In this document: positions 1 through 64,000 of the stretch, one piece after another
How the letters are laid out: the number at the start of each line of letters is the position of its first letter
Position numbering within the stretch: the stretch's first letter is position 1
Source: Actinomycetales bacterium
Lineage (GTDB): Bacteria > Actinomycetota > Actinomycetes > Actinomycetales > Kineosporiaceae
NCBI GenBank assembly: GCA_012719445.1
Contig: JAAYAH010000262.1
Coordinates: 1 to 64,000, forward strand
Direction of reading: 5' to 3'
DNA: 64,000 bases
Made by a program: the position numbers and the translations under genes
The notes under the pieces: generated by a model
Database searches by the model: none
What the model saw: the letters and a program-made list of their open reading frames with translations, nothing else
Told to the model about the DNA's origin: nothing

Positions 1-142
1 CGTCGGCCCACCCGGCGTCGGCACGCCTGCTGAACAGGACGGCATCGGGTGCCTCCTCGGCTGCTGACCAGACCAGGTCGGTGAGGTTCCGCCCAGGGAC
101 CGGCTGGACCAGCAACGGGACGCTGTACTCGCGCACGGACAC
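1..142 (-). CDS. Long-chain acyl-CoA synthetase, N-terminal fragment (FadD15-like)
   Basis: Only the first 47 codons lie in the window; the gene runs off the left edge. The protein begins VSVREYSVPLLVQPVPG, continues LTDLVWSAAEEAPDAVLF, and stays open to base 1. This matches the opening of actinobacterial AMP-forming long-chain fatty-acid-CoA ligases, which activate fatty acids with ATP and CoA. In Mycobacterium, fadD15 sits next to the SRPBCC and ArsA-like genes, and the same neighbours follow here on the opposite strand. I chose the GTG at 142-140 because an AAGGAG lies at 154-149, six bases upstream; a second GTG at 136 is further from it. The catalytic domains are outside the window, so the assignment rests on the N-terminus and synteny. 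Confidence 0.7.
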   Translation of the reverse strand, partial: MSVREYSVPLLVQPVPGRNLTDLVWSAAEEAPDAVLFSRRADAGWAD

Positions 143-563
143 GGCCGGCTCCTTACGTCTCGTGCTCCAGGGCGGGGTCGGTCTCGTGGTCGCGAGCGTC
201 AGGCCCCGTCCCCACCTGGATTGTGAGTGGAACCTTATCCACCCGTCCTCCGTCAGTCAGTACTCTGCGATCACGCGGCGGGTCCCGGAAGGGTCTGCCG
301 CGGGGTTCACCCCGGTGGATCGCCCTCCGGCCGGGGGTGCCGGGCCGTCGGTCACCGGGGCGCAGACCCCGACGATCGCCTGCTATGCCCGGTTGCGCCA
401 CTCGGAGCCGCGCCAGCGGCGGGACGCAACCCCGAGGTCCCGGGTACGGCCGGGTAATCTTCCGACGCGCCCGCCCGCCGCCCGGCGGCCGACGACCCGT
501 GGGGTCGGACGGCGTCATCCGAGACCGCGCGGGCCGGGCACGGCACCGGGAGAGGCGACCACC
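143..563. other. Divergent intergenic region, acyl-CoA synthetase / SRPBCC gene
   Basis: This 421-base region separates two divergent genes. The left part holds the promoter of the minus-strand gene. For the plus-strand gene, TACTCT at 261-266 and TAATCT at 455-460 are possible -10 boxes, but neither has a convincing -35. Open frames crossing the region have no recognisable protein content and look like GC-rich shadows. Confidence 0.35.
232..260 (-). promoter_or_regulatory. Candidate promoter for the acyl-CoA synthetase gene
   Basis: Read on the minus strand, CTGACT (260-255) is followed after exactly 17 bases by TAAGGT (237-232). Both are close to the housekeeping sigma consensus of actinomycetes. 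Transcription would start near 225, giving a leader of about 80 bases. Seen by eye only. Confidence 0.4.
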
Positions 564-1007
564 ATGGCCGATCGCACCGAGTCCACCGCCGTCGTCGGCG
601 CGTCGCCGGCCGCGGTCCTCGCCGTCGTCTCCGACGTCGAGGCCTACCCCGTCTGGACCGGTGCCGTCCGGAAGGCCGAGATCCTGGACACCGACGCCGA
701 GGGGCGCCCGCACCGGGTGCGGTTCGTCCTCGACGCCGGCGCCATCCGCGACACCTACACCCTCGCCTACACCTGGGACGTCGCCCCCGACGGCGTGGGG
801 ACGGTCTCCTGGGGCCTGGTCGAGGCCGAGGTGCTCAAGGCGATGGACGGCGCGTACCGGCTGGAGGCGGCGGGCGCCGGGTGCCGGGTCACCTACAGCC
901 TCGTCGTCGACCTGCGGATGCCCATGCTGGGAATGCTGCGCCGCAAGGCGGAGAAGGTGATCATCGACACCGCCCTCAACGAGCTGAAGAAGCGGGTCGA
1001 GGGGTAG
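564..1007 (+). CDS. SRPBCC / polyketide-cyclase-like protein
   Basis: A 147-residue protein of the SRPBCC (START/Bet v1-like) superfamily, a helix-grip fold that encloses a hydrophobic ligand. The typical start is visible (ATG followed by ESTAVVGASPAAVLAVVSDVEAYPVW), as is the closing long helix (LRRKAEKVIIDTALNELKKRVEG, partly quoted). No catalytic residues can be inferred; many members bind lipids or act as cyclases or dehydratases. The preceding open frame extends to 81, but the family homology begins at the ATG at 564. It ends three bases before the ArsA-like ATPase and is probably co-transcribed. The same pair (Rv2185c-Rv2184c) occurs in mycobacteria. Confidence 0.75.
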   Translation: MADRTESTAVVGASPAAVLAVVSDVEAYPVWTGAVRKAEILDTDAEGRPHRVRFVLDAGAIRDTYTLAYTWDVAPDGVGTVSWGLVEAEVLKAMDGAYRLEAAGAGCRVTYSLVVDLRMPMLGMLRRKAEKVIIDTALNELKKRVEG

Positions 1008-1010
1008 CCC

Positions 1011-2225
1011 TTGCGCGTCGTCCTCTTCACCGGGAAGGGCGGGGTCGGCAAGACCACCACCGCCGCGGCCACCGCCGTGCACGCCGCCCGCGCCGGGATC
1101 AAGACCCTGGTGCTGTCGACCGACGCCGCGCACTCCCTCGGTGACGCCCTGGCCCGGCCGCTCGGCGCCGTCCCGGAGGAGGTCGAGTCGGGGCTGTTCG
1201 CCCAGCAGATCGACCCCCTGGCCCGGGTGCGCGGCTCCTGGTCCGGGGTCCGGGAGTGCGTCCTCGGCCTGCTCGACCAGCTCGACGTCGACCCGGTCGA
1301 GGCCGAGGAGCTCGCCGACCTGCCCGGTGCCGAGGAGGTGTTGGCGCTGCTGGAGCTGCGCGACTCCTCGGTCGCCGGGCCGTGGGAGCTCGTGGTCGTC
1401 GACTGCGCACCCACCGCGGAGACCCTGCGGCTGCTCGCCCTCCCCGAGGTCCTCGGCCGGTTCGTCGAGCGGCTGCTGCCCATGGAGCGGCGCCTGGCCA
1501 GGGCGCTGGCCGGGGGGATCGCCCCGCTGCTCGGCCACCGCGGTGGCACGCCGGTGCCGAGGGACCACGTGGTGGAGGCCGCGCAGCGGCTGCAGACCGA
1601 GCTGGCCGGGGTCCGGTCGCTGCTCGCCGACCCCGGCACCTCGATCCGGTTGGTGCTCACCCCCGAGGCTGTCGCCGTCGCCGAGGCGCTGAGGTCGTGG
1701 ACGTCGCTCTCGCTGTACGGGTACGTGGTCGACGGCGTCGTGGTCAACCGGCTCTTCCCGGACGCCGGGGCCGACGACTGGCGTTCCGGGTGGGTCGCGG
1801 CCCAGGCCGGACGGCTGGCCGCGATCGAGGAGTCCTTCGGCGCCGTCCCGGTGACCAGGGCTCCCTACGCCGCGGTCGAGCCGGTCGGCACCGACGCCCT
1901 CGCCGACCTCGGTCTGGAGATGTACGGGTATCCGGGAGAGGATGCCCTCTCGGCACTGCTGGGGCCGGTGGAGATCCAGCCGGCGCTGCGGGTGCGCTGG
2001 TCGGGGCGGGAATTCCTCCTCGAGCTCGACCTGCCGGGAGCGTGCCGCGAGGAGGTGGACCTGTCCCGGCGTGGGGAGGAGCTGGTCGTGCAGCACGGCG
2101 GGCGGAGGCGGGCCATCGCCCTGCCGAGTGCCCTGCGTCGCTGCCGGGTCGCCGGGGCCACGTTGCGGGACGGGGTCCTCGGGGTCACCTTCACCCCCGA
2201 TCCCGACCAGTGGCGGCCGTCGTGA
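1011..2225 (+). CDS. ArsA/GET3-family ATPase with C-terminal HSP20-like domain
   Basis: A 404-residue P-loop ATPase of the ArsA/Get3 group. A deviant Walker A GKGGVGKT is at residues 8-15, followed by a switch-like STDAAHS near residue 38. From about residue 322 the chain has an alpha-crystallin/HSP20-like beta sandwich (LRVRWSGREFLLELDLPG onward), the ArsA_HSP20 arrangement known from actinobacterial homologues. Arsenite transport is unlikely: no arsenical genes are nearby and the usual arsenite-binding cysteines are not evident. A targeting or chaperone ATPase role is more plausible but is inference. The start is TTG at 1011, right after the SRPBCC stop. The stop overlaps the GTG of the next gene. 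Confidence 0.8.
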   Translation: MRVVLFTGKGGVGKTTTAAATAVHAARAGIKTLVLSTDAAHSLGDALARPLGAVPEEVESGLFAQQIDPLARVRGSWSGVRECVLGLLDQLDVDPVEAEELADLPGAEEVLALLELRDSSVAGPWELVVVDCAPTAETLRLLALPEVLGRFVERLLPMERRLARALAGGIAPLLGHRGGTPVPRDHVVEAAQRLQTELAGVRSLLADPGTSIRLVLTPEAVAVAEALRSWTSLSLYGYVVDGVVVNRLFPDAGADDWRSGWVAAQAGRLAAIEESFGAVPVTRAPYAAVEPVGTDALADLGLEMYGYPGEDALSALLGPVEIQPALRVRWSGREFLLELDLPGACREEVDLSRRGEELVVQHGGRRRAIALPSALRRCRVAGATLRDGVLGVTFTPDPDQWRPS

Positions 2226-2509
2226 GCGGCGCGTCCGGCGACGGCACGGCCCCCCAGGACGGCGCGTCCCGCGACGGGTGCCCGCTGTGCCAGCTGCTCG
2301 GCCTCCTGCACCAGGCGCGTCCCGAGGTCGCCGAGCACCTCGGGGCGGCCGTTGCCGAGCTCGGCGCGGCACTTCGGGAGCTGCTGCGGGAGCAGGGCGG
2401 CAGCCCCCCCGGGGGCGGACACGACCGCCCGGTCCATCCTGGGGGGGCGGGGGAACGTCCCCGAACGGGACGATCGGGACGCGTGGAGAAGATCAGTATC
2501 AGTGACTGA
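2222..2509 (+). CDS. Small conserved CxxC protein, unknown function
   Basis: A 95-residue protein starting at a GTG that overlaps the ArsA-like stop codon (GTGA), so it is translationally coupled. The N-terminal 20 residues are Gly/Ser/Asp-rich. Then comes a CPLC pair (Cys-x-x-Cys) inside a predicted helix (DGCPLCQLLGLLHQARPEV), followed by a second Ala/Leu-rich helix (AAVAELGAALRELLREQ). The last 35 residues are Gly/Pro/Arg-rich and probably disordered. Similar small proteins sit between the ArsA-like gene and glucokinase in streptomycetes, as I recall. Metal or redox chemistry at the CxxC is possible but not shown. Confidence 0.55.
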   Translation: MSGASGDGTAPQDGASRDGCPLCQLLGLLHQARPEVAEHLGAAVAELGAALRELLREQGGSPPGGGHDRPVHPGGAGERPRTGRSGRVEKISISD

Positions 2510-2613
2510 GCCGTCCCCGGTGACTGCTGCGCGGAAATCAGCGATCATCGAGAGACGCTCCGTGTCGGTGGGCGTCCGGCAAGCGGGAACGAGGGCAGAG
2601 GAGCGGGAGTGCT

Positions 2614-3558
2614 GTGGAACTGACGATCGGCGTGGACGTCGGCGGCAGCAAGATCGCTGCCGGGGTCGTCGACGAGGACGGCCGCGTCCTCGACCAGGTG
2701 CGTAACGAGACCCCGGTGGCGTCGGCCGAAGCGGTCGAGGACGGAATCCTCACGGCGGTCAAGGATCTGCGTGGTCGGCACGACGTGACCGCGGTGGGGG
2801 TCGCCGTCCCCGGGTTCGTCGACGAGCACCGGTCGCGGGTGCGGTTCACCCCCAACCTGCCGATGCGTGACCGCCCGATCCGGGAGTCGGTGTCCTCCCG
2901 GATCGGCCTGCCGGTCGTGGTGGAGAACGACGCCAATGCCGCCGCCTGGGGTGAGTTCCGCTTCGGCGGCGGACGCGGGACCGAGGACATGGTGCTGATC
3001 ACGGTCGGCACCGGGCTCGGCGGCGGGATCGTCACCGGTGGCAGGCTGCTCCGCGGCGCCTGGGGGTCCGCGGCCGAACTGGGGCACGTGCGCGTCGTCC
3101 CGGACGGCGACCCGTGCGGCTGCGGCAAGCGCGGCTGCTGGGAGCAGTACGCCTCCGGCTCCGCTCTCGGCAGGATCGGTCGCCGGGTCGCCCACGCGGA
3201 GCCGGAGAAGTACGCCTGGCTCGTCGAGGCGGCGGGCGGCCACCCCGAGGCCATCAGCGGCCGGATGGTCAGCGCGGCAGCCCGGCAGGGCAACCTGCTC
3301 GCCGTCGAGCTCATCGCGGAGCTGGGCCAGTGGCTCGGCGCGGGGATCGCCGACGTCGCCGACGTGCTGGACCCCGCGGTCGTCGTCATCGGCGGAGGCA
3401 TGTCCGAGGTCGGCGACCTGCTGCTGGAACCGGCCCGCAAGGCCTTCCACCAGCACCTCAGCGCCGGTGCCCACCGCCCGCACCTGTCGATCGTCGGAGC
3501 CGAGCTGGGCAACGACGCCGGACTCATCGGGGCAGGTGACCTGGCGAGGACCAGGTGA
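2614..3558 (+). CDS. ROK-family glucokinase (first copy)
   Basis: A 314-residue ROK-family sugar kinase, which phosphorylates glucose at C6 with ATP in the cytoplasm. The N-terminal phosphate-binding motif IGVDVGGSK is at residues 5-13. The general base is Asp106 in ENDANAA. The ROK zinc-binding signature is at His158 and Cys168/170/175 (CGCGKRGCWE). The closing ATP-site motif is VVIGGGMSE. There is no N-terminal helix-turn-helix, so this is the enzyme rather than a ROK repressor. The position resembles that of Streptomyces glkA, a glucose kinase with a role in carbon catabolite repression. A GGGAG lies just upstream of the GTG start. It overlaps the second ROK gene by four bases. Confidence 0.85.
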   Translation: MELTIGVDVGGSKIAAGVVDEDGRVLDQVRNETPVASAEAVEDGILTAVKDLRGRHDVTAVGVAVPGFVDEHRSRVRFTPNLPMRDRPIRESVSSRIGLPVVVENDANAAAWGEFRFGGGRGTEDMVLITVGTGLGGGIVTGGRLLRGAWGSAAELGHVRVVPDGDPCGCGKRGCWEQYASGSALGRIGRRVAHAEPEKYAWLVEAAGGHPEAISGRMVSAAARQGNLLAVELIAELGQWLGAGIADVADVLDPAVVVIGGGMSEVGDLLLEPARKAFHQHLSAGAHRPHLSIVGAELGNDAGLIGAGDLARTR

Positions 3559-4583
3559 CGGTGCCCCCTGACCGGGAGCCGGACGCCGGGGCGGGTCGGG
3601 GACCGGCCGCCGGGATCCGCAGGGGGCAGGTCGTCGGGATCGACATCGGCGGCACCAAGGTCGCGGCCGGGGTCGTCGACGGCGCGGGCCGGGTGCTCGA
3701 CCGCGAGCTGCGGTCGACGCCCGGCCGGGACCCGGCCGGGGTCCGGCAGACCGTCGTCGAGGTGGTCACCGCGCTGCGCGCCCGGCACGACGTCCTCGCC
3801 GTCGGCATCGGGGCGGCCGGCATCGTCGACCCCGACGGCGGCCGGGTGCTCTTCTCGCCCCATCTGGCCTGGCGGGACGAGCCGCTCCGCGACGAGACGG
3901 AGCGGGCGCTCGGCGTGCCGGTGGTCGTCGACAACGACGCCAACGCCGCGGCGTGGGCCGAGTGGCGGTTCGGCGCGGCCCGCGGCCGGTCGCACGTGGT
4001 CTGCGTCAACCTGGGCACGGGGATCGGCGGTGGCATGGTCGCCGACGGGACCGTGCGGCGCGGGCGGTGGGGATTGGCCGGCGAGTTCGGGCACATGATC
4101 GCCGTACCGGACGGCCGGAGCTGCGAGTGCGGAAACCGGGGCTGCCTCGAGCAGTACGCGTCCGGCAACGTGCTCGGCCGCAGGGCGAGGGAGCTGGCAG
4201 GGGCCGGCCGACCCGCTGCGGCGCGGCTGCTGGAGCTGGCGGGCGGTGACGCCGCGGCGATCACCGGGCGGACGGTGACCGCCGCGGCAGCGGACGGTGA
4301 CCCGCTGGCGGTGGAGCTGTTCGCCGACGTCGGTCACTGGCTCGGCATCGGCCTGGCCAACCTCGCCGCAGCCCTCGACCCGGAGGTCCTCGTCGTCGGC
4401 GGCGGGGTCTGCGACGCGGGGGAGCTGCTGCTCGGACCGGCCAGGGAGTCCTTCCGGGTCACCCTGCCCGGCCGCGGGTTCCGGCCGGAGCCGCCGATCG
4501 TGCGGGCCGAGCTGGGGCCGGAGGCAGGCCTGGTCGGAGCGGCGGACCTGGCCCGGTCCGCCGTCCCGGTGGTACCGGGATGA
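3555..4583 (+). CDS. ROK-family sugar kinase (second, tandem copy)
   Basis: A 342-residue paralogue of the preceding kinase, starting at a GTG that overlaps its stop (GTGA). It has the same landmarks: VVGIDIGGTKVAAG, the catalytic NDANAAAW, the cysteine signature CECGNRGCLEQYASG and the VLVVGGGVCDAG motif. It differs by a Gly/Pro/Arg-rich N-terminal extension of about 25 residues. With all key residues kept, both copies are expected to be active. The second may have a different sugar preference (glucose, N-acetylmannosamine or another hexose), which the sequence does not settle. The coupled arrangement and similar length suggest a local gene duplication. Confidence 0.8.
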   Translation: MTVPPDREPDAGAGRGPAAGIRRGQVVGIDIGGTKVAAGVVDGAGRVLDRELRSTPGRDPAGVRQTVVEVVTALRARHDVLAVGIGAAGIVDPDGGRVLFSPHLAWRDEPLRDETERALGVPVVVDNDANAAAWAEWRFGAARGRSHVVCVNLGTGIGGGMVADGTVRRGRWGLAGEFGHMIAVPDGRSCECGNRGCLEQYASGNVLGRRARELAGAGRPAAARLLELAGGDAAAITGRTVTAAAADGDPLAVELFADVGHWLGIGLANLAAALDPEVLVVGGGVCDAGELLLGPARESFRVTLPGRGFRPEPPIVRAELGPEAGLVGAADLARSAVPVVPG

Positions 4584-5353
4584 CGACGTCCCCGACCGGG
4601 CCGAACGGGTCGACCGGGCCGACCGGGCACGCCGAGCGGGCCGGGCCCGCCGCGCCGGGCGGCCCGCTGCGGCTGGTGAGCTGGAACGTGCACGACCTGC
4701 TCGGTGACCAGCTGGCCGTGACCCGGGTGCTGCGCTCGGCCCGGCCCGACGTCGTCTGTCTGCAGGAGGCCCCCAGGTGGCCCGGGTCGCGGTGGCGGCT
4801 GGCGGCGCTGGCGCGCGGCTGCGGCCTGCTCTACCTCGACGGCGGCCGGACCGGAGCAGGGACGGCGGTGCTCGTGGCACAGCGGGTCGTCCCGGCCGGG
4901 GCCAGGGCGTTCCGGCTGCCGGTGCGGGGCCTGCGCACCCGGCCGAGGGGTGCCGTCGTCGCGGAACTCGTCCTCCCGGGCGCCTCGGCCGGTGCGACCC
5001 CACTGACCGTCGCCTCCGTGCACCTCGGGCTCGACCCGGCGGAGCGTGCCGCCCACGTCGCGCTGATCGCCGAGAAACTGGCCGGGGCGGGCGACCGGCT
5101 CGTCGTCGCGGGCGACCTCAACGAGCGACCCGACGGGCCGTCCTGGGCTGCCCTGGCCGGGTACGGCCTCGCCGACCCGCGTCCGGGCGCGCCGCCGACC
5201 TTCCCGGCCAGGACACCCCGGTCCCGCATCGACGCGGTGCTCGCGAGGCCCGGGGTCGAGGTGCTCGACGACGAGGTCTGGCGGCCGGACCCGCGGGACG
5301 TGGTGCTGGCCAGCGACCACCGACCGGTCCTCGCCCTGCTGCGGGTGCGCTGA
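4580..5353 (+). CDS. Endonuclease/exonuclease/phosphatase-family hydrolase
   Basis: A 257-residue metal-dependent hydrolase of the EEP (DNase I-like) superfamily. The family's motifs are in order: LVSWNVHDLLG (Asn), VVCLQEAP (metal-binding Glu), VHLGLDP, VVAGDLNERPDGPSW (Asp/Asn) and SDHRPVLALL (the Asp-His pair). About 30 Pro/Gly/Thr-rich residues precede the fold. The substrate could be a nucleic acid, a phosphodiester lipid or an inositol phosphate. The ATG overlaps the stop of the second ROK kinase (ATGA), so it is coupled to the kinase operon. No signal peptide is evident. Confidence 0.8.
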   Translation: MTTSPTGPNGSTGPTGHAERAGPAAPGGPLRLVSWNVHDLLGDQLAVTRVLRSARPDVVCLQEAPRWPGSRWRLAALARGCGLLYLDGGRTGAGTAVLVAQRVVPAGARAFRLPVRGLRTRPRGAVVAELVLPGASAGATPLTVASVHLGLDPAERAAHVALIAEKLAGAGDRLVVAGDLNERPDGPSWAALAGYGLADPRPGAPPTFPARTPRSRIDAVLARPGVEVLDDEVWRPDPRDVVLASDHRPVLALLRVR

Positions 5354-5419
5354 GCCCCGCCCCGACCGGAACCCCGCCGGGCAGGAGCCCTGCGCGACCG
5401 GTCGTGCCCCTGCCGTGGA

Positions 5420-6178
5420 TCAGACGACGGCACCGTCGTCATCGTCGTCCTCGCGGTCCTTCGGCATCCGGGCGACGAGGGTCACGAACCCGGCGACGAA
5501 GGCGACGACGGCCATGAGCAGGAAGATCTGCGACGGCCTCGCCCCCAGGATCACCACGCCGAGGATGTACAGCGGGCCGCCGAGCACCCCTGCCCAGGCC
5601 AGCCGGAAGACGAGGTCGCCCCGCAGCAGCGGGGTCGGCGGCGGGTCGGGCGGGACGAACCCCTCGCTGTCGTCGATCTCCTCCTCGGCCCGGGGCCACA
5701 CCGACGGCAGCAGCGGGTCCGCGGAGACGTCGGGGGAGGCCGCTCTCTCCTCCGCGGGGCCCCGGCGGCTCGCGGCCCCGGGGGCGGCGGACGGCGGCGG
5801 GCCCGCCGGGCTCGACGGCGGGTCGAGCTCCTCGAGAGCGGACCAGCGCCCCGGGGCCGGGCTCTCCGCCGACCAGTTGGCCACGATCGCGGCGAAGACG
5901 CTGTCGATGTCGAGCTCGCCGGGCTGTTCCTCGCCACGGTCCCCCGTGCCGGGCCGGCCGGCGTCGGGCTCACCGCCCTCCCGGCCGCAGTCGTCGTCCG
6001 CGGGCGGCTCCCGGCCGGCCTGCGGTCGCGGATCACCGGCGGGCTGCGGATCACCGGCGGGCTGCGGGCGGCCGGCGGGGGGTGCGTCGTCCCGGGCCGG
6101 GTCCGCGCCTGCCCCTCGGGGATCCTCGCCCCGGGCCGGCTCCTCGCGTGCCGGGTCCGGTTCCACGCCGCCGTTCAC
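5420..6178 (-). CDS. Proline-rich membrane protein with two C-terminal TM helices
   Basis: A 252-residue protein of unknown function. Residues 1-170 are disordered, rich in Pro, Gly, Asp and Glu, with short repeats such as PQPAGDPQPAGDP; one more ordered patch (ELDIDSVFAAIVANW) is near residue 90. The C-terminus has two hydrophobic segments (RLAWAGVLGGPLYILGVVIL and IFLLMAVVAFVAGFVTLVA) and an acidic DDDDD tail. This layout suits an inner-membrane protein with a long cytoplasmic N-terminus. Its GTG overlaps the stop of the alpha/beta hydrolase gene, so the two form a coupled pair. It converges on the EEP gene with a 66-base gap. Confidence 0.6.
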   Translation of the reverse strand: MNGGVEPDPAREEPARGEDPRGAGADPARDDAPPAGRPQPAGDPQPAGDPRPQAGREPPADDDCGREGGEPDAGRPGTGDRGEEQPGELDIDSVFAAIVANWSAESPAPGRWSALEELDPPSSPAGPPPSAAPGAASRRGPAEERAASPDVSADPLLPSVWPRAEEEIDDSEGFVPPDPPPTPLLRGDLVFRLAWAGVLGGPLYILGVVILGARPSQIFLLMAVVAFVAGFVTLVARMPKDREDDDDDGAVV

Positions 6179-6957
6179 CGGGGTTCCTCCGCTCCGCCTG
6201 CCGTGGTGGGCAGTGCACCTGTCGTGACCCGGGTGACGAACTCGACGGATCTCTCGAAGATCATGACGGAGTCGTTGTCGAGGGTCGCGACGTGGTGGCT
6301 CCGCTCGCAGAGCACCTCCCTGACGTCGGTGGAGGAGATCCGGCGGAGCACGGCGGCGCTGCTGGACGCGGGGACCACGTGGTCGACGACCGAGCGGAAG
6401 AGCAGTACCGGCTGGCGGACCAGCGGGAGGTCGGCCACCACCCGCCGCCAGCCGCGCATCATCGAGTGCAGGGCCCGGGTGGGGGTGCGGTCGTAGGCCA
6501 GCTCCGTCACCCCCGGCTTGCTGACGTCGTTCCCGATCGCCCCGACGGACGCCCTCAGGCGGCGCAGGGTCGGGACGGCGAAACGGCGCAGGTCGTCGGT
6601 GCGGACCGCGGGGTTGACCAGCAGCAGCCCTGACACCGCGTCCCCGTGTCGCTCACCGAGCTGCAGGGCGAGGGCACCTCCCATGGACAGGCCCCCGACC
6701 ACCACGGCGCGGCAGGTCGAGGCCAGCTCGGTGAACGCCGAGTCGACCGCGGCGTACCAGTCCTCCCAGCCGGTCCGGCTCAGCTCCTGCCAGGTCCGGC
6801 CGTGTCCCGGGAGCAGCGGGAGCCGCACCGAGTGGCCGGACCGCGCCAGGTGCACGGCCCAGGGCCGCAGCGCCTGGGGGGTGCCGGTGAAGCCGTGACA
6901 GAGGAGCACGCCGACGTCGTCCCCGTCGTGGGAGAAGGGCTCGGCTCCCTGCATCAC
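6175..6957 (-). CDS. Alpha/beta hydrolase (carboxylesterase/lipase-like)
   Basis: A cytoplasmic serine hydrolase of about 260 residues, similar to monoacylglycerol lipases and carboxylesterases. The oxyanion-hole motif HGFTGTP is near residue 21, the nucleophile elbow GLSMGG has Ser91, the acid is in RSVVDHVVP, and the catalytic His is in ERSHHVATLD. The frame is open upstream to 7059. However, an AGGAGG at 6973-6968 precedes GTG 6957 by 10 bases and ATG 6954 by 13, and homology starts there; ATG 6954 is equally possible. It lies upstream of, and overlaps, the proline-rich membrane protein gene. Across a short divergent region is the acyltransferase plsC, which suggests but does not prove a lipid-related substrate. 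Confidence 0.8.
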   Translation of the reverse strand: MMQGAEPFSHDGDDVGVLLCHGFTGTPQALRPWAVHLARSGHSVRLPLLPGHGRTWQELSRTGWEDWYAAVDSAFTELASTCRAVVVGGLSMGGALALQLGERHGDAVSGLLLVNPAVRTDDLRRFAVPTLRRLRASVGAIGNDVSKPGVTELAYDRTPTRALHSMMRGWRRVVADLPLVRQPVLLFRSVVDHVVPASSSAAVLRRISSTDVREVLCERSHHVATLDNDSVMIFERSVEFVTRVTTGALPTTAGGAEEPR

Positions 6958-7111
6958 GGGTGCGGTACCTCCTCGTCGCGGTCTCAGCTGGACGGTACCC
7001 CGGCTGTGCGGGATCGGCCGGGCGTTGCCCGGATGGCTTCCCCCGCGCCGGGCCGTCATCGTGGCACGGGCTTCGTCGCCGGTCGAGGGTCACAACGACC
7101 GGCGAGAGGCG

Positions 7112-7158
7112 GGGATCACCACGTGCGTCGTGATCCCGGCGGCAGGAGTCCGTAGAGT
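7112..7158 (+). promoter_or_regulatory. plsC promoter region with inverted repeat
   Basis: GGGATCAC (7112-7119) and GTGATCCC (7130-7137) form a perfect 8-base inverted repeat with a 10-base spacer. A candidate -10 TAGAGT is at 7153-7158, and the right arm falls where its -35 would be, so a bound regulator could block the promoter. The downstream SD GGGAGG at 7174-7179 leads to the GTG of plsC. Confidence 0.35.
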
Positions 7159-7185
7159 TCTTCCCGGGTCGACGGGAGGTCAGCG

Positions 7186-8142
7186 GTGTTCTACTGGTTC
7201 CTCAAGCGGATCGGGCTCGGTCCGCTCCTGTACGCCATCTTCCGGCCGTGGGTCCGTGGCCTCGAACACATCCCCCGCGAGGGCGGCGCCATCCTCGCGA
7301 GCAACCACCTGTCCTTCTCCGACTCGATCTTCCTGCCGCTGGTGGTGCGGCGGCGGGTGACTTTCCTCGCCAAGATGGACTACTTCACCGGGCGGGGGAT
7401 CAAGGGGCGGCTCATCGCGTTCTTCTTCAAGGGGGTCGGCCAGCTCCCCGTCGACCGTTCCGGCGGGCGCGCGTCCGAGGCGGCGCTGCACACCGGGCTG
7501 CGGGTGCTGGACGCCGGGGAGTTGCTGGGCATCTACCCCGAGGGGACCCGGTCCCCCGACGGGCGGCTGTACCGGGGCAAGACGGGTGTCGCCCGGCTCG
7601 CGCTGGAGGGCGGGGTCCCGGTGCTGCCCGTCGCCATGATCGGCACGGACGAGGTGCAGCCGATCGGGCGCACCATCCCCCGGATCCGCAGGGTCGGCAT
7701 CGTCATCGGCCCTCCGCTGGACTTCTCCCGGTACGACGGCATGTCCGACGACCGGTTCGTGCTGAGGTCGATCACCGACGAGCTCATGTACGAGCTCATG
7801 CAGCTGTCCGGGCAGGAGTACGTCGACATCTACGCGTCCACGATGAAGGACCGGCTGAACGCCGCCCGGCGGGCGAGGATGCAGGAGCGCGCGGTCGCCG
7901 TCGGGGGTGCGGTGCACGACAAGGCCGCCGTGGTGGGCGGCGTGGTGCAGGAGCGGGCGGTCGCCGTCGGGGGTGCGGTGCACGACAAGGCCGCCGCGGT
8001 GGGCGGCGTGGTGCAGGAGTGGGCAGCGGCGGTGGGGGGCGCCGTCCGCGGTCGCTACGGGGGGCACGGGCAGCCGCAGGCCGAGCCGCCGCCGACACCC
8101 GACGAGCCCGGGGCCGCCGCGGGCGGTGCCGGGACGGAGTGA
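7186..8142 (+). CDS. plsC: 1-acylglycerol-3-phosphate acyltransferase (PlsC family) with repeat tail
   Basis: A 318-residue membrane-associated acyltransferase that transfers an acyl chain to lysophosphatidate, or a related lysolipid, in phospholipid synthesis. The catalytic HX4D motif is His41-Asp46 (NHLSFSD), and the substrate-binding EGTR is at residues 119-122. The catalytic domain ends near residue 225. From residue 232 there is an unusual tail of 11-residue repeats, with the pattern V-Q/H-E/D-R/K-A-x-x-V-G-G-A/V, about five times over, followed by a Pro/Gly/Ala-rich end. Such repeats are not a normal part of PlsC and may form an amphipathic membrane-binding helix. An SD GGGAGG (7174-7179) supports the GTG start. 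It ends two bases before macS. Confidence 0.85.
   Translation: MFYWFLKRIGLGPLLYAIFRPWVRGLEHIPREGGAILASNHLSFSDSIFLPLVVRRRVTFLAKMDYFTGRGIKGRLIAFFFKGVGQLPVDRSGGRASEAALHTGLRVLDAGELLGIYPEGTRSPDGRLYRGKTGVARLALEGGVPVLPVAMIGTDEVQPIGRTIPRIRRVGIVIGPPLDFSRYDGMSDDRFVLRSITDELMYELMQLSGQEYVDIYASTMKDRLNAARRARMQERAVAVGGAVHDKAAVVGGVVQERAVAVGGAVHDKAAAVGGVVQEWAAAVGGAVRGRYGGHGQPQAEPPPTPDEPGAAAGGAGTE
7879..8043 (+). repeat. In-frame 33/66-base tandem repeat in plsC
   Basis: Two nearly identical 66-base units (7879-7944 and 7945-8010) and a diverged partial third (8011-8043). Each 66-base unit encodes two related 11-residue repeats, VQERAVAVGGA and VHDKAAVVGGV. The near-identity of the DNA copies implies recent duplication by slippage or unequal recombination. 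Confidence 0.9.
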
Positions 8143-8144
8143 CG

Positions 8145-9431
8145 ATGTCGGGCACCGGCTGGACGTACGGGGACGGGACGATGCCCGGGAGCGAACGCGG
8201 AGGCGAGGACGAGGCAACCGGCAGGCTGTCGCGGATCGGGGAGGTCGCGGCCGCCGTCAGGACACGGGTCGTGGTGGCGCACGTCGCCAACGGCGAGCGG
8301 CTTGCCGTCGGCGACTCGGGGCACGACCGGTACTTCTGGTTGATCCTCAACACCTACCGGGTGGTGACTCTCCTCTACGCCGTCGTGCTGTACGCCAGGG
8401 TCGCCGACGAGTACCTGCACCCCCTCGGTGCCTGGTGCGTGCTCGCCGTCATGGGGCTGTGGACGGTGACCCTCCTCCGGTGGCGGCGCCGGGACGAGCT
8501 AGTCATGATCATCGATCTCGTCATCGCGACCTGGGCCGTGCTCATGACGCGGGTCCTCGACGACCCGGTCCGGATCGCCGAGGGCTCGCAGACCCTGCCG
8601 ACGATCTGGGTGTCCACCACCGTGCTGTCCTGGGCGGTGTGGCGGGGCTGGCTCGCCGGGCTCCTCGCGGCGCTGGTCATCGCGGCAGCGGACGTCATCG
8701 AGGTCGACGGCCGGATGTCCGGCAACACCACGAACAACATCGTCATGATGATCCTGGCCGGCGTCGTCGTCGGCTACAACATGACGATCTTCCTCGCCGG
8801 GCGAAGGGACCTGGCCAGGGCAGCGGCCATCGAGGCCGCGGCGAGGGAACGGGAGCGGCTGGCGGCCGACATCCACGACTCGGTGCTCCAGGTGCTGGCC
8901 TACGTGCGCAGGCGGGGTCACGAGGCGGGCGGGGAGGCCGCGGAGATCGCCGAACTGGCCGGGGAGCAGGAGGCCAGGCTGCGCTCCCTCATCGCGACCG
9001 GACCGGGGACGACGTCCACCGACGGCGAGCAGGATCTCAGGGCACTGCTCACCGCGCTCTCCCGTGGGCGGATCACGGTCACCGGTCCCGCCGGGTCGGT
9101 GATGCTCCCCGGTGACGTCGCGACCGCCGTGGTCGGTGCGGTCGGCGCGGCGCTGGACAACGTGGCACGGCACGCGGGGCCGTCGGCCAGGGCGTGGGTG
9201 TTCATCGAGGACGAGGGGGGCGTCGTGACAGTGACGGTTCGCGACGACGGGATCGGGATCCCTGCGGGGCGGCTCGCCGAGGCGGAGTCCGAGGGGCGGC
9301 TGGGCGTCCCCATGTCCATCAGGGCCCGGGTGGAGAACGTCGGCGGCTCGGTGGAGGTCACCAGCCGGCCGGGAGAGGGCACCGAGGTCGAGTTGCGGGT
9401 ACCCCGAGCGGGCCGGAGGAGGACGCAATGA
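8145..9431 (+). CDS. macS: Sensor histidine kinase, MacS type (DUF5931 N-terminus)
   Basis: A 428-residue membrane sensor kinase. After a 60-residue cytoplasmic start, several hydrophobic segments (about residues 65-85, 95-112, 118-135, 155-183 and 197-217) form a multi-pass sensor region like the DUF5931 domain of Streptomyces MacS. The phosphorylatable His244 lies in RLAADIHDSVLQVLAYV, the NarL/DesK-type dimerisation motif. The ATPase domain carries the N box DNVARHA and the G box DDGIGIP. It overlaps the response regulator gene by ATGA. MacRS of Streptomyces influences membrane and lipoprotein genes, morphology and antibiotic production. The signal here is unknown. Confidence 0.85.
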   Translation: MSGTGWTYGDGTMPGSERGGEDEATGRLSRIGEVAAAVRTRVVVAHVANGERLAVGDSGHDRYFWLILNTYRVVTLLYAVVLYARVADEYLHPLGAWCVLAVMGLWTVTLLRWRRRDELVMIIDLVIATWAVLMTRVLDDPVRIAEGSQTLPTIWVSTTVLSWAVWRGWLAGLLAALVIAAADVIEVDGRMSGNTTNNIVMMILAGVVVGYNMTIFLAGRRDLARAAAIEAAARERERLAADIHDSVLQVLAYVRRRGHEAGGEAAEIAELAGEQEARLRSLIATGPGTTSTDGEQDLRALLTALSRGRITVTGPAGSVMLPGDVATAVVGAVGAALDNVARHAGPSARAWVFIEDEGGVVTVTVRDDGIGIPAGRLAEAESEGRLGVPMSIRARVENVGGSVEVTSRPGEGTEVELRVPRAGRRRTQ

Positions 9432-10078
9432 CCCGTGTGATGGTCGTCGACGACCACCCGATGTGGCGCGAGGCCGTGGCCAGGGACCTCCACGAGGCGG
9501 GCTTCGACGTGGTCGGGACGGCGGGGGACGGGGCGGAGACCCTGCGCCGGTTGCCTGCGGTGCGGCCGGACGTCGTCGTGCTGGACCTGCAGATGCCCGG
9601 GATCGACGGCGTCCAGGCGACGGCGCGGATCGTGGCCGACCACCCGGGGTGCCGGGTGCTGGTGCTGACCGCGAGCGCGGAGCAGGACGACGTCCTGGAG
9701 GCCGTCAAGGCCGGCGCGACCGGCTACCTGGTGAAGTCGGCCTCCCGGGAGGAGCTCATCGAGGCGGTCAACCGGACGGCGAGGGGCGAGGCCGTGATCA
9801 CTCCGGGGCTGGCCGGGCTGATGCTCGGCGAGTACCGCCGGATGGCCGTCGCCGCCAGTTCGGGCCACGGCGGGACGCCGCAGCTCACCGAGCGGGAGAC
9901 GGAGATCCTCCGGCTGGTGGCCAAGGGGCTGAGCAGCAGGCAGATCGCCGAGCGGCTGGTGATCTCGCACCGCACGGTGCAGAACCACACCCAGAACGTG
10001 CTGAACAAGCTGCAACTGCACAACCGGGTCGAGCTCACCCGCTACGCCATCGAGAGAGGGCTCGACGCCGACGACTGA
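9428..10078 (+). CDS. macR: NarL/LuxR-family response regulator, MacR type
   Basis: A 216-residue two-domain regulator and the partner of the preceding kinase, translationally coupled to it. The receiver domain has the acidic pair Asp8-Asp9, the phosphoacceptor Asp53 (VVVLDLQMPG) and Lys103 (LVKSAS). The LuxR-type helix-turn-helix spans about residues 146-210 (LTERETEILRLVAKGLSSRQ, then the recognition helix HRTVQNHTQNVLNKL). It is expected to bind promoters as a dimer after phosphorylation. Its targets cannot be read from this window. Confidence 0.88.
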   Translation: MTRVMVVDDHPMWREAVARDLHEAGFDVVGTAGDGAETLRRLPAVRPDVVVLDLQMPGIDGVQATARIVADHPGCRVLVLTASAEQDDVLEAVKAGATGYLVKSASREELIEAVNRTARGEAVITPGLAGLMLGEYRRMAVAASSGHGGTPQLTERETEILRLVAKGLSSRQIAERLVISHRTVQNHTQNVLNKLQLHNRVELTRYAIERGLDADD

Positions 10079-10086
10079 GTCCGTCC

Positions 10087-10139
10087 ACCGGTGGCAAAGC
10101 GGGCTCATCTCGCTGCGGTGACCCCGATTCGCCACCGGT
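10087..10139. repeat. Inverted repeat after macR
   Basis: ACCGGTGGC at 10087-10095 is complementary to GCCACCGGT at 10131-10139: nine pairs around a 35-base loop. A 13-base direct repeat GGTCGGCGGGTGG overlaps and follows it (10137-10149 and 10158-10170). It may act as a weak terminator for macS-macR. No U-run follows. Confidence 0.3.
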
Positions 10140-10241
10140 CGGCGGGTGGTGGCCGCTGGTCGGCGGGTGGCGACGGTCAGGGGGGCCGGAGGGGGGTGTC
10201 CACGTGGCGGACGGCACCCGGAGAGGTTGTTCCTGATCATC

Positions 10242-10247
10242 TACTCT
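10242..10247 (+). promoter_or_regulatory. -10 box for a leaderless aroF transcript
   Basis: TACTCT fits the actinobacterial -10 pattern TAnnnT and ends six bases before the GTG start codon, the usual spacing when transcription starts at the start codon. No SD is present before the GTG. No clear -35 is visible. Confidence 0.5.
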
Positions 10248-10253
10248 GGTCCG

Positions 10254-11633
10254 GTGAGTACCGCCGTGCGCCCTCCGACATCCGACTCCGCCGCGGCCGG
10301 GAAGGCCGGTCTCGACCTCTGGCGTGATCTGCCGGCGGTCCAGCAGCCGGACTGGCCGGACCGGGACCTCCTGGACGCCGTGACGGCCGAGCTGGCCACC
10401 TATCCTCCGCTGGTGTTCGCGGGGGAGTGTGACGAGCTCAAGCAGCAGCTCGGCGCCGTGACCAGGGGAGAGGCGTTCCTGCTCCAGGGCGGCGACTGCG
10501 CCGAGACCTTCTCCGACGCCACGGCGGACCGCATCCGCAACAAGATCAAGACGATCCTGCAGATGGCGGCGGTGCTGACCTACGCGGCGAGCATGCCCGT
10601 GGTCAAGGTCGGCAGGATGGCCGGGCAGTACTCCAAGCCGCGCAGCAAGCCGACCGAGGTCCGCGACGGCCTGGAGCTGCCCGCCTACCGGGGTGACTCC
10701 GTCAACGACTACGCCTTCGAGGCCACGGCGAGGATCCCCGACCCGCGGCGCATGCTGCGCGCCTACCACACCAGCAGCGCGACGCTGAACCTCATCCGGG
10801 CGTTCACCAAGGGCGGGTTCGCCGATCTGCGGCTGGTGCACGAGTGGAACCGCGGCTTCGTCGCCAGCCCGGCGAACGTCCGGTACGAGGGCATCGCCAG
10901 GCAGATCGACAAGGCCATGAGGTTCATGGCGGCCTGCGGCGCCGACTTCGACGCCCTGCGCACGGTCGACTTCTACTCCAGCCACGAGGCCCTGCTGCTG
11001 GACTACGAGCGGTCCCTGATCCGGATCGACTCACGTACCGAGACGCCCTACGGCGTCGCGGCGCACTTCCTGTGGATCGGGGAGCGGACCCGGCAGCTCG
11101 ACGGCGCGCACGTCGACCTCATGTCCCGGATCCGCAACCCGATCGGGGTGAAGCTCGGCCCCTCGACCTCGCCGGAGGAGGCGCTGGCCCTCGTCGACCG
11201 GCTCGACCCCGCACGGGAGCCCGGCAGGCTGACCTTCGTCACCAGGATGGGCGCGGGGCGGATCCGGGAGGTCCTGCCCCGGCTGGTCCGGGCCGTCGCC
11301 GACTCCGGGGCCTCGGTGGTGTGGGTCTGCGACCCGATGCACGGCAACACCTTCGAGTCGGCGTCCGGCTACAAGACCCGCCGCTTCGACGACGTCATGG
11401 ACGAGGTCCGGGGGTTCTTCGAGGTGCACCAGGCGCTGGGGACGGTGCCAGGTGGCCTGCACATCGAGCTGACCGGTGACGACGTGACCGAGTGCCTCGG
11501 CGGGGCCGAGCACATCGACGACGCCCAGTTGGCGACCCGGTACGAGACGGTGTGCGATCCGCGACTGAACCACCAGCAGTCCCTCGAACTCGCCTTCCTC
11601 GTCGCGGAGATGCTCGGGGAACGGGACGGGTGA
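10254..11633 (+). CDS. aroF: 3-deoxy-D-arabino-heptulosonate 7-phosphate synthase, class II
   Basis: A 459-residue class II (plant/actinobacterial type) DAHP synthase. It condenses phosphoenolpyruvate with erythrose 4-phosphate, the first step of the shikimate pathway to aromatic amino acids. Recognisable family blocks are LDLWRDLPAVQQPDWPD near the N-terminus, the metal-site region FLLQGGDCAETF, the conserved RVGRMAGQY-like segment (KVGRMAGQYSKPRS), the substrate segment SRIRNPIGVKLGPST, and WVCDPMHGNT. The length is close to that of the M. tuberculosis enzyme. GTG 10254 is chosen because homology starts there and a -10 box sits just upstream; the frame is open further upstream to 10146 with no family similarity. 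It is apparently monocistronic. Confidence 0.92.
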   Translation: MSTAVRPPTSDSAAAGKAGLDLWRDLPAVQQPDWPDRDLLDAVTAELATYPPLVFAGECDELKQQLGAVTRGEAFLLQGGDCAETFSDATADRIRNKIKTILQMAAVLTYAASMPVVKVGRMAGQYSKPRSKPTEVRDGLELPAYRGDSVNDYAFEATARIPDPRRMLRAYHTSSATLNLIRAFTKGGFADLRLVHEWNRGFVASPANVRYEGIARQIDKAMRFMAACGADFDALRTVDFYSSHEALLLDYERSLIRIDSRTETPYGVAAHFLWIGERTRQLDGAHVDLMSRIRNPIGVKLGPSTSPEEALALVDRLDPAREPGRLTFVTRMGAGRIREVLPRLVRAVADSGASVVWVCDPMHGNTFESASGYKTRRFDDVMDEVRGFFEVHQALGTVPGGLHIELTGDDVTECLGGAEHIDDAQLATRYETVCDPRLNHQQSLELAFLVAEMLGERDG

Positions 11634-11805
11634 GGTCCGGCCAGGGCGGTGCGGCGTCCTGGTGCCGGGTCCGCAGGCAGGCCCCGGCGCCGGGTCCGTT
11701 CCCGGGTCCGTTCCTGGGCATGCGCCCGGGTTCGCGCCCGCGGCCGACACCCCCGACCCGCGGGGTCGATCGTGGGTGGCCCGGTCCGGATGGGAGGATG
11801 TCGTC

Positions 11806-12399
11806 GTGACGGACGCCGCCCCGGACCCCCCGCGCGCGCTGCCGCCGGGGCAACGGTTGGTGGCGGAGCTGCCCGTCCATCACTACGGACCGGTGCCGAA
11901 GCACCGCCCCGAGAGCTGGAAGTTCATGGTCTTCGGGGCGACCCTCGACGGCCAGGAGCACCACCTCGACACGGCCGCCTTCGCCGCTCTGCCCCGGATC
12001 ACCGTCACCGCGGACTTCCACTGCGTCAGCAGGTGGTCGGTGCTCGACAACGTCTGGGAGGGGGTCGCGGCCAGGACGATCCTCGAGCTCGCCCCACCGG
12101 CCGACGACGTCATCGGGATCATGGCCTGGGCCGAGTACGGCTACTCGGCGAACATGCGGATGGAGGACATCGCCTCCCCGCGCGTGGTCCTGGCCACCCA
12201 TCTCGACGGCGAGCCCCTGACGCCCGAGCACGGCTGGCCGCTGCGGTTGATCGTCCCGCACCTGTACAGCTTCAAGGGCCCGAAGTGGCTCCGTGCCATC
12301 GAGTACCTCCGGGAGCCCCGACGCGGGTTCTGGGAGGAGCGCGGGTACCACAACATCGCCGACCCGTGGCGCGAGGAGCGGTACTCCTACCAGGAGTGA
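11806..12399 (+). CDS. Sulfite-oxidase-like molybdopterin oxidoreductase
   Basis: A 197-residue protein of the oxidoreductase molybdopterin-binding (sulfite oxidase / MsrP-like) fold. Cys73 in TADFHCVSRWSVLDNVWEGV is the expected molybdenum-ligand cysteine. Other family segments are HHYGPVPKHRPESWKF, the PLRLIVPHLYSFKGPKW stretch and the closing WEERGYHNIADPW. It is short and lacks a haem or dimerisation domain, like the stand-alone small oxidoreductases of many actinomycetes. The physiological substrate is unknown. No Tat signal is visible. An SD GGGAGG at 11792-11797 fixes the GTG at 11806. It converges on the PASTA kinase gene. Confidence 0.82.
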   Translation: MTDAAPDPPRALPPGQRLVAELPVHHYGPVPKHRPESWKFMVFGATLDGQEHHLDTAAFAALPRITVTADFHCVSRWSVLDNVWEGVAARTILELAPPADDVIGIMAWAEYGYSANMRMEDIASPRVVLATHLDGEPLTPEHGWPLRLIVPHLYSFKGPKWLRAIEYLREPRRGFWEERGYHNIADPWREERYSYQE

Positions 12400-12589
12400 T
12401 CCGCCGCGCAGGTCATCCCTCCGCGAAGCGGTCCGTCGGCGTGCCTGTCCGGATGGGGCGGTTTGGCGTGAAGCCGGCTGGGTAGGGGGGCTCCGGTACG
12501 CGGGGGGCGCGGCGAGGGACGCCGCCCGATCCCGCACCCGTCCGGCCGGCGCCCCCGGGGGAGCACCGGGGCCCGCCGAAGGGCCGACA

Positions 12590-12612
12590 CCCCGGGAGGG
12601 AGTCCTCCGGGG
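12590..12612. terminator. Hairpin between convergent genes
   Basis: CCCCGGGAGG (12590-12599), loop GAGT, then CCTCCGGGG (12604-12612): nine pairs with one bulged base. It lies in the 286-base gap between the convergent oxidoreductase and kinase genes and could stop transcription from either side. It lacks a U-tract, which is common in this phylum. The rest of the gap contains only GC-rich sequence and a short direct repeat. Confidence 0.45.
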
Positions 12613-12613
12613 C

Positions 12614-12647
12614 GGCGTGAGGCGCCCGGAGGCGTGAGACGCCCAGA
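12614..12647. repeat. 17-base direct repeat, two copies
   Basis: GGCGTGAGGCGCCCGGA (12614-12630) and GGCGTGAGACGCCCAGA (12631-12647) are adjacent and differ at two positions. Each contains a small internal inverted repeat (GGCGT/ACGCC-like). They follow the hairpin in the intergenic region and have no known role. Confidence 0.5.
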
Positions 12648-12685
12648 GGTGTGCGGCACCGGAGGGCACCGGATGCCGGCGGCCC

Positions 12686-14587
12686 TCAGGCGGTGTGAAC
12701 CGTCACGGTGGAGCCCGGCTCGGCCTGCGAGCCGCCGCCGGGGCTCTGCCACAGCACCTGGTCGAACCACCGGGGGCCCTCCCGGCGCATCTGGAACCCG
12801 GCCTCCCGGAGGACCCTCCGCGCCTCGTCGACGCTCATCCCTGTGACGTCGGGGACCACCACCGTCGGGGCGCCCTCGGACAGGAAGACGGTCACGGTCT
12901 CGCCCGTGGCCAGCTCCACCCCGGCCTGCGGATCCTGGCGGGCCACCTGGCCCTCGGGCACGAACGTGTCCGAGGTGCGCTCGACCTTGACCTTGAATCC
13001 CGCCTGCTCCAGGATCTGCTTCGCCTTCTTCTCGTCCTGGCCGACGACCCCGGGCACCTGCACGGCAGGCGGCCCGCTGCTCACCACGAGGTTGATCTTG
13101 GATCCGCGGCGGACGAGCTGCGTCGCCATCGGCTGGGTGGAGATGACACTGCCCTGGGGGACGTCGCCGATGTCGGAGTAGTTCACCCGGTCGATGACCA
13201 TCCCCGCGTCCATGAGTTCGGTCCGCGCCACGGAGATCTCCTTGCCGGTGACATCGGGCACCCGGACGAACTCGGATCCCTGGGAGATCGCCAGTACCAC
13301 GACCCCGCCCTTGTGCACGCTCGCCCCCGGCTTCGGACGGGTCGCGGCGACGGCCCCCGGCGACACCGTGTCCGAGAAGACCTCCTCGATCCGCGAGCGC
13401 AGGCCAACCCCGTCCAGGGTCTCCTGCGCCCTCTCCATGGTCATCCCCACCACCCGCGGGGTGGCCATGTAGGCGCCGGGGCCTGCCGCCGTCCACCAGA
13501 TCGACAGGATCATGAACAGGCAGAGCGCGAGCACCGCGCCGAGGACCAGGTGCACCCGCCTCCGCCGGACGGCCAGTTCGTCCTCGGTCCGGACCACGGG
13601 CCCGGACAGCGCCCGCAGGTCGCGCCGGGACAGGCCGCCCAGCGGCATGGCCCGGGTCTCCTGGTGGATCGTCGGCCGGTCGGCGGCCCTGGACCGGCCG
13701 AGGGCCTCGGCCCGGGTGGCAGGCGACGGCTCCTGGCCACCCGGCCGGGGCAGCCGCGCCCTGGCCTCACGGACGAGGGCCAGCATCGCTCCGGCGTCGG
13801 GGGGCCTGCGTCCCGGGTCACGGGCGGTGGCGGTGGTGACCAGTTCGTCGAGGTGGGTCGGGAGCCCGAGGACCACCCGCGACGGGGCCGGGATCTCGTC
13901 GTGGACGTGCTGGAAGGCCACATGGATGGGGATCTCGCCGGTGAACGGCTGCTTCCCGGTGAGCATCTCGAAGAGCAGGACCCCGGCGGCGTACACGTCG
14001 ACTCGGGTGTCCACGGCTCCCCTCGCCACGATCTCCGGGGCGAGGTACGCGGCCGTGCCGATGAGCGAGCCGCTGGTCGCGGTGCCCGTCGCGGCCCGGG
14101 CGAGGCCGAAGTCGGCGACCTTGACCCGGCCGTCATCGGTGAGGATGACGTTCTCCGGCTTGACGTCCCGGTGGATGAGGCCGGCCCGGTGGGCCGAGGC
14201 CAGCGCGTCGAGCACCGGTTCGAGCACCGAGAGCGCCTCGTGGGGGGTGAAGGACCCGCGCTCGGCCATGACCTCCCGGAGCGTCCGGCCGGGCAGGTAC
14301 TCCATGGCCAGATAGAGGACGCCGTCGTGAGACCCCTGGTCGTAGACCTGGACGACGTTGGGGTGTGACAGTTTCGCCGCGGACCGGGCCTCCCGGATGA
14401 ACCGGGCGACGAACTGCTCGTCGTCCGCGAGATGGCTGTGCATGATCTTCAGGGCGACCTCGCGACCGAGCCTCCGGTCGAGGGCGACGTACACGGTCGC
14501 CATGCCGCCCCTGGCGACGCGGCGCTCGACCTCGTACCGGTTGTCGAGCTCGTGCCCGACGAACGGGTCCCGTACGGTCGCGTCCAC
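12686..14587 (-). CDS. PASTA-domain Ser/Thr protein kinase (Stk1/PknB type)
   Basis: A 633-residue membrane receptor kinase. The kinase domain spans about residues 17-280: ATP-site Lys47, HRDVKPEN at 139-146, DFG at 159-161 and the APE equivalent LAPE near 183. A 60-residue juxtamembrane stretch leads to one TM helix (about 345-366). Four extracellular PASTA repeats then run to the end, each opening with VVGM, VPDVTG, VPGVVG or VPDVTG. PASTA repeats bind peptidoglycan fragments or lipid II, so this kinase probably links wall status to division and growth. It is divergent from an Rv2175c-like gene, as mycobacterial pknL is, but PknL lacks PASTA repeats, so no symbol is given. The GTG start appears leaderless. 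Confidence 0.9.
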   Translation of the reverse strand: MDATVRDPFVGHELDNRYEVERRVARGGMATVYVALDRRLGREVALKIMHSHLADDEQFVARFIREARSAAKLSHPNVVQVYDQGSHDGVLYLAMEYLPGRTLREVMAERGSFTPHEALSVLEPVLDALASAHRAGLIHRDVKPENVILTDDGRVKVADFGLARAATGTATSGSLIGTAAYLAPEIVARGAVDTRVDVYAAGVLLFEMLTGKQPFTGEIPIHVAFQHVHDEIPAPSRVVLGLPTHLDELVTTATARDPGRRPPDAGAMLALVREARARLPRPGGQEPSPATRAEALGRSRAADRPTIHQETRAMPLGGLSRRDLRALSGPVVRTEDELAVRRRRVHLVLGAVLALCLFMILSIWWTAAGPGAYMATPRVVGMTMERAQETLDGVGLRSRIEEVFSDTVSPGAVAATRPKPGASVHKGGVVVLAISQGSEFVRVPDVTGKEISVARTELMDAGMVIDRVNYSDIGDVPQGSVISTQPMATQLVRRGSKINLVVSSGPPAVQVPGVVGQDEKKAKQILEQAGFKVKVERTSDTFVPEGQVARQDPQAGVELATGETVTVFLSEGAPTVVVPDVTGMSVDEARRVLREAGFQMRREGPRWFDQVLWQSPGGGSQAEPGSTVTVHTA

Positions 14588-14594
14588 GGCGATG

Positions 14595-14600
14595 AGTCTA
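14595..14600 (-). promoter_or_regulatory. -10 box for a leaderless kinase transcript
   Basis: On the minus strand TAGACT (14600-14595) is followed by seven bases and then the GTG start at 14587. This spacing fits transcription starting at, or next to, the start codon. No SD is present. A -35 is not convincing. Confidence 0.45.
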
Positions 14601-14754
14601 CGGTCGGCCGGGCATTCCGTTACCTGTTTGATTCACAGCTTCGACCGTGCTGCGGAGCGGCGCCGGAGGCGGGGGCCGGAGCAGGGTGCCGGGCGGCACC
14701 CGGGTGGGTGAGATCGGTGGCAGATCCGGGGGTGGTTCGTGGCAGGCTGTGGTC

Positions 14755-15111
14755 GTGGACGACAGCCTCGACACCCTGGTCGGCAGCTGGCTCACCCTCC
14801 CCGACGTCGCCGAGCGGCTGGGGACCGACGTCGGGAGGGTCCGGCAGCTGCTGCGTGACCGACAGCTCCTCGCCGTCCGGCGGGGCGAGCGGAACGTGCT
14901 CTGCGTCCCGGAGCCGTTCCTCGCCGGGGACCACCCGCTCCCGGAGCTGCGGGGCACGCTCGTCGTGCTGGCGGACTCCGGGCTGTCCGACGCCGAGGCC
15001 CTCGCCTGGCTGTTCACCCCGGACGCGTCGCTCCCGGGGACGCCGATCGACGCCCTGCGTGCCGGCAGCAAGAGCGAGATCCGGCGGCGGGCCCAGGCCC
15101 TGGCCATCTGA
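14755..15111 (+). CDS. Rv2175c-like winged-helix DNA-binding protein
   Basis: A 118-residue protein resembling mycobacterial Rv2175c, a small DNA-binding protein that is a substrate of the kinase PknL. It has a helix-turn-helix-like N-terminus (WLTLPDVAERLGTDVGRVRQ, then LLRDRQLLAVRRGERNVLCV) and the family's C-terminus with ALAWLFTPDASLPGTPIDAL and RRRAQALAI. In Rv2175c a threonine near the N-terminus is phosphorylated; here Thr candidates lie at residues 7, 14 and 23 of the short N-terminus. The start is GTG 14755; GTG 14749 is also possible. The divergent PASTA kinase is the likely partner by analogy. Confidence 0.8.
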   Translation: MDDSLDTLVGSWLTLPDVAERLGTDVGRVRQLLRDRQLLAVRRGERNVLCVPEPFLAGDHPLPELRGTLVVLADSGLSDAEALAWLFTPDASLPGTPIDALRAGSKSEIRRRAQALAI

Positions 15112-15117
15112 CGGCCC

Positions 15118-16074
15118 TCAGCCCTGCCCGCCCTGCCGGGGGTTGTCGGCGGCCGTCACCGGCGCGGTGTGCCCGCGGTGCCTGCGCCGGGTCGCCGCTG
15201 CCCGCGCCATCGCCGGGAGCGCGACCCCGAGCCGGCGCAGCAGCGGGACGGCGACCCGCTGGGTGAGCACCTGGTACCCGGCCAGCTCCACCTCGCGCAG
15301 GATGCCCGAGTACAGCCGGTACGCCGTCCGGACGCACTCCCTGCTGGTCGGGTGCAGCATGTCGATGCCCGGTGCCGCGAAGGCGTACAGCGCCCTGGTC
15401 CGCTCGATCTCGAACTTCAGCAGCTCGCGGATCGGCGGGGTGACCACCCCGCGGCCCAGCGCCTGCCGGGTGACCCCGAAGGTCTCCAGGTCCTCCTCCG
15501 GCAGGTAGACCCGGCCGCGGACGAGGTCCTCGCCGACGTCCCGGATGAAGTTGGTCATCTGGAACGCCTCGCCCAGTGCCCTCGCCCTGGCCGCTGCCTG
15601 GGGGGTCTCCGGTTCGAGGACGGGCAGCATCTGCAGCCCGATCACCGCGGCCGAGCCGTACATGTAGTGCTCGAGGTCGGCGTACGTCGGGTACCCGGTG
15701 ACCGCGATGTCCATCTGCATGGACTCGACGAACGCCTCGACGTGGGCCCGCGGGATGCCCCAGCGGCGCATGGTGTGGTGCATGGCCAGGGCGACCGGGT
15801 CCTCCGGCTCCCCGGCGTCCAGGCTGTCCAGGAAGGCCGAGCTCCAGGTGAGGAGTTGCTGGGGGTCCGGCGCGGTGAGGCTGTCGACGAACTCGTCCGC
15901 CTTCCTGGCGAACCCGTACAGGGCCCACACGTAGGGCCGCTTGGCCGCCGGGAGCAGCCGGGACGCCAGGTAGTAGGTCCGCCCGTACCGGGCGTTCAGG
16001 CGGCGGCACTCCTCGAAGGCGGAGCGGAGCCGGGGATCGGCGATGCCGGCGACGTCCAGGGCACGCGAGCTCAC
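15118..16074 (-). CDS. Phytoene/squalene synthase family protein (CrtB-like)
   Basis: A 318-residue prenyl-condensing enzyme that joins two geranylgeranyl (or farnesyl) diphosphates head to head. Both aspartate-rich magnesium-binding motifs are intact: DEFVD at residues 60-64, and DVGED at 180-184 in NFIRDVGEDLVRGRVYLP. The N-terminal YGRTYYLASRLLPAAKRPYV is typical of phytoene synthase. The polyprenyl synthase gene lies just upstream on the same strand and would provide the substrate. No desaturase or cyclase is present in the window, so the end product (carotenoid, squalene or other) is not determined. The stop is six bases from the end of the convergent Rv2175c-like gene. Confidence 0.85.
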   Translation of the reverse strand: MSSRALDVAGIADPRLRSAFEECRRLNARYGRTYYLASRLLPAAKRPYVWALYGFARKADEFVDSLTAPDPQQLLTWSSAFLDSLDAGEPEDPVALAMHHTMRRWGIPRAHVEAFVESMQMDIAVTGYPTYADLEHYMYGSAAVIGLQMLPVLEPETPQAAARARALGEAFQMTNFIRDVGEDLVRGRVYLPEEDLETFGVTRQALGRGVVTPPIRELLKFEIERTRALYAFAAPGIDMLHPTSRECVRTAYRLYSGILREVELAGYQVLTQRVAVPLLRRLGVALPAMARAAATRRRHRGHTAPVTAADNPRQGGQG

Positions 16075-16216
16075 GGCTTCGCATCATGCCGTACTCGACC
16101 GGTGGTGGACATGGCGGAGGGGGGATCTCGTCGACGGAAGGTGTCTTCCGGGCGACACAGCGTTCCGTCCCGCGGCGTCACCACGGTGGGTGTCGGCGGT
16201 GCGGCGGTGGGGTCGG

Positions 16217-17392
16217 TCAGACCGATCGTGCGGTCGTGGCGGTGACGAGGTCGGTGAGGACACCCCGGGCCGGCTCCGGGACGGCGGCTGCGGTCAGCGC
16301 GGCCAGCGCCCGGTCGGCGAGCTCGTCGACGAGCTTCTCCACGGCGTCCAGGGCGCCGGTCTCGACGATCACCTCGCGCAGCGCCGTGATCCCCTCCCCG
16401 TCCAGCCCCGGCCTGCCGAGCAGGCGCTCGACCAGCCTCGCCTGGGCCGGTGACGCCGCTCTCAGCGTCTCGGCGACGAGCACCGTCCGCTTGCCCTCCC
16501 GCAGGTCGTCCCCGGCCGGTTTGCCGGTGACCGCGGGGTCGCCGAACACCCCGAGCACGTCGTCGCGGAGCTGGAACGCCTCGCCGAGGGGGAGCCCGTA
16601 CCCGGAGTACGTGGCCAGCAGCTCCTCCGGCGCGCCGGCCAGCCCCCCGCCGAGCAGCAGCGGCTGCTCCACGGAGTACTTCGCGCTCTTGTACCGGATC
16701 ACCCTCCGGGCGCGTTCGACGGCGTCGGCGCCGGGTTCCTCGCCGTCCCGCCCCGCGGCCACCTGGGCGAGTATGTCGAGGTACTGGCCGCCCATGAGTT
16801 CGGTGCGCATCCGGTCGAAGTGCGGCCTGCCGCCGGACAGCGCCCCGGGGCCGAGGCCGCAGCCGGTGAGCAGCTCGTCGCTCCACACCAGGCACAGATC
16901 GCCGGCCAGCACGGCGCCTGCGACGCCGAACAACTCGCCGTCGGCGTCCCAGCGGGACCGGTGGTGCAGGTCGGCGAACCGGCGGTGCACCGACGGCATG
17001 CCGCGGCGGGTGTCGGAGCCGTCCATGACGTCGTCGTGGATGAGGGCGGCGGCCTGGAAGAACTCCAGCGCAGCCGCCGCGGTCACGATCTCGGGCCGGT
17101 CCTGGCCGCCAGCCCCGCGCCACCCCCAGTAGCAGAAGGCGGCCCGCAGCCGCTTCCCGGAGCCCATGAGATCGGCGACGTAGTCGGCCAGCGGGGCGCA
17201 GCGGGGGCTGACCTCGGCGAGGACGGCGGCCTGCCGGGCGAGGAAGCCCTCGATGACCGCGTTGACGCGCACCCTCAGGTCCGCGACGTCGACCGGGTGG
17301 ACGGCGCCCGGTCCTGGGCCGGGGGCGTTCGGCGCGGGAGGGACGGTCGGCACGGGCTGCTCCTCGGGTGCTGCTGTCCGCGGCGGGGTCAT
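16217..17392 (-). CDS. Polyprenyl (geranylgeranyl) diphosphate synthase
   Basis: A trans-isoprenyl diphosphate synthase of 391 residues that elongates allylic diphosphates with isopentenyl diphosphate. The first aspartate-rich motif DDVMD is at about residues 120-124 (IHDDVMDGSDTRRGMPSVH), and the second is RDDVLGVFGD. The conserved GKRLRAAFCYW and KSAKYSVEQPLLLGG segments are present. About 35 N-terminal residues are Pro-rich and disordered. The ATG at 17392 is chosen; the frame is open upstream to 17533 without homology. It probably supplies GGPP to the downstream phytoene synthase, 142 bases away. Chain length cannot be fixed from the motif alone. Confidence 0.85.
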   Translation of the reverse strand: MTPPRTAAPEEQPVPTVPPAPNAPGPGPGAVHPVDVADLRVRVNAVIEGFLARQAAVLAEVSPRCAPLADYVADLMGSGKRLRAAFCYWGWRGAGGQDRPEIVTAAAALEFFQAAALIHDDVMDGSDTRRGMPSVHRRFADLHHRSRWDADGELFGVAGAVLAGDLCLVWSDELLTGCGLGPGALSGGRPHFDRMRTELMGGQYLDILAQVAAGRDGEEPGADAVERARRVIRYKSAKYSVEQPLLLGGGLAGAPEELLATYSGYGLPLGEAFQLRDDVLGVFGDPAVTGKPAGDDLREGKRTVLVAETLRAASPAQARLVERLLGRPGLDGEGITALREVIVETGALDAVEKLVDELADRALAALTAAAVPEPARGVLTDLVTATTARSV

Positions 17393-17494
17393 GCGCGGGG
17401 CTGTCGTCGCGTTGCTGCGCTCCGAGGGTATGTGGCCGATGATCCCCGGGTGCGTCCGGCCCGCCCACGGCGGTGCCGTCCGCAGGAGCCGACG

Positions 17495-17524
17495 GTGACG
17501 CTCATTGGATCTCCCACCTAATCT
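17495..17524 (+). promoter_or_regulatory. metF promoter, leaderless
   Basis: GTGACG (17495-17500), 18 bases, then TAATCT (17519-17524), followed seven bases later by the ATG of metF at 17532. The -10 is strong and its distance to the ATG fits a leaderless mRNA. An in-frame TTG lies upstream at 17505 but falls inside the promoter. Confidence 0.55.
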
Positions 17525-17531
17525 GGGCGGC

Positions 17532-18482
17532 ATGGTTGAGGTGCCGGCGACGGTCAGACCGGGAGGGAGCCCGCGGGTGCACGACGCGCTGCGCGAGCTC
17601 CTCGCGGCGGGGGAGAGGTCCTACTCGTTCGAGTTCTTCCCCCCGAAGGACGACGCGGCCGAACGGCAGCTCTGGCACGTGATCCGCCGGCTGGAGTCGT
17701 TGGCGCCGACCTTCGTCTCGGTGACCTACGGCGCGGGCGGGTCGACGAGGGACAGGACGACTCGGATCACGGGTGCCATCGCCGGTGAGACCACGCTGAC
17801 CCCGGTCGCGCACCTCACCTGCGTCGGGACGTCCCGGGGCGAGCTGCGCCGGATCATCGGCGGGTACGCGGCGTCCGGGGTGCGCGACGTCCTCGCCCTG
17901 CGCGGTGACCCGCCCGGCGGTCCCGCCGCCGCGTGGACGGCGCACCCGGACGGGTTCGACCACGCCGTCGACCTGGTCCGGCTGGTCAGGGCGCTGGGGA
18001 GCTTCGGCGTGGGGGTCGCCGCGACGCCGAACGGCCACCCCGAGAGCCCGAGCCTCGACCACGACGCCCGGGTGCTGCGGATGAAGGTCGACGCCGGGGC
18101 GGACTACGCGATCACCCAGTTCTTCTTCGACGCCGACGACTACTTCCGGTTCCGCGACCTCGCCGCGGCGCACGGCGTCACCGTCCCGATCATCCCGGGG
18201 ATCATGCCGCTGACGAACATCGGCCAGGTGGAGCGGTTCGCCGTGCTGTCGGGGACGCCGCTCCCGCCTGCCGCGATGGAGCGGGTGACCGCGGTCGCCG
18301 ACGACCCGGCCGCCGTGCGCGCCGTCGGCATCGACCTGGCGACCTCGCTGTGCCGGAGGCTGCTCGACGGGGGTGCTCCGGGGCTGCACTTCTACACGCT
18401 CAACCGGTCGCCCGCGACCCTGGAGGTCTTCCGGCGGCTCGGCGTGCGCGCCGTTCGCGGCGTTCGCGGCGGAACCGCCTGA
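17532..18482 (+). CDS. metF: 5,10-methylenetetrahydrofolate reductase
   Basis: A 316-residue flavoenzyme of the MetF family. It reduces 5,10-methylene-THF to 5-methyl-THF, the methyl donor for methionine synthesis. The N-terminal SYSFEFFPPKDDAAE carries the catalytic Glu. Further landmarks are FVSVTYGAGGSTRDRT, VAHLTCVGTSR, VLALRGDPP and the C-terminal GLHFYTLNRSPATLEVF. The ATG at 17532 follows a -10 box with no SD. Its 3' end overlaps the convergent DUF4126 gene by 83 bases (18400-18482). Confidence 0.9.
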   Translation: MVEVPATVRPGGSPRVHDALRELLAAGERSYSFEFFPPKDDAAERQLWHVIRRLESLAPTFVSVTYGAGGSTRDRTTRITGAIAGETTLTPVAHLTCVGTSRGELRRIIGGYAASGVRDVLALRGDPPGGPAAAWTAHPDGFDHAVDLVRLVRALGSFGVGVAATPNGHPESPSLDHDARVLRMKVDAGADYAITQFFFDADDYFRFRDLAAAHGVTVPIIPGIMPLTNIGQVERFAVLSGTPLPPAAMERVTAVADDPAAVRAVGIDLATSLCRRLLDGGAPGLHFYTLNRSPATLEVFRRLGVRAVRGVRGGTA

Positions 18483-19017
18483 TCCGGCGCAGCACCAGGA
18501 CGACGACCACGGTCCCGAGACAGAGCAGGACGGCCGCGACGGTCGCGGCGAGCCACGGGTGCAGCACGGACAGGGCGACCACCGAGGCGACCGTCACGTC
18601 CTCGGTCGCGCTGACGGCGATGTTGCTCGCCGGCTCGGGGGAGGTGTTGACGGCCGCCCGCAGCCCGGCTTTGACCAGGTGGCTGACCAGGGCGGTCGTC
18701 CCGCCGACGGTGGCGCCGACCGCCTCGCCGAGGGTTCCGGCATCGCCCGCGAGCAGGGCGCCCAGCACGGCGCCGATGGTCGGGCGGACGGCGGTGTGGA
18801 CCGCGTCCCAGGTGGAGTCCAGGTAGGGGATCTTGTCGGCGATCAGGTCGAGGGCGAACATCACCGCTGCGGCGACCAGGACGTCGGTCCTGGTGAGCAC
18901 GTCGGGGACGTCCTCCGCGCCGCCGAACCTGCCCATCAGGCCGAGGATGACGACGACGGCGTACCCGTTGATGCCGCTCGCCCAGCCGGAGCTGAAGATC
19001 CACGGCAGTGCCTCCAT
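18400..19017 (-). CDS. DUF4126-like membrane protein
   Basis: A 205-residue integral membrane protein. The N-terminus LPWIFSSGWASGINGYAVVV and the following LDLIADKIPYLDSTWDAVHT match the DUF4126 family of uncharacterised membrane proteins. Hydrophobic segments are at about residues 15-30, 45-62, 82-108 (Gly/Ala-rich) and 140-178. The C-terminus is a very basic tail of Arg (RRIRRFRRERRERRARR) that probably faces the cytoplasm. The last 83 bases overlap metF on the opposite strand, and the basic tail is exactly the overlapped part. It is divergent from the GGDEF/EAL gene. Function unknown. Confidence 0.75.
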   Translation of the reverse strand: MEALPWIFSSGWASGINGYAVVVILGLMGRFGGAEDVPDVLTRTDVLVAAAVMFALDLIADKIPYLDSTWDAVHTAVRPTIGAVLGALLAGDAGTLGEAVGATVGGTTALVSHLVKAGLRAAVNTSPEPASNIAVSATEDVTVASVVALSVLHPWLAATVAAVLLCLGTVVVVLVLRRIRRFRRERRERRARRAAGRPPGSRATG

Positions 19018-19208
19018 CGGCCACCACCCTCGAGGTCACGGTCCGCGCGGTGGACACCGACGTGCCGGAGCCACCGTGGGTTGGACGTACCGGACCGGGG
19101 AACCGTTCCCCCGCCCTTGCCGGCCACCGGGGGGCCATCGGGGTGCCACAGGGCCGAACGGGGGCCGCTGGCGGTCAACTCCGGGTCCCCCGCGCCGAGA
19201 TACAGACG

Positions 19209-21881
19209 GTGAGCATTCGCCGCAGGGGGCGGGGGCGACGTCCCGGACGTCTCTCCTCGCGCCTGTTTGCGGCGGTTCTGCTCCCGGTGCTGGCCCTCGC
19301 CGCCGTCCTGGCGGCCGACGCGGTCAGCCGGGCGGGGGTCGCCCGACAGGCCGACGTGGTGTCGGAGACGGTCGACCCGCTCATCTCCGTCGTCCGGCTG
19401 GGCTTCGCCATCGGCGAGGAGACGGCCCCCGTCCGCGTCTCGGTCGAGGCAGGGTACCTGGGGATGACCCCCGAGCAGGCGGCGAGGCTGATCGGCACCG
19501 ACCTCGCGGAGGAGACCCGGCTGGCGCGGATCGAGGTGGACACCACTGCCGCCTCGCTGCGGGGGGAGCCGTGGCTGGAGGAGCCGCTCCGCCTGATCGC
19601 GCAGGTCAGGGTGAGGATGGACGCCGGGAAGGTCACCACGGCCGACATCCACGCCATGCACAGGGCCCAGAGCATCGTCCAGTCCCAGGCCCAGCAGCTC
19701 GCCAGGCTGCTGCGGCAGCGTGCCTCGGCCATGGCGGGCGGGGTGCGCGTCGTCGAGCACGTGCACGTCCTGGAGAAGGCGAACGACCTCCTGCTGGCCT
19801 ACTCCGACCTCACGGTGACCTTCTTCACGTCCCTGTCGGCTCCGACCTCGGACCTCGCCGCCAGGGCCGACGCCGTCCGGGCGCTCACCCGGTACGAGGT
19901 CGTCGGTGAGGAGCCCGCCGCGGTCGACGTCGAGCCGGTCGCGAGCGCCTGGTCGGCGATCGAGCGGTCGTCGGAGGTGAGGGCGTTCCTCGGCGCGGTG
20001 CGCCAGTGGGTGGACGGCCCAGGGACGGACGCGGCGCGGGACGTCCCCGCAGCGGCGAACGTCCTGACCGACGCCGGCGAGGTCCGCGACCTGCACCTCG
20101 AGCTCGTCGAGGCGGTGAACCGGCTCGTCCGGGCCGACATCGAGGAGCTGCGCCGGGACACCGTGGCCTCCTTCACCCGCGCGCTCCTCGCCGCGGTCGC
20201 GGTGGCGATCCTCGCCCTGCTCATGACCGGTCTGCTGGTCCGGGGGGTGACCAGGCCGCTGCGTGACCTCGCGGAACGGGCACGCCGGCTCAGCGACGGC
20301 GACCTGTGGCTCGACCCGCCGACCGGCCGCGCGCCGCGCGAGGTGCTGGCGGTGTCCGGCGCCTTCAACGACGTCGTCACCCACCTGCGCCTGGTCGAGG
20401 AGCAGGCGGAGGCCCTCGCCGACGGTGACGTCACCCACGAGTCGCTGAGCAGGAGGGCACCGGGGCGGCTGGGGTACTCGCTGCACCAGTCCGTCGACCG
20501 GCTGTCCTCCTCGATCACCGAGCGGGAGCGGCTGGAGTCCCGGCTGCGGCACGAGTCGACCCACGACAACCTCACCGGCCTGCTCAACCGGTCCGCCGCG
20601 ATCCTCGCCATCGAGCAGGGCGTCGCCCGCGCCCACCGGGGCGGCACCGGGCTCGCCGTCCTCGTCGCGGACCTGGACGGGCTGGCCCGGGTCAACGAGG
20701 CGCTGGGGCACGACGGCGGGGACGACGTGCTGCGGCGCTCGGCGGCCAGGCTCACCACGGTGGTGCGCGGCGGGGACATCGTCGCCCGGCTCGGGGCGGA
20801 CGAGTTCGTCGTCGTCGCCGAGGTCGAGGGGATCGACGTCGCGGTGGGGCTCGGCCAGCGCATGGTCACCAGCCTGGCCGGTGCCCCCTCCCGGACCGAG
20901 CCGGGGTTCGGGGAGCCGGCAGGCACCCTCACCGCCAGCGTCGGCGTGGCGATGACCTTCGACGGGAGCGACACCCCGACGGAGCTCCTCCACGACGCCG
21001 ACGCCGCGGTCCGGCGGGCGAAGAAGCACGGAGCCGGCCGGGTCGAGGTCTTCGACGAGGACCTGCGGCGCAGGCTGTCGGAGCAGTCCCGGATCGAGCA
21101 GGCGCTCCGCCGGGCGATGGAACAGGACCAGCTGCGGCTGCACTACCAGCCGATCCTCGACATGGAGGGCCGGATCGTCGGCCTCGAGGCGCTGTGCCGC
21201 TGGTCCGACCCGGAGCTCGGGAACGTCCCGCCCTCGGTGTTCGTCACCGTCGCCGAGGCCTCCGGCCTGATCCACGAGCTCGACCGGTGGGTCCTCGGCA
21301 CCGCGACGAGGGAGGTCGCGTCCTGGCAGGCGCAGGGAGAGCTGCAGGGGGTGTACCTGTCGGTGAACCTGTCCGGCCGGCACCTCCTCGACCCCTCCGT
21401 CGTCGGCGACGTGTGGACCTCGCTCGAGCGCAGCGGGTTCGACCCGCGCCTGCTCGTGCTGGAGATCACCGAGACGGTGCTGCTCCAGGACCTGTTCCTC
21501 GCCGCGGCGCACCTCACGGCGCTGCGGACCGGCGGGATCCGGGTCGCGGTCGACGACTTCGGCACCGGGTACACCTCGATCGCCCACCTGAGGCATCTCC
21601 CGGTCGACATCGTGAAGATCGACCGGTCGTTCGTGACCGAGATCGAGGGGGACCGGGGCCAGTCGCTGGTCCGGCTCATGGTCGGCATCGGCGCGACCCT
21701 CGGTCTCAGCGTGGTGGCGGAGGGGGTCGAGTCCACCGAGGAGTACGAGCGCCTACGCGAGGTGGGCTGCCAGCACGTGCAGGGCTTCCTCTTCGCCCGG
21801 CCGATGCCCGGCGAGGAGGTCAGGACCTGGGCGGTCACGGTCCCGGACCGGAGCGGGAGCGCGGCGGCCAGCCGGTCCTGA
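19209..21881 (+). CDS. Membrane GGDEF/EAL cyclic-di-GMP protein with HAMP
   Basis: An 890-residue receptor. Layout: a basic N-terminus, TM helix about 18-36, an extracytoplasmic helical sensor of about 280 residues resembling nitrate/nitrite-sensing domains, TM about 320-344, HAMP (RPLRDLAERARRLSDGDLWL), GGDEF about 450-610 and EAL about 624-873. The signature loop of the GGDEF domain reads GADEF (near residue 530) instead of GGDEF, which may weaken cyclase activity. The EAL domain keeps GLEAL, the DDFGTGY loop, KIDRSF and VVAEGVES, as expected of an active c-di-GMP phosphodiesterase. The net activity is therefore more likely degradation. GTG 19209 is selected because homology and charge pattern begin there; the frame extends to 19008. 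Confidence 0.85.
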   Translation: MSIRRRGRGRRPGRLSSRLFAAVLLPVLALAAVLAADAVSRAGVARQADVVSETVDPLISVVRLGFAIGEETAPVRVSVEAGYLGMTPEQAARLIGTDLAEETRLARIEVDTTAASLRGEPWLEEPLRLIAQVRVRMDAGKVTTADIHAMHRAQSIVQSQAQQLARLLRQRASAMAGGVRVVEHVHVLEKANDLLLAYSDLTVTFFTSLSAPTSDLAARADAVRALTRYEVVGEEPAAVDVEPVASAWSAIERSSEVRAFLGAVRQWVDGPGTDAARDVPAAANVLTDAGEVRDLHLELVEAVNRLVRADIEELRRDTVASFTRALLAAVAVAILALLMTGLLVRGVTRPLRDLAERARRLSDGDLWLDPPTGRAPREVLAVSGAFNDVVTHLRLVEEQAEALADGDVTHESLSRRAPGRLGYSLHQSVDRLSSSITERERLESRLRHESTHDNLTGLLNRSAAILAIEQGVARAHRGGTGLAVLVADLDGLARVNEALGHDGGDDVLRRSAARLTTVVRGGDIVARLGADEFVVVAEVEGIDVAVGLGQRMVTSLAGAPSRTEPGFGEPAGTLTASVGVAMTFDGSDTPTELLHDADAAVRRAKKHGAGRVEVFDEDLRRRLSEQSRIEQALRRAMEQDQLRLHYQPILDMEGRIVGLEALCRWSDPELGNVPPSVFVTVAEASGLIHELDRWVLGTATREVASWQAQGELQGVYLSVNLSGRHLLDPSVVGDVWTSLERSGFDPRLLVLEITETVLLQDLFLAAAHLTALRTGGIRVAVDDFGTGYTSIAHLRHLPVDIVKIDRSFVTEIEGDRGQSLVRLMVGIGATLGLSVVAEGVESTEEYERLREVGCQHVQGFLFARPMPGEEVRTWAVTVPDRSGSAAASRS

Positions 21882-21921
21882 CCCGCGTCCCGCCCCGGCC
21901 GGTCCCGACCCGCGTCTCGCT

Positions 21922-21950
21922 TTGAGCGGCCACCGGTCCCGGTGTACAGT
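21922..21950 (+). promoter_or_regulatory. Promoter of the translesion-synthesis cluster
   Basis: TTGAGC (21922-21927), a 17-base spacer, and TACAGT (21945-21950). The predicted start, about seven bases further on, falls inside the palindrome carrying the SOS box, so a bound LexA would block initiation. Confidence 0.65.
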
Positions 21951-21959
21951 CATCATCGT

Positions 21960-21975
21960 TCGAACAGGTGTTCGA
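21960..21975. promoter_or_regulatory. LexA/SOS box
   Basis: TCGAACAGGTGTTCGA is a perfect match to the actinobacterial SOS box TCGAAC-N4-GTTCGA, established for M. tuberculosis LexA. Complementarity extends well past the core, giving a 32-base palindrome (21952-21983) broken only by the two central G bases. It lies immediately after a good promoter and upstream of dnaE2 and dinB, which are typical LexA targets. Confidence 0.85.
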
Positions 21976-21983
21976 ACGATGAT

Positions 21984-22007
21984 CGGGAGGGTTCGCGATC
22001 CCTCCCG
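21984..22007 (+). promoter_or_regulatory. GC-rich hairpin in the 5' leader
   Basis: CGGGAGGG (21984-21991), loop TTCGCGAT, CCCTCCCG (22000-22007): eight perfect pairs, starting one base after the SOS palindrome. It would form near the 5' end of the mRNA and could stabilise the transcript or act in attenuation. No U-run follows. Confidence 0.45.
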
Positions 22008-22211
22008 GGAGCGGCCCGTGGTGGGGCGACCTCGACCCCGTCCCACCGCGGACCGCCGGTGCGCCGGTGGCCGTCGTGTACGGGGAAGCGTCACGAGGGC
22101 CACCGGCCGTCGGCGACCGTCTTCCCACGGACGTCGCGCGCAGTCGGCCTGGCCGACGCGCCCACCGTGGACGTGACGGTCGATCGGGATTCGGTTGGGG
22201 GAACAGCGGTG

Positions 22212-22601
22212 ATGGTCCGGAGGTACGGCGATCCGGTCGAGGTCCTGTCGGCTCCGGCCGGCGACGGGGACGGCGGCGCGGACCGCGCACCCGTGCGGTT
22301 CCGGTGGCGAGGGCGGCCGTACGTGGTCCACGAGGTGCTGGGGCACTGGCGCGAGCGGCGGGCGTGGTGGAGGGAACCGGCCGCGCGCGCCGTCCTCGGC
22401 GAGGTCCCCGGGGGCGGGATCGCCGGGGGAGACGCCCAGGCGTCGAGGGCGGCGGTCAGGCACACCCTGTCCTCCGAGTACGAGATCTGGCGGGTGGAGG
22501 CATGCCACCGCGGGCGCAGCGGGGTCTACGACCTCCGTCTGGACCTGCCGTGCGACCCGGCAGCTCCCGGCCGCTGGCACCTGCTCCGGGTGGCCGACTG
22601 A
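22212..22601 (+). CDS. DUF6504 family protein (first gene of SOS cluster)
   Basis: A 129-residue protein with a DUF6504-like pattern: VRRYGDPVEVL at the start, then VRFRWRGRPYVVHEVLGHWRERRAWW in the middle (tryptophan- and arginine-rich), then the core EIWRVEACHRGRSGVYDLRLD and a closing WHLLRVAD. It is soluble and probably cytoplasmic. DUF6504 proteins accompany translesion polymerase genes in other actinomycetes, as I recall, but no biochemical role is known to me. The chosen ATG 22212 is preceded by a G-run; GTG 22209 directly before it is equally likely. It is the first gene behind the SOS promoter, 97 bases ahead of the HEPN gene. Confidence 0.65.
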   Translation: MVRRYGDPVEVLSAPAGDGDGGADRAPVRFRWRGRPYVVHEVLGHWRERRAWWREPAARAVLGEVPGGGIAGGDAQASRAAVRHTLSSEYEIWRVEACHRGRSGVYDLRLDLPCDPAAPGRWHLLRVAD

Positions 22602-22698
22602 AGCCCTCGCCCGCCCCTTCGCAGCCCCTCACTCGTGCTCGACCCCACGCTCTCGTCGCTCTCGTCGTCGCTCTCAGGTACGCCAGGAGGAGGCCGTC

Positions 22699-23133
22699 AT
22701 GGTGACATCCGTCCCGGTCCGACCGCCGGTCTCGGTCGCCGTGATCATGCTGCTCGACCGTTCCCGCACCGGCCTGCTCCAGGCGTGCGCAGCCCGCAGC
22801 CAGGGGGAGCGGTACGTGGCCGCGCACCTCTCCGCGTTGCGGGCCGCGGCCGCCGTGCTCGCCGCGCGCGCCCGTCCCGGTGCCAGGGGCGGCCCGCGCA
22901 GCGTGTGGGAGGTCCTGCCGCGCGTCGCCCCGGAACTGGGGGAGTGGGCGGCCTTCTTCGCGGCCACGGCCACCCGGCGGGCGGCCGTGGACGCCGGTCG
23001 CGGCGACACCATCACCACCAGGGAGGCCGACGACCTGCTCAGGGACGCGGAGACCTTCCGGCACCTGGTCCAGGTGTGCCTCGGCGTGCCGTCCCAGCCG
23101 GTGCTGCCCGTCGCCCTCCCGGCCTGCGGCTGA
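22699..23133 (+). CDS. SAV_6107-type HEPN-domain protein
   Basis: A 144-residue all-alpha protein resembling the SAV_6107 family of HEPN proteins found near the dcw cluster in streptomycetes. Helical segments include SVAVIMLLDRSRTGLLQACA, ERYVAAHLSALRAAAAVLAARA, WEVLPRVAPELGEWAAFFAATA and a final DDLLRDAETFRHLVQVCLG. HEPN RNases usually carry an Rx4-6H motif; none is clearly placed here, so nuclease activity is not supported. A strong SD (AGGAGGAGG at 22685-22693) precedes the ATG. It ends 23 bases before dnaE2, so the two are almost certainly co-transcribed and may cooperate. Confidence 0.7.
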   Translation: MVTSVPVRPPVSVAVIMLLDRSRTGLLQACAARSQGERYVAAHLSALRAAAAVLAARARPGARGGPRSVWEVLPRVAPELGEWAAFFAATATRRAAVDAGRGDTITTREADDLLRDAETFRHLVQVCLGVPSQPVLPVALPACG

Positions 23134-23156
23134 GCCGCCCGACGGCGCCCGGACCC

Positions 23157-26100
23157 ATGACGTTCACGCATCTCCACGTGGCGTCCTCGTACTCGTTCCG
23201 GTACGGGGCATCCACCCCGGAGGACCTGGTGGCCCTCGCCGCGGACCAGGGGATGGAGGCGCTCGCACTCACCGACCGCGACGGTCTCCACGGCGCGGTG
23301 AAGTTCGCGCTGGCATGCATCTCCCGGGGCGTCACCCCGCTGCTCGGGGTCGATCTCGCCGTCCGGCCGACCGGGGCGCTCGACGGCCTCCCCTGCGGCC
23401 GGCAGCCCGCCCGGCGTCGCTCGCCGGTCCGCGGAGGTGCCGGAAGGGATCCTCGGCTCCCGCGGGTCACCGTGCTCGCGCTGGGCAGGGACGGCGCGTC
23501 AGGGTCCGCACCCGCGCCCGGGTGGGGGCGGCTGTGCCGGCTGGTCACCGCGACGCACCTCGGCGGGGAGCGCGGCAAGCCCGTCGCCGACCTCGACCTC
23601 GTCGCCGAGCACGCCGTCAGCCGGGGGGGCGGGGGTCCTGCCCTCGCGGTGCTGCTCGGACCCGCGTCCGAGGTCGGCCGGGCCGTGCTGGCCCGACGGT
23701 CCGACCTCGCGCTCGCGGTCCTCGACCGGTGGCGGTCGGCTCTGCCGCCGGGTTCGGTGGCCGTCGAGGTCGTCTGCCACCGGGGGCCGGAGCAGGGGCT
23801 CGCCGGGCTCTGGCACGCGGCCCGCATGCTGTCGCTGGCCCGGGCGGCCGGAGTGCCTGCCGTGCTCACGAACGCCGTCCGGTACGCCACCCCGGACGGG
23901 GCGGTGACCGTCGACGTCCTCGACGCCGCCCGCAGGCTCGTCCCGCTGGATCTCCGCCACGTCGACCGGGTCAGCGCCGAGGGGAGCCTCACCTCCCCGG
24001 CGTACATGCGGCGGTTGGCCGGGGACGTCGCGACCGCTGCGGGGGAGGGCGGGGACGGCGCCGACCGGCTGCTCGCGGACACCGCCGACCTCGCCGGCCG
24101 GTGCCGGCTGGACCCCGGGTCCGACCTGGAGCTCGGCTCGACGCACCTGCCCGAGCTCCAGGTGCTCGGCCTCGGCGCCTCCGCGGACGCCGACGCCGTC
24201 CTGCGCGCGCACTGCGAGGCGGGGATCGGCCGGCGTCACCCCGGAGCCGCCCCCTCCACGGTGAACGTGATCCTCGACAGGCTGGCCGCGGAGCTCGACG
24301 CGATCGCGCGGCTCGGGTACGCGGCGTACTTCCTCACCCTGGAGCAGGTCTGCGGGCTGATCCGGGACCTCGGGGTGCGGGTGGCCGCCAGGGGGTCTGG
24401 GGCGGGCAGCCTGGTCAACCACCTGCTCGGGATCTCGGGGGTCGATCCCATCCGGTACGACCTGCTCATGGAGCGGTTCCTGCCGCCCCGGCCGGGCCGG
24501 ATCCCCGACGTCGACCTCGACGTGGAGTCGGCCCGGCGCACCGAGGTCTACCAGGCGATCATCGACAGGTTCGGTGCGGACCGGGTGGCCTGCGTCGCGA
24601 TGACGGAGACCTACCGGGTCCGGCACGCGATCCGGGACGTCGGGGCGGCGCTGGGCCTGCCCCCGGCCGAGATCAGTGCGATCGCCACGGCGTTCCCGCA
24701 CATCCGGGCAAGAGACGTCCGCCGGGCGGTCGGCGAGCTTCCGGAACTGCGGTCCTCCGGGCTGGCGGCTCCCGCCCTGGACCTGCTCTTCGACCTGGTC
24801 GAGCGGCTGGACGGGCTGCCGCGTCACGCCGCCATGCACCCGTGCGGGCTGCTGCTCTCCGACCTGTCCCTGCACGACCGCACCCCCGTCGAGAACACCC
24901 TGTCGGGGTTCCCGATGAGCCAGTTCGACAAGGACGACGTCGAGGACCTGGGCCTGCTCAAGCTCGACCTGCTCGGTGTCCGGATGCAGTCGGCGATGGC
25001 GTACGCCCTCACCGAGATCGCCCGGGTGGACGGTCCGGACGTCGCGCGGGCGGGCGGGCACCCTCCCGACGCCCCCTACCTCGACCGGGAGACGGGACGG
25101 ATCGAGCTCGACGGGATCCCGCACGACGACGAGACGACGTTCCGGTTGATCCGGAGCACGCACACCCTCGGCTGCTTCCAGATCGAGTCGCCGGGGCAGC
25201 GGGAGCTCATCGGCAAGCTGGTCCCGGAGACCTTCGACGACCTGATCCTCGACATCTCGCTGTTCCGGCCCGGCCCGGTGAAGTCCGACATGATCACCCC
25301 GTTCCTGATGGCCAGGCACGGGTGGGAGGTCCCCAGGAGCCTGCACTGGCTGGTGGACTCCCCGCTCGAGGAGACGGCCGGGGTCGTGGTGTTCCACGAG
25401 CAGGTCATGAAGATCATCTCCCACGTCACCGGCTGCTCCCTCTCGGAGGCCGACGAGCTCCGGCGGATGCTGGGGACGCCGGAGGAACTGGGGCGCTGCG
25501 AGGAGAGGATCAGGGCCGGGGCGCTGGGCCAGGGCTGCGCGGAGGAGGACGTGCAGGAGATCTGGGAGATCCTCCTGTCCTTCGGGTCGTTCGGCTTCTG
25601 CAAGGCTCACGCCGCGGCGTTCGCGCTGCCCACCTACCAGTCGGCCTGGCTGAAGGCGCACCATCCGGCGGCCTTCCTCGCCGGGGTCCTCACCCACGAC
25701 CCCGGCATGTACCCCAAGCGGCTCATCCTCGACGAGGCCCGCAACCTCGGCATCACCGTCCTCCCGTTGGACGTGAACCGCTCCGGCTGGCACTACCAGG
25801 TCGAGCGGCTCACCGACCCCGCCCATGCCCCCCAGCACCAGGACCTCCAGCAGCACCATGCCTCCCAGCACCAGGACCCCCAAGGACTGGTGCCGGCCGA
25901 CCCGCTGCCGTCCGGTCCCACCTCGGCCGACCCGCTGCCGTCCGGTCCCACCTCCGACGGCCCCGGTCCGGAGCTGCCGGACGGCCGGGGCTACGGGATC
26001 CGGCTCTCCCTCGCCGACGTCAAGGGGATCACCGAGGCCGAGGTCGACCGGATCGTCGTCGCCCGGCCGTACGAGTCCCTCGCGGACTTCTGGCACCGGG

Positions 26101-27344
26101 CCCGGGTGTCCCGGCCCGTCGTCGAGCGACTCGTCGTCACAGGAGCCTTCGACACCCTGCACGAGCTGGGAACCTCGCTGTCGTTGGGGCGGCGGGACAG
26201 GATCACCCGTCGTGACCTGCTGCTCCAGGTCGCCGGGCTGGCTCGGTGGGCCCCGACCTCCCGGTCAGCTCCCCGGTCTGTCCCGCACCCCGCCCCGAGG
26301 TCCGGGCCGCACCCTGCCCCGAGGTCCGGGCTCGCGAACCGTCCTCGCCCCCCGGCCGGCAACACGTCCAGCGACCCCCCGGGCCCCGGCGACTCTCCGT
26401 GCCCCAGCGACCCCCCGGGCCCCGGCGACCTCTCAGGCACCGGCGATCCCCCCGGCAGCGACGACCCCGGGGGGTGCCCGGTCCAACTGGTGCTGGATCT
26501 CGGCGGCCCGGTCGGGATGGCGCCGAGCGGACTGCCGGAGATGACCGCGGCCGAGCGGGTGCGGGCCGAACTGGAGGTGCTCGGCCTGGACGCCAGCCGG
26601 CACGTCGTGGACTTCTACGCGCCGCTCCTGGACGCCCTCGGCGTCACCAGGGCCGGCGAGGTGCTGACCCGGCGGAGCCGGGCCGCGCTCCTGGTCGCGG
26701 GGGCCAAGGTGGCGACCCAGACCCCGCTCATCCGCTCCGGCCGCCGGGTCGTCTTCCTCACCCTCGACGACGCCACCGGACCGGTCGACGTGACCTTCTT
26801 CGAGGACGCCCAGGACCAGCACGCCGCGACGGTCTTCGGCTCCTGGCTGCTCCTCGTCAGCGGGGTGCTGCGGCGCACCGGACCGCGAGGGGTCTCGGTG
26901 CGGGCGACAGGGGCGTGGGAGCTCCCGGCGCTGTGGGAGGTGTGGGACGAGGGCGGGATCGCGGCGGTCCGGGCGGTCCTGTCCCGGGCGGCCGGGCCGC
27001 CGGACGTCGCAGTCGGCCAGTCCCACCCCGCTGCGCCCCACCCCGCTGCGCCCCACCCCGCTGCGCCCCACCCTGCCGTGCCCCACCCCGCTGCGCCCCG
27101 CACCGTCCCTGCGGGCCGGGACGGTGCCGTGTTCGGGATCGACCGGGACGAGGCCGACGCGGCGACGGGGCTGCCGGTCGGCGACCGGAACCGGGTGCGC
27201 CGACGGTCCGGCGGGATGGGCGGGGGCCAGCGGTACCGCCACCTGGCAGGCGTCGGGGAGGCAGGCGCCGGGGCGGGCGGTGGTCCCGGCACCGAGCTCC
27301 CGCGCGGGCTCTGGCACGCCAGCCAGGGGAGCAGCGGACGGTGA
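23157..27344 (+). CDS. dnaE2: Error-prone DNA polymerase III alpha subunit DnaE2
   Basis: A 1,395-residue C-family polymerase, unusually long for DnaE2. The N-terminal PHP domain starts FTHLHVASSYSFRYGAST and reads LTDRDGLHG where DnaE1 has ITDHG, so metal-binding His residues are lost and PHP nuclease activity is unlikely. The palm keeps the catalytic aspartates (PDVDLD near residue 450, LGLLKLDLLG near 600). A helix-hairpin-helix region and an OB fold (about 1134-1268) follow. Extra length comes from disordered insertions: His/Gln/Pro-rich (about 884-943), Pro/Ser/Gly-rich (about 1028-1108) and an HPAAP repeat tail. DnaE2 copies damaged DNA under SOS. The ATG at 23157 starts the fold; the frame is open further upstream without homology. 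Confidence 0.85.
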   Translation: MTFTHLHVASSYSFRYGASTPEDLVALAADQGMEALALTDRDGLHGAVKFALACISRGVTPLLGVDLAVRPTGALDGLPCGRQPARRRSPVRGGAGRDPRLPRVTVLALGRDGASGSAPAPGWGRLCRLVTATHLGGERGKPVADLDLVAEHAVSRGGGGPALAVLLGPASEVGRAVLARRSDLALAVLDRWRSALPPGSVAVEVVCHRGPEQGLAGLWHAARMLSLARAAGVPAVLTNAVRYATPDGAVTVDVLDAARRLVPLDLRHVDRVSAEGSLTSPAYMRRLAGDVATAAGEGGDGADRLLADTADLAGRCRLDPGSDLELGSTHLPELQVLGLGASADADAVLRAHCEAGIGRRHPGAAPSTVNVILDRLAAELDAIARLGYAAYFLTLEQVCGLIRDLGVRVAARGSGAGSLVNHLLGISGVDPIRYDLLMERFLPPRPGRIPDVDLDVESARRTEVYQAIIDRFGADRVACVAMTETYRVRHAIRDVGAALGLPPAEISAIATAFPHIRARDVRRAVGELPELRSSGLAAPALDLLFDLVERLDGLPRHAAMHPCGLLLSDLSLHDRTPVENTLSGFPMSQFDKDDVEDLGLLKLDLLGVRMQSAMAYALTEIARVDGPDVARAGGHPPDAPYLDRETGRIELDGIPHDDETTFRLIRSTHTLGCFQIESPGQRELIGKLVPETFDDLILDISLFRPGPVKSDMITPFLMARHGWEVPRSLHWLVDSPLEETAGVVVFHEQVMKIISHVTGCSLSEADELRRMLGTPEELGRCEERIRAGALGQGCAEEDVQEIWEILLSFGSFGFCKAHAAAFALPTYQSAWLKAHHPAAFLAGVLTHDPGMYPKRLILDEARNLGITVLPLDVNRSGWHYQVERLTDPAHAPQHQDLQQHHASQHQDPQGLVPADPLPSGPTSADPLPSGPTSDGPGPELPDGRGYGIRLSLADVKGITEAEVDRIVVARPYESLADFWHRARVSRPVVERLVVTGAFDTLHELGTSLSLGRRDRITRRDLLLQVAGLARWAPTSRSAPRSVPHPAPRSGPHPAPRSGLANRPRPPAGNTSSDPPGPGDSPCPSDPPGPGDLSGTGDPPGSDDPGGCPVQLVLDLGGPVGMAPSGLPEMTAAERVRAELEVLGLDASRHVVDFYAPLLDALGVTRAGEVLTRRSRAALLVAGAKVATQTPLIRSGRRVVFLTLDDATGPVDVTFFEDAQDQHAATVFGSWLLLVSGVLRRTGPRGVSVRATGAWELPALWEVWDEGGIAAVRAVLSRAAGPPDVAVGQSHPAAPHPAAPHPAAPHPAVPHPAAPRTVPAGRDGAVFGIDRDEADAATGLPVGDRNRVRRRSGGMGGGQRYRHLAGVGEAGAGAGGGPGTELPRGLWHASQGSSGR
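25895..25954 (+). repeat. 30-base tandem repeat in dnaE2
   Basis: Two identical 30-base copies (25895-25924 and 25925-25954) encoding ADPLPSGPTS twice, within the first disordered insertion of DnaE2. Identity at DNA level suggests recent duplication. Confidence 0.9.
26283..26330 (+). repeat. 24-base tandem repeat in dnaE2
   Basis: Two copies (26283-26306 and 26307-26330) differing at one base, encoding HPAPRSGP-like octapeptides in the second disordered insertion of DnaE2. Confidence 0.85.
27021..27095 (+). repeat. 15-base tandem repeat near the end of dnaE2
   Basis: Five adjacent 15-base units with consensus CCCCACCCCGCTGCG; the fourth is the most diverged. They encode five HPAAP-like pentapeptides in the C-terminal tail, downstream of the OB fold. 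Such an array is prone to slippage, and repeat number may vary between strains. Confidence 0.9.
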
Positions 27345-27465
27345 CCCGCCAGATCACGGCCCGGCGTCTCCCGGCCTCGCCCGCGCGGCTCCGGGCCGTG
27401 CGCTCACTAGGGTGGGCGGTGACGACCCCGCGTCCCGTGACGCCTGCCCCACCAGGAGACGACCC

Positions 27466-28272
27466 GTGGCACCCGACCTGTACCGGTCCCGTCGCTGGGC
27501 GGTGCGCTCAGACCCCCGAACGGCGGTCCGCACCGCCGTGGTGTGGGACGTCCTCGACACCCTGCTCGCCGAACTGGCCACGGCCTCCGGGCGGGCCGTG
27601 CTCGACGTCGTCGACCTCGGCGGTGGCACCGGGGGGTTCGCCGTCCCGATCGCCTGTCTCGGGCACCGGGTCACCGTCGTCGACCCCAGCCCCGACGCCC
27701 TCGCCGCGCTCCAGCGCAGGGCGGCCGAGGCGGGCCTGGCCGACACCCTCCGGGGCGTGCAGGGCGACGCGGCGACCCTCGGCGAGCTCGTCCCCACAGC
27801 CGGGGCCGACCTCGTGCTCTGTCACGGCGTCCTCGAGTACGTCGACGACCCGGTGCCGGCCGCGAGAGCGGCGCTGGCCGCGCTGCGCCCCGGCGGGCTC
27901 GTCAGCGTCCTCGTCGCCCAGCGGCTCGGCGCGGTGCTCGCGCGGGCGCTGTCCGGGAGGTTCACCGAGGCGCAGCGACTGCTCGACGATCCGGACGCCA
28001 GGGGCGCCGAGAGCGACCCGCTGCCGCGACGCTTCGACGAACCCGCCCTGCGCGAACTGCTCGAGGCCGAGGGCGCCCGGATCCGCCTCGCCCACGGTGT
28101 CCGGCTCTTCGCCGACCTGCTCCCCGGGGCGCTGGTCGACGGCGACCCCGAGGCCGCGCAGGCACTGCTGGCCCTGGAACGCGCGGCGGGAGACCACGTG
28201 GTGCACCGTGAGCTGGCCCGGCTGGCCGCCCAGCTGCACCTCGTCGCCGAGCTGCCGGTCCGGGCGGACTGA
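27466..28272 (+). CDS. SAM-dependent methyltransferase (class I)
   Basis: A 268-residue Rossmann-fold methyltransferase. Motif I is VVDLGGGTGGFAVPIA, the acidic end of strand 2 is TVVDPSPDAL, motif II/III covers GDAATLGELV, and VLCHGVLEYVDDP is motif IV-like. The C-terminal part is Ala/Leu-rich and may bind the substrate, which is unknown. The SD AGGAGA at 27454-27459 supports GTG 27466. It lies 121 bases after dnaE2 and 58 before dinB on the same strand, so it may belong to the SOS operon. A similar methyltransferase beside dinB near the dcw cluster is, as I recall, common in actinomycetes. Confidence 0.75.
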   Translation: MAPDLYRSRRWAVRSDPRTAVRTAVVWDVLDTLLAELATASGRAVLDVVDLGGGTGGFAVPIACLGHRVTVVDPSPDALAALQRRAAEAGLADTLRGVQGDAATLGELVPTAGADLVLCHGVLEYVDDPVPAARAALAALRPGGLVSVLVAQRLGAVLARALSGRFTEAQRLLDDPDARGAESDPLPRRFDEPALRELLEAEGARIRLAHGVRLFADLLPGALVDGDPEAAQALLALERAAGDHVVHRELARLAAQLHLVAELPVRAD

Positions 28273-28330
28273 CCAGGCGCGGGCCGGGGGCCGGGTACGC
28301 GGTCCGGCCAGCCAGCGGAGGTGAGACCGG

Positions 28331-29584
28331 GTGAGCCGCCGTCAGCTCGACCGCTCGGGCGCCGAGGGCCGGGACCACGGGCTGTCCACCGACGACACCG
28401 GGTGCGGCGTCCTGCACGTCGACATGGACGCCTTCTTCGCCTCGGTCTCCCTCGTCGACCGGCCGGACCTGCACGGTCGGCCGGTGATCGTCGGTGGCGA
28501 GGGGCGGGCCGTCGTGCTGTCGGCGACCTATGAGGCCCGGCGGTTCGGGGTCCACTCCGCCATGCCGATGAGCCGGGCCAGGAGGCTGTGCCCGCAGGCG
28601 GTCGTGGTGCCCCCCGAACACGCCCGGTACGCCCAGGTGTCACATCGGATCATGGACATCTTCCGGTCGGTCACCCCGCTCGTCGAGCCGCTCAGCCTGG
28701 ACGAGGCGTTCCTCGACGTCACCGGTGCCCGCCGCCGGCTGGGGACACCGGCGGCCGTCGCCCGGCTCATCCGCCGGAGCATCGCCGAACGGGAACGGAT
28801 CACCTGTTCCGTCGGGGTCGCGGCCACGAAGTTCCTCGCCAAGCTGGCCTCGGGACGGGCGAAGCCGGACGGCCTGCTCGTCGTCCCGAGGGACGAGGCC
28901 CTGGCCTTCCTGCACCCCCTGCCGGTGGGGGCGTTGTGGGGGGTCGGCGAGCGCACCGAGGCGGTGCTGCTGCGCTACGGCCTGCGCACCGTCGCCGACA
29001 TCGCCCACACCCCCCGGGACACCCTGCGCCGGATGCTCGGGGACGCGGTCGGTGCCGGCCTCTACGAGCTGGCCTGGGGGAAGGACTCCCGGCCGGTCGT
29101 CCCCGAGCACGTCGAGAAGAGCGTCGGCGCCGAGGAGACGTTCGACCACGACGTCGACGACCCGGAGGTGGTGTTCCGCGAGCTGCTGAGGCTGTCCGAG
29201 CGCGTCGCCGCCCGGATGCGCCGGTCCGGGGTCGTCGGGCGCACCGTGGTGGTCAAGGTGCGCTTCGCGGACTTCACCACCATCACCAGGTCCAGGACCC
29301 TTGGCGAGCGCACCGACGTCGCCAGGACCGTGTACGCCGCGGCGAGGGGCCTGGTCGAGGCGCTGGGACTCGACCGCGCCCGGCTCCGGCTGGTGGGAGT
29401 GAGGGTCGAGGGCCTTGACGACGTCGGGAGCAGCCACCACCAGCTCGCCCTGGGGGAGAGACCGCAGGGCTGGCGGGAGGCCGAACAGGCGGTGGATCGG
29501 GCCAGTGCCCGGTTCGGGGCGGGCTCGGTGCTGCCGGCCAGCCTCGTCGACCCGGCGGACGACCCGACGGGGCCGGGCGGGTGA
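28331..29584 (+). CDS. dinB: DNA polymerase IV (Y family, DinB)
   Basis: A 417-residue Y-family translesion polymerase. The palm has the catalytic aspartates in LHVDMDAFFASV and SLDEAFLD; Phe in DAFFASV is the steric-gate region. Other signatures are VVLSATYEARRFGV, CSVGVAATKFLAKLAS, the helix-hairpin-helix LPVGALWGVGERTEAVL, and a little-finger domain with ITRSRTL. Near the C-terminus QLALGE resembles a sliding-clamp binding motif (QLxLx), so DinB here may reach the beta clamp directly. A GGAGG just upstream supports the GTG start. It closes the run of genes behind the SOS box. Confidence 0.9.
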   Translation: MSRRQLDRSGAEGRDHGLSTDDTGCGVLHVDMDAFFASVSLVDRPDLHGRPVIVGGEGRAVVLSATYEARRFGVHSAMPMSRARRLCPQAVVVPPEHARYAQVSHRIMDIFRSVTPLVEPLSLDEAFLDVTGARRRLGTPAAVARLIRRSIAERERITCSVGVAATKFLAKLASGRAKPDGLLVVPRDEALAFLHPLPVGALWGVGERTEAVLLRYGLRTVADIAHTPRDTLRRMLGDAVGAGLYELAWGKDSRPVVPEHVEKSVGAEETFDHDVDDPEVVFRELLRLSERVAARMRRSGVVGRTVVVKVRFADFTTITRSRTLGERTDVARTVYAAARGLVEALGLDRARLRLVGVRVEGLDDVGSSHHQLALGERPQGWREAEQAVDRASARFGAGSVLPASLVDPADDPTGPGG

Positions 29585-29817
29585 TCCGGGACGGTCGGGC
29601 GGGTGATCCCGGGGGGCCGGGCGGACGACCCGACGGGGCCGGAGGACGATCTGGGAGGGCCTGGCCCTGTCGTGGATCGGGACAGCCGGGTCACCGGGGA
29701 CGATTCCCGGGTCACCAGCGGTGACAAGGCTGCGGCACGAGGCGTCACTGGGTTTCGCCCCAGCCTCCCCCGACCTATCCTTGTTGTTACTGCTGGGTGC
29801 GCCATCAGGAGGTCGAC

Positions 29818-30207
29818 GTGCCGCTCTCCGACAACGAGCAGCGTCTGCTCGAGCAGATGGAGCGGGCGCTCTACGCCGAAGATCCGAAGTTTGCCTCCAC
29901 CATGCGCGGCGCCAGTCGTCGTCCGGGTGCCGGGCGCAGGTTCGCCGTCGGCGGTGCGGGCTTCGCGGTCGGGGTCATCGTCCTCCTCGTGGGCGTCATG
30001 CAGCAGCAGGTCGTCGTCGGGGCGCTGGGCTTCGTCCTCATGCTCGCCAGCACCGCCTTCGCCGTCTCCCATCGGCGGACCGGTCCCGCGGGGGTCGTCA
30101 GCCAGGACGGCACGGTCCGGCAGACCGGTTCCCGTCGTCGCAGGGGCGGTGCCTCGTTCATGCAGCGGCTCGAGCAGCGCTGGGACCGCCGCCGCGACGA
30201 GGGCTGA
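29818..30207 (+). CDS. DUF3040 membrane protein
   Basis: A 129-residue actinobacterial membrane protein. The N-terminus PLSDNEQRLLEQMERALYAEDPKFASTM is the hallmark of DUF3040. Two adjacent TM segments follow (about residues 42-60 and 64-84), then a basic tail (RRRRGG, LEQRWDRRRDEG). The SD AGGAGG (29807-29812) lies five bases before the GTG. TATCCT at 29776-29781 is a possible -10. Homologues lie between dinB and mraZ in mycobacteria (Rv2169c) and other actinomycetes, suggesting an undefined link to envelope growth. A strong palindromic terminator follows. Confidence 0.85.
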   Translation: MPLSDNEQRLLEQMERALYAEDPKFASTMRGASRRPGAGRRFAVGGAGFAVGVIVLLVGVMQQQVVVGALGFVLMLASTAFAVSHRRTGPAGVVSQDGTVRQTGSRRRRGGASFMQRLEQRWDRRRDEG

Positions 30208-30254
30208 GCCCTCACCCCACGGACCCACCCGCCTGACCAGGGACCCACCCACCT

Positions 30255-30294
30255 GACGAGGGCGCCCCGATCACGTGATCGGGGCGCCCTCGTC
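30255..30294. terminator. Bidirectional terminator, 40-base perfect palindrome
   Basis: Bases 30255-30294 form an uninterrupted palindrome (20 paired positions on each side of 30274/30275, core GATCACGTGATC). It lies between the convergent DUF3040 and transglutaminase genes, 48 and 18 bases from their ends, and would form a long stem in either transcript. No U-tract follows on either side. Confidence 0.8.
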
Positions 30295-30311
30295 GTGGGC
30301 CTGATGCCGGG

Positions 30312-32708
30312 TCAGCGCGGTGCCTCCATGAGGTGGGTGTCGAGCTCGCGCGGGTCGATCCTGCTCGGGTCGGCCTTGTCGCCGGAGCCCTCCAGCGCCA
30401 GCTCGGAGTCGGGACGGCCGACCGACCCGAACGCCGACGCGGGCAGCCACCTGGCCTTCCGCCGGGCTCCGCCGGGCACCGCCCGGGTCACCCCCTTCGT
30501 CACCGTCCGGACGTCGAGCACGACCTTGCCGGTCTCGCGGCCCCCCTCGGCGTCGGGGCGGACGTAGCGCGCGGTCTCCAGATCGCTGACGAGCCGCCCG
30601 AGAGCCGCTCGCTCACGCTCGCCCAGCTTGGCCTTGTCGCCGAGCCAGGTCTGTACCGTGCGCGGTGTACGGGACCGCGACCAGGCCACGCCCAGGTCAC
30701 CGAGCCGCTCCCGCAGCTCCTCCCACGCCGCCTCGGCGCGGGCGACCCTGCCCTTCGCCCGGCGCCAACGGATCCGTCGCCGGACGGAGGCGACGACCAT
30801 GGGCAGGAACGCCAGCAGGGTGAGCACGGCGATCGCGGCCACCACCCGCCACGGCAGGTTCTCCGCCATCGTGACGTACCACTCCTGGTCCGTCTTCTTG
30901 TCCTCCGCCCCGGGGTCGGCGTCGACGGGGGCCTCGGAGGCCGTCGGGGTCGGGGTCGGCACGGGGTCCGTCGGCTGCTGGACGTCCTGAACGGCCCACG
31001 TCGGCCGCTCGGTTCCGCCCCGGGTGCCCGGGGTCGGCTCGAACCGCACCCACCCGACGCCCTGGAAGTACAGCTCGGGCCACGCGTGGGCGTCCCGCAG
31101 GCTGATCTCCCAGGAGCCGTCCTGGCGCCGGTCACCCGGCAGGAACCCGACCGCGACCCGGGCCGGGATCTGCAGGGTGCGGGCCATCACGGCCATGGTG
31201 GAGGCGAAGTGCACGCAGTACCCGCGCCGCTCCTTGAGGAAGACCTCCATGACGGCGAGGCTGCTGTCGTTGTTGCCGTCCCCGGGGGCCTCGGTCGTGT
31301 ACTGGAACCCGCCGTCGTTCCGGAAGTAGTTCTGCAGCCGAACCGCCTTGGAGAACGCCGGGCCGTCGCCGGCCACCCGTCTGGCGGTGTCCCGGATGAG
31401 CTGGGGGAACCCCCGGGAGGGCAGATTGGTGTAGGGGGTGGTGGTGAAGAACTCCTGGGCGGGGGCCGGGGCGGCGGCGAGCTGCTCCGCTGTCGGCACG
31501 ATCCGCAGGTGTTCGACCGAGTAGTCCAGGTCCCTGGTCTCGATGCCCTGGCCGATGACGTTGAGGGAGCGCATGTCGTACAGCCACGTCCCGGTGACGT
31601 CCACCTTCGTGCTCGGGTAGGGCAGCGGGAGGTAGTTCTGGTTGAGCTGGCCGACGGCGATCCGCGTGTTCTCCCGGAAGGTCTTGACCGCGGGGTTGTT
31701 CAGCCCCGGCGGGTCGGGGAGGCCGGCCTGGACCCGGTTGTCCGCCGGCGGGATGGTCCCGGGGCTCGGCGACCATGTGGTCCCGTCGAAGACGTCGGCG
31801 GAGACGATCCGCAGCGGCTCCGGTTGCGCGACGCTGGTCCGGTAGGTCAGCACGACGCGGTCGGTGCGCGCGCGGAGGTCGTGGCGCAGGTCGAGGATCG
31901 GGTTGATCACACTGACCGTCGAGTTGCTGCCCCGTGCCCGGCTGCCGTCGTTCCCCTCGCCACCGATGAGGCTGTCCCCGAGTCCGGGGATGAGCACCGG
32001 GACGATCACGGCGAGGGCGAGGGCGATGGCACCGGACCGGGCCCCGCCGCCGGCGACCCAGCGGACGATGCCGCTGCCCGGCTCCTGGTCGAACCGGGTG
32101 TCGCCGAGCAGCCGCCCCCACGACCTGATCCGGTCCGCGGCGTCGGCGCTGACGAGCAGCAGGAACCCCAGGGCGCCGACGGTGAACCAGAACCAGGACA
32201 ACCCGGAGGGGAGCACCGACGCCGGAACGCAGTAGACGGCGAGCAGGGGGAGGCCCGCGACGGCTGGCCGGCGCAGGGTGACCGCGAGCAGGTCGATGAG
32301 GAAGGCGATCATGCCGAGTCCGCCGGCGACGACGAGCAGGACGGCGGCCGAGGCCGACACCGGTGGTGCCTGGAGGCGGAGCGTCTCCAGGCCGTCGGCG
32401 AGCAGGTCGGACATCGCCCGGACCGCCTCCGGCCCGGGGACGATGCCCCCCAGCGCCTCGTCGTGGGCGAACAGGGCGGTCACGGTGAGCAGGAGGGTGA
32501 GGAGCTGCACGGTGATCACGGGGAGCCACCACCGGCTGACCTGGCGCACGGCGGCGCCGGCCATGGCCATCGGGGCGACCACGACGGCCACCACGACGAA
32601 CCAGCCCCAGCCCTGCAGCGTCGGGCGCAGGGTGAGCGCGCCCAGCAGGGTCGCGATCGACGCGGCCAGCGTGAGCCGGCCGTGCGCGGAGAGCGTCATC
32701 CGTCTCAC
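30312..32708 (-). CDS. Transglutaminase-like membrane protein (TgpA family)
   Basis: A 798-residue membrane protein with a DUF3488-type N-terminus of several TM helices (residues about 12-210), an extracytoplasmic transglutaminase-like domain, one TM helix (WRVVAAIAVLTLLAFLPMVVA) and a basic cytoplasmic C-terminus (DUF4129-like). Catalytic residues are visible: Cys near residue 497 in RGYCVHFASTMAVMARTL and His near 541 in LRDAHAWPELYF, with the expected Asp further on. A Pro/Thr-rich linker (PTPTPTAS) precedes the last TM helix. It is the third gene of a moxR-DUF58-transglutaminase operon. Its GTG overlaps the DUF58 stop. The substrate is unknown; an envelope function is likely. Confidence 0.85.
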   Translation of the reverse strand: MRRMTLSAHGRLTLAASIATLLGALTLRPTLQGWGWFVVVAVVVAPMAMAGAAVRQVSRWWLPVITVQLLTLLLTVTALFAHDEALGGIVPGPEAVRAMSDLLADGLETLRLQAPPVSASAAVLLVVAGGLGMIAFLIDLLAVTLRRPAVAGLPLLAVYCVPASVLPSGLSWFWFTVGALGFLLLVSADAADRIRSWGRLLGDTRFDQEPGSGIVRWVAGGGARSGAIALALAVIVPVLIPGLGDSLIGGEGNDGSRARGSNSTVSVINPILDLRHDLRARTDRVVLTYRTSVAQPEPLRIVSADVFDGTTWSPSPGTIPPADNRVQAGLPDPPGLNNPAVKTFRENTRIAVGQLNQNYLPLPYPSTKVDVTGTWLYDMRSLNVIGQGIETRDLDYSVEHLRIVPTAEQLAAAPAPAQEFFTTTPYTNLPSRGFPQLIRDTARRVAGDGPAFSKAVRLQNYFRNDGGFQYTTEAPGDGNNDSSLAVMEVFLKERRGYCVHFASTMAVMARTLQIPARVAVGFLPGDRRQDGSWEISLRDAHAWPELYFQGVGWVRFEPTPGTRGGTERPTWAVQDVQQPTDPVPTPTPTASEAPVDADPGAEDKKTDQEWYVTMAENLPWRVVAAIAVLTLLAFLPMVVASVRRRIRWRRAKGRVARAEAAWEELRERLGDLGVAWSRSRTPRTVQTWLGDKAKLGERERAALGRLVSDLETARYVRPDAEGGRETGKVVLDVRTVTKGVTRAVPGGARRKARWLPASAFGSVGRPDSELALEGSGDKADPSRIDPRELDTHLMEAPR

Positions 32709-34027
32709 GATCCCGCCACCCCCTGCATCGCCCGCCCGGCCCAGGCGCCCGAGTCGCTGAACCCGCCCACCCGGGCCCAGGTCGTCGCGATCGTCTCCTC
32801 GGGACCGGCCTCGGTGACCATCCAGCCGGTGTCCGCGAGCAGCCGGGCGACCGTGCGCCGCTGCTCGTCGATCTCCTCCGCCCGCCGCTCCGGCAGCGAT
32901 CCCCAGTTGGTGGTGCGGAGCAGGATCGCGATCCCGCGGGCGCCGCCCTGTTGGCCGAGCCTTGCCAGCGCCTTGACGTCGCTCTCGTCGGTCTCGCCGA
33001 GGACGACGACGACGAGGCCGTCCCCGCCGTCCCTGGCCAGCACGTTGACGGCGTCCGCGAGCAGTTCCTGCGGGCCGGTGGTGACCACGGCGAGGTCGTC
33101 GAGCAGGGACCCGGAGACGATCCCGGTGAGCGGCGTCGACCAGGACGTGGTGCGGCCGTCGTGGATGATCCGGACGCCGTAGCGCTGCTCGGCGAGGTGC
33201 ACCGCCACCGAGGCGGCGGCGCTGACCGCCCACTCGAAGGAGGACGCCGGTCCGTCGCCGCGGTGCCCGATCCGCCGGGCGTCGAAGAGCACGGTGGCGC
33301 GCATCCGCCGGGGCTGCTCGTCGGTGCGGACCATGAGCTCACCGCGGCGCGCGGTGGACCGCCAGTGCACCCGGCGGAGGTCGTCACCGTGCCGGTACTC
33401 GCGGGTCGCCACGTCGTCCTCACCGGATGCGGCGGCCCGCCGGGACAGGGACTCGCCCTTCCCGCCCCACATGCTGCCCGGCCGCACCGCGTCGAGGGGC
33501 CAGGTCTTCGGCAGCACGACCAGGGAGTCGGTCGCGCTGAAGGCCCTGGTCACCTCGCACATGCCGAACGCGTCGGTGAGCCGCAGCCGGAGCGGTCCGA
33601 TCGGGTAGCGACCGCGGATCTCCGAGCGCAGCGAGTAGGTGACGGCCGCCTTGCGCCCGCCGGGCAGCCGGTCCAGGACGAACCGGGGCGGGGCGCCGAG
33701 GGCGTAGGGGACGCGGTCCTCGGCGAGCATCACCCTGGTGCCCAGCCTGGTGAGGTTGTGCATCTCCAGCCGCACCCTGGCCATGCCGCCTGCCACGACC
33801 CGCGGCGGGTTGATGCTCCGGGTCAGCGACAGCCGGTAGTTGGCCCGGATCAGCGCGACGGAACAGGCAAGGGGGAGGGCGACGAGGAGGACCGCGACCC
33901 TCATCAGGTCGCTCTGCCCGAGCACCAGCGAGCAGACGGCAGCGGCGACTCCCGCGGCGAGGAACGATCGTCCCCGGGTGGTCAGGCCGGCCAGCGCGGG
34001 CCGGACCCAGGTCGGCAGGCCAGCCAC
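32705..34027 (-). CDS. DUF58 membrane-anchored vWA-like protein
   Basis: A 440-residue DUF58 protein. Two TM segments are near the N-terminus (SFLAAGVAAAVCSLVLG and VAVLLVALPLACSVALI), followed by a beta-rich domain and the signature ATREYRHGDDLRRVHWRSTA. The C-terminal half resembles a von Willebrand A fold (RATVLFDARR), although the full MIDAS pattern is not clear. DUF58 proteins act with MoxR ATPases in uncharacterised chaperone or assembly systems. The gene begins four bases after moxR ends, and its stop overlaps the transglutaminase start, so all three are coupled. Confidence 0.85.
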   Translation of the reverse strand: MAGLPTWVRPALAGLTTRGRSFLAAGVAAAVCSLVLGQSDLMRVAVLLVALPLACSVALIRANYRLSLTRSINPPRVVAGGMARVRLEMHNLTRLGTRVMLAEDRVPYALGAPPRFVLDRLPGGRKAAVTYSLRSEIRGRYPIGPLRLRLTDAFGMCEVTRAFSATDSLVVLPKTWPLDAVRPGSMWGGKGESLSRRAAASGEDDVATREYRHGDDLRRVHWRSTARRGELMVRTDEQPRRMRATVLFDARRIGHRGDGPASSFEWAVSAAASVAVHLAEQRYGVRIIHDGRTTSWSTPLTGIVSGSLLDDLAVVTTGPQELLADAVNVLARDGGDGLVVVVLGETDESDVKALARLGQQGGARGIAILLRTTNWGSLPERRAEEIDEQRRTVARLLADTGWMVTEAGPEETIATTWARVGGFSDSGAWAGRAMQGVAGS

Positions 34028-34031
34028 GGCG

Positions 34032-35009
34032 TCAGGCGCTGGCCCGCGCCCGCGGGACCGGGACGTGGGCGAGGAGGGTCGACACGACGTCCTCGGGCGA
34101 GCGCCGGGCGACCTGGGCGTCCCCGCTGGGCAGCAGTCGGTGCGCGAGCACCGGGAGGGCGAGGGCCTGGATGTCGTCGGGCAGCACGTGGTCCCGGGCG
34201 TCCATGGCGGCGTGGGCCTTGCCGGCCCGCAGCAGGTGCAGGGCGGCGCGGGGGGAGGCGCCGAGCCGGAGGTCCGTGCTGGACCTGGTGGCCCGGACCA
34301 GGGCGACGACGTACTCCTTGACGGCGTCCGCCGCGTACACGGTCTTGGCTGTGGCGATGAGCGCGCGCACGGCCTGCGGGTCGGAGACCGGCCGCAGGTC
34401 GTCGAGGGGCTCCCGGCGGGCGTGGTGCTCCAGCATGTCCATCTCGGCCGCGGCGGAGGGGTAGCCCATGGACAGCCGGGCCATGAACCGGTCGCGCTGG
34501 GCCTCCGGGAGGGGGTAGGTGCCCTCCATCTCGACCGGGTTCTGGGTGGCCATCACGATGAACGGCGGCTGGAGCAGGTAGGTCGTGCCGTCGACGGTGA
34601 CCTGCCGCTCCTCCATGCACTCCAGGAGCGCGGACTGGGTCTTCGGGCTGGCCCGGTTGATCTCGTCGCCGACGACGACGTTGGCGAAGACGGCGCCGGG
34701 CTTGAACTCGAAGTCCTGCCGCTCCTGGTGGTAGACGCTCACCCCGGTGACGTCGCTGGGCAACAGGTCGGGGGTGAACTGGATCCGTCGCACGGAGCAG
34801 CCGGTCGCCCTGGCCAGGGCCTTGGCCAGCATGGTCTTGCCGACCCCTGGGACGTCCTCGATGAGGACGTGGCCCTCGGCCAGCAGGACGGTGACGGCGA
34901 GACGGACGACGTCGCCCTTGCCCTCCACAACGGTCTCCACGGCGGCGCGGATGGCGCCGGTGGTTCGCACGAGATCCTCGAGCGTCGTCGGCTCGCTGGT
35001 CGTGGTCAC
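34032..35009 (-). CDS. moxR: MoxR-family AAA+ ATPase
   Basis: A 325-residue AAA+ ATPase. Walker A is EDVPGVGKTMLAKALA and Walker B is VVVGDEINRASPKTQSALLE. Sensor 1 is VMATQNPVEMEGTYPLPEAQ, followed by DRFMARLSMGYP, and sensor 2 is in LGASPRAALHLL. MoxR ATPases remodel or insert cofactors into partner proteins; the DUF58 and transglutaminase genes that follow are the usual partners. The frame is open upstream to 35294, but an AAGGAG (35020-35015) five bases before GTG 35009 and the start of homology fix the start. It is divergent from mraZ. Confidence 0.9.
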   Translation of the reverse strand: MTTTSEPTTLEDLVRTTGAIRAAVETVVEGKGDVVRLAVTVLLAEGHVLIEDVPGVGKTMLAKALARATGCSVRRIQFTPDLLPSDVTGVSVYHQERQDFEFKPGAVFANVVVGDEINRASPKTQSALLECMEERQVTVDGTTYLLQPPFIVMATQNPVEMEGTYPLPEAQRDRFMARLSMGYPSAAAEMDMLEHHARREPLDDLRPVSDPQAVRALIATAKTVYAADAVKEYVVALVRATRSSTDLRLGASPRAALHLLRAGKAHAAMDARDHVLPDDIQALALPVLAHRLLPSGDAQVARRSPEDVVSTLLAHVPVPRARASA

Positions 35010-35608
35010 GCCGTCTCCTTCGCTCTCATTCCGCTCCGGCTCCCCGCCGGTCACCGTGCCGTCCGGACGAGGAACTCGCGGCCCCGGTCGGTCCAGTGTC
35101 TCAGGACCGGGCGGGGGCGCGATGTCGCCGTGCGTGGTGACCTGCGCGAAATCGGTATCCCCATGACGCTGACGGTGCCGGTTCTGTTCCCATCGCGTTG
35201 ATTCCCCGTGACCGCCACGGCGGGTCGTCACGCGCTGTGTCTGATTGATCCGGATCGTCGCCCCGGGGTGCCTGCTGTGCCTCCGCTGTGACAAGGGGGG
35301 CGATCACGAGGGTCTGCGCGGATCGGGAGCGTCCTGTCGGTCCGGCACAGACCGGATCCCGGTCACTGCCCGCGCCGGTGTCCCCTCCGGCCGGGGGTGA
35401 CCTCCCCGTCCGGTCGTGCGTCGGTCGCCGAGGTCCCCCACTTCCCCCCACCGGCTCCAGGGACCGGGGTGTTTCGCCGGATTTATGGACGCAGATATCC
35501 CCTGTGCGGCATGCATTCACGGTATGGAGGCAGTCGCGACCCTCCGTGGTGGCAACTCGAACGCAGCGCTCTGACCTGCGCATTCAGTGACCCTCTCTAT
35601 CCGCCAGA

Positions 35609-35663
35609 TGGGTGAACCCGATTGACGGTGGAGGGAAGTGGGGTAATGTGGAGCGCGCTGGAG
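35609..35663 (+). promoter_or_regulatory. MraZ operator array: phased TGGRG repeats
   Basis: TGGAG (35629), TGGGG (35639), TGGAG (35649) and TGGAG (35659) recur with exactly 10-base periodicity, each separated by five bases. A further TGGGT at 35609 is in the same register two turns upstream. MraZ of E. coli binds TGGGN repeats with 5-base spacers to repress its own operon. The array covers the spacer, the -10 and the start of the mraZ promoter, as needed for autorepression. Confidence 0.75.
35622..35649 (+). promoter_or_regulatory. mraZ/dcw promoter
   Basis: TTGACG (35622-35627), 16-base spacer, TAATGT (35644-35649): the best match to a housekeeping promoter in the window. Predicted transcription start is near 35656, giving a leader of about 68 bases to the mraZ GTG, which has an AGGAGG at 35711-35716. 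Confidence 0.8.
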
Positions 35664-35723
35664 CTTCAAGGGGGTGCCCAGCAGCGCGACCCGATCGGTC
35701 GGCGCGGGTGAGGAGGTGGGGCC

Positions 35724-36155
35724 GTGTTCCTCGGCACGCACTTCCCGCGCCTGGACGACAAAGGCCGGCTGATCCTTCCCGCGAAGTTCCGCGAGCAGCT
35801 CGAGCGGGGGGTCGTCGTGACCAGGGGGCAGGAGCACTGCCTCTACGTCTTCCCGATCGAGGAGTTCGAGAGGTTGGCGGACCAGCTTCGGCAGGCACCC
35901 GTCACCAGCAAGCAGGCCCGCGACTACCTGCGGGTCTTCCTGTCCGGTGCCTCGGACGAGGTCCCGGACAAGCAGGGGAGGGTCACGATCCCCCCCGTGC
36001 TCCGCACCTATGCCGGGCTGGATCGCGACTGCGCGGTCATCGGTGCGGGACAACGCGTGGAGATCTGGGACGCCCGCGCCTGGGAGGCCTACCTGGCCGA
36101 GCAGGAGCAGTCGTTCGCCGACCAGGCGGAGGAGGTGGTTCCGGGGATCTTCTGA
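35724..36155 (+). CDS. mraZ: Transcriptional regulator MraZ
   Basis: A 143-residue protein with two SpoVT-AbrB-type folds in tandem. Each carries the [16 protein letters not shown]-like turn: the first is [17 protein letters not shown] (about residues 12-28), the second [19 protein letters not shown]. It forms ring-shaped oligomers that bind repeated DNA sites and repress the dcw operon. The putative operator repeats are on its own promoter. The GTG start has an SD AGGAGG seven bases upstream. A gap of 194 bases with a small hairpin (GGTCACC 36281-36287, GGTGACC 36295-36301) separates it from rsmH. Confidence 0.92.
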
Positions 36156-36349
36156 CACACGGCGACGTCTTCTCGTCCCGACGGCGAGGTCTCCAGCCGC
36201 CCGCCGCGACCTGTCGCGTCTTCCCCGGCGACAGGCAGCGGGCGACCGGCGCGGATGGAGACCTGGTCGCCGGGACGTGTGGTCACCGGAGAGGGGTGAC
36301 CGCGGCGTCGACGGGGGCCGAGAGCACGAACAGGGTCGGGAGGGTCGAG

Positions 36350-37351
36350 ATGGCTGGCACCGCGGGCGCTGCCCGTGACCGGCACGTACCGGTGCTGCGC
36401 GACCGGTGCGTCGACCTGCTGGCACCTGCCCTCACCGGCGGCGGGGTCACCGTCGACGCAACCCTCGGGATGGGCGGCCACGCCGAGGCGGTCCTCGACC
36501 GCTGCCCGCAGGCCCGGCTCGTCGGCATCGACCGCGACCCCCAGGCGCTCGACCTCGCCGCGCGCCGGCTGGACCGGTTCCGGGACCGGGTCGACCTCGT
36601 GCACGCCGGCTTCGACGAGTTGCCGGCCGTCCTCGCCCGGCTGGGACTTCGCCGGGTCGACGCCGTCCTCTTCGACCTCGGGGTCTCCTCGCTCCAACTG
36701 GACGAGGCGGCCCGCGGGTTCGCCTACGCCGTCGACGCGCCGCTGGACATGCGGATGGACCCCTCCTCGGCCGGGCCGACGGCCGCGGACGTGCTCAACG
36801 GCTGCTCCACCGCGGAGCTCACCCGGGTCCTCCGGGACTACGGGGAGGAGCGGTTCGCCCGCCGGATCGCCGAGGCCGTGGTGCGGGAGCGGGAGGACAG
36901 CCCCTTCATCACCAGTGCCCGGCTGGTCGACCTGGTCAGGGCCTGCGTTCCCGCGGCGGCCCGGCGCACCGGCGGGCACCCGGCCAAGCGCACCTTCCAG
37001 GCGCTGCGGATCGCGGTCAACCGGGAGCTGGAGGCGGTGGAGCTGGCCGTCCCCGCCGCCGTCTCCGCCCTGGAGGTCGGCGGGCGGATCGCCGTCCTGG
37101 CCTACCACTCGCTGGAGGACCGGATCGTCAAGCGCGCGCTCACGGCGGGGGCGCGGAGCAGCACCCCGGCGGGCCTTCCCGTCGAGCTGCCCGAGCACGC
37201 GCCGTACCTGCGGCTGCTCACCCGGGGCGCGGAGACACCGTCGGAGGAGGAGGTCGCGGTCAACCCGCGCGCCGCCTCGGCCCGGTTGCGGGCGGCGGAA
37301 CGCACCCGACACACAGACAGCACCCCGACGAGCGGAGGAGAGGCACCATGA
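36350..37351 (+). CDS. rsmH: 16S rRNA (cytosine1402-N4)-methyltransferase
   Basis: A 333-residue SAM-dependent enzyme that methylates N4 of C1402 in 16S rRNA, tuning decoding at the P site. Hallmarks are [17 protein letters not shown], the SAM motif [36 protein letters not shown], and the conserved C-terminal [17 protein letters not shown]. The SD GGGAGGG (36338-36344) precedes ATG 36350; the frame is open further upstream without homology. Its stop overlaps the next ATG (ATGA). Confidence 0.93.
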
Positions 37352-37785
37352 GCCAGTCGAGTGCCGCACGGGCAACCACGCGCCCGACGGCGCGCACCGC
37401 CGCCCGCCCGCTGCGACAGCAGCTCCCGCCGCGGTTGCGCGTGGTCTCCGCGCCGGCCACCACCCGGTCCAGGGCGGGCCTGGTCCTCGGCTGCGGTGCC
37501 GTCCTGGTCGTCGGCCTGGTCGCCGTGCTGCTCCTCAACATCAACCTCAGCCGCGGGGCGTACGAGGTGTACCAGCTCGAGACCGAGCACACCCGGCTGG
37601 CCGAGCAGCAGCAGACCCTGCAGGAGCAGCTCGACGCCGAGGCTGCGCCGCCCCGGCTCGCCGAGCGGGCCGCCGAGCTGGGGATGGTCCCGGCTCCGGG
37701 GACGGCGTTCGTCCGGCTCTCCGACGGCAAGGTGCTCGGCGCGCCGAGGAAGGCCCAGCGTCCGAGGGACAGCCGGAGCCGGTGA
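37348..37785 (+). CDS. ftsL: FtsL-like septum-formation protein
   Basis: A 145-residue bitopic membrane protein in the standard FtsL position between rsmH and ftsI. A basic, Thr/Ala/Arg-rich cytoplasmic N-terminus of about 48 residues leads to one TM helix ([19 protein letters not shown], about 50-68). An extracytoplasmic coiled coil follows ([20 protein letters not shown], then [17 protein letters not shown]), then the short [11 protein letters not shown] end. FtsL/FtsB/FtsQ form a complex that activates FtsW-FtsI. Assignment rests on position and architecture, as FtsL diverges quickly. The ATG overlaps the rsmH stop. Confidence 0.8.
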
Positions 37786-37827
37786 CCGTGGTCGTCACCG
37801 TGGTCGGGAGCGAGGGGAGGTGAGGGT

Positions 37828-39807
37828 GTGACCAGGTCACGCACCGGCGCGGCCACCCAGCGCGCCCGCACCGGCACGGCCACCCAGCGCGCCCGCACCG
37901 GCGCGGCCACCCAGCGCGCCCGCACCGGCACGGCCACCCCCCGCGCCCGCACCGGCGCCCTCGCCCCGGAGGCGAAGTACCCGACTCCCGGCCGTGGCAG
38001 GGCGCCCTCCCGCAGGCGGACGGCGCAGGGACGGCCCGCCAGGCGCCCCGCCGAGCGCCAGATCGTGCGGGTGCGCCGCCGGCTGCGCACCGCGGATCCC
38101 GACCGCAGGCTGCGGACCGGGCTGCTCGCCGTGTTCTTCGTGTTCAGCCTGTTCGCCGGGAAGCTCTTCCAGATCCAGGGACTCGACGCGTCCGCACTGG
38201 CCGCCGAGGCGCTGCGCACCAGGACGACGGAGATCCCGCTCCCGGCGCACCGGGGGGACATCGTCGACACCAACGGGACGGTCCTGGCGACCACCGTCGA
38301 GCGCCGCAACATCACCGTCGACCAGACCCTGGTCGGGGAGTACGAGCGCAACGTCAACGGCATCACCACCAAGGTCGGGGTGCGCGGTGCCGCGAAGGAC
38401 CTCGCCGGGCTGCTGGAGCTGAGCCCGGCGACGGTCGCGGCCCGGCTCACCGGCGACCGCCGCTACGGCTACGTCGCCAAGAACGTCTCGCTCGAGGTGT
38501 GGCGCCGGGTGGAGCGGCTGCGGATCCCCGGCATCTTCAGCGAGCCGGCCGACCGCAGGATCTACCCCTCGCGCGAGGTCGGGGCGGCCGTCGTCGGGTT
38601 CGTCGGCAGCGACGGCATGCCCCTCGCCGGGGTCGAGCTGGCGATGAAGGACGTGCTGGCCGGCCGGGACGGCAAGCGGGTCTCCGAGATCAGCGAGGAC
38701 CGGCGCGAGATCCCGATGGGGAAGGCGTCCGAGGTCCAGCCGATACCCGGGGGGACCGTCCGGCTGACCCTCGACCGGGACCTCCAGTGGAAGGCCCAGG
38801 AGACGCTCGCCCGGCAGGTGCGCAACACCGGGTCCGAGTCCGGCTACGTCGTCATCCAGGACGTGAGCACCGGCGACGTGCTGGCGCTCGCCACGTCGCC
38901 GACCTTCGACTCCAACGACCCCGGCGCGGCACCGGCGGCGGACCGGGGCAACCGGGCGCTGCTCGACGTCTTCGAGCCCGGGTCGACGAGCAAGGTGATC
39001 ACCGCGGCCGCGGCGATCGAGGAGGGCGCGGTCCGGCCGGGCACCCGGATCCACGTCCCGGACTCGATCAGGCGCGGCGGCAGGGTGTTCCACGACTCCC
39101 ACGACCATCCCGCCTACACGATCACCTTCGCCAGGGCGCTCGCCGAGTCGAGCAACGTCGGCATGATCAGGGCGGGGGAGCTGGTTCCGGCCCGGACGAT
39201 GTACGGGTACCTCACCGCCTTCGGCCTCGGCAACCGCACCGGGATCGGCCTGCCCGAGTCCCGGGGGCTGCTCCCCCCCGCGGACCAGTGGAACGCCTCG
39301 CAGCGGTACACCGTGCTCTTCGGCCAGGGGCTCGCCGTGACCGCGCTGCAGGCGACCGGGGTCTTCGCCACGATCGCCAACGGCGGGGTCCGGATGACGC
39401 CCCGGATCGTCGAGGGGGTCACCGCGCCGGGGAGCGGCGCCTTCACCGAGTTCCCCGTCTCCGAGGGCCGCCGGGTGATCAGCGAGCGCACCGCGACCCA
39501 GATGGCGCGGATGCTGGAGGCGGCGGTCGCCGAGGGCACCGCCTACCGGGCGTACATCCCCGGGTACCGGGTGGCGGGCAAGACCGGCACCGCCCAGGCG
39601 CCGGACTCCTCCTGCGGCTGCTACCGGGGCTACACCGCCAGCTTCATCGGCTTCGCCCCCGCCCAGGACCCGGAGCTCGCGGTGTCCGTCGTGCTGCAGC
39701 GGCCGAGCCGGGGCAGCTACTACGGCGGGGCCATCGCAGCCCCCGTGTTCAAGGAGGTCATGCGGTACGCGCTGACCCACAGGGGCGTCGCCCCGAGCGG
39801 GCGGTAG
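37828..39807 (+). CDS. ftsI: Septal peptidoglycan transpeptidase FtsI (PBP3/PbpB)
   Basis: A 659-residue class B penicillin-binding protein that crosslinks septal peptidoglycan. Active-site motifs: Ser386 in EPGSTSKVI (SxxK), SSN at 441-443, KTGT at 585-588. A TM helix (LLAVFFVFSLFAGKLFQI) lies near residues 92-110, preceded by a long basic cytoplasmic region. Residues about 5-45 are four copies of a nine-residue RTG-A/T-ATQRA repeat, encoded by a 27-base DNA repeat, which is unusual. The dimerisation domain (PAHRGDIVDTNGTVLATTV) follows the TM helix. The GTG start has GGGGAGG about seven bases upstream. It partners FtsW. Confidence 0.93.
   Translation: MTRSRTGAATQRARTGTATQRARTGAATQRARTGTATPRARTGALAPEAKYPTPGRGRAPSRRRTAQGRPARRPAERQIVRVRRRLRTADPDRRLRTGLLAVFFVFSLFAGKLFQIQGLDASALAAEALRTRTTEIPLPAHRGDIVDTNGTVLATTVERRNITVDQTLVGEYERNVNGITTKVGVRGAAKDLAGLLELSPATVAARLTGDRRYGYVAKNVSLEVWRRVERLRIPGIFSEPADRRIYPSREVGAAVVGFVGSDGMPLAGVELAMKDVLAGRDGKRVSEISEDRREIPMGKASEVQPIPGGTVRLTLDRDLQWKAQETLARQVRNTGSESGYVVIQDVSTGDVLALATSPTFDSNDPGAAPAADRGNRALLDVFEPGSTSKVITAAAAIEEGAVRPGTRIHVPDSIRRGGRVFHDSHDHPAYTITFARALAESSNVGMIRAGELVPARTMYGYLTAFGLGNRTGIGLPESRGLLPPADQWNASQRYTVLFGQGLAVTALQATGVFATIANGGVRMTPRIVEGVTAPGSGAFTEFPVSEGRRVISERTATQMARMLEAAVAEGTAYRAYIPGYRVAGKTGTAQAPDSSCGCYRGYTASFIGFAPAQDPELAVSVVLQRPSRGSYYGGAIAAPVFKEVMRYALTHRGVAPSGR
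37841..37948 (+). repeat. 27-base tandem repeat at the start of ftsI
   Basis: Four adjacent units (37841-37867, 37868-37894, 37895-37921, 37922-37948) of GCACCGGC-R-CGGCCACCCAGCGCGCCC type, alternating one base (GCGCGG/GCACGG), with a partial fifth. The encoded peptide repeat is basic and disordered, on the cytoplasmic side of FtsI. Confidence 0.9.
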
Positions 39808-39852
39808 TCCGTGGCGTGCCCCCGGTGTGTCCCCGGCATCCTCGTGACCCGA

Positions 39853-39858
39853 TAGCCT
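39853..39858 (+). promoter_or_regulatory. -10 box for a leaderless murE transcript
   Basis: TAGCCT fits TAnnnT and ends six bases before the GTG of murE, in the 57-base gap after ftsI, where no SD is visible. This suggests an internal dcw promoter. The -35 region is poor. Confidence 0.4.
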
Positions 39859-39864
39859 CCGAAC

Positions 39865-41502
39865 GTGCCGACGCCCGGTGGCCCGTCCCTGGCCCGCACC
39901 CGCCCCAGCACCGCTCCCGGGTGCCGGCTCGCCGACGTGACGGCGGCGCTGGGCGTCCCCGCAGCCGGTGACGACGCGGCCGTCGGCCTCGACGGCGTCA
40001 CCCTGGACTCCCGCCGGGTCGGTCCCGGCGACCTCTACGCCGCCCTGCCCGGGTCCCGGGCCCACGGCGCCCGGTTCGTCGCCCAGGCGGTGGCCGCCGG
40101 GGCACGGGCGGTCCTCACCGACGCGCAGGGCGAGGCCATCGTGCGGGACCTGACCGGCGGCGGGCCGACCGTGCCGGTGGTCGTCGTCGAGGACCCGCGC
40201 GCCGTGCTCGGCGAGGTCTCCGCCCTGGTCTACGGCAGGCCGGCCGAGCGGCTGCTCATGCTCGGGGTCACCGGGACGAACGGCAAGACCACGGTCACCT
40301 TCCTGCTCGACGCCGCGCTGCGGGCCCTCGGCCGACGCACCGGCCTGGTGGGCACCATCGAGACCCGGGTGGTGGAGGAGCGGATGCGCAGCGTCCGCAC
40401 CACCCCCGAGTCGACGGACGTGCACGGGCTGCTCGGGCTCATGGTGGAGCGGGGGGCGAGCGTCTGCTCCATGGAGGTCTCCAGCCACGCCCTCGCCCTG
40501 CACCGGGTCGACGGGATCGTCTTCGACGTCGTCGCCTTCACCAACCTGTCCCGCGACCACCTCGACTTCCATCGCACGATGGAGGACTACTTCGCGACGA
40601 AGGCGTCCCTGTTCACCCCCGACCGGGCCCGGCGGGGGGTGGTGTGTGTCGACGACCCGTGGGGCCGCCGGCTCGCCGCGACCGCCGGGGTCCCGGTGCA
40701 GACCCTCGTGACCGTGACCGCGACCGGTGACGGGCGGGACGGCGAGGGCGCCGACGCCGACTGGGTGGTCACCGACCGGCGCCCCGAGGGTGCCGGCACC
40801 GGGTTCGTCCTGCGCGGCAGGGACGGGACCCGGGTCGCGGCCCGGTGCCCGCTGCCCGGCGACTTCAACGTGACGAACACGGCCGTCGCCCTGGTTACCC
40901 TGGTGCTGGCCGGGATCGGGGCCGAGGAGGCGGCGGACGCCTTGGCCGGGAGCCCGCCGGTGCCCGGCCGGATGGAGCGGGTCGGCGCCGGCAGCAGCCC
41001 GGGGGAGCCGCTCGCGGTGGTCGACTACGCGCACACCCCGGACGCGGTGGCCCTCGCCCTCGCCTCGCTGCGTGATCGCGGCAGGCCGCTCGTCGTCGTC
41101 CTCGGCGCGGGCGGGGACCGGGACCGGGAGAAGCGCCCGCTCATGGGGGCCGCCGCCGCCCGGGGGGCCGACATCGTGATCGTCACCGACGACAACCCCC
41201 GGTCGGAGGACCCCTCGGCGATCCGCGCCGCCGTCCTCGCCGGGGCGCAGGCGGTCCCGGGGGACGGCGGGCACGAGGCCGAGGTCGTGGAGATCGCCGA
41301 CCGGCGTGCCGCCGTCGCCGCGGCCGTCGCCAGGGCATGGGGGGGCGGGGCGGTCCTCGTCGCCGGCAAGGGGCACGAGCAGGGCCAGGAGACGGCGGGC
41401 TCCGTCACCACCTTCGACGACCGGGAGGTCCTCGCCGCCGCGCTGGAGGCGGAGGCCGGTCGGAGAGCAGCCACCACGACGCAGGAGGAGACCACCAAGT
41501 GA
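39865..41502 (+). CDS. murE: UDP-MurNAc-tripeptide synthetase (meso-DAP adding)
   Basis: A 545-residue Mur ligase that adds the third amino acid to UDP-MurNAc-L-Ala-D-Glu. The ATP loop is [16 protein letters not shown], the central domain has [16 protein letters not shown], and the C-terminal domain has the DNPRSEDP motif, diagnostic of meso-diaminopimelate rather than lysine ligases. This fits an actinomycete wall with DAP. The first 30 residues are Pro-rich. It has no SD and may be leaderless. Its stop overlaps the murF GTG. Confidence 0.93.
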
Positions 41503-42911
41503 TCAGGCTGACCGTTGCGGAGGTGGCCGTCGCCGTCGGCGGGCGGATCGCCGACGGTACGGATCCCGCGGTGGTCGTGACCGGACCCGTGGTCGTCGAC
41601 TCCAGGGCGGTGACGCCGGGGTGCCTGTTCGCCGCGTTGCCGGGGGAGCGGGTCGACGGGCACGACTTCGCGGCGGCTGCCGTCGCCGCCGGTGCGGTGG
41701 CAACCCTCGGCTCCCGGGAGACCGGGACCCCCGGGGTGCTCGTCACCGACCCGCTCGCCGCGCTCGCCGCCCTCGCCCGGCACCTGCTGGGCCGGCTCCC
41801 CGACCTCACCGTTGTCGGGGTCACCGGATCCTCCGGCAAGACCGGGACCAAGGACATCCTCGCCTGCCTGCTCGGCGGCCTCGGCCCCACCGTCGCGCCG
41901 GAGGGGTCGTACAACAACGAGCTCGGGGTCCCGCTGACGGCCCTGCGCGCCGGGGCCGGGACCAGCCACCTCGTCGTCGAGATGGGGGCGCGGCACCCCG
42001 GCAACATCACCTACCTCTGCGGGGTGACCCCGCCGCGGATCGGGGTGGTGCTCAACGTCGGCGCAGCCCACCTCGGCGAGTTCGGCAGCCGGGAGGTGAC
42101 CGCCGCGACCAAGGGCGAGCTGGTCGAGGCCCTCCCCGCCGACGGGGTCGCGGTGCTCAACGCCGACGACCCGCTGGTGGCCGCGATGGCGGCCCGCGCG
42201 GCAGCCAGGGTCGTCCGGTTCGGCGAGTCGGCCGCGGCGGACGTCCGCGCGGAGGAGGTCCGGCTCGACGACCTCGCCCGCCCCGGCTTCCGGTTGGTCA
42301 CCCCCGCGGGGAGCGCGCCGGTGACCCTCGCCCTGCACGGGGTGCACCACGTGGCCAACGCCCTCGCCGCAGCCGCCGTGGCGGGCGAGCTCGGGATGGC
42401 GCCGGACGAGATCGCCGCGGCGCTCGGCGACTGCCGGGCGGGCAGCCGGTGGCGGATGGAGGTCACCAGCCGCGAGGACGGCGTCCTCGTCGTCAACGAT
42501 GCCTACAACGCCAACCCCGACTCGACCAGGGCAGCCCTCAAGGCGCTGGCGACCATGGGCAGGCCGTCCTCCGGTCCCGGGCGGAGGACCTGGGCGGTGC
42601 TGGGGGAGATGCTCGAGCTCGGCGACGAGGCGACCCACGAGCACGACGCGATCGGCCGGCTGGCGGTGCGGCTGGACGTCTCCCGCGTGGTCGCCGTCGG
42701 CCAGGGGGCCCGCATGATCCACGAGGGCGCAGGCCGGGAGGGCTCCTTCGGGGGCGAATCGGTGTGGGTGCCGGACGTCCCGGCGGCCCTGGACCTGCTG
42801 CGCGACCAGCTGGCTCCGGGGGACGTCGTCCTGGTCAAGGCGTCCAGGGCCGTCGGCCTCGACCGGCTCGCCGAGGAGCTCCTCCACGACGCGGCCGGAG
42901 CCGCCCGATGA
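41499..42911 (+). CDS. murF: UDP-MurNAc-tripeptide:D-Ala-D-Ala ligase
   Basis: A 470-residue Mur ligase adding D-Ala-D-Ala to complete the UDP-MurNAc-pentapeptide. The N-terminal domain has [19 protein letters not shown]. The ATP loop reads [13 protein letters not shown], and the catalytic NNELGVPLT segment, [13 protein letters not shown] and the C-terminal [19 protein letters not shown] are all typical. The GTG overlaps the murE stop; an SD GCAGGAGGAG (41481-41490) lies within the end of murE. Confidence 0.93.
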
Positions 42912-43987
42912 TCGCCGTCGTGGCCGCGTCCGCGGTGTCCATGGTCTGTGCCCTGTTCGGCACCCCGCTGTACATCCGGTTCCTGGTCCGGCGCGGCTAC
43001 GGTCAGTTCATCCGGGACGACGGCCCGACCACCCACCACACCAAGCGGGGCACGCCCACCATGGGCGGGGCGGTCATCATCGGCTCCGCCGTCGCCGCCT
43101 ACGCGGCGGCCCACCTGGTGACGATGAGCCCGCCGACGGTCTCCGGGCTGCTGGTGCTGTTCCTCATGAGCGGCCTCGGCCTGGTCGGCTTCCTCGACGA
43201 CTACATCAAGATCTCCCGGCAGCGGTCGCTCGGCCTGCGCGCCGGGGCCAAGTTCGCCGGGCAGGCCCTGGTCTCGGTCGCCTTCGCGGTGCTGGCCCTC
43301 CAGTTCGAGAACGAGGCCTTCCTCACCCCGGCCTCGACCCGGATCTCGTTCATCCGGGACACCCCGATCGACCTGGCCTTCGCCGGTGCCGCGGTGGGGC
43401 TGGTGCTGTTCGTGCTCTGGGCGTTCTTCATGATCGCCGCGGAGAGCAACGGGGTGAACCTCACCGACGGCCTCGACGGCCTGGCCACCGGTGCCACCGT
43501 CGCCACCACCGGCGCCTACGTGCTCATCGGCCTCTGGCAGTCGAACAACTCCTGCGAACTGCGGCCCGGCCCGCAGTGCTACGAGGTGCGTGACCCGAGG
43601 GACCTGGCCGTCGTCGCGGCCTGCGTGATGGGCGCGTGCTTCGGCTTCCTGTGGTGGAACGGGTCCCCCGCCAAGATCTTCATGGGGGACACCGGGTCGC
43701 TCGCCCTCGGGGGGGCGATCGCCGGGCTCGCGATCACCAGCCGGACGGAGCTGCTGCTGGTGCTGCTCGGCGGGCTCTTCGTGATCATCACGTTGTCGGT
43801 GGTGATCCAGGTGGGCTCGTTCAAGCTCACCGGGAGACGGGTGTTCCGGATGGCGCCGCTCCAGCACCACTTCGAGCTGGCCGGCTGGGGCGAGGTGACC
43901 ATCGTCATCCGGTTCTGGCTCATCGCCGGGGTCTTCGTCGGCGTCGGCCTGGGGATCTTCTACGCGGAGTGGGTGGTCGGCATATGA
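42908..43987 (+). CDS. mraY: Phospho-MurNAc-pentapeptide transferase MraY
   Basis: A 359-residue polytopic membrane enzyme that transfers phospho-MurNAc-pentapeptide to undecaprenyl phosphate, forming lipid I. About ten TM helices can be drawn. Signature residues are [11 protein letters not shown] in the first cytoplasmic loop, FLDDYIKI with the catalytic Asp pair, [21 protein letters not shown] and [16 protein letters not shown]. It is joined to murF and murD by ATGA overlaps. A 25-residue hydrophilic insertion containing two Cys ([14 protein letters not shown]) lies between TM helices. Confidence 0.94.
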
Positions 43988-45510
43988 CCTCGGGCGAGGT
44001 GTCCCGGCTCGACACGTTCACCAGCGGCACCGCCGACTGGGGCGGGCTGCGGGTGGTGGTCGCCGGCTTCGGGGTCTCCGGCTACGCCGCGGTCGACGCC
44101 CTGCTGCAGCGCGGTGCCCGGGTGGTCGTCGTCGACGAGGGGACCGGGCCCGTCCTCACCGAGCGCGCCCAGGTGCTCGGCGCCCTCGGTGCCGACGTCC
44201 GTCTCGGGGCAGGCACCACGTCGGCGCTGCCCGACGTGGCCGGCAGCCCGCCCGACCTCGTGGTCACCTCGCCCGGGTGGCGTCCCGACCAGCCGCTGCT
44301 CGCCGCGACGGCACGGGCGGGCGTGCCGGTGTGGGGGGAGGTCGAGCTCGCCTGGCGGATGCGGCCGGCGCACGGGGCAGCGGAGTGGCTCACCCTCACC
44401 GGGACCAACGGCAAGACGACGACGGTGAGGCTGCTCGCCGCCATGCTCACCGCGGCAGGTCTCCGGGCCACCGCTGCGGGCAACGTCGGCACCCCGCTGC
44501 TCGAGGCGGTGCTGCACCCCGACCCCTACGACGTCATCGCCGTCGAGCTGTCCAGCTTCCAGCTGCACTGGTCCACCTCACCCCGGCCGGAGGCCAGCGC
44601 CTGCCTGAACGTCGCCCCCGACCACCTCGACTGGCACGGCTCGGCCGACGCCTACGCCGCGGCCAAGGGCAGGGTCTACGCCAACACCAGGGTCGCCTGC
44701 GTCTACAACGTCGCCGACCCGGTCACCGAGCGCCTCGTGGAGGAGGCGGACGTCGAGGAGGGCTGCCGCGCCGTCGGCTTCACCACCGGCGTCCCGGCGG
44801 CCTCCATGCTCGGCGTCGTCGACGACGTGCTGTGCGACCGGGCCTTCGTCGCCGAGCGCGCCACCTCCGCCGCCGAGCTGGGCACCCTCGACGACGTCGC
44901 GCAGGCCTTCGGCGGCACCGTCGCGCCGCACCACGTCGCCGACGCCCTCGCGGCGGCGGCGCTGGCCCGGGCCCACGGCGTCGGGCAGGCTGCGGTGCGG
45001 GACGGGCTGCGCGCGTTCACCCCCGACCCGCACCGGATCGCGACCGTCGCCGAGGCGGGCGGGGTCCGCTGGGTCGACGACTCCAAGGCGACCAACGGCC
45101 ACGCGGCCGAGGCCTCGCTGGCGGCCTTCGATCGGGTGGTGTGGATCGCCGGCGGGCTCGCCAAGGGCGCGACCTTCGACGACCTCGTCCGCCGCAACGC
45201 CTCCCGGCTGCGGGCCGCCGTGCTCCTCGGCCGGGACCGGAAGCTCCTCGGCGAGGCTTTGTCGCGACACGCCCCGGACGTCCCCGTGGTCGAGGTCGAC
45301 GTCGCCGAGACTGGACCGGTGTCAGAACGCGACCCGGTGGCCCTGATGGACGTCGTCGTCGCCCGGGCCGCCGAGCTGGCCAGCCCGGGGGACACGGTGC
45401 TCCTCGCCCCGGCGTGCGCGTCCATGGACCAGTTCGTCTCCTACGGGCAGCGGGGGGACGCGTTCGCCACGGCGGTGAGGCGCAGGCTGTCCACGGCCGG
45501 GGAGGGCTGA
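43984..45510 (+). CDS. murD: UDP-MurNAc-L-alanine:D-glutamate ligase
   Basis: A 508-residue Mur ligase that adds D-glutamate to UDP-MurNAc-L-Ala. The N-terminal Rossmann domain starts [20 protein letters not shown]. The ATP loop is [18 protein letters not shown], with ELSSFQLHW in the central domain, [10 protein letters not shown], and the C-terminal [14 protein letters not shown] and [12 protein letters not shown]. The ATG overlaps the mraY stop. It ends three bases before ftsW. Confidence 0.93.
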
Positions 45511-45513
45511 GCC

Positions 45514-46812
45514 GTGCCCGGCGGTGCCACGACCGCCGCGGCCAGGACGGCGCCGTCGCGCGGGGGACCGAGGTCGATGTCCGAGGGCCTCCGGTCCCGG
45601 CTGGACTCGCCGCTGGTGTCGTACTACCTCGTGCTCGGGTCGACCATGGCCCTCACCATCGTCGGGCTGGTCATGGTGCTGTCCAGCTCGAGCATCGAGG
45701 CCCTGCGCCTGCACGGGAACTCGTTCTCGGTGTTCACCCGCCAGGTCCTCTTCGCCGCCCTCGCGGTGCCGCTGGTGGTGCTCGCGGTGAAGATGCCCGT
45801 CTCGGCGTGGAAGGCCGTGTCCTGGCCGTTGCTGGTGTCCGCCGTCCTCGGCCTGCTGCTCGTGCTCACCCCGCTCGGCAAGGGCGTGCACGGCAACCGC
45901 AACTGGCTGGAGATCGCCGGGATGCGGCTGCAGCCCTCGGAGTTCGCGAAGCTCGCCCTCGTGATCTGGGCGGCCACCGTGCTGGCCCGCAAGCGGAAGC
46001 TGCTCGAGCAGACCGTGCACGTCGTCGTCCCGGTGGTCTTCCCGGTCGCGATGCTCCTCGTCGGCCTGGTGCTGCTCGGTCACGACCTCGGCACCGCGAT
46101 GGTGTTGATGGCCCTCGCGGCGGCCCTGCTGTGGGTGGCCGGGACCCCGGCCCGGCTGTTCCTCGGCGGGCTGGCCCTCGCGGTCACGGCGACCGGCATC
46201 GCCCTCGCCTCGCCGAACAAGACCCGGCTGGCCCGGATCGAGGTCTGGCTGTCCAGGGCCTGCGAGGACATGAGCAACTACCACAGCACCTGCTGGCAGT
46301 CGGTGCACGCCAAGTGGGCACTCGCGTCGGGCGGGTGGTGGGGGGTCGGCCTCGGCGGCAGCAGGGAGAAGTGGTCCTACCTGCCCGAGGCCCACAACGA
46401 CTTCATCTTCGCGATCATCGGCGAGGAGCTCGGCCTGACCGGGACGCTCGTGGTCCTGGTGCTGTTCGCGGTGCTCGGCGTCGGCCTGCTGCGGGTCGTG
46501 GCCAGGAGCAGGGACCCGTTCGTGAAGATCGCCACGGGCGGGGTACTGGCCTGGGTGCTCGGCCAGGCCATCATCAACATCGGTGCCGTGCTCGGGCTGC
46601 TGCCCGTGATCGGGGTCCCGCTGCCCCTGGTGTCCAGCGGTGGTTCGGCCCTCGTGACGACCCTCGTCGCGCTGGGCATGGTGATCGGCTTCGCCCGGCG
46701 CGAGCCCGGGGTCCCCGAGGCTCTGGCCGCGCGGGTCGGCGTCGTCCGGCGCTCGCTGGCGGTGCTGCCCGGCAGGAGGCCGGCGAACAGGCGTACAGGA
46801 GGTACACGGTGA
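45514..46812 (+). CDS. ftsW: Septal peptidoglycan glycosyltransferase FtsW (SEDS)
   Basis: A 432-residue SEDS-family membrane protein that polymerises lipid II at the septum with FtsI. About ten TM helices; signatures are GNRNWLEIAGMRLQPSEFAKLALV, GHDLGTAMVL, PEAHNDFIFAIIGEELG (containing the essential Asp/Glu region) and GVPLPLVSSGGSALV. N-terminal (about 25 residues) and C-terminal tails are basic. The GTG at 45514 follows murD by three bases. An in-frame ATG in RSMSEG (codon 22) is an alternative start. It overlaps murG by GTGA. Confidence 0.92.
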   Translation: MPGGATTAAARTAPSRGGPRSMSEGLRSRLDSPLVSYYLVLGSTMALTIVGLVMVLSSSSIEALRLHGNSFSVFTRQVLFAALAVPLVVLAVKMPVSAWKAVSWPLLVSAVLGLLLVLTPLGKGVHGNRNWLEIAGMRLQPSEFAKLALVIWAATVLARKRKLLEQTVHVVVPVVFPVAMLLVGLVLLGHDLGTAMVLMALAAALLWVAGTPARLFLGGLALAVTATGIALASPNKTRLARIEVWLSRACEDMSNYHSTCWQSVHAKWALASGGWWGVGLGGSREKWSYLPEAHNDFIFAIIGEELGLTGTLVVLVLFAVLGVGLLRVVARSRDPFVKIATGGVLAWVLGQAIINIGAVLGLLPVIGVPLPLVSSGGSALVTTLVALGMVIGFARREPGVPEALAARVGVVRRSLAVLPGRRPANRRTGGTR

Positions 46813-47930
46813 GTCTCTCGGTCCTGCTGGCGGGAGGGGGGACGACGGGGCACGTCGCGCCCCTGCTCGCCCTCGCCGACTGCCTGCGACGGCAGGACGG
46901 CGACACCCGGATCACGGTGCTGGGCACTGCAGAGGGCCTGGAGTCGCGGCTGGTCCCCGAGGCCGGGTACCCCCTCGTCGTCGTGCCCCGGGTGCCGCTG
47001 CCGCGCGGGGCCAGCCCGGACCTGCTGCGCCTGCCCGCCCGGCTGCGGGCAGCCGTCGCCGTCGCGGCGGCGGCCGTCGACGACAACGCCGTCGACGTCG
47101 TCGTCGGGTTCGGCGGGTACGTGGCCACCCCGGCCTACCTGGCCGCCAGGCGCCGCGTCCCGGTCGTGGTGCACGAGCAGAACGCGCTGCCGGGGATCGC
47201 GAACCGGCTCGGGGCCCGGTTCACCGACCACGTCGGGGTCACCTTCCCCGGCACGCCGCTGCGCGGGGCGCAGGTCGTCGGCATGCCGCTGCGCCGGCAG
47301 ATCACCACCCTGGACCGGGCGGCGACCCGGGCGGCGGCGCGGGCCGGGTTCGGGCTGGACCCCGACGCCCGCACCCTGCTCGTCGTCGGCGGCTCGCTGG
47401 GCGCGCAGCGGCTCAACGTCACCCTCGGCTCGGCCGCGGGAGCGCTCGCCGAGGCCGGCATCCAGGTGCTGCACGCCGCAGGACGGGGCAAGAGCGTCGA
47501 CGTCGAGGCACCTGCCGGGGTCGGCACCGGCGGGCGGGGGACCCGGCCGCCGTACGTCGTCGTGGAGTACCTCGACCGGATGGACCTCGCCTACGCCGCG
47601 GCCGACGCCGTGATCTGCCGGGCCGGGGCCGGGACCGTGTGCGAGCTCACCGCCCTGGGGATCCCCGCGGCCTACGTGCCGCTGCCGATCGGCAACGGTG
47701 AGCAGCGCCGCAACGTCCAGCCGGTCGTGGACGCCGGCGGGGGCCTCGTCGTCGACGACGCCGCGTGCACCCCGGACTGGATCGCCTCGACCCTCGTCCC
47801 GCTGCTCACCGACCAGGCCCGCCTCGCCCGGATGGGGGCCGCGGCCGCCGACTTCGGCATCGCCGACGGCGACGAGCGGCTCGCCGACCTGGTCCGGCTC
47901 GCCGCGGCGACCCCGAGGGGCGACCGGTGA
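46809..47930 (+). CDS. murG: Lipid II-forming GlcNAc transferase MurG
   Basis: A 373-residue GT-B glycosyltransferase that adds GlcNAc from UDP-GlcNAc to lipid I on the cytoplasmic face of the membrane. The N-terminal glycine loop is LLAGGGTTGHVAPLLALA. Further signatures are VVGFGGYVATPAYLAA, VHEQNALPGIANRL, LLVVGGSLGAQRLN, ICRAGAGTVCELTALGIPA and the UDP-binding PLPIGNGEQRRN. The start and stop overlap ftsW and murC by four bases each. Confidence 0.94.
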   Translation: MSLSVLLAGGGTTGHVAPLLALADCLRRQDGDTRITVLGTAEGLESRLVPEAGYPLVVVPRVPLPRGASPDLLRLPARLRAAVAVAAAAVDDNAVDVVVGFGGYVATPAYLAARRRVPVVVHEQNALPGIANRLGARFTDHVGVTFPGTPLRGAQVVGMPLRRQITTLDRAATRAAARAGFGLDPDARTLLVVGGSLGAQRLNVTLGSAAGALAEAGIQVLHAAGRGKSVDVEAPAGVGTGGRGTRPPYVVVEYLDRMDLAYAAADAVICRAGAGTVCELTALGIPAAYVPLPIGNGEQRRNVQPVVDAGGGLVVDDAACTPDWIASTLVPLLTDQARLARMGAAAADFGIADGDERLADLVRLAAATPRGDR

Positions 47931-49402
47931 TCCCGGACCGGTCGATCGAGGTCCCGGCGGCGGAGCGGCTGGGGCGGGTGCACTTCGTCGGGATCGGCGG
48001 GATCGGCATGTCCGGGATCGCCCGCCTGCTGCGGGCCCGGGGCCTGGAGGTGTCCGGCAGCGATGCCACCGACTCCGAGGTGATGGCCGGGCTGCGCGAC
48101 CTCGGGATCACCGCCCACGTCGGTCACGACGCCGGGCACCTCGACGGCGCCTCGACGGTCGTCGTCTCCTCCGCGATCCGCGAGGGCAACCCCGAGCTGG
48201 TCGAGGCGCGTCGCCGGGGTCTGCTCGTGCTGCACCGCTCGCAGGCCCTCGCCGCCCTGATGGCGGGACGCCGGGTCGTCGCCGTCGCCGGGACCCACGG
48301 CAAGACCACCACCACCTCGATGGTCACCGTCGGTCTGCGGGCCGCCGGTCTCGACCCGTCGTTCGCCATCGGCGGGGAGCTCCCCGACGGCGGCAGCAAC
48401 GCCGGGGACGGGTCGGGGGACGTCCTCGTCGCCGAGGCGGACGAGTCGGACGGCTCGTTCCTGCTCTACGCGCCTGCCGTCGCCGTGGTCACCAACGTGG
48501 AGCCGGACCACCTCGACCACTACGGGACGGCCGAGGCCGTCGAGGCCGCCTTCGACGCCTTCTGCGCCCGGATCGTCCCCGGCGGCACCCTCGTGATCGG
48601 CCTCGACGACCCCGGCGCCCGCCGCCTGCTCGACCGGGTGCGCCCCGATCTCGTCGACCGCGGGGTCCTGGTCGTCGGCTACGGCGAGTCCGAGGACGCG
48701 GACCTGCGGGTGGGGGAGCTGTCCCTCGACGGGGAGGGGCCCCGGTTCATCGTCACCGGAGCGCAGGTCGCGGGCCGGCGGACCGGGGGAGCCGCGGCGG
48801 ACCGGGGGCTCGCCGTCACGCTGCGGGTCCCCGGGCGGCACAACGTCCTGGACGCGACGGCAGCGCTCGCGGCCTGCGTCGCGGTGGGCGCCGAGCCCGC
48901 GGGCGTTCTCGACGGTCTCGCCGCGTTCCGGGGCGCCAGACGGCGGTTCGAGGCGCGGGGCCGGGCGGCCGGGGTCCGCGTCATCGACGACTACGCCCAC
49001 CATCCGACCGAGGTCGAGGCGCTGCTGCGGGCCGCGCGGGAGGTCGCCGGCTCCGGCCGGGTGGTCGCGGTCTTCCAGCCGCATCTGTTCAGCCGCACCC
49101 GGATCTTCGCCGCGGACTTCGGCCGGGCGCTCGGGCTGGCCGACGAGGTCGTGGTCATGGACGTCTACCCGGCGCGGGAGGACCCCGAGCCCGGCGTCAC
49201 CGGAGCCCTCGTCGCCGAGCGGGTCCCCCTTCCCGCCGCGAGGGTCGACTTCGTCCCGGAGCGGTCCATGGTGGCGTCCGCCGTCGCGTCCCGGGCCCGC
49301 GCCGGGGACGTCGTGCTCACCGTCGGCGCCGGGGACGTCACGGCGCTCGCCCCCGAGATCCTCGCCGCGCTGGGCAGGCCCGGCGGGGAGAGCAGCCCGT
49401 GA
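47927..49402 (+). CDS. murC: UDP-MurNAc:L-alanine ligase
   Basis: A 491-residue Mur ligase adding the first residue, L-alanine, to UDP-MurNAc. The N-terminal motif is VHFVGIGGIGMSGIARLL. The ATP loop is VAGTHGKTTTTSMVTVGL, with EADESDGSFL, NVEPDHLDHYG, the C-terminal VIDDYAHHPTEVEALL and FQPHLFSRTR. The murC-ftsQ-ftsZ order is standard for actinomycetes. GTG overlaps at both ends indicate tight translational coupling. Confidence 0.94.
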   Translation: MIPDRSIEVPAAERLGRVHFVGIGGIGMSGIARLLRARGLEVSGSDATDSEVMAGLRDLGITAHVGHDAGHLDGASTVVVSSAIREGNPELVEARRRGLLVLHRSQALAALMAGRRVVAVAGTHGKTTTTSMVTVGLRAAGLDPSFAIGGELPDGGSNAGDGSGDVLVAEADESDGSFLLYAPAVAVVTNVEPDHLDHYGTAEAVEAAFDAFCARIVPGGTLVIGLDDPGARRLLDRVRPDLVDRGVLVVGYGESEDADLRVGELSLDGEGPRFIVTGAQVAGRRTGGAAADRGLAVTLRVPGRHNVLDATAALAACVAVGAEPAGVLDGLAAFRGARRRFEARGRAAGVRVIDDYAHHPTEVEALLRAAREVAGSGRVVAVFQPHLFSRTRIFAADFGRALGLADEVVVMDVYPAREDPEPGVTGALVAERVPLPAARVDFVPERSMVASAVASRARAGDVVLTVGAGDVTALAPEILAALGRPGGESSP

Positions 49403-50364
49403 TCCGGAGACCTCCGGGGCAGGTACCCGGGCGGAAGACCAGGACCACCGAGAGACCGGTGCGGGTGGCCAGGACCGTCGCCGCACCGCCTCAGGGGCCG
49501 CCACCCGGACCGGCGCGACAGGTCACCACCGACGCCGCGCACCGGTTCCGGGCCAGGGCGAGGAACCGTCGCCTGCGCAGGATCGCGGTGACCGTGCTCA
49601 CGGTCGCCCTCCTCGCGGTGGGGGCGTGGCTGCCACTCGGCTCGCCGTGGCTGCGGGTCCGGCAGGTCGACGTGGCCGGGCTGGAGCGGCTGTCCCGCAG
49701 CGAGGTGGACACGATCACGGCCCCCGAGCTCGGATCGCCGCTCGTCCTCGCCCCGACGGAGACGCTGGCCCGGCGGATCCGCGCGCTCCAGGTGGTCAAG
49801 GAGGTGCGGGTGCTGCGGGTCCTGCCCTCGACGCTGCGGGTCGAGATCGTCGAGCGGCAGCCGGTCGCCGCGCTGCCCTCGGGGCGGACCTACCGGCTCG
49901 TCGACGCCGAGGGGGTCGTCGTCGACGAGCAGCAACAGGTCGTGGCCGGGATCCCGGTCCTGCACGTCGACCTGGAGACCGCGGGGGTCGACGCGATGAC
50001 CGCCGCACTGGTCGTCGTCCGTGAGCTGCCTCCCGACCTGCTCCGCCAGGTCCGGCACCTCGGTGCGACCAGTGCCGACCACGTGTGGCTGAGGCTCACC
50101 GACGGCTCCCGGGTGGTCTGGGGTGACCGGTCGGAGACCCGGCGGAAGGCCGAGGTGCTCGGCGGGCTGAGGAAGGCGCACCGGACGCCTGCAAGATCCT
50201 CCGGCCGGTCCTGGGTCTACGATGTCTCGGCCCCGAACGCGCCGGCGGTGAGCCCCGGCCGCCTCGCCGCGCGCGCTTCACGGGCAATCCGACGACACGC
50301 CCCGGCGGTCGTTGAATCGGCTCGTGGCGGTCCCTACCGTCCAAACGTCACGAGGTTGACATAA
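49399..50364 (+). CDS. ftsQ: Cell division protein FtsQ (DivIB)
   Basis: A 321-residue bitopic protein. A long basic, Pro-rich cytoplasmic N-terminus (about 75 residues) precedes a TM helix ([17 protein letters not shown]). The POTRA domain starts [19 protein letters not shown], and the FtsQ beta domain contains [28 protein letters not shown]. Most FtsQ proteins end soon after a YDVSAP-like motif. Here the frame continues about 40 residues past SWVYDVSAP with a basic tail ([15 protein letters not shown]...) that overlaps the ftsZ promoter, so the tail may be a recent extension. Start overlaps murC by GTGA. Confidence 0.9.
50312..50340 (+). promoter_or_regulatory. ftsZ promoter inside the ftsQ 3' end
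   Basis: TTGAAT (50312-50317), a 17-base spacer, TACCGT (50335-50340): a good housekeeping-type promoter within the last codons of ftsQ, with a predicted start near 50347 and a leader of about 125 bases to ftsZ. Extra ftsZ promoters at this place are known in Streptomyces and Mycobacterium. Confidence 0.6.
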
Positions 50365-50385
50365 CTATAACCCTCTACCTGAGGG
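50356..50385 (+). promoter_or_regulatory. AT-rich element and small hairpin before ftsZ
   Basis: A consensus TTGACA (50356-50361) is followed by an unusually A/T-rich ATAACTATAAC, then a hairpin CCCTC (50371-50375), loop TACCT, GAGGG (50381-50385). TACCTG at 50376 would give only a 14-base spacer, so this may be a second promoter with atypical spacing or a regulator site. Confidence 0.4.
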
Positions 50386-50473
50386 TGAGGGTCGGAGGGG
50401 GGCGCCGTCGGTCGGCGGCGGCTCGCCGCGGCCCAGGAGCTCGGCCCCGGCCCGCAAGCGGAAGGCTCTCGAC

Positions 50474-51820
50474 GTGGCAGCACCGCAGAACTACCTGGCA
50501 GTCATCAAGGTCGTCGGCATCGGCGGCGGCGGCGTCAACGCAGTCAACCGCATGATCGAGGTCGGCCTCAAGGGCGTCGAGTTCATCGCCATCAACACCG
50601 ACGCGCAGGCGTTGCTCATGAGCGACGCGGACGTCAAGCTGGACGTCGGCCGGGAGCTCACCAGGGGCCTCGGCGCCGGGGCCGACCCCGAGGTCGGCCG
50701 GCGCGCGGCCGAGGACCACGCGGAGGAGATCGAGGAGGTCCTCAAGGGCGCCGACATGGTGTTCGTGACCGCGGGGGAGGGCGGCGGCACCGGCACCGGC
50801 GGGGCGCCCGTCGTCGCGCGGATCGCCCGTTCCCTCGGCGCGCTCACCATCGGGGTGGTGACCCGGCCGTTCACCTTCGAGGGGCGGCGCAGGGCCACCC
50901 AGGCCGACTCCGGCATCAACGCCCTCCGCGAGGAGGTCGACACCCTCATCACCATCCCCAACGACCGACTACTGTCGATCAGCGACCGCCACGTCAGCGT
51001 GCTCGACGCCTTCCGCTCGGCCGACCAGGTGCTGCTCTCCGGTGTCCAGGGCATCACCGACCTGATCACCACCCCCGGCCTGATCAACCTCGACTTCGCC
51101 GACGTCAAGTCCGTCATGCAGGGGGCTGGCAGCGCCCTGATGGGCATCGGGTCCGCCCGCGGCGAGGACCGCGCGGTCCAGGCGGCCGAGACCGCCATCT
51201 CCTCCCCGCTGCTGGAGGCCAGCGTCGACGGGGCACACGGGGTGCTGCTGTCCATCCAGGGCGGCTCCGACCTCGGGCTGTTCGAGATCAACGAGGCGGC
51301 CCGGCTGGTGCAGGAGGCCGCGCACCCGGAGGCGAACATCATCTTCGGTGCGGTCATCGACGACGCCCTCGGCGACGAGGTCCGGGTCACCGTGATCGCG
51401 GCGGGGTTCGACGGCGGTGCGCCGGCCCGGCGCAAGGACGAGCGGGCCCTCGGTCAGGTGTCCGGCCGACCCGTCCCGCCGCGCGCCCCCGGTTCGGGGA
51501 CGGGCGCGGCCTCGGTCCCGGTGCCGCCGCGGATCACCCAGGGCACGTCGGGGTCGGACGGTCAGCAGGGCCGGGGCGCGGCCCCGGTGCCCACCTCCTC
51601 CGGCAAGGCCCACCAGGGCGCCGGGGCCGGCCAGCCCGCCCAGGGCACCCCGCCGCAGGGGGTCCCGGTGGCATCGGGGGAGGCGTCGCGGGAGAGCCGC
51701 CCCGAGCAGACCCCGCCCCGGATCGTCGAGCTCACCGGAGAGCCGGTGCGGCCAGCGCGCCAGAGCCGACCGATCGCCCTCGAGGACGACGAGCTCGACG
51801 TCCCCGACTTCCTCAAGTAG
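50474..51820 (+). CDS. ftsZ: Cell division protein FtsZ
   Basis: A 448-residue tubulin-like GTPase that assembles the division ring. The nucleotide-binding site has [16 protein letters not shown] and the tubulin signature GGGTGTG at residues 103-109. The T7 synergy region is [18 protein letters not shown]. From about residue 330 a Pro/Gly/Gln-rich linker of some 100 residues leads to the conserved C-terminal peptide ELDVPDFLK, which binds SepF and other partners. The GTG start is preceded by a GGAAGG about eight bases upstream. The usual actinobacterial follower gene (laccase-domain pgeF) is absent; yggS follows after four bases. Confidence 0.96.
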
Positions 51821-51824
51821 CGCC

Positions 51825-52520
51825 GTGGTCGAACGCTCCCGGGAGGTCGCGGCCGGGCTGCGCGCTGTGCGACGGCGCATCGCGTCGGCCTGCGCCGAGG
51901 CGGGCAGGGACGCCTCGGGGATCACTCTCGTCGTGGTGACGAAGACCTTCCCCGCGGCCGACGTTCGACTGGTGCACGACCTCGGCGTCGGTGACGTCGG
52001 GGAGAACCGCGACCAGGAGGCGGCCCGCAAGGCGGCCGAGTGCGCCGACCTCGCCCTGCGGTGGCACTTCGTGGGCCGGTTGCAGACCAACAAGGCGCGT
52101 TCGGTGACGCGGTACGCCTCGCTGGTGCACTCGGTGGACCGGCCGGAACTCGTTGCGGCGCTGGGCAGGGGGGCGCGCGCGGCCGGTCGGGTCGTCGGCT
52201 GCCTGGTCCAGGTCAGCCTGGACGGGGACCTCGGACGGGGCGGGGTCGTCGCCGACGGCGCCCCCGGTCTCGCGGACACGATCGCTGCGGAGGAGGGGCT
52301 GGACCTCCGGGGGGTGATGGCGGTCGCGCCGAGGGACGCCGACCCGGACCGGGCCTTCGCGGTGCTCCCGGACCTGCTGGCCGCGGTGCGCGGGAACCGT
52401 TCCGGTGTCGACGTCGTCTCGGCCGGCATGAGCGGCGATCTCGAGGCCGCGGTCCGTCACGGCGCGACACACCTGCGTGTCGGAAGCGCGGTACTCGGTG
52501 CACGTGCCCTTCTCGGGTAG
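51825..52520 (+). CDS. yggS: YggS-family PLP homeostasis protein
   Basis: A 231-residue alanine-racemase-like TIM-barrel protein that binds pyridoxal phosphate but lacks the second racemase domain. It helps to keep PLP and amino-acid pools balanced. LVVVTKTFPAADVRLVHDLG carries the PLP-binding Lys. Others are GENRDQEAARK, WHFVGRLQTNKARSV, VHSVDRPEL, VSAGMSGDLEAAVRHGATHL and RVGSAVLGAR. The conserved position between ftsZ and sepF supports the call. GTG 51825 begins four bases after ftsZ. Confidence 0.9.
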   Translation: MVERSREVAAGLRAVRRRIASACAEAGRDASGITLVVVTKTFPAADVRLVHDLGVGDVGENRDQEAARKAAECADLALRWHFVGRLQTNKARSVTRYASLVHSVDRPELVAALGRGARAAGRVVGCLVQVSLDGDLGRGGVVADGAPGLADTIAAEEGLDLRGVMAVAPRDADPDRAFAVLPDLLAAVRGNRSGVDVVSAGMSGDLEAAVRHGATHLRVGSAVLGARALLG

Positions 52521-52559
52521 CTTCGAGAGGGTGGGACCGATCCGACGCGAGGAGCTCTG

Positions 52560-53042
52560 ATGGCCGGCGCGCTGCGCAAGACTATGGTCTACCTCGGTCT
52601 GGCCGAGAACGAGGAGCGCTACGACGCCTTCGACGGCTATGACGAGGTGGAGGCGGAGCACCTGCTCGACGAGGAGCCCGAGGACGACCGTCGGGCGCAG
52701 GTGACACCGATCCACCGCGGGCACCTGTCCCGCGTCGTCCCGATGGAAGAGGGGCGCCAGGTGCACCGCATCTCCACCATCCACCCGCGCACCTACAGCG
52801 AGGCCAAGACCATCGGCGAGGCGTTCCGCGCCGGCACTCCGGTGATCATGAACCTCGGTGAGATGGACGAGGCGGACGCCAAGCGGCTCGTGGACTTCGC
52901 CGCCGGCCTCATCTTCGGTCTGCACGGCAGCATCGAACGGGTGACCAGCAAGGTGTTCCTGCTGTCCCCCGCCGACGTCGAGGTGCTGACCCCGGAGAAG
53001 TCGCGGAGCACCGATCGCGGGGGCTTCTTCAACCAGAGTTGA
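52560..53042 (+). CDS. sepF: Cell division protein SepF
   Basis: A 160-residue FtsZ-membrane tether of Gram-positive bacteria. The N-terminal amphipathic helix ([20 protein letters not shown]) binds membrane. An acidic linker leads to the DUF552 core starting [23 protein letters not shown], with [20 protein letters not shown] and [12 protein letters not shown]. In actinobacteria SepF replaces FtsA/ZipA. The SD GAGGAG (52549-52554) fits the ATG. A stable hairpin follows. Confidence 0.93.
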
Positions 53043-53085
53043 CCGGCGGCGCGGAACTCACAGCGTCGTAGGGTCGTCATGCTGT

Positions 53086-53117
53086 CGGTGTGCCGGGCCG
53101 CTCGGCCCGGCACACCG
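53086..53117 (+). terminator. Hairpin between sepF and yggT
   Basis: Fifteen uninterrupted pairs (53086-53100 with 53103-53117, core GTGTGCCGGGCCG) around a CT turn. It lies in the 120-base gap after sepF with no U-tract. It could be a terminator or attenuator that separates the yggT/divIVA genes from the upstream dcw mRNA, or a 3' stabiliser. Confidence 0.6.
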
Positions 53118-53162
53118 CACTGCCTGACCTGACAGCCAGCCGCCTCTCCCTCGGGAACCCAC

Positions 53163-53438
53163 GTGTCGATCACCTACCCCCTGTGGCTCATCGTCTTCCT
53201 CTTCTTCATCACGCTCATGATCCGGCTGGTCATCGACTGGATCCAGGTCTTCGCGCGTGACTGGAGGCCACGGGGGCCGGTCCTCGTTCTCGCCGAGGCC
53301 GTCTACACGGTCACGGACCCGCCGCTGCGGCTCATCCGGCGGTTCCTGCCGCCGCTGCGGCTCGGCTCCGTGCAGCTCGACATGGCCTTCATCGTGCTGC
53401 TGCTGATCTGCTACATCCTGATGGCCGTCCTCGGTTAG
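53163..53438 (+). CDS. yggT: YggT-family membrane protein
   Basis: A 91-residue integral membrane protein with two TM segments (PLWLIVFLFFITLMIRLVID and LDMAFIVLLLICYILMAVL) separated by the conserved loop TVTDPPLRLIRRFLPP. YggT proteins regularly lie between sepF and divIVA and are thought to help division or osmotic tolerance; the mechanism is unknown. The start is GTG with only a weak GGGAAC upstream. Confidence 0.88.
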   Translation: MSITYPLWLIVFLFFITLMIRLVIDWIQVFARDWRPRGPVLVLAEAVYTVTDPPLRLIRRFLPPLRLGSVQLDMAFIVLLLICYILMAVLG

Positions 53439-53571
53439 GGCGTGTTCTCCCTGGAACCCGGCACGGCGAGCAGGTACGGTCCTGTCCGGGACCGGTGCGG
53501 TGCACCTGACCGAAGGCCGGCATCTTCGACCAGTTCAGGGGTGCCGTTCGGTGTGTCCGGCCGCGATCCGA

Positions 53572-53577
53572 TACGGT
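53572..53577 (+). promoter_or_regulatory. Possible divIVA -10 box
   Basis: TACGGT fits TAnnnT and lies 49 bases before the divIVA ATG. The best -35 candidate, TTCGGT (53547-53552), is 19 bases upstream and weak. Confidence 0.3.
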
Positions 53578-53626
53578 GGACCGTGGCTCTGATCTTCCGC
53601 TCGAGTCTCTCCCGCGAGGTGACCAG

Positions 53627-54364
53627 ATGGCTCTGACGCCCGAGGATGTCGTCAACAAGCGGTTCCAGGCGACCAAGTTCCGCGAGGGGTACGACCAGGA
53701 CGAGGTCGACGACTTCCTGGACGAGGTCGTCAACGAGCTCCGTCGGCTCACCGACGAGAACGAGGAACTGCGGCAGAAGCTCGGCGCGTGCGAGCGCCGC
53801 GTCGGGGAACTGTCCCGCGCGACGGTGGCCCGGGAGGTGATGCCGGAGCCCGACCTGCACAAGCCCGTCGAGCCGCCGATGCCGATGCCCTCGATGCGCC
53901 CCGCGGCGCAGCTCGAGGCCATGGGCAGCCAGGGTCCCGAGGCGGCCGCGGGCATGCTCGCCCTCGCCCAGAAGCTGCACGACGAGTACGTGCGCAACGG
54001 CGAGCAGCAGCGTGACCGGATCGTCGGTGAGGCGAGGGAGCACGCGAACCGGCTCATGCGCGAGGCGGAGGAGAAGCAGGCGCAGACCCTCGGCTCGCTG
54101 GAGCAGGAGCGCGCCCTCCTGGAGCGCAAGATCGATGAGCTTCGCGCCTTCGAGCGCGAGTACCGCAGCCGGTTGAAGTCCTACCTCGAGGGTCAGCTCC
54201 GCGAGCTGGACGCGAAGGCGGCCGTCGTGCCGAACCGCGGCCCGCAGCCGGCCGGCGTGGTCTCCGGGCAGACGCCGTACTCCGGCCCGCTGCCCAGCCG
54301 CGGCGGGTACGGTCCGGACCAGGGCTCGGACACCGGCGCCTCGCCCTACCCGTTCCAGGGCTGA
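53627..54364 (+). CDS. divIVA: DivIVA/Wag31 polar growth organiser
   Basis: A 245-residue coiled-coil protein that marks the cell poles and recruits wall-synthesis machinery in actinobacteria. The N-terminal membrane-binding domain starts MALTPEDVVNKRFQATKFREGY, shown by the typical KFREGYDQDEVDDFLD. A first coiled coil, a Pro/Met-rich linker (PPMPMPSMRP) and a second coiled coil (EQQRDRIVGEAREHANRLMR onward) follow, then a Pro/Gly-rich tail. In mycobacteria Wag31 is phosphorylated by PknA; a PASTA kinase gene lies in this window. ATG 53627 is chosen for homology and GCGAGGTG upstream. Confidence 0.93.
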   Translation: MALTPEDVVNKRFQATKFREGYDQDEVDDFLDEVVNELRRLTDENEELRQKLGACERRVGELSRATVAREVMPEPDLHKPVEPPMPMPSMRPAAQLEAMGSQGPEAAAGMLALAQKLHDEYVRNGEQQRDRIVGEAREHANRLMREAEEKQAQTLGSLEQERALLERKIDELRAFEREYRSRLKSYLEGQLRELDAKAAVVPNRGPQPAGVVSGQTPYSGPLPSRGGYGPDQGSDTGASPYPFQG

Positions 54365-54461
54365 GCCGGGGCGGTCCCCGGGCCGGCGGGAGCCACCGGC
54401 CCGTCGCCGTGCGGATGACGGCGTGCGGGGATCGCGGGACAACGGAAGACAACAGCGCGGT

Positions 54462-54488
54462 GATGCCCGGACCCGGTGTCCGGGCATC
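54462..54488 (+). terminator. Hairpin after divIVA
   Basis: GATGCCCGGAC (54462-54472), loop CCGGT, GTCCGGGCATC (54478-54488): eleven perfect pairs in the 160-base gap before the DUF167 gene. It is probably the terminator of the divIVA transcript. Confidence 0.6.
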
Positions 54489-54524
54489 GCCGCGTTCCCG
54501 TCGGAGCGGGTCGAGGAGGGACGG

Positions 54525-54794
54525 ATGCGGATCCAGGTACGGGTGCGACCGGGTGCCTCGCGGACCAGGGTCGGCGGGCGGTACGGGGACGACGTCCTCG
54601 TGGTCGCGGTGACCGCGCGAGCCGTCGACGGTCGGGCCACCGAGGCGTGCCTGCGGGCCGTCGCCGACGCCCTCGGGGTCCACGCCCGCGCCGTCAGCCT
54701 GCGCAGCGGTGCGACGAGCAGGACCAAGCTGCTCGACGTCGACGGCGACCCGGAGGCCCTCGCCGCCCGGCTCGCCGCGTTGCTCGAGGCGTGA
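54525..54794 (+). CDS. DUF167 (YggU-like) protein
   Basis: An 89-residue protein of the DUF167/YggU family: MRIQVRVRPGASRTRVGGRYGD at the start (key RVRPGASRTRVGG), LVVAVTARAVDGRATEACL and VSLRSGATSRTKLLDVDGD. It is a small alpha/beta fold of unknown function, widely linked to yggS/yggT. An SD GAGGAGGG just before the ATG supports the start. Confidence 0.88.
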   Translation: MRIQVRVRPGASRTRVGGRYGDDVLVVAVTARAVDGRATEACLRAVADALGVHARAVSLRSGATSRTKLLDVDGDPEALAARLAALLEA

Positions 54795-54848
54795 GACATG
54801 CCCGGGACAGAATCTCCACGAGCGTCATATGTCACTCGGCGTGTTCTC

Positions 54849-54876
54849 TTGAGCACTTCACAGTAACCGCTATTCT
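54849..54876 (+). promoter_or_regulatory. Promoter of the DksA/TraR gene
   Basis: TTGAGC (54849-54854), 16-base spacer, TATTCT (54871-54876). The surrounding sequence is notably A/T-richer than the genes. Predicted start near 54883, about 77 bases before the ATG. The SD GGGGAGG is at 54944-54950. Confidence 0.6.
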
Positions 54877-54959
54877 GCCCGCACCACCCGGGTCGTGAAC
54901 CGCGGCAGGCCGGAGAGCTCCGTCGGGGCCGGGGGTGGTACGTGGGGAGGGTGGTGTCG

Positions 54960-55520
54960 ATGGCGGAGCGCAGGCAGGTACCGGCGCGGGCCCGGGGGCG
55001 GGCCGGGGCGGTCACGGACGTGCGGAGGGGTGAGACCGACGCGGGCGGGCCGGAGCTGCTGACGTCGGGGACCTCGGTGGAGACGCTGGCCGTCGTCACC
55101 GGATCCGAGCCGGTGCGCGTGACGGCCGCGGACTTCGCGGTGCGCGAGCAGGAGAGCCCGTGGACCGAGCAGGAGGTCCAGGCGGTCAGGACCGAGCTCC
55201 TGGTGGACATGCAGCGCCTGGAACAGGACGTCGTCCTGCTGGAGACCGGGCTCGCGGACGTGACCCGGCACAGCCTCGACGGGGCCGGTGACGACCACGC
55301 CGACACCGGGTCCAAGGCCTACGACCGGGAGCAGGAGCTGGGCTTCCTGACTACCACGCGGGCAACCCTCTTCCAGACCCGGCACGCCCTGGGCCGGATC
55401 GAGGACGGCACGTACGGCGACTGCGAGCTGTGCGGGCGGCCCATCGGCAAGCTCCGGCTCCAGGCGTTCCCCCGAGCGGTCCTCTGCGTCGCCTGCAAGC
55501 AGCGCCAGGAACGTCGCTGA
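54960..55520 (+). CDS. TraR/DksA-type C4 zinc-finger protein
   Basis: A 186-residue protein with a central coiled coil (QEVQAVRTELLVDMQRLEQD) and a C-terminal C4 zinc finger: Cys155, Cys158, Cys176 and Cys179 in GDCELCGRPIGKLRLQAF and LCVACKQ. The first 70 residues are disordered. DksA/TraR proteins reach RNA polymerase through the secondary channel and alter initiation; actinobacterial members are less well understood. ATG 54960 is preferred over GTGs at 54942, 54951 and 54954 because of its spacing from GGGGAGG. It has its own strong promoter. Confidence 0.85.
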   Translation: MAERRQVPARARGRAGAVTDVRRGETDAGGPELLTSGTSVETLAVVTGSEPVRVTAADFAVREQESPWTEQEVQAVRTELLVDMQRLEQDVVLLETGLADVTRHSLDGAGDDHADTGSKAYDREQELGFLTTTRATLFQTRHALGRIEDGTYGDCELCGRPIGKLRLQAFPRAVLCVACKQRQERR

Positions 55521-55605
55521 CCCCGCAGGACCCGCCGCCCGGCACGCCGCCCGTGCGGGCACCCGGGCAGCCGACCCCGGTGCCCGGCATGGCAGGGTGA
55601 CCGTC

Positions 55606-56160
55606 ATGGACGATCCCGCCGCCGTCGAGGACCCGCAGGAGGACGCCCCCTGCGACCAGCCGCCGGAGCGGCCGCACCGCAGGCTGCCCCGCTACCTCGC
55701 GGCGACCGCGGCCACCGTCGTGGCCGTCGACCAGGCGACCAAGGCGTGGATGGTCGAGCTGCTCCAGGGACGCGATCCGGTGCAGCTGGTCCCCGGGCTG
55801 CTCCAGCTCCGGCTGGTCCGCAACCCCGGCGCCGCCTTCTCCTTCGCCACCGGGACCACCTGGGTCTTCACGGTGATCGCGATCGTGGTGAGCGTCGTCA
55901 TCATCCGGATCGCCCGCACCCTGGGCAGCGGCTGGTGGACCCTCGCCCTTGGGCTCATGCTCGGCGGAGCGCTCGGCAACCTCGTCGACAGGCTCCTCCG
56001 CTCGCCCGGGATCGGCCGGGGACACGTTGTCGACTTCGTCGAGTTGCCGGACTTCCCGGTGTTCAACGTCGCGGACTCGTGCCTGACCACGGCCGCGGTC
56101 CTCGTCGTGTGGCTCGGGATCCGCGGGATCGGCGTGGACGGGCGGCGGGTCGGTGACTGA
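55606..56160 (+). CDS. lspA: Signal peptidase II (lipoprotein signal peptidase)
   Basis: A 184-residue aspartyl protease of the inner membrane that cleaves lipoprotein signal peptides after lipidation. Four TM helices; family boxes are [54 protein letters not shown], with the catalytic aspartates in VVDF and NVADS. The N-terminus has about 25 acidic, Pro-rich residues. ATG 55606 is chosen with AGGGTGA just upstream; GTG 55597 is possible. The last 8 bases overlap the pseudouridine synthase gene. Confidence 0.9.
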
Positions 56161-57079
56161 GCGGCGACTGCTGCCGGTCCCGGACGGGCTGGCGGGTGAG
56201 CGGGTCGACGTCGGCCTCGCCCGGCTGCTGGGACTGTCCCGGTCCGCTGCGGCCGAGCTCGCAGCGGCCGGCGGGGTGCTCCTGGACGGCACCGCGGCGG
56301 CGAAGTCCGACCGGCTGGTCGCGGGGGCGCTGATCGAGGTGACGCTGCCGGACCCGCCGTCCTCGCCCGCCGTCGTCGCCGAGCCGGTGCCGGGCATGCG
56401 GATCGTGCACGACGACGACGACCTCGTGGTCGTGGACAAGCCGGTCGGCGTCGCCGCCCACCCGAGCCCGGGGTGGTCCGGACCGACGGTGGTCGGCGGG
56501 CTCGCCGCCGCCGGGTTCCGGGTCGCGACCTCGGGGGCCGCGGAGCGTCAGGGCGTGGTGCACCGGCTGGACGTCGGCACCAGCGGGCTCATGGTCGTGG
56601 CGAAGAGCGAGTCCGCGTACTCGGCTCTCAAACGGGCGTTCCGGGAGCGGACGGTCGACAAGACCTACCACGCGCTGGTGCAGGGCCACCCGGACCCGTT
56701 GCGCGGGACCGTCGACGCGCCCATCGGCCGCCACCCCACCCAGGACCATCGCTGGGCCGTCGTCTCCGGCGGCAGGCCGAGTGTCACCCACTACCAGGTG
56801 ATCGAGGCGTTCCGGGCCGCGTCGCTCGTCGAGGTGCGGCTGGAGACCGGCCGCACCCACCAGATCCGGGTGCACTTCTCGGCGCTGAGGCACCCGTGCG
56901 TCGGCGACCTCACCTACGGCGCCGACCCGGTGCTCGCCGAGCGGCTCGGGCTGCGCCGGCAGTGGCTGCACGCCGTCCGGCTGTCCTTCGAGCACCCCGG
57001 GACGGGTGCCCCGGTCGAGTTCACCAGCGACTACCCGGAGGACCTGGGGATGGCGCTGGTGCGGATCTCGGCGGGGTGA
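56153..57079 (+). CDS. rluD: RluA/RluD-family 23S rRNA pseudouridine synthase
   Basis: A 308-residue pseudouridine synthase. An S4 RNA-binding domain occupies about residues 14-70 ([20 protein letters not shown]). The catalytic Asp140 is in [17 protein letters not shown]. Other signatures are [24 protein letters not shown], and [21 protein letters not shown]. RluD-type enzymes modify helix 69 of 23S rRNA, but the exact sites in this family cannot be told from sequence. The start overlaps lspA; the pairing of lspA and rluD is common across bacteria. Confidence 0.88.
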
Positions 57080-57107
57080 CGGATCGGCAGGCGGGTCGGC
57101 CGACGGA

Positions 57108-57917
57108 TCAGTTGCCCGAGCTCTCGTAACGGCGCAGGCCCCTGCGGAACACCGCCCCGGCGACGACGACGCAGTAGCCGGCCACCAGCGGCGTCAGCAG
57201 GCCGACCCAGGAGTCCTGGCCGTGCCCGAGCACGGCGGCCGCGGGGTAGAAGCTGACGAAGGCGAACGGGATCACCACGGTCAGCGCGACCCGGATGCCC
57301 GCCGAGTACACCGAGACGGGGTACTTGGCCAGTTCCCCGACCTGGTGCAGCGCCGTCGGCAGCATGAACGACGCCCCGAAGACCCAGAAGCAGGCCGAGG
57401 TCGAGGCCAGCGTCACCGAGAGCTTGATGAGCACGGCGCTGAGGAACAGGGCCACCGCGAGGGCGATCCGCAGCGGGCTCCAGTCGACGTCGACCCGGGA
57501 CAGCGACCAGGCCATGAGCAGTCCGCCGGTGAGCAGGTTGCCGACGCCGTTGAGCCCGACCGCGCCGCTCATCGTCTGCAGCACCACCGGGTAGGGGCGC
57601 ACCAGGGTGTAGTCGAGGTCGCCCTGGTTCACCATCCACGGCAGGTACCAGGTGCCCTCGAAGCACAGCGACCCGACGCCCTCGGCGATGACGACGAGCG
57701 AGTAGATGAGGACCACCTCGGCGAGGGTCCAGCCGGCGAGGGTGGGGATCCGGGCGAAGACGGCGCCGAGGAAGATCACCCCGGTCGCCTGCATCATGAT
57801 CGACGCAACGACGAGGATCCAGAAGTCGGCCTCGTACTCCAGCGCCGCGCGCAGGTGCGCGCCGAGGCAGCGGCGGTACATCCTGGCGGTCGCGATCGGA
57901 CGGGTCGTCGTCATCAT
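57108..57917 (-). CDS. ABC-2 type permease (second subunit)
   Basis: A 269-residue membrane permease with six hydrophobic segments, similar to COG3694-type ABC-2 permeases. The family feature LVRPYPVVLQTM in the middle and GVGSLCFEGTWYLPWMVNQGDLD are visible. It is the last gene of a three-gene exporter (ATPase, permease, permease), beginning at an ATG that shares one base with the preceding stop (TGATG); ATG 57914 next to it is equally possible. The substrate is unknown. Convergent with rluD, with a 28-base gap. Confidence 0.83.
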   Translation of the reverse strand: MMTTTRPIATARMYRRCLGAHLRAALEYEADFWILVVASIMMQATGVIFLGAVFARIPTLAGWTLAEVVLIYSLVVIAEGVGSLCFEGTWYLPWMVNQGDLDYTLVRPYPVVLQTMSGAVGLNGVGNLLTGGLLMAWSLSRVDVDWSPLRIALAVALFLSAVLIKLSVTLASTSACFWVFGASFMLPTALHQVGELAKYPVSVYSAGIRVALTVVIPFAFVSFYPAAAVLGHGQDSWVGLLTPLVAGYCVVVAGAVFRRGLRRYESSGN

Positions 57918-58783
57918 CAGCCTCCGTGCACCGTGAGCTGCCGGACGGCGAAGCGCCAGACGAGCCGACCGGCCACCCACAGGACGGTGACCCAACCGGC
58001 CTGGGTGAGCAGCAGGCCCAGCGCCTCGCCGCCGGTCGCCTGGCCCAGGTAGATCGCCGCCGGCGTCGCGGTGAGGCTCGCGAAGGGCAGCAGCATCGCC
58101 GTCGTCTGCAGCCAGGACGGCAGCAGCACCAGCGGGATGAGCGACCCCGACAGCAGCGCGACCAGCGAGGTCCTCGCCCACGCCACGCCCATGTAGTTCT
58201 GGGTCCAGAAGCACAGCAGCGTCGACAGGTAGACGACGAGGAACTTCAGCGGCACCACCGCGGCGATGCTCACCGCGAACAGGAGCAGTTGCGGCAGGTC
58301 GGGGACGGGGATGCCGCCGGTGACGAGAGCGATGGACCCGGCGACGGCGAAGGTCACCGCCAGCTCCAGCGCCGCCCGCCCGACGGTCTCCGCGAACCGG
58401 GCCGTCTGGTAGGTGACCGGCTTGACGAGGTCGAGCGAGACCAGACCGTCCCGGATCCGGGCCGCCATCCGGAAGTCCCCGTAGGCGGAGACGAGCGAGC
58501 TGGTGACGAAGGCAACCAACAGGTAGGCCTTCATCTGCGGCCAGGTGTACCCGCCGAAGTCCTTCCCTGACTCCAGCAGCAGCCGCCAGACGTAGAGCAT
58601 GGCCAGCAGTTGGAAGAACACCGCGAACAGGCCGAGCACGAAGTTCGCCCGGTAGGTGAGGACGGTGCGGGCGGAGACCTTCACCATGCACAGGTAGGCG
58701 CGTGCCGCCACCACCGGTCCCGTGGTGCTGAGCGGGGGCGGTGGTGCCGGGGCCGGACGCGGGGCGGGGATCGTCGTCGTCAC
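57917..58783 (-). CDS. ABC-2 type permease (first subunit)
   Basis: A 288-residue permease similar to COG4587-type ABC-2 subunits. After about 25 Pro/Ala-rich residues come six TM segments, including ANFVLGLFAVFFQLLAMLYV and LKFLVVYLSTLLCFW. The cytoplasmic IRDGLVSLDLVKPVTYQ stretch is the coupling-loop signature shared with its partner (LVRPYP). Probably forms a heterodimer with the next permease. The GTG overlaps the ATPase stop (GTGA). Confidence 0.83.
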   Translation of the reverse strand: MTTTIPAPRPAPAPPPPLSTTGPVVAARAYLCMVKVSARTVLTYRANFVLGLFAVFFQLLAMLYVWRLLLESGKDFGGYTWPQMKAYLLVAFVTSSLVSAYGDFRMAARIRDGLVSLDLVKPVTYQTARFAETVGRAALELAVTFAVAGSIALVTGGIPVPDLPQLLLFAVSIAAVVPLKFLVVYLSTLLCFWTQNYMGVAWARTSLVALLSGSLIPLVLLPSWLQTTAMLLPFASLTATPAAIYLGQATGGEALGLLLTQAGWVTVLWVAGRLVWRFAVRQLTVHGG

Positions 58784-59826
58784 GCGCCGACCCCCGCGCC
58801 GACCCCGTCCTCCGCCGGCTCCAGCTCCAGCTCCCCGGAGTAGACCTTGCGGACGACGTCCTCGATCGCCGGCTCGTCGATGAGCAGGTCGTCGATCTCG
58901 GCGAGCGACGAGGCGGTCGCGATGACCTGCCCCGCGGTGAGCACGAACCGGTCGAACCGGATGGTGAACTCGCCGGGCGAACCGCCGGGAGTCACCTCGG
59001 CGTCCGGCAGCAGGGCGGCGACCGACTGCGGGTCGACGTCGGTGGTGAGCCGCACGTGCATGCACCGTTCCCGCGCGAAGGTGTCCTTGACCCCGTCGAG
59101 CCCGCCGTCGTAGATGATCCGGCCGCCGTCGATGATGGCGATCCGGCGGCAGACGTCCTCGATGTCCCCGAGGTCGTGGGTGGTGAGGATGAGCGTCGTC
59201 CCGTCGGCGACCAGCCGGCGGAGGAAGTCGCGGACCCGGTCCTTGACGGCGATGTCCAGCCCGATCGTGGGCTCGTCGAGGTAGACGATCCCCGGCCGGT
59301 GCAGCAGGGCGGCGGCGAGGTCGGCCCGCATCCGCTGCCCCAGCGACAGCTTGCGCGCGGTGACCGGCAGCAGCTCGCCGAGCTCCAGCACCTCGTCGAA
59401 CCGCGCCAGCTGGGCCCGGTAGTCCGCCGGGCCGATGCCGTACATGTCCCGCAGCAGCGCCAGCGACTCCCGGACCGGGAGGTCCCACCACAGCTGGGTG
59501 CGCTGGCCGAACAGCACGCCGACCTGACGGGCGTTCGCGATCCGGTCCCGGTGCGGGACGATCCCGCCCACCACGACCTCGCCGGAGGTGGGCACGAGGA
59601 TGCCGCTGAGCAGCTTGACGGTCGTCGACTTGCCTGCGCCGTTCGGCCCGACGTAGGCGACGGCCTCGCCGGGCTCGATGGACAGGCTGACGTGGTCGAC
59701 GGCCGACGTCGTGGTGTACCGCCGGGTGACCAGGTGCCTCAGCGAGCCGCGGAGCCCCTCGCTCTTGTCGGGGCGCCGGAAGACCTTGGTGAGTTCCCTG
59801 GCTTCGATCACTGGCATGACCGCCAT
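58780..59826 (-). CDS. ABC transporter ATP-binding protein (ABC-2 exporter)
   Basis: An ATPase of about 348 residues for the adjoining ABC-2 permeases. Walker A is YVGPNGAGKSTTVKLLSG, the Q loop GVLFGQRTQLWWDLPVRES is characteristic of the NatA-like/COG4586 group, the signature is LSLGQRMRADLAAALLH, Walker B is IVYLDEPTIGLD, and the H loop TTHDLGDIEDV. A C-terminal 70-residue extension (DVDPQSVAALLPDAE onward) is regulatory or structural. The start is uncertain: ATGs at 59853, 59826 and 59817 are in frame and none has a good SD. 59826 is chosen as intermediate. Confidence 0.85.
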   Translation of the reverse strand: MAVMPVIEARELTKVFRRPDKSEGLRGSLRHLVTRRYTTTSAVDHVSLSIEPGEAVAYVGPNGAGKSTTVKLLSGILVPTSGEVVVGGIVPHRDRIANARQVGVLFGQRTQLWWDLPVRESLALLRDMYGIGPADYRAQLARFDEVLELGELLPVTARKLSLGQRMRADLAAALLHRPGIVYLDEPTIGLDIAVKDRVRDFLRRLVADGTTLILTTHDLGDIEDVCRRIAIIDGGRIIYDGGLDGVKDTFARERCMHVRLTTDVDPQSVAALLPDAEVTPGGSPGEFTIRFDRFVLTAGQVIATASSLAEIDDLLIDEPAIEDVVRKVYSGELELEPAEDGVGAGVGA

Positions 59827-59946
59827 CGTTGCAGCGGGCACCGACGGTCTCATCCGAATAACCGGCGCCCCCGGCGCGAGTCGTCCGGTTCACGGGGGTC
59901 CGTCCGGGCGCCGCCGTGGCTCCCGCGCGCCGTCGGACGGGCGACC

Positions 59947-59952
59947 TAGACT
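59947..59952 (+). promoter_or_regulatory. Possible dnaE1 -10 box
   Basis: TAGACT matches TAnnnT and lies 57 bases before the dnaE1 ATG in the divergent region. No acceptable -35 is present. On the other strand TTATTC (59861-59856) may serve the exporter operon. Confidence 0.35.
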
Positions 59953-60008
59953 CGTCGCGACCCGGTGCCCGCCGGGTCGTCGCGGCCCCCCCGAGAGCGA
60001 GGCGCTCC

Positions 60009-63000
60009 ATGCCGTCCGGTCAGGCCAAGGCCGAGACCTTCGTCCATCTGCACAACCACACCGAGTACTCGATGCTCGACGGGGCTGCGAAGATCGACGA
60101 CCTGTTCGCCACCGCGGTCGAGTTCGGGATGCCGGCGCTGGCGATCACCGACCACGGGTACCTGTTCGGGGCGTACGAGTTCTGGCGGGCGTCGAAGAAG
60201 TACGGGGTCAAGCCGGTCATCGGGCTGGAGGCGTACCTGACGCCGGGGACGGCGCGGCGGGACCGGTCGCGGGTGCGCTGGGGGGACGGCTCGCGCGACG
60301 ACGTGTCCGGCGGCGGTGCCTACACCCACTTCACCCTGTGGTCGGAGACCACCCAGGGCATGCACAACCTGTTCCGGATGGGGTCGCTGGCCTCCCTGGA
60401 GGGCCACCTGTACAAGCCGCGGATGGACCGCGAGCTGTTGAACACCTACGGCAAGGGGCTCATCGCGACGACGGGCTGCCCCTCGGGCGAGGTGCAGACC
60501 CGGCTGCGGTTCGGGCAGTACCGGGAGGCGCTCGAGGCTGCGGCGGAGTTCCGCGACATCTTCGGCGAGGGCAACTACTACTGCGAGCTGATGGACCACG
60601 GCCTGGAGATCGAGCGCCGGGTGCGTGAGGACCTGCTCCGGCTGGCGAGGGACCTGCAGCTCCCGCTGGTGGCAACCAACGACCTGCACTACGTGCGCCC
60701 GGAGGACGCGCAGGCGCATGCGGTGCTGCTGTGCGTGCAGTCCGGGTCGACGCTGGCCGACCCGAAGCGGTTCAAGTTCGACGCCGACAGCTTCTACCTG
60801 TGGTCGGCGGAGGAGATGCGGACCAAGTGGCGGGACTTCCCGGATGCCTGCGACAACACGTTGCTCATCGCGGAGCGGTGCAACGCGACGTTCACCGAGG
60901 GTGCGAACCTCATGCCGCGCTTCCCCGTCCCCGAGGGGGAGAGCGAGGAGTCCTGGTTCGTCAAGGAGGTCGAACGCGGGCTGCACCGCCGCTACCCCGC
61001 CGGGATCCCCGACGAGGTGCGGAAGCAGGCCGAGTACGAGGTCGGCGTGATCTGCCAGATGGGCTTCCCCGGCTACTTCCTCGTGGTCGCCGACTTCATC
61101 GGCTGGGCGAAGTCCCAGGGCATCCGGGTGGGGCCGGGGCGCGGCTCGGCCGCGGGGTCGCTGGCGGCCTACGCGGTGGGGATCACCGATCTCGACCCGT
61201 TGCCGCACGGGCTGATCTTCGAGCGGTTCCTCAACCCGGAACGGGTCTCCATGCCCGACGTCGACGTGGACTTCGACGAGCGCAGGCGCGGTGAGGTGAT
61301 CCGTTACGTCACGGAGAAGTACGGCGAGGACCGGGTCTCCCAGATCGTCACCTACGGAACGATCAAGGCGAAGCAGGCGCTGAAGGACGCCTCCCGGGTG
61401 CTGGGCTACCCGTTCTCGATGGGGGAGCGGCTGACCAAGGCGATGCCGCCCGCGGTGATGGGCAAGGACATCCCGCTGTCGGGGATCTTCGACAAGGACC
61501 ATCCCCGGTACGCGGAGGCGGAGGAGTTCCGCCAGCTGCACGCCTCGGACCCGGAGATCACCCGGATCGTGGCGACGGCGCGGGGGCTGGAGAACCTCAA
61601 ACGGCAGTGGGGGGTGCACGCCGCCGGGGTGATCATGTCCAGCGAGCCGCTGATCGACCACATCCCGATCATGCGACGGGAGCAGGACGGCGCGATCATC
61701 ACGCAGTTCGACTACCCGACCTGCGAGACCCTCGGCCTGCTGAAGATGGACTTCCTGGGCCTGCGCAACCTCACCGTCATCGACGACGCGCTGAACAACA
61801 TCGTTGCCAACGGCAAGGAGCCGCTGGATCTTGAGGTGATCTCGAAGACCCTCGACGACAAGCCGACCTACGAGCTGCTGGCCCGGGGGGACACCCTGGG
61901 GGTGTTCCAGCTCGACGGCGGGCCGATGCGGTCGCTGCTGCGGGCGATGCGTCCGGACAACTTCGAGGACATCTCCGCGGTCATCGCGCTGTACCGGCCC
62001 GGCCCGATGGGGATGAACTCGCACACGAACTACGCGCTGCGCAAGAACGGGATGCAGCAGGTCACGCCGATCCATCCCGAGCTCGCCGAGCCGCTGGCCG
62101 ACATCCTCGACACCACCTACGGCCTGATCGTCTACCAGGAGCAGGTGCAGCGAGCCGCGCAGAAGCTGGCCGGGTACTCCCTGGGCCAGGCCGACCTGCT
62201 GCGCCGGGCGATGGGCAAGAAGAAGAAGGAGATCCTCGACAAGGAGTTCGTGCCGTTCCAGGCGGGGATGCGCGAGCGCGGCTACTCCGACGAGGCCGTC
62301 CAGGCGGTGTGGGACGTGCTGGTGCCCTTCGCGGGGTACGCGTTCAACAAGGCGCACACCGCCGGGTACGGGCTGGTGTCCTACTGGACGGCCTACCTCA
62401 AGGCGAACTACCCGGCCGAGTACATGGCCGCCCTGTTGACCAGCGTCCGCGACGACAAGGACAAGTCGGCGCTGTACCTCAACGAGTGCCGCCGGATGGG
62501 CATCAAGGTGCTGCCGCCGGACGTCAACTCCTCCGACGCGAACTTCACCCCGGTCGGGACCGACATCCGGTTCGGGCTGACCGCCATCCGCAACGTCGGG
62601 GCGAACGTCGTGGAGGCGATCGTGGCCGCCCGGAGGGCCAAGGGCGCCTACACTTCCTTCGAGGACTTCCTGCGCAAGGTGCCGGCGGTGGTCTGCAACA
62701 AGCGGACCATCGAGTCGCTGATCAAGGCGGGTGCCTTCGACTCCCTCGGCCAGACCCGCCGCGGTCTGGTGAGCGTGCACGAGACCTACGTCGACGCGCT
62801 GATCAGCGTGAAGCGGCAGGAGGCCATGGGCCAGGACTCCCTGTTCGCGGCCTTCGACTCCGGGCCGTCGGTGGAGTCGGCGGGGCTGCCGCCGGTGCCG
62901 GAGGCGGAGTGGGACAAGCCCACCCTGCTGGCCCACGAGCGGGAGATGCTCGGGCTCTACGTCTCCGACCACCCGCTGTTCGGCCTGGAGCACGTGCTGG

Positions 63001-63545
63001 CCCGGGAGGCCGACTGCGCGATCGCCTCGCTGACCTCCGACGAGGGACGCCCGGACGGCGCGACGGTGACCATCGCCGGGATGATCAGTTCGCTGCAGCG
63101 CAAGCTGACCAAGAACGGCAACCCCTGGGCCATCGCCACCGTGGAGGACCTCGACGGCGCCATCGAGGTGCTGTTCTTCCCGCAGACCTACCAGACCGTC
63201 TCCACGGTGCTGGCCGAGGACCTGGTGGTCACCGTCAAGGGCCGGGTCAACCGCCGCGACGACGTGCCGACCATCTACGCCGCCGAGCTCGGCCTGCCCG
63301 ACACCTCCGACGGCGAGCACGGGCCGATCGTGGTGACCCTGGCGACGGCCCGGTGCACCTCTCCCGTCGTCGAGCGGCTGAAGGACGTCCTGGCGACCCA
63401 TCCGGGCGCGACCGAGGTCCACCTCCGGCTCACCCAGCCCGGTCGCAGCGTCCTGATGCGCATCGACGACCGGTGGCGGGTCACCCCGTCACCCGCACTC
63501 TTCGGCGACCTCAAGGCCCTGCTCGGCCCGAGCTGCCTCTGCTGA
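60009..63545 (+). CDS. dnaE1: Replicative DNA polymerase III alpha subunit DnaE1
   Basis: A 1,178-residue C-family polymerase, the main replicative enzyme. The PHP domain is intact (FVHLHNHTEYSMLDG at 11-25, AITDHGYLFG), as in mycobacterial DnaE1, where it gives 3'-5' proofreading. Catalytic aspartates are in SMPDVDVDFDERR (near residues 416-421) and LGLLKMDFLGLRN. Other signatures are GPGRGSAAGSLAAYAVGI, YRPGPMGMNSH, YQEQVQRAAQKLAGYSLGQA and FNKAHTAGYG. A helix-hairpin-helix, an OB fold (TIAGMISSLQRKLTKNGNP) and a C-terminal domain follow. Length is typical. The ATG is preceded by GAGCGAGG. It lies 33 kb from its error-prone paralogue. Confidence 0.95.
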   Translation: MPSGQAKAETFVHLHNHTEYSMLDGAAKIDDLFATAVEFGMPALAITDHGYLFGAYEFWRASKKYGVKPVIGLEAYLTPGTARRDRSRVRWGDGSRDDVSGGGAYTHFTLWSETTQGMHNLFRMGSLASLEGHLYKPRMDRELLNTYGKGLIATTGCPSGEVQTRLRFGQYREALEAAAEFRDIFGEGNYYCELMDHGLEIERRVREDLLRLARDLQLPLVATNDLHYVRPEDAQAHAVLLCVQSGSTLADPKRFKFDADSFYLWSAEEMRTKWRDFPDACDNTLLIAERCNATFTEGANLMPRFPVPEGESEESWFVKEVERGLHRRYPAGIPDEVRKQAEYEVGVICQMGFPGYFLVVADFIGWAKSQGIRVGPGRGSAAGSLAAYAVGITDLDPLPHGLIFERFLNPERVSMPDVDVDFDERRRGEVIRYVTEKYGEDRVSQIVTYGTIKAKQALKDASRVLGYPFSMGERLTKAMPPAVMGKDIPLSGIFDKDHPRYAEAEEFRQLHASDPEITRIVATARGLENLKRQWGVHAAGVIMSSEPLIDHIPIMRREQDGAIITQFDYPTCETLGLLKMDFLGLRNLTVIDDALNNIVANGKEPLDLEVISKTLDDKPTYELLARGDTLGVFQLDGGPMRSLLRAMRPDNFEDISAVIALYRPGPMGMNSHTNYALRKNGMQQVTPIHPELAEPLADILDTTYGLIVYQEQVQRAAQKLAGYSLGQADLLRRAMGKKKKEILDKEFVPFQAGMRERGYSDEAVQAVWDVLVPFAGYAFNKAHTAGYGLVSYWTAYLKANYPAEYMAALLTSVRDDKDKSALYLNECRRMGIKVLPPDVNSSDANFTPVGTDIRFGLTAIRNVGANVVEAIVAARRAKGAYTSFEDFLRKVPAVVCNKRTIESLIKAGAFDSLGQTRRGLVSVHETYVDALISVKRQEAMGQDSLFAAFDSGPSVESAGLPPVPEAEWDKPTLLAHEREMLGLYVSDHPLFGLEHVLAREADCAIASLTSDEGRPDGATVTIAGMISSLQRKLTKNGNPWAIATVEDLDGAIEVLFFPQTYQTVSTVLAEDLVVTVKGRVNRRDDVPTIYAAELGLPDTSDGEHGPIVVTLATARCTSPVVERLKDVLATHPGATEVHLRLTQPGRSVLMRIDDRWRVTPSPALFGDLKALLGPSCLC

Positions 63546-63841
63546 CGACGGAGGGCACGGGCGTTGCCGACGGAGGGCACGGCCGCTGACCGCCACCGTC
63601 GTCGGAACCGGGGCAAAGGCAACAGGTGGGACGGTAAGGGTGGCCATCAGGACGCGGATGTCGCGTCGAATCGGGTAACTGTGTCCGAGCGCTCCAGTTC
63701 GCTGCCTAGGATGTCGAGGCTGCCAGGGGCCATGTGATGCGTGGGCCCGGTGGAACGAACGGGGACCACCGCGGACGATGAGGTGTGTGGCCCCGCAGAA
63801 ATGATGGGGCGCGACGAGCGTCCCCGGACCGGAGGGGATCC
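63546..63841. other. Intergenic region after dnaE1
   Basis: A 296-base gap. A 15-base direct repeat CGACGGAGGGCACGG occurs at 63546-63560 and 63568-63582. TAGGAT (63707-63712) is a possible -10 for the next gene with no good -35. A GGAACGAACGGGGACC stretch near 63752 loosely recalls ECF-type -35 elements, without a matching -10. No gene is supported. Confidence 0.35.
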
Positions 63842-64000
63842 GTGGACAACCGCTACCCGGCGTCGGCCGGGGGAGAGCAGCCGGGGGAGACTCCCGGCAC
63901 CGAGCCTGGGGTTCCGGGAACCCCGCAGCCACCCGCGGCGCAGCCGCCAGGGCCGGCGCAGCCACCGGCGGCCCCGCCAGCGGCTCCGACAGCCCCGATG
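63842..64000 (+). CDS. Proline-rich N-terminus of an unidentified protein (partial)
   Basis: The first 53 codons of a gene that runs off the right edge. The GTG at 63842 has an ideal SD, GGAGGG at 63831-63836, with a five-base spacer. The peptide begins VDNRYPASAGGEQPGETPG and becomes almost entirely Pro, Ala, Gly and Gln (QPPAAQPPGPAQPPAAPP). This is a disordered cytoplasmic N-terminus, of the type seen in front of membrane-anchored serine proteases, kinases or DUF4190-type proteins of actinomycetes. The family cannot be decided from this fragment. Confidence 0.6.
   Translation, partial: MDNRYPASAGGEQPGETPGTEPGVPGTPQPPAAQPPGPAQPPAAPPAAPTAPM

What the first reader, a model, noticed from the sequence alone, without database searches (positions are those of the whole stretch)
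35609..35663. Five in-phase MraZ-type repeats on the dcw promoter
TGGRG occurs at 35629, 35639, 35649 and 35659 with exact 10-base spacing, plus TGGGT at 35609 in the same register. The array overlaps the spacer, -10 and start of TTGACG-N16-TAATGT. This is more repeats than the three described for E. coli, and all lie on one helix face, fitting a ring-shaped MraZ oligomer and strong autorepression.
Basis: partly seen in the sequence, partly recalled or inferred. Interest (0 to 1): 0.6.

Follow-up and report, generated by a model that had tools for sequence, protein, structure and literature searches.

The report
MraZ operator with inverted upstream partner
The repeats are the normal docking sites through which the division regulator MraZ is expected to shut off the cell-division gene cluster, four rather than five here; many related bacteria also carry a backwards pair of the same sites upstream, at whole turns of the DNA helix, as if MraZ tied the DNA into a small loop.

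Summary
The four TGGRG boxes at 35629, 35639, 35649 and 35659 are real, exactly 10 bp apart, and sit on the -10 of the mraZ/dcw promoter. No 3-box array occurs elsewhere in the 5.4-Mb genome. They are the ordinary MraZ operator of Actinomycetia: in 115 non-redundant relatives, boxes occur at -10, 0, +10 and +20 of the -10 box (78, 115, 92 and 33 loci) and 17 loci have four. Four repeats are also reported in Burkholderia.

The 'fifth box' (TGGGT, 35609) is not supported: TGGRG occurs at that offset in 0/115. It lies inside GGGTGAA, which recurs in Cellulomonadaceae out of the 10-bp register.

The interesting part lies outside the given coordinates. On the opposite strand at 35450-35436 is a second in-phase pair (TGGGGGGAAGTGGGG). 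Inverted two-box pairs occur upstream of mraZ in 73/115 relatives (at most 12 at any other spacing; 5 direct pairs). Proximal pairs in 112 genomes from 56 genera sit 71-75, 81-85 or 92-93 bp from the -10 box, with none half a turn away. This suggests a looped, lac-like MraZ repression complex. The window's own pair is distal (188 bp), where phasing is weaker. Binding and looping are inferred.

The parts
35622..35627 (+). -35 hexamer TTGACG of the mraZ/dcw promoter
   Evidence: TTGAC 17 bp before the anchor box in 53 of 115 relatives
35629..35633 (+). MraZ box 1 (GTGGAG)
   Evidence: TGGRG at this offset in 78/115 relatives
35639..35643 (+). MraZ box 2 (GTGGGG), anchor box fused to the -10 (TGGRGTA)
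   Evidence: TGGRGTA present in 115/117 non-redundant relatives
35644..35649 (+). -10 hexamer TAATGT, shares its last T with box 3
   Evidence: second commonest -10 form, 14/115; the listed forms are all TAnnGT
35649..35653 (+). MraZ box 3 (GTGGAG)
   Evidence: TGG at this offset in 114/115, TGGRG 92/115
35659..35663 (+). MraZ box 4 (CTGGAG), weaker, near the expected transcription start
   Evidence: TGGRG at this offset in 33/115; common in the own family
35610..35616 (.).
   Evidence: TGGRG 0/115 at this offset; GGGTGAA mostly 40-41 bp from the anchor in relatives, 29 bp here
35572..35580 (.). TGACCTGCG element, unknown binder, at the conserved distance of 67 bp from the anchor box
   Evidence: TGACCTG at 65-68 bp in 42 of 115 relatives
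35436..35450 (-). Inverted two-box MraZ-type auxiliary operator TGGGGGGAAGTGGGG, 188 bp from the anchor box
   Evidence: inverted pairs in 73/115 relatives
35724..36155 (+). mraZ, 143 aa
   Evidence: PF02381 2e-41; solved homologues 1n0e, 9qlr, 9qlg, 9sx6
30312..35012 (-). Divergent MoxR (AAA_3) - DUF58 - TgpA transglutaminase operon; moxR start near 35012 is my estimate
   Evidence: Pfam

Best explanation
35629-35663 is the main MraZ operator of the mraZ/dcw promoter. Three strong direct boxes and one weaker one, 10 bp apart, cover the spacer, the -10 and the expected start, so a MraZ oligomer bound there would exclude RNA polymerase and repress mraZ and the dcw genes. It has a partner: an inverted two-box MraZ-type site upstream (35450-35436). 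In the class Actinomycetia such inverted pairs are placed at whole helical turns from the main operator. The likeliest reason is that MraZ bound at both places makes one complex, bending the DNA between them into a short loop and strengthening repression, as lac repressor does with O1 and O3. Shown: the boxes, their orientation, conservation and spacing. Inferred from known MraZ biology: binding and repression. Inferred here: looping. The fifth box is not an MraZ box.
For: Main operator; mraZ identity; binding to such repeats and repression known in E. coli, Mollicutes and Burkholderia (PMC7761207, PMC8475190). Inverted pair: 37/41 loci with divergent moxR (at most 4 at any other period); 26/49 loci without moxR (at most 5), including 13 of 23 where the upstream gene DUF3040 reads the same way as mraZ, so it is not tied to a divergent promoter; 73/115 non-redundant against 5 direct pairs and 0 inverted triples. 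No pair upstream of the 17 moxR loci in which no mraZ was detected. Phasing: 112 genomes, 56 genera, gaps only 71-75, 81-85, 92-93; none at 76-80 or 86-91; 57 of 58 genus-level values in phase; resultant length 0.80 against a null maximum of 0.41. Two or more spacing classes occur inside seven families. Phasing also holds in 15 loci without the TGACCTG element. In vivo lac repression depends on helical phasing over 57-156 bp spacings (PMC1762422).
Against: No binding or expression data. The window itself has lost the proximal pair (35551-35565 does not match); its pair is distal (188 bp). Distal phasing is supported in one data set (63 genus-level values, R 0.33, p 0.0009, same phase as the proximal ones; own family n=8, R 0.82) but not in a separate class-wide scan (19 values, R 0.21, p 0.42). 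Thirty-seven percent of relatives have no inverted pair. Phasing could also reflect contact on one helix face without a loop.
Confidence: 0.55

Rival explanations
1. Only the main direct-repeat operator acts on mraZ; the inverted pair is a separate MraZ site that represses the divergent moxR-DUF58-transglutaminase operon.
For: In 37/41 loci with divergent moxR the pair points toward moxR.
Against: Pairs occur in 26/49 mraZ loci without moxR, including 13 with a co-directional upstream gene; no pair at 17 moxR loci lacking a nearby mraZ; in the window the pair is about 425 bp from the estimated moxR start. It does not explain the helical phasing to the mraZ operator.
Confidence: 0.15
2. The inverted pair acts without a loop, for example as a roadblock against read-through from upstream genes, or by placing MraZ to contact another protein on the same helix face (perhaps the TGACCTG binder).
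For: TGACCTG sits at a fixed 66-67 bp in many loci; some pairs lie just after the DUF3040 stop codon.
Against: A roadblock needs no helical phasing; phasing holds in 15 loci without TGACCTG.
Confidence: 0.2
3. The array is just the plain MraZ operator and the window's own distal pair is a chance leftover with no role.
For: Proximal pair absent in the window; class-wide distal phasing not significant.
Against: It is the only minus-strand 10-bp pair in 64 kb (shuffle frequency 0.004); most members of the own family keep one.
Confidence: 0.25
4. Five in-phase MraZ boxes.
For: TGGGT is at 35609 in register.
Against: 0/115 TGGRG and 2/115 TGGGN at that offset; embedded in GGGTGAA, which lies off register in relatives.
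Confidence: 0.04

Closest known systems
E. coli MraZ operator at Pmra
   Same: Direct TGGGN boxes 10 bp apart upstream of mraZ; three in MG1655; MraZ represses the operon (PMC8475190, PMC7761207 citing Eraso 2014)
   Different: Three boxes, downstream of the -10 (PMC7761207), and no inverted pair upstream; here three to four boxes on the -10 plus an inverted pair
Burkholderia cenocepacia MraZ site
   Same: Four 7-nt repeats with 3-nt spacers (10-bp period), bound in gel shift (PMC7761207)
   Different: Downstream of the -10 over the transcription start; no auxiliary pair described
Mollicutes MraZ box AAAGTG[T/G]
   Same: Direct repeats; the Actinomycetia boxes often read AAGTGGAG (PMC8475190 for the motif)
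   Different: No inverted partner described in the papers read
lac O1/O3 repression loop
   Same: Main operator at the promoter plus an auxiliary operator about 90 bp upstream, function dependent on helical phase (PMC1762422)
   Different: LacI tetramer with palindromic operators; MraZ sites are directional box arrays, the auxiliary one inverted; looping not shown
MtrA control of mraZ in Dietzia
   Same: A second regulator binds the mraZ promoter in an actinomycete (PMC9602371)
   Different: Binding site not defined in the passages read; whether TGACCTG or GGGTGAA is a MtrA site is unknown

Membership tests
MraZ-regulated dcw promoter | Located directly upstream of mraZ | tested here: met
   PF02381 2e-41 at 35724-36155
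MraZ-regulated dcw promoter | Direct GTGG-type boxes with 10-bp period | tested here: met
   four boxes; conserved
MraZ-regulated dcw promoter | Boxes overlap promoter or start | tested here: met
   -10 TAATGT lies between boxes 2 and 3
MraZ-regulated dcw promoter | MraZ binds and represses | not testable with these tools
   needs gel shift, footprint, reporter
Five-box array | Fifth in-register box conserved | tested here: not met
   0/115 TGGRG, 2/115 TGGGN at -30
Repression loop with auxiliary operator (lac-like) | Second operator for the same protein on the same DNA | tested here: met
   inverted pair with the same box and spacer, 73/115; that the same protein binds it is inferred
Repression loop with auxiliary operator (lac-like) | Spacing in helical phase | tested here: met
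   proximal class, in relatives: 57/58 genus-level values in phase
Repression loop with auxiliary operator (lac-like) | Helical phase for the window's own distal pair class | tested here: inconclusive
   p 0.0009 in one set, p 0.42 in another
Repression loop with auxiliary operator (lac-like) | Physical loop, phase-dependent repression | not testable with these tools
   needs spacing mutants or single-molecule work

The most novel reading that the evidence does not exclude
In Actinomycetia the MraZ operator is bipartite: a direct-repeat main operator on the -10 and an inverted two-box auxiliary operator at about 73, 84, 94 and further whole turns upstream, with one or two MraZ rings closing a short DNA loop. 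This would be a DNA-looping switch at the head of the cell-division cluster, in which the ring engages two oppositely oriented DNA segments.
Probability: 0.45. Interest if true: 0.75.

Novelty: new variant of a known kind. Interest (0 to 1): 0.55.

Why it matters
MraZ is among the most widespread bacterial regulators, yet why it forms a ring and why its sites are box arrays is not settled. A second, inverted box pair held at whole helical turns in dozens of genera gives the ring a concrete job (joining two DNA segments) and a simple test (5-bp against 10-bp insertions). It also means that MraZ site maps which look only for direct repeats near the promoter would miss part of the operator in many Actinomycetia.

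Tried and rejected
Fifth box at 35609: rejected by conservation. MraZ regulation of the divergent moxR operon as the reason for the inverted pair: weakened because pairs persist without moxR and with a co-directional neighbour, and are absent at moxR loci away from mraZ. An apparent -10 motif (CTAGGGCTG) after some inverted pairs in Kocuria-like loci reads as the DUF3040 stop codon, not a promoter (my reading). Identity of the TGACCTGCG and GGGTGAA binders: not found; MtrA binds the mraZ promoter in Dietzia but the passages read give no motif. A regulon search in the own genome with three boxes gave only this locus; two-box sites elsewhere were not examined. Class-wide distal phasing was not significant. 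The consensus promoter/terminator scan found nothing. Eraso 2014 is not held. Paper searches for a MraZ ring-DNA structure and for repeat operators found nothing on an inverted or looped MraZ site, but the library lacks most subscription papers. One Pfam call failed on frame; the rsmH entry was read in a wrong frame and gave no hit, so rsmH is named from its position only.

Full report
WHAT IS THERE. TGGRG boxes start at 35629, 35639, 35649 and 35659, each 10 bp apart, over TTGACG-N16-TAATGT; a TGGGT lies at 35609. In the window these boxes are the only 10-bp TGGRG pairs on the + strand, and none of 5000 dinucleotide shuffles of the intergenic stretch gives four. The three-box pattern matches nowhere else in the 5.4-Mb genome. 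The gene 60 bp downstream is a real mraZ: PF02381, E 2e-41, 34% identical to E. coli MraZ, and matching solved MraZ structures. The closest relatives are unnamed Actinomycetota, then Georgenia, Actinotalea and Cellulomonas.

HOW ORDINARY IS THE ARRAY. I gathered 80 mraZ loci from the genome collection, 12 from other members of the own family and 30 from a class-wide search, and kept 117 non-redundant upstream regions. Of these, 115 have a box fused to the -10 (TGGRGTA), which I used as anchor (35639 in the window). TGGRG is found at offset -10 in 78, at +10 in 92, at +20 in 33 and at +30 in 6; off register the mean is 0.4%. The listed -10 forms all read TAnnGT, so the promoter and the boxes are interlocked. 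Totals of 2, 3 and 4 boxes occur in 51, 43 and 17 loci. Four boxes are therefore not exceptional, and Burkholderia cenocepacia is reported with four repeats (PMC7761207). E. coli K-12 has three TGGGN at 10-bp spacing, and in E. coli they lie downstream of the -10 (PMC7761207).

THE FIFTH BOX. At offset -30, where TGGGT 35609 lies, TGGRG occurs in 0 and TGGGN in 2 of 115 loci. TGGGT here overlaps GGGTGAA. That motif recurs in Cellulomonadaceae, mostly 40-41 bp from the anchor (about 31 bp before box 1), which is outside the 10-bp register, and in some species it is reversed as TTCACCC. It is better read as a site for another, unknown protein, though I cannot exclude that the copy in the window, at 29 bp, is a chance match.

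A SECOND, INVERTED ELEMENT. The minus strand carries TGGGGGGAAGTGGGG at 35450-35436, the only minus-strand 10-bp pair in 64 kb (shuffle frequency 0.004). In 41 loci with a divergent moxR, 37 have such a pair on the moxR strand at period 10, against at most 4 at any other period from 6 to 20. In a further set drawn from the own order and class, which overlaps the first by a few loci, it is 31 of 47 against at most 3. Without moxR next door the pair is still there in 26 of 49 mraZ loci (at most 5 at other periods), including 13 of 23 where the upstream gene, DUF3040, reads in the same direction as mraZ. Of 20 moxR loci chosen for being away from mraZ, three turned out to carry mraZ in the fetched stretch; the 17 others have no pair. 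The pair therefore belongs to the mraZ promoter region, not to moxR. It is nearly always inverted (73 of 115 loci against 5 with an extra direct pair) and no inverted triple was found. Its spacer resembles the first spacer of the main array.

SPACING. The gap between the inverted pair and the anchor box is quantised. In whole-genome pattern scans of the order and the class (two samples of nearly 400 genomes each, partly overlapping) 112 genomes from 56 genera match, with at most one hit of the reversed control pattern per scan. Their gaps are 71-75 (86 genomes), 81-85 (20) and 92-93 (6), and none is at 64-70, 76-80 or 86-91; 57 of 58 genus-level values are in phase, and the resultant length at 10.5 bp is 0.80 against a null maximum of 0.41. 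In the same list families f3, f6, f9, f17, f19, f20 and f35 each contain two or more spacing classes, so whole-turn shifts happened repeatedly while half-turn shifts were not seen. Loci without the TGACCTG element obey the same rule (15 loci). In a phylum-wide sample of 137 genomes only one, outside the class, matches. Whole-turn placement is the signature of two sites whose bound proteins must meet on the same face of the helix, and at this range the usual cause is a short loop; lac repression in vivo depends on helical phase for spacings of 57 to 156 bp (PMC1762422).

WHAT THIS MEANS FOR THE WINDOW. The window keeps the TGACCTGCG element at the conserved 67 bp (35572-35580; present at 65-68 bp in 42 of 115 relatives), but the proximal pair expected near 35551-35565 is gone. 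What remains is the distal pair at 188 bp. Distal pairs of the first data set share the phase of the proximal ones (10.26 and 10.28 bp modulo 10.5; distal p 0.0009), as do those of the own family (n=8, related species). A separate class-wide distal scan, dominated by one family with many pairs, shows no phasing (p 0.42). For the window itself the loop is therefore plausible but not established.

MECHANISM. Most likely MraZ binds boxes 1-4 and blocks the -10 and start; a MraZ oligomer on the inverted pair joins it or is the same ring, and repression becomes tighter and more switch-like. Repression by MraZ at such boxes is known in other bacteria (PMC8475190, PMC7761207). Binding here, looping, and the sharing of one ring are inferences.

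NOVELTY. MraZ box arrays are known. I found no report of an inverted, helically phased auxiliary MraZ site, but the searchable library omits most subscription papers (Eraso 2014 was not held), so this is an absence from what I could read. I rate it a new variant of a known kind.

Noticed in passing
window 36171-36284 (+): Rfam mraW RNA motif (RF01746, 53.5 bits, E 1.7e-8) in the mraZ-rsmH gap: a known cis-regulatory RNA candidate, so the dcw head here has both a MraZ operator and an mraW RNA.
   Followed up: no
window 35572-35580: TGACCTGCG, conserved at 66-67 bp from the -10 box in over a third of relatives, with or without the inverted MraZ pair; binder unknown.
   Followed up: partly
L005 (Georgenia sp. 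EYE_87), 278-350 bp upstream of the anchor box: Four inverted MraZ pairs in a 24-bp tandem repeat upstream of mraZ, plus one at 74 bp: an expanded auxiliary array.
   Followed up: no
L176 (G042:C1:2684920-2686120): Dense cluster of TGGGG/TGGAG boxes with mixed spacing between moxR and mraZ.
   Followed up: no
window 37840-37958 (+): 27-bp coding tandem repeat, 4.4 copies, at the N-terminus of FtsI, giving a repetitive low-complexity N-terminal tail.
   Followed up: no
window 27022-27099: 15-bp tandem repeat CCCACCCCGCTGCGC, 5.2 copies; gives TGGGG every 15 bp on the minus strand, unrelated to MraZ spacing.
   Followed up: no
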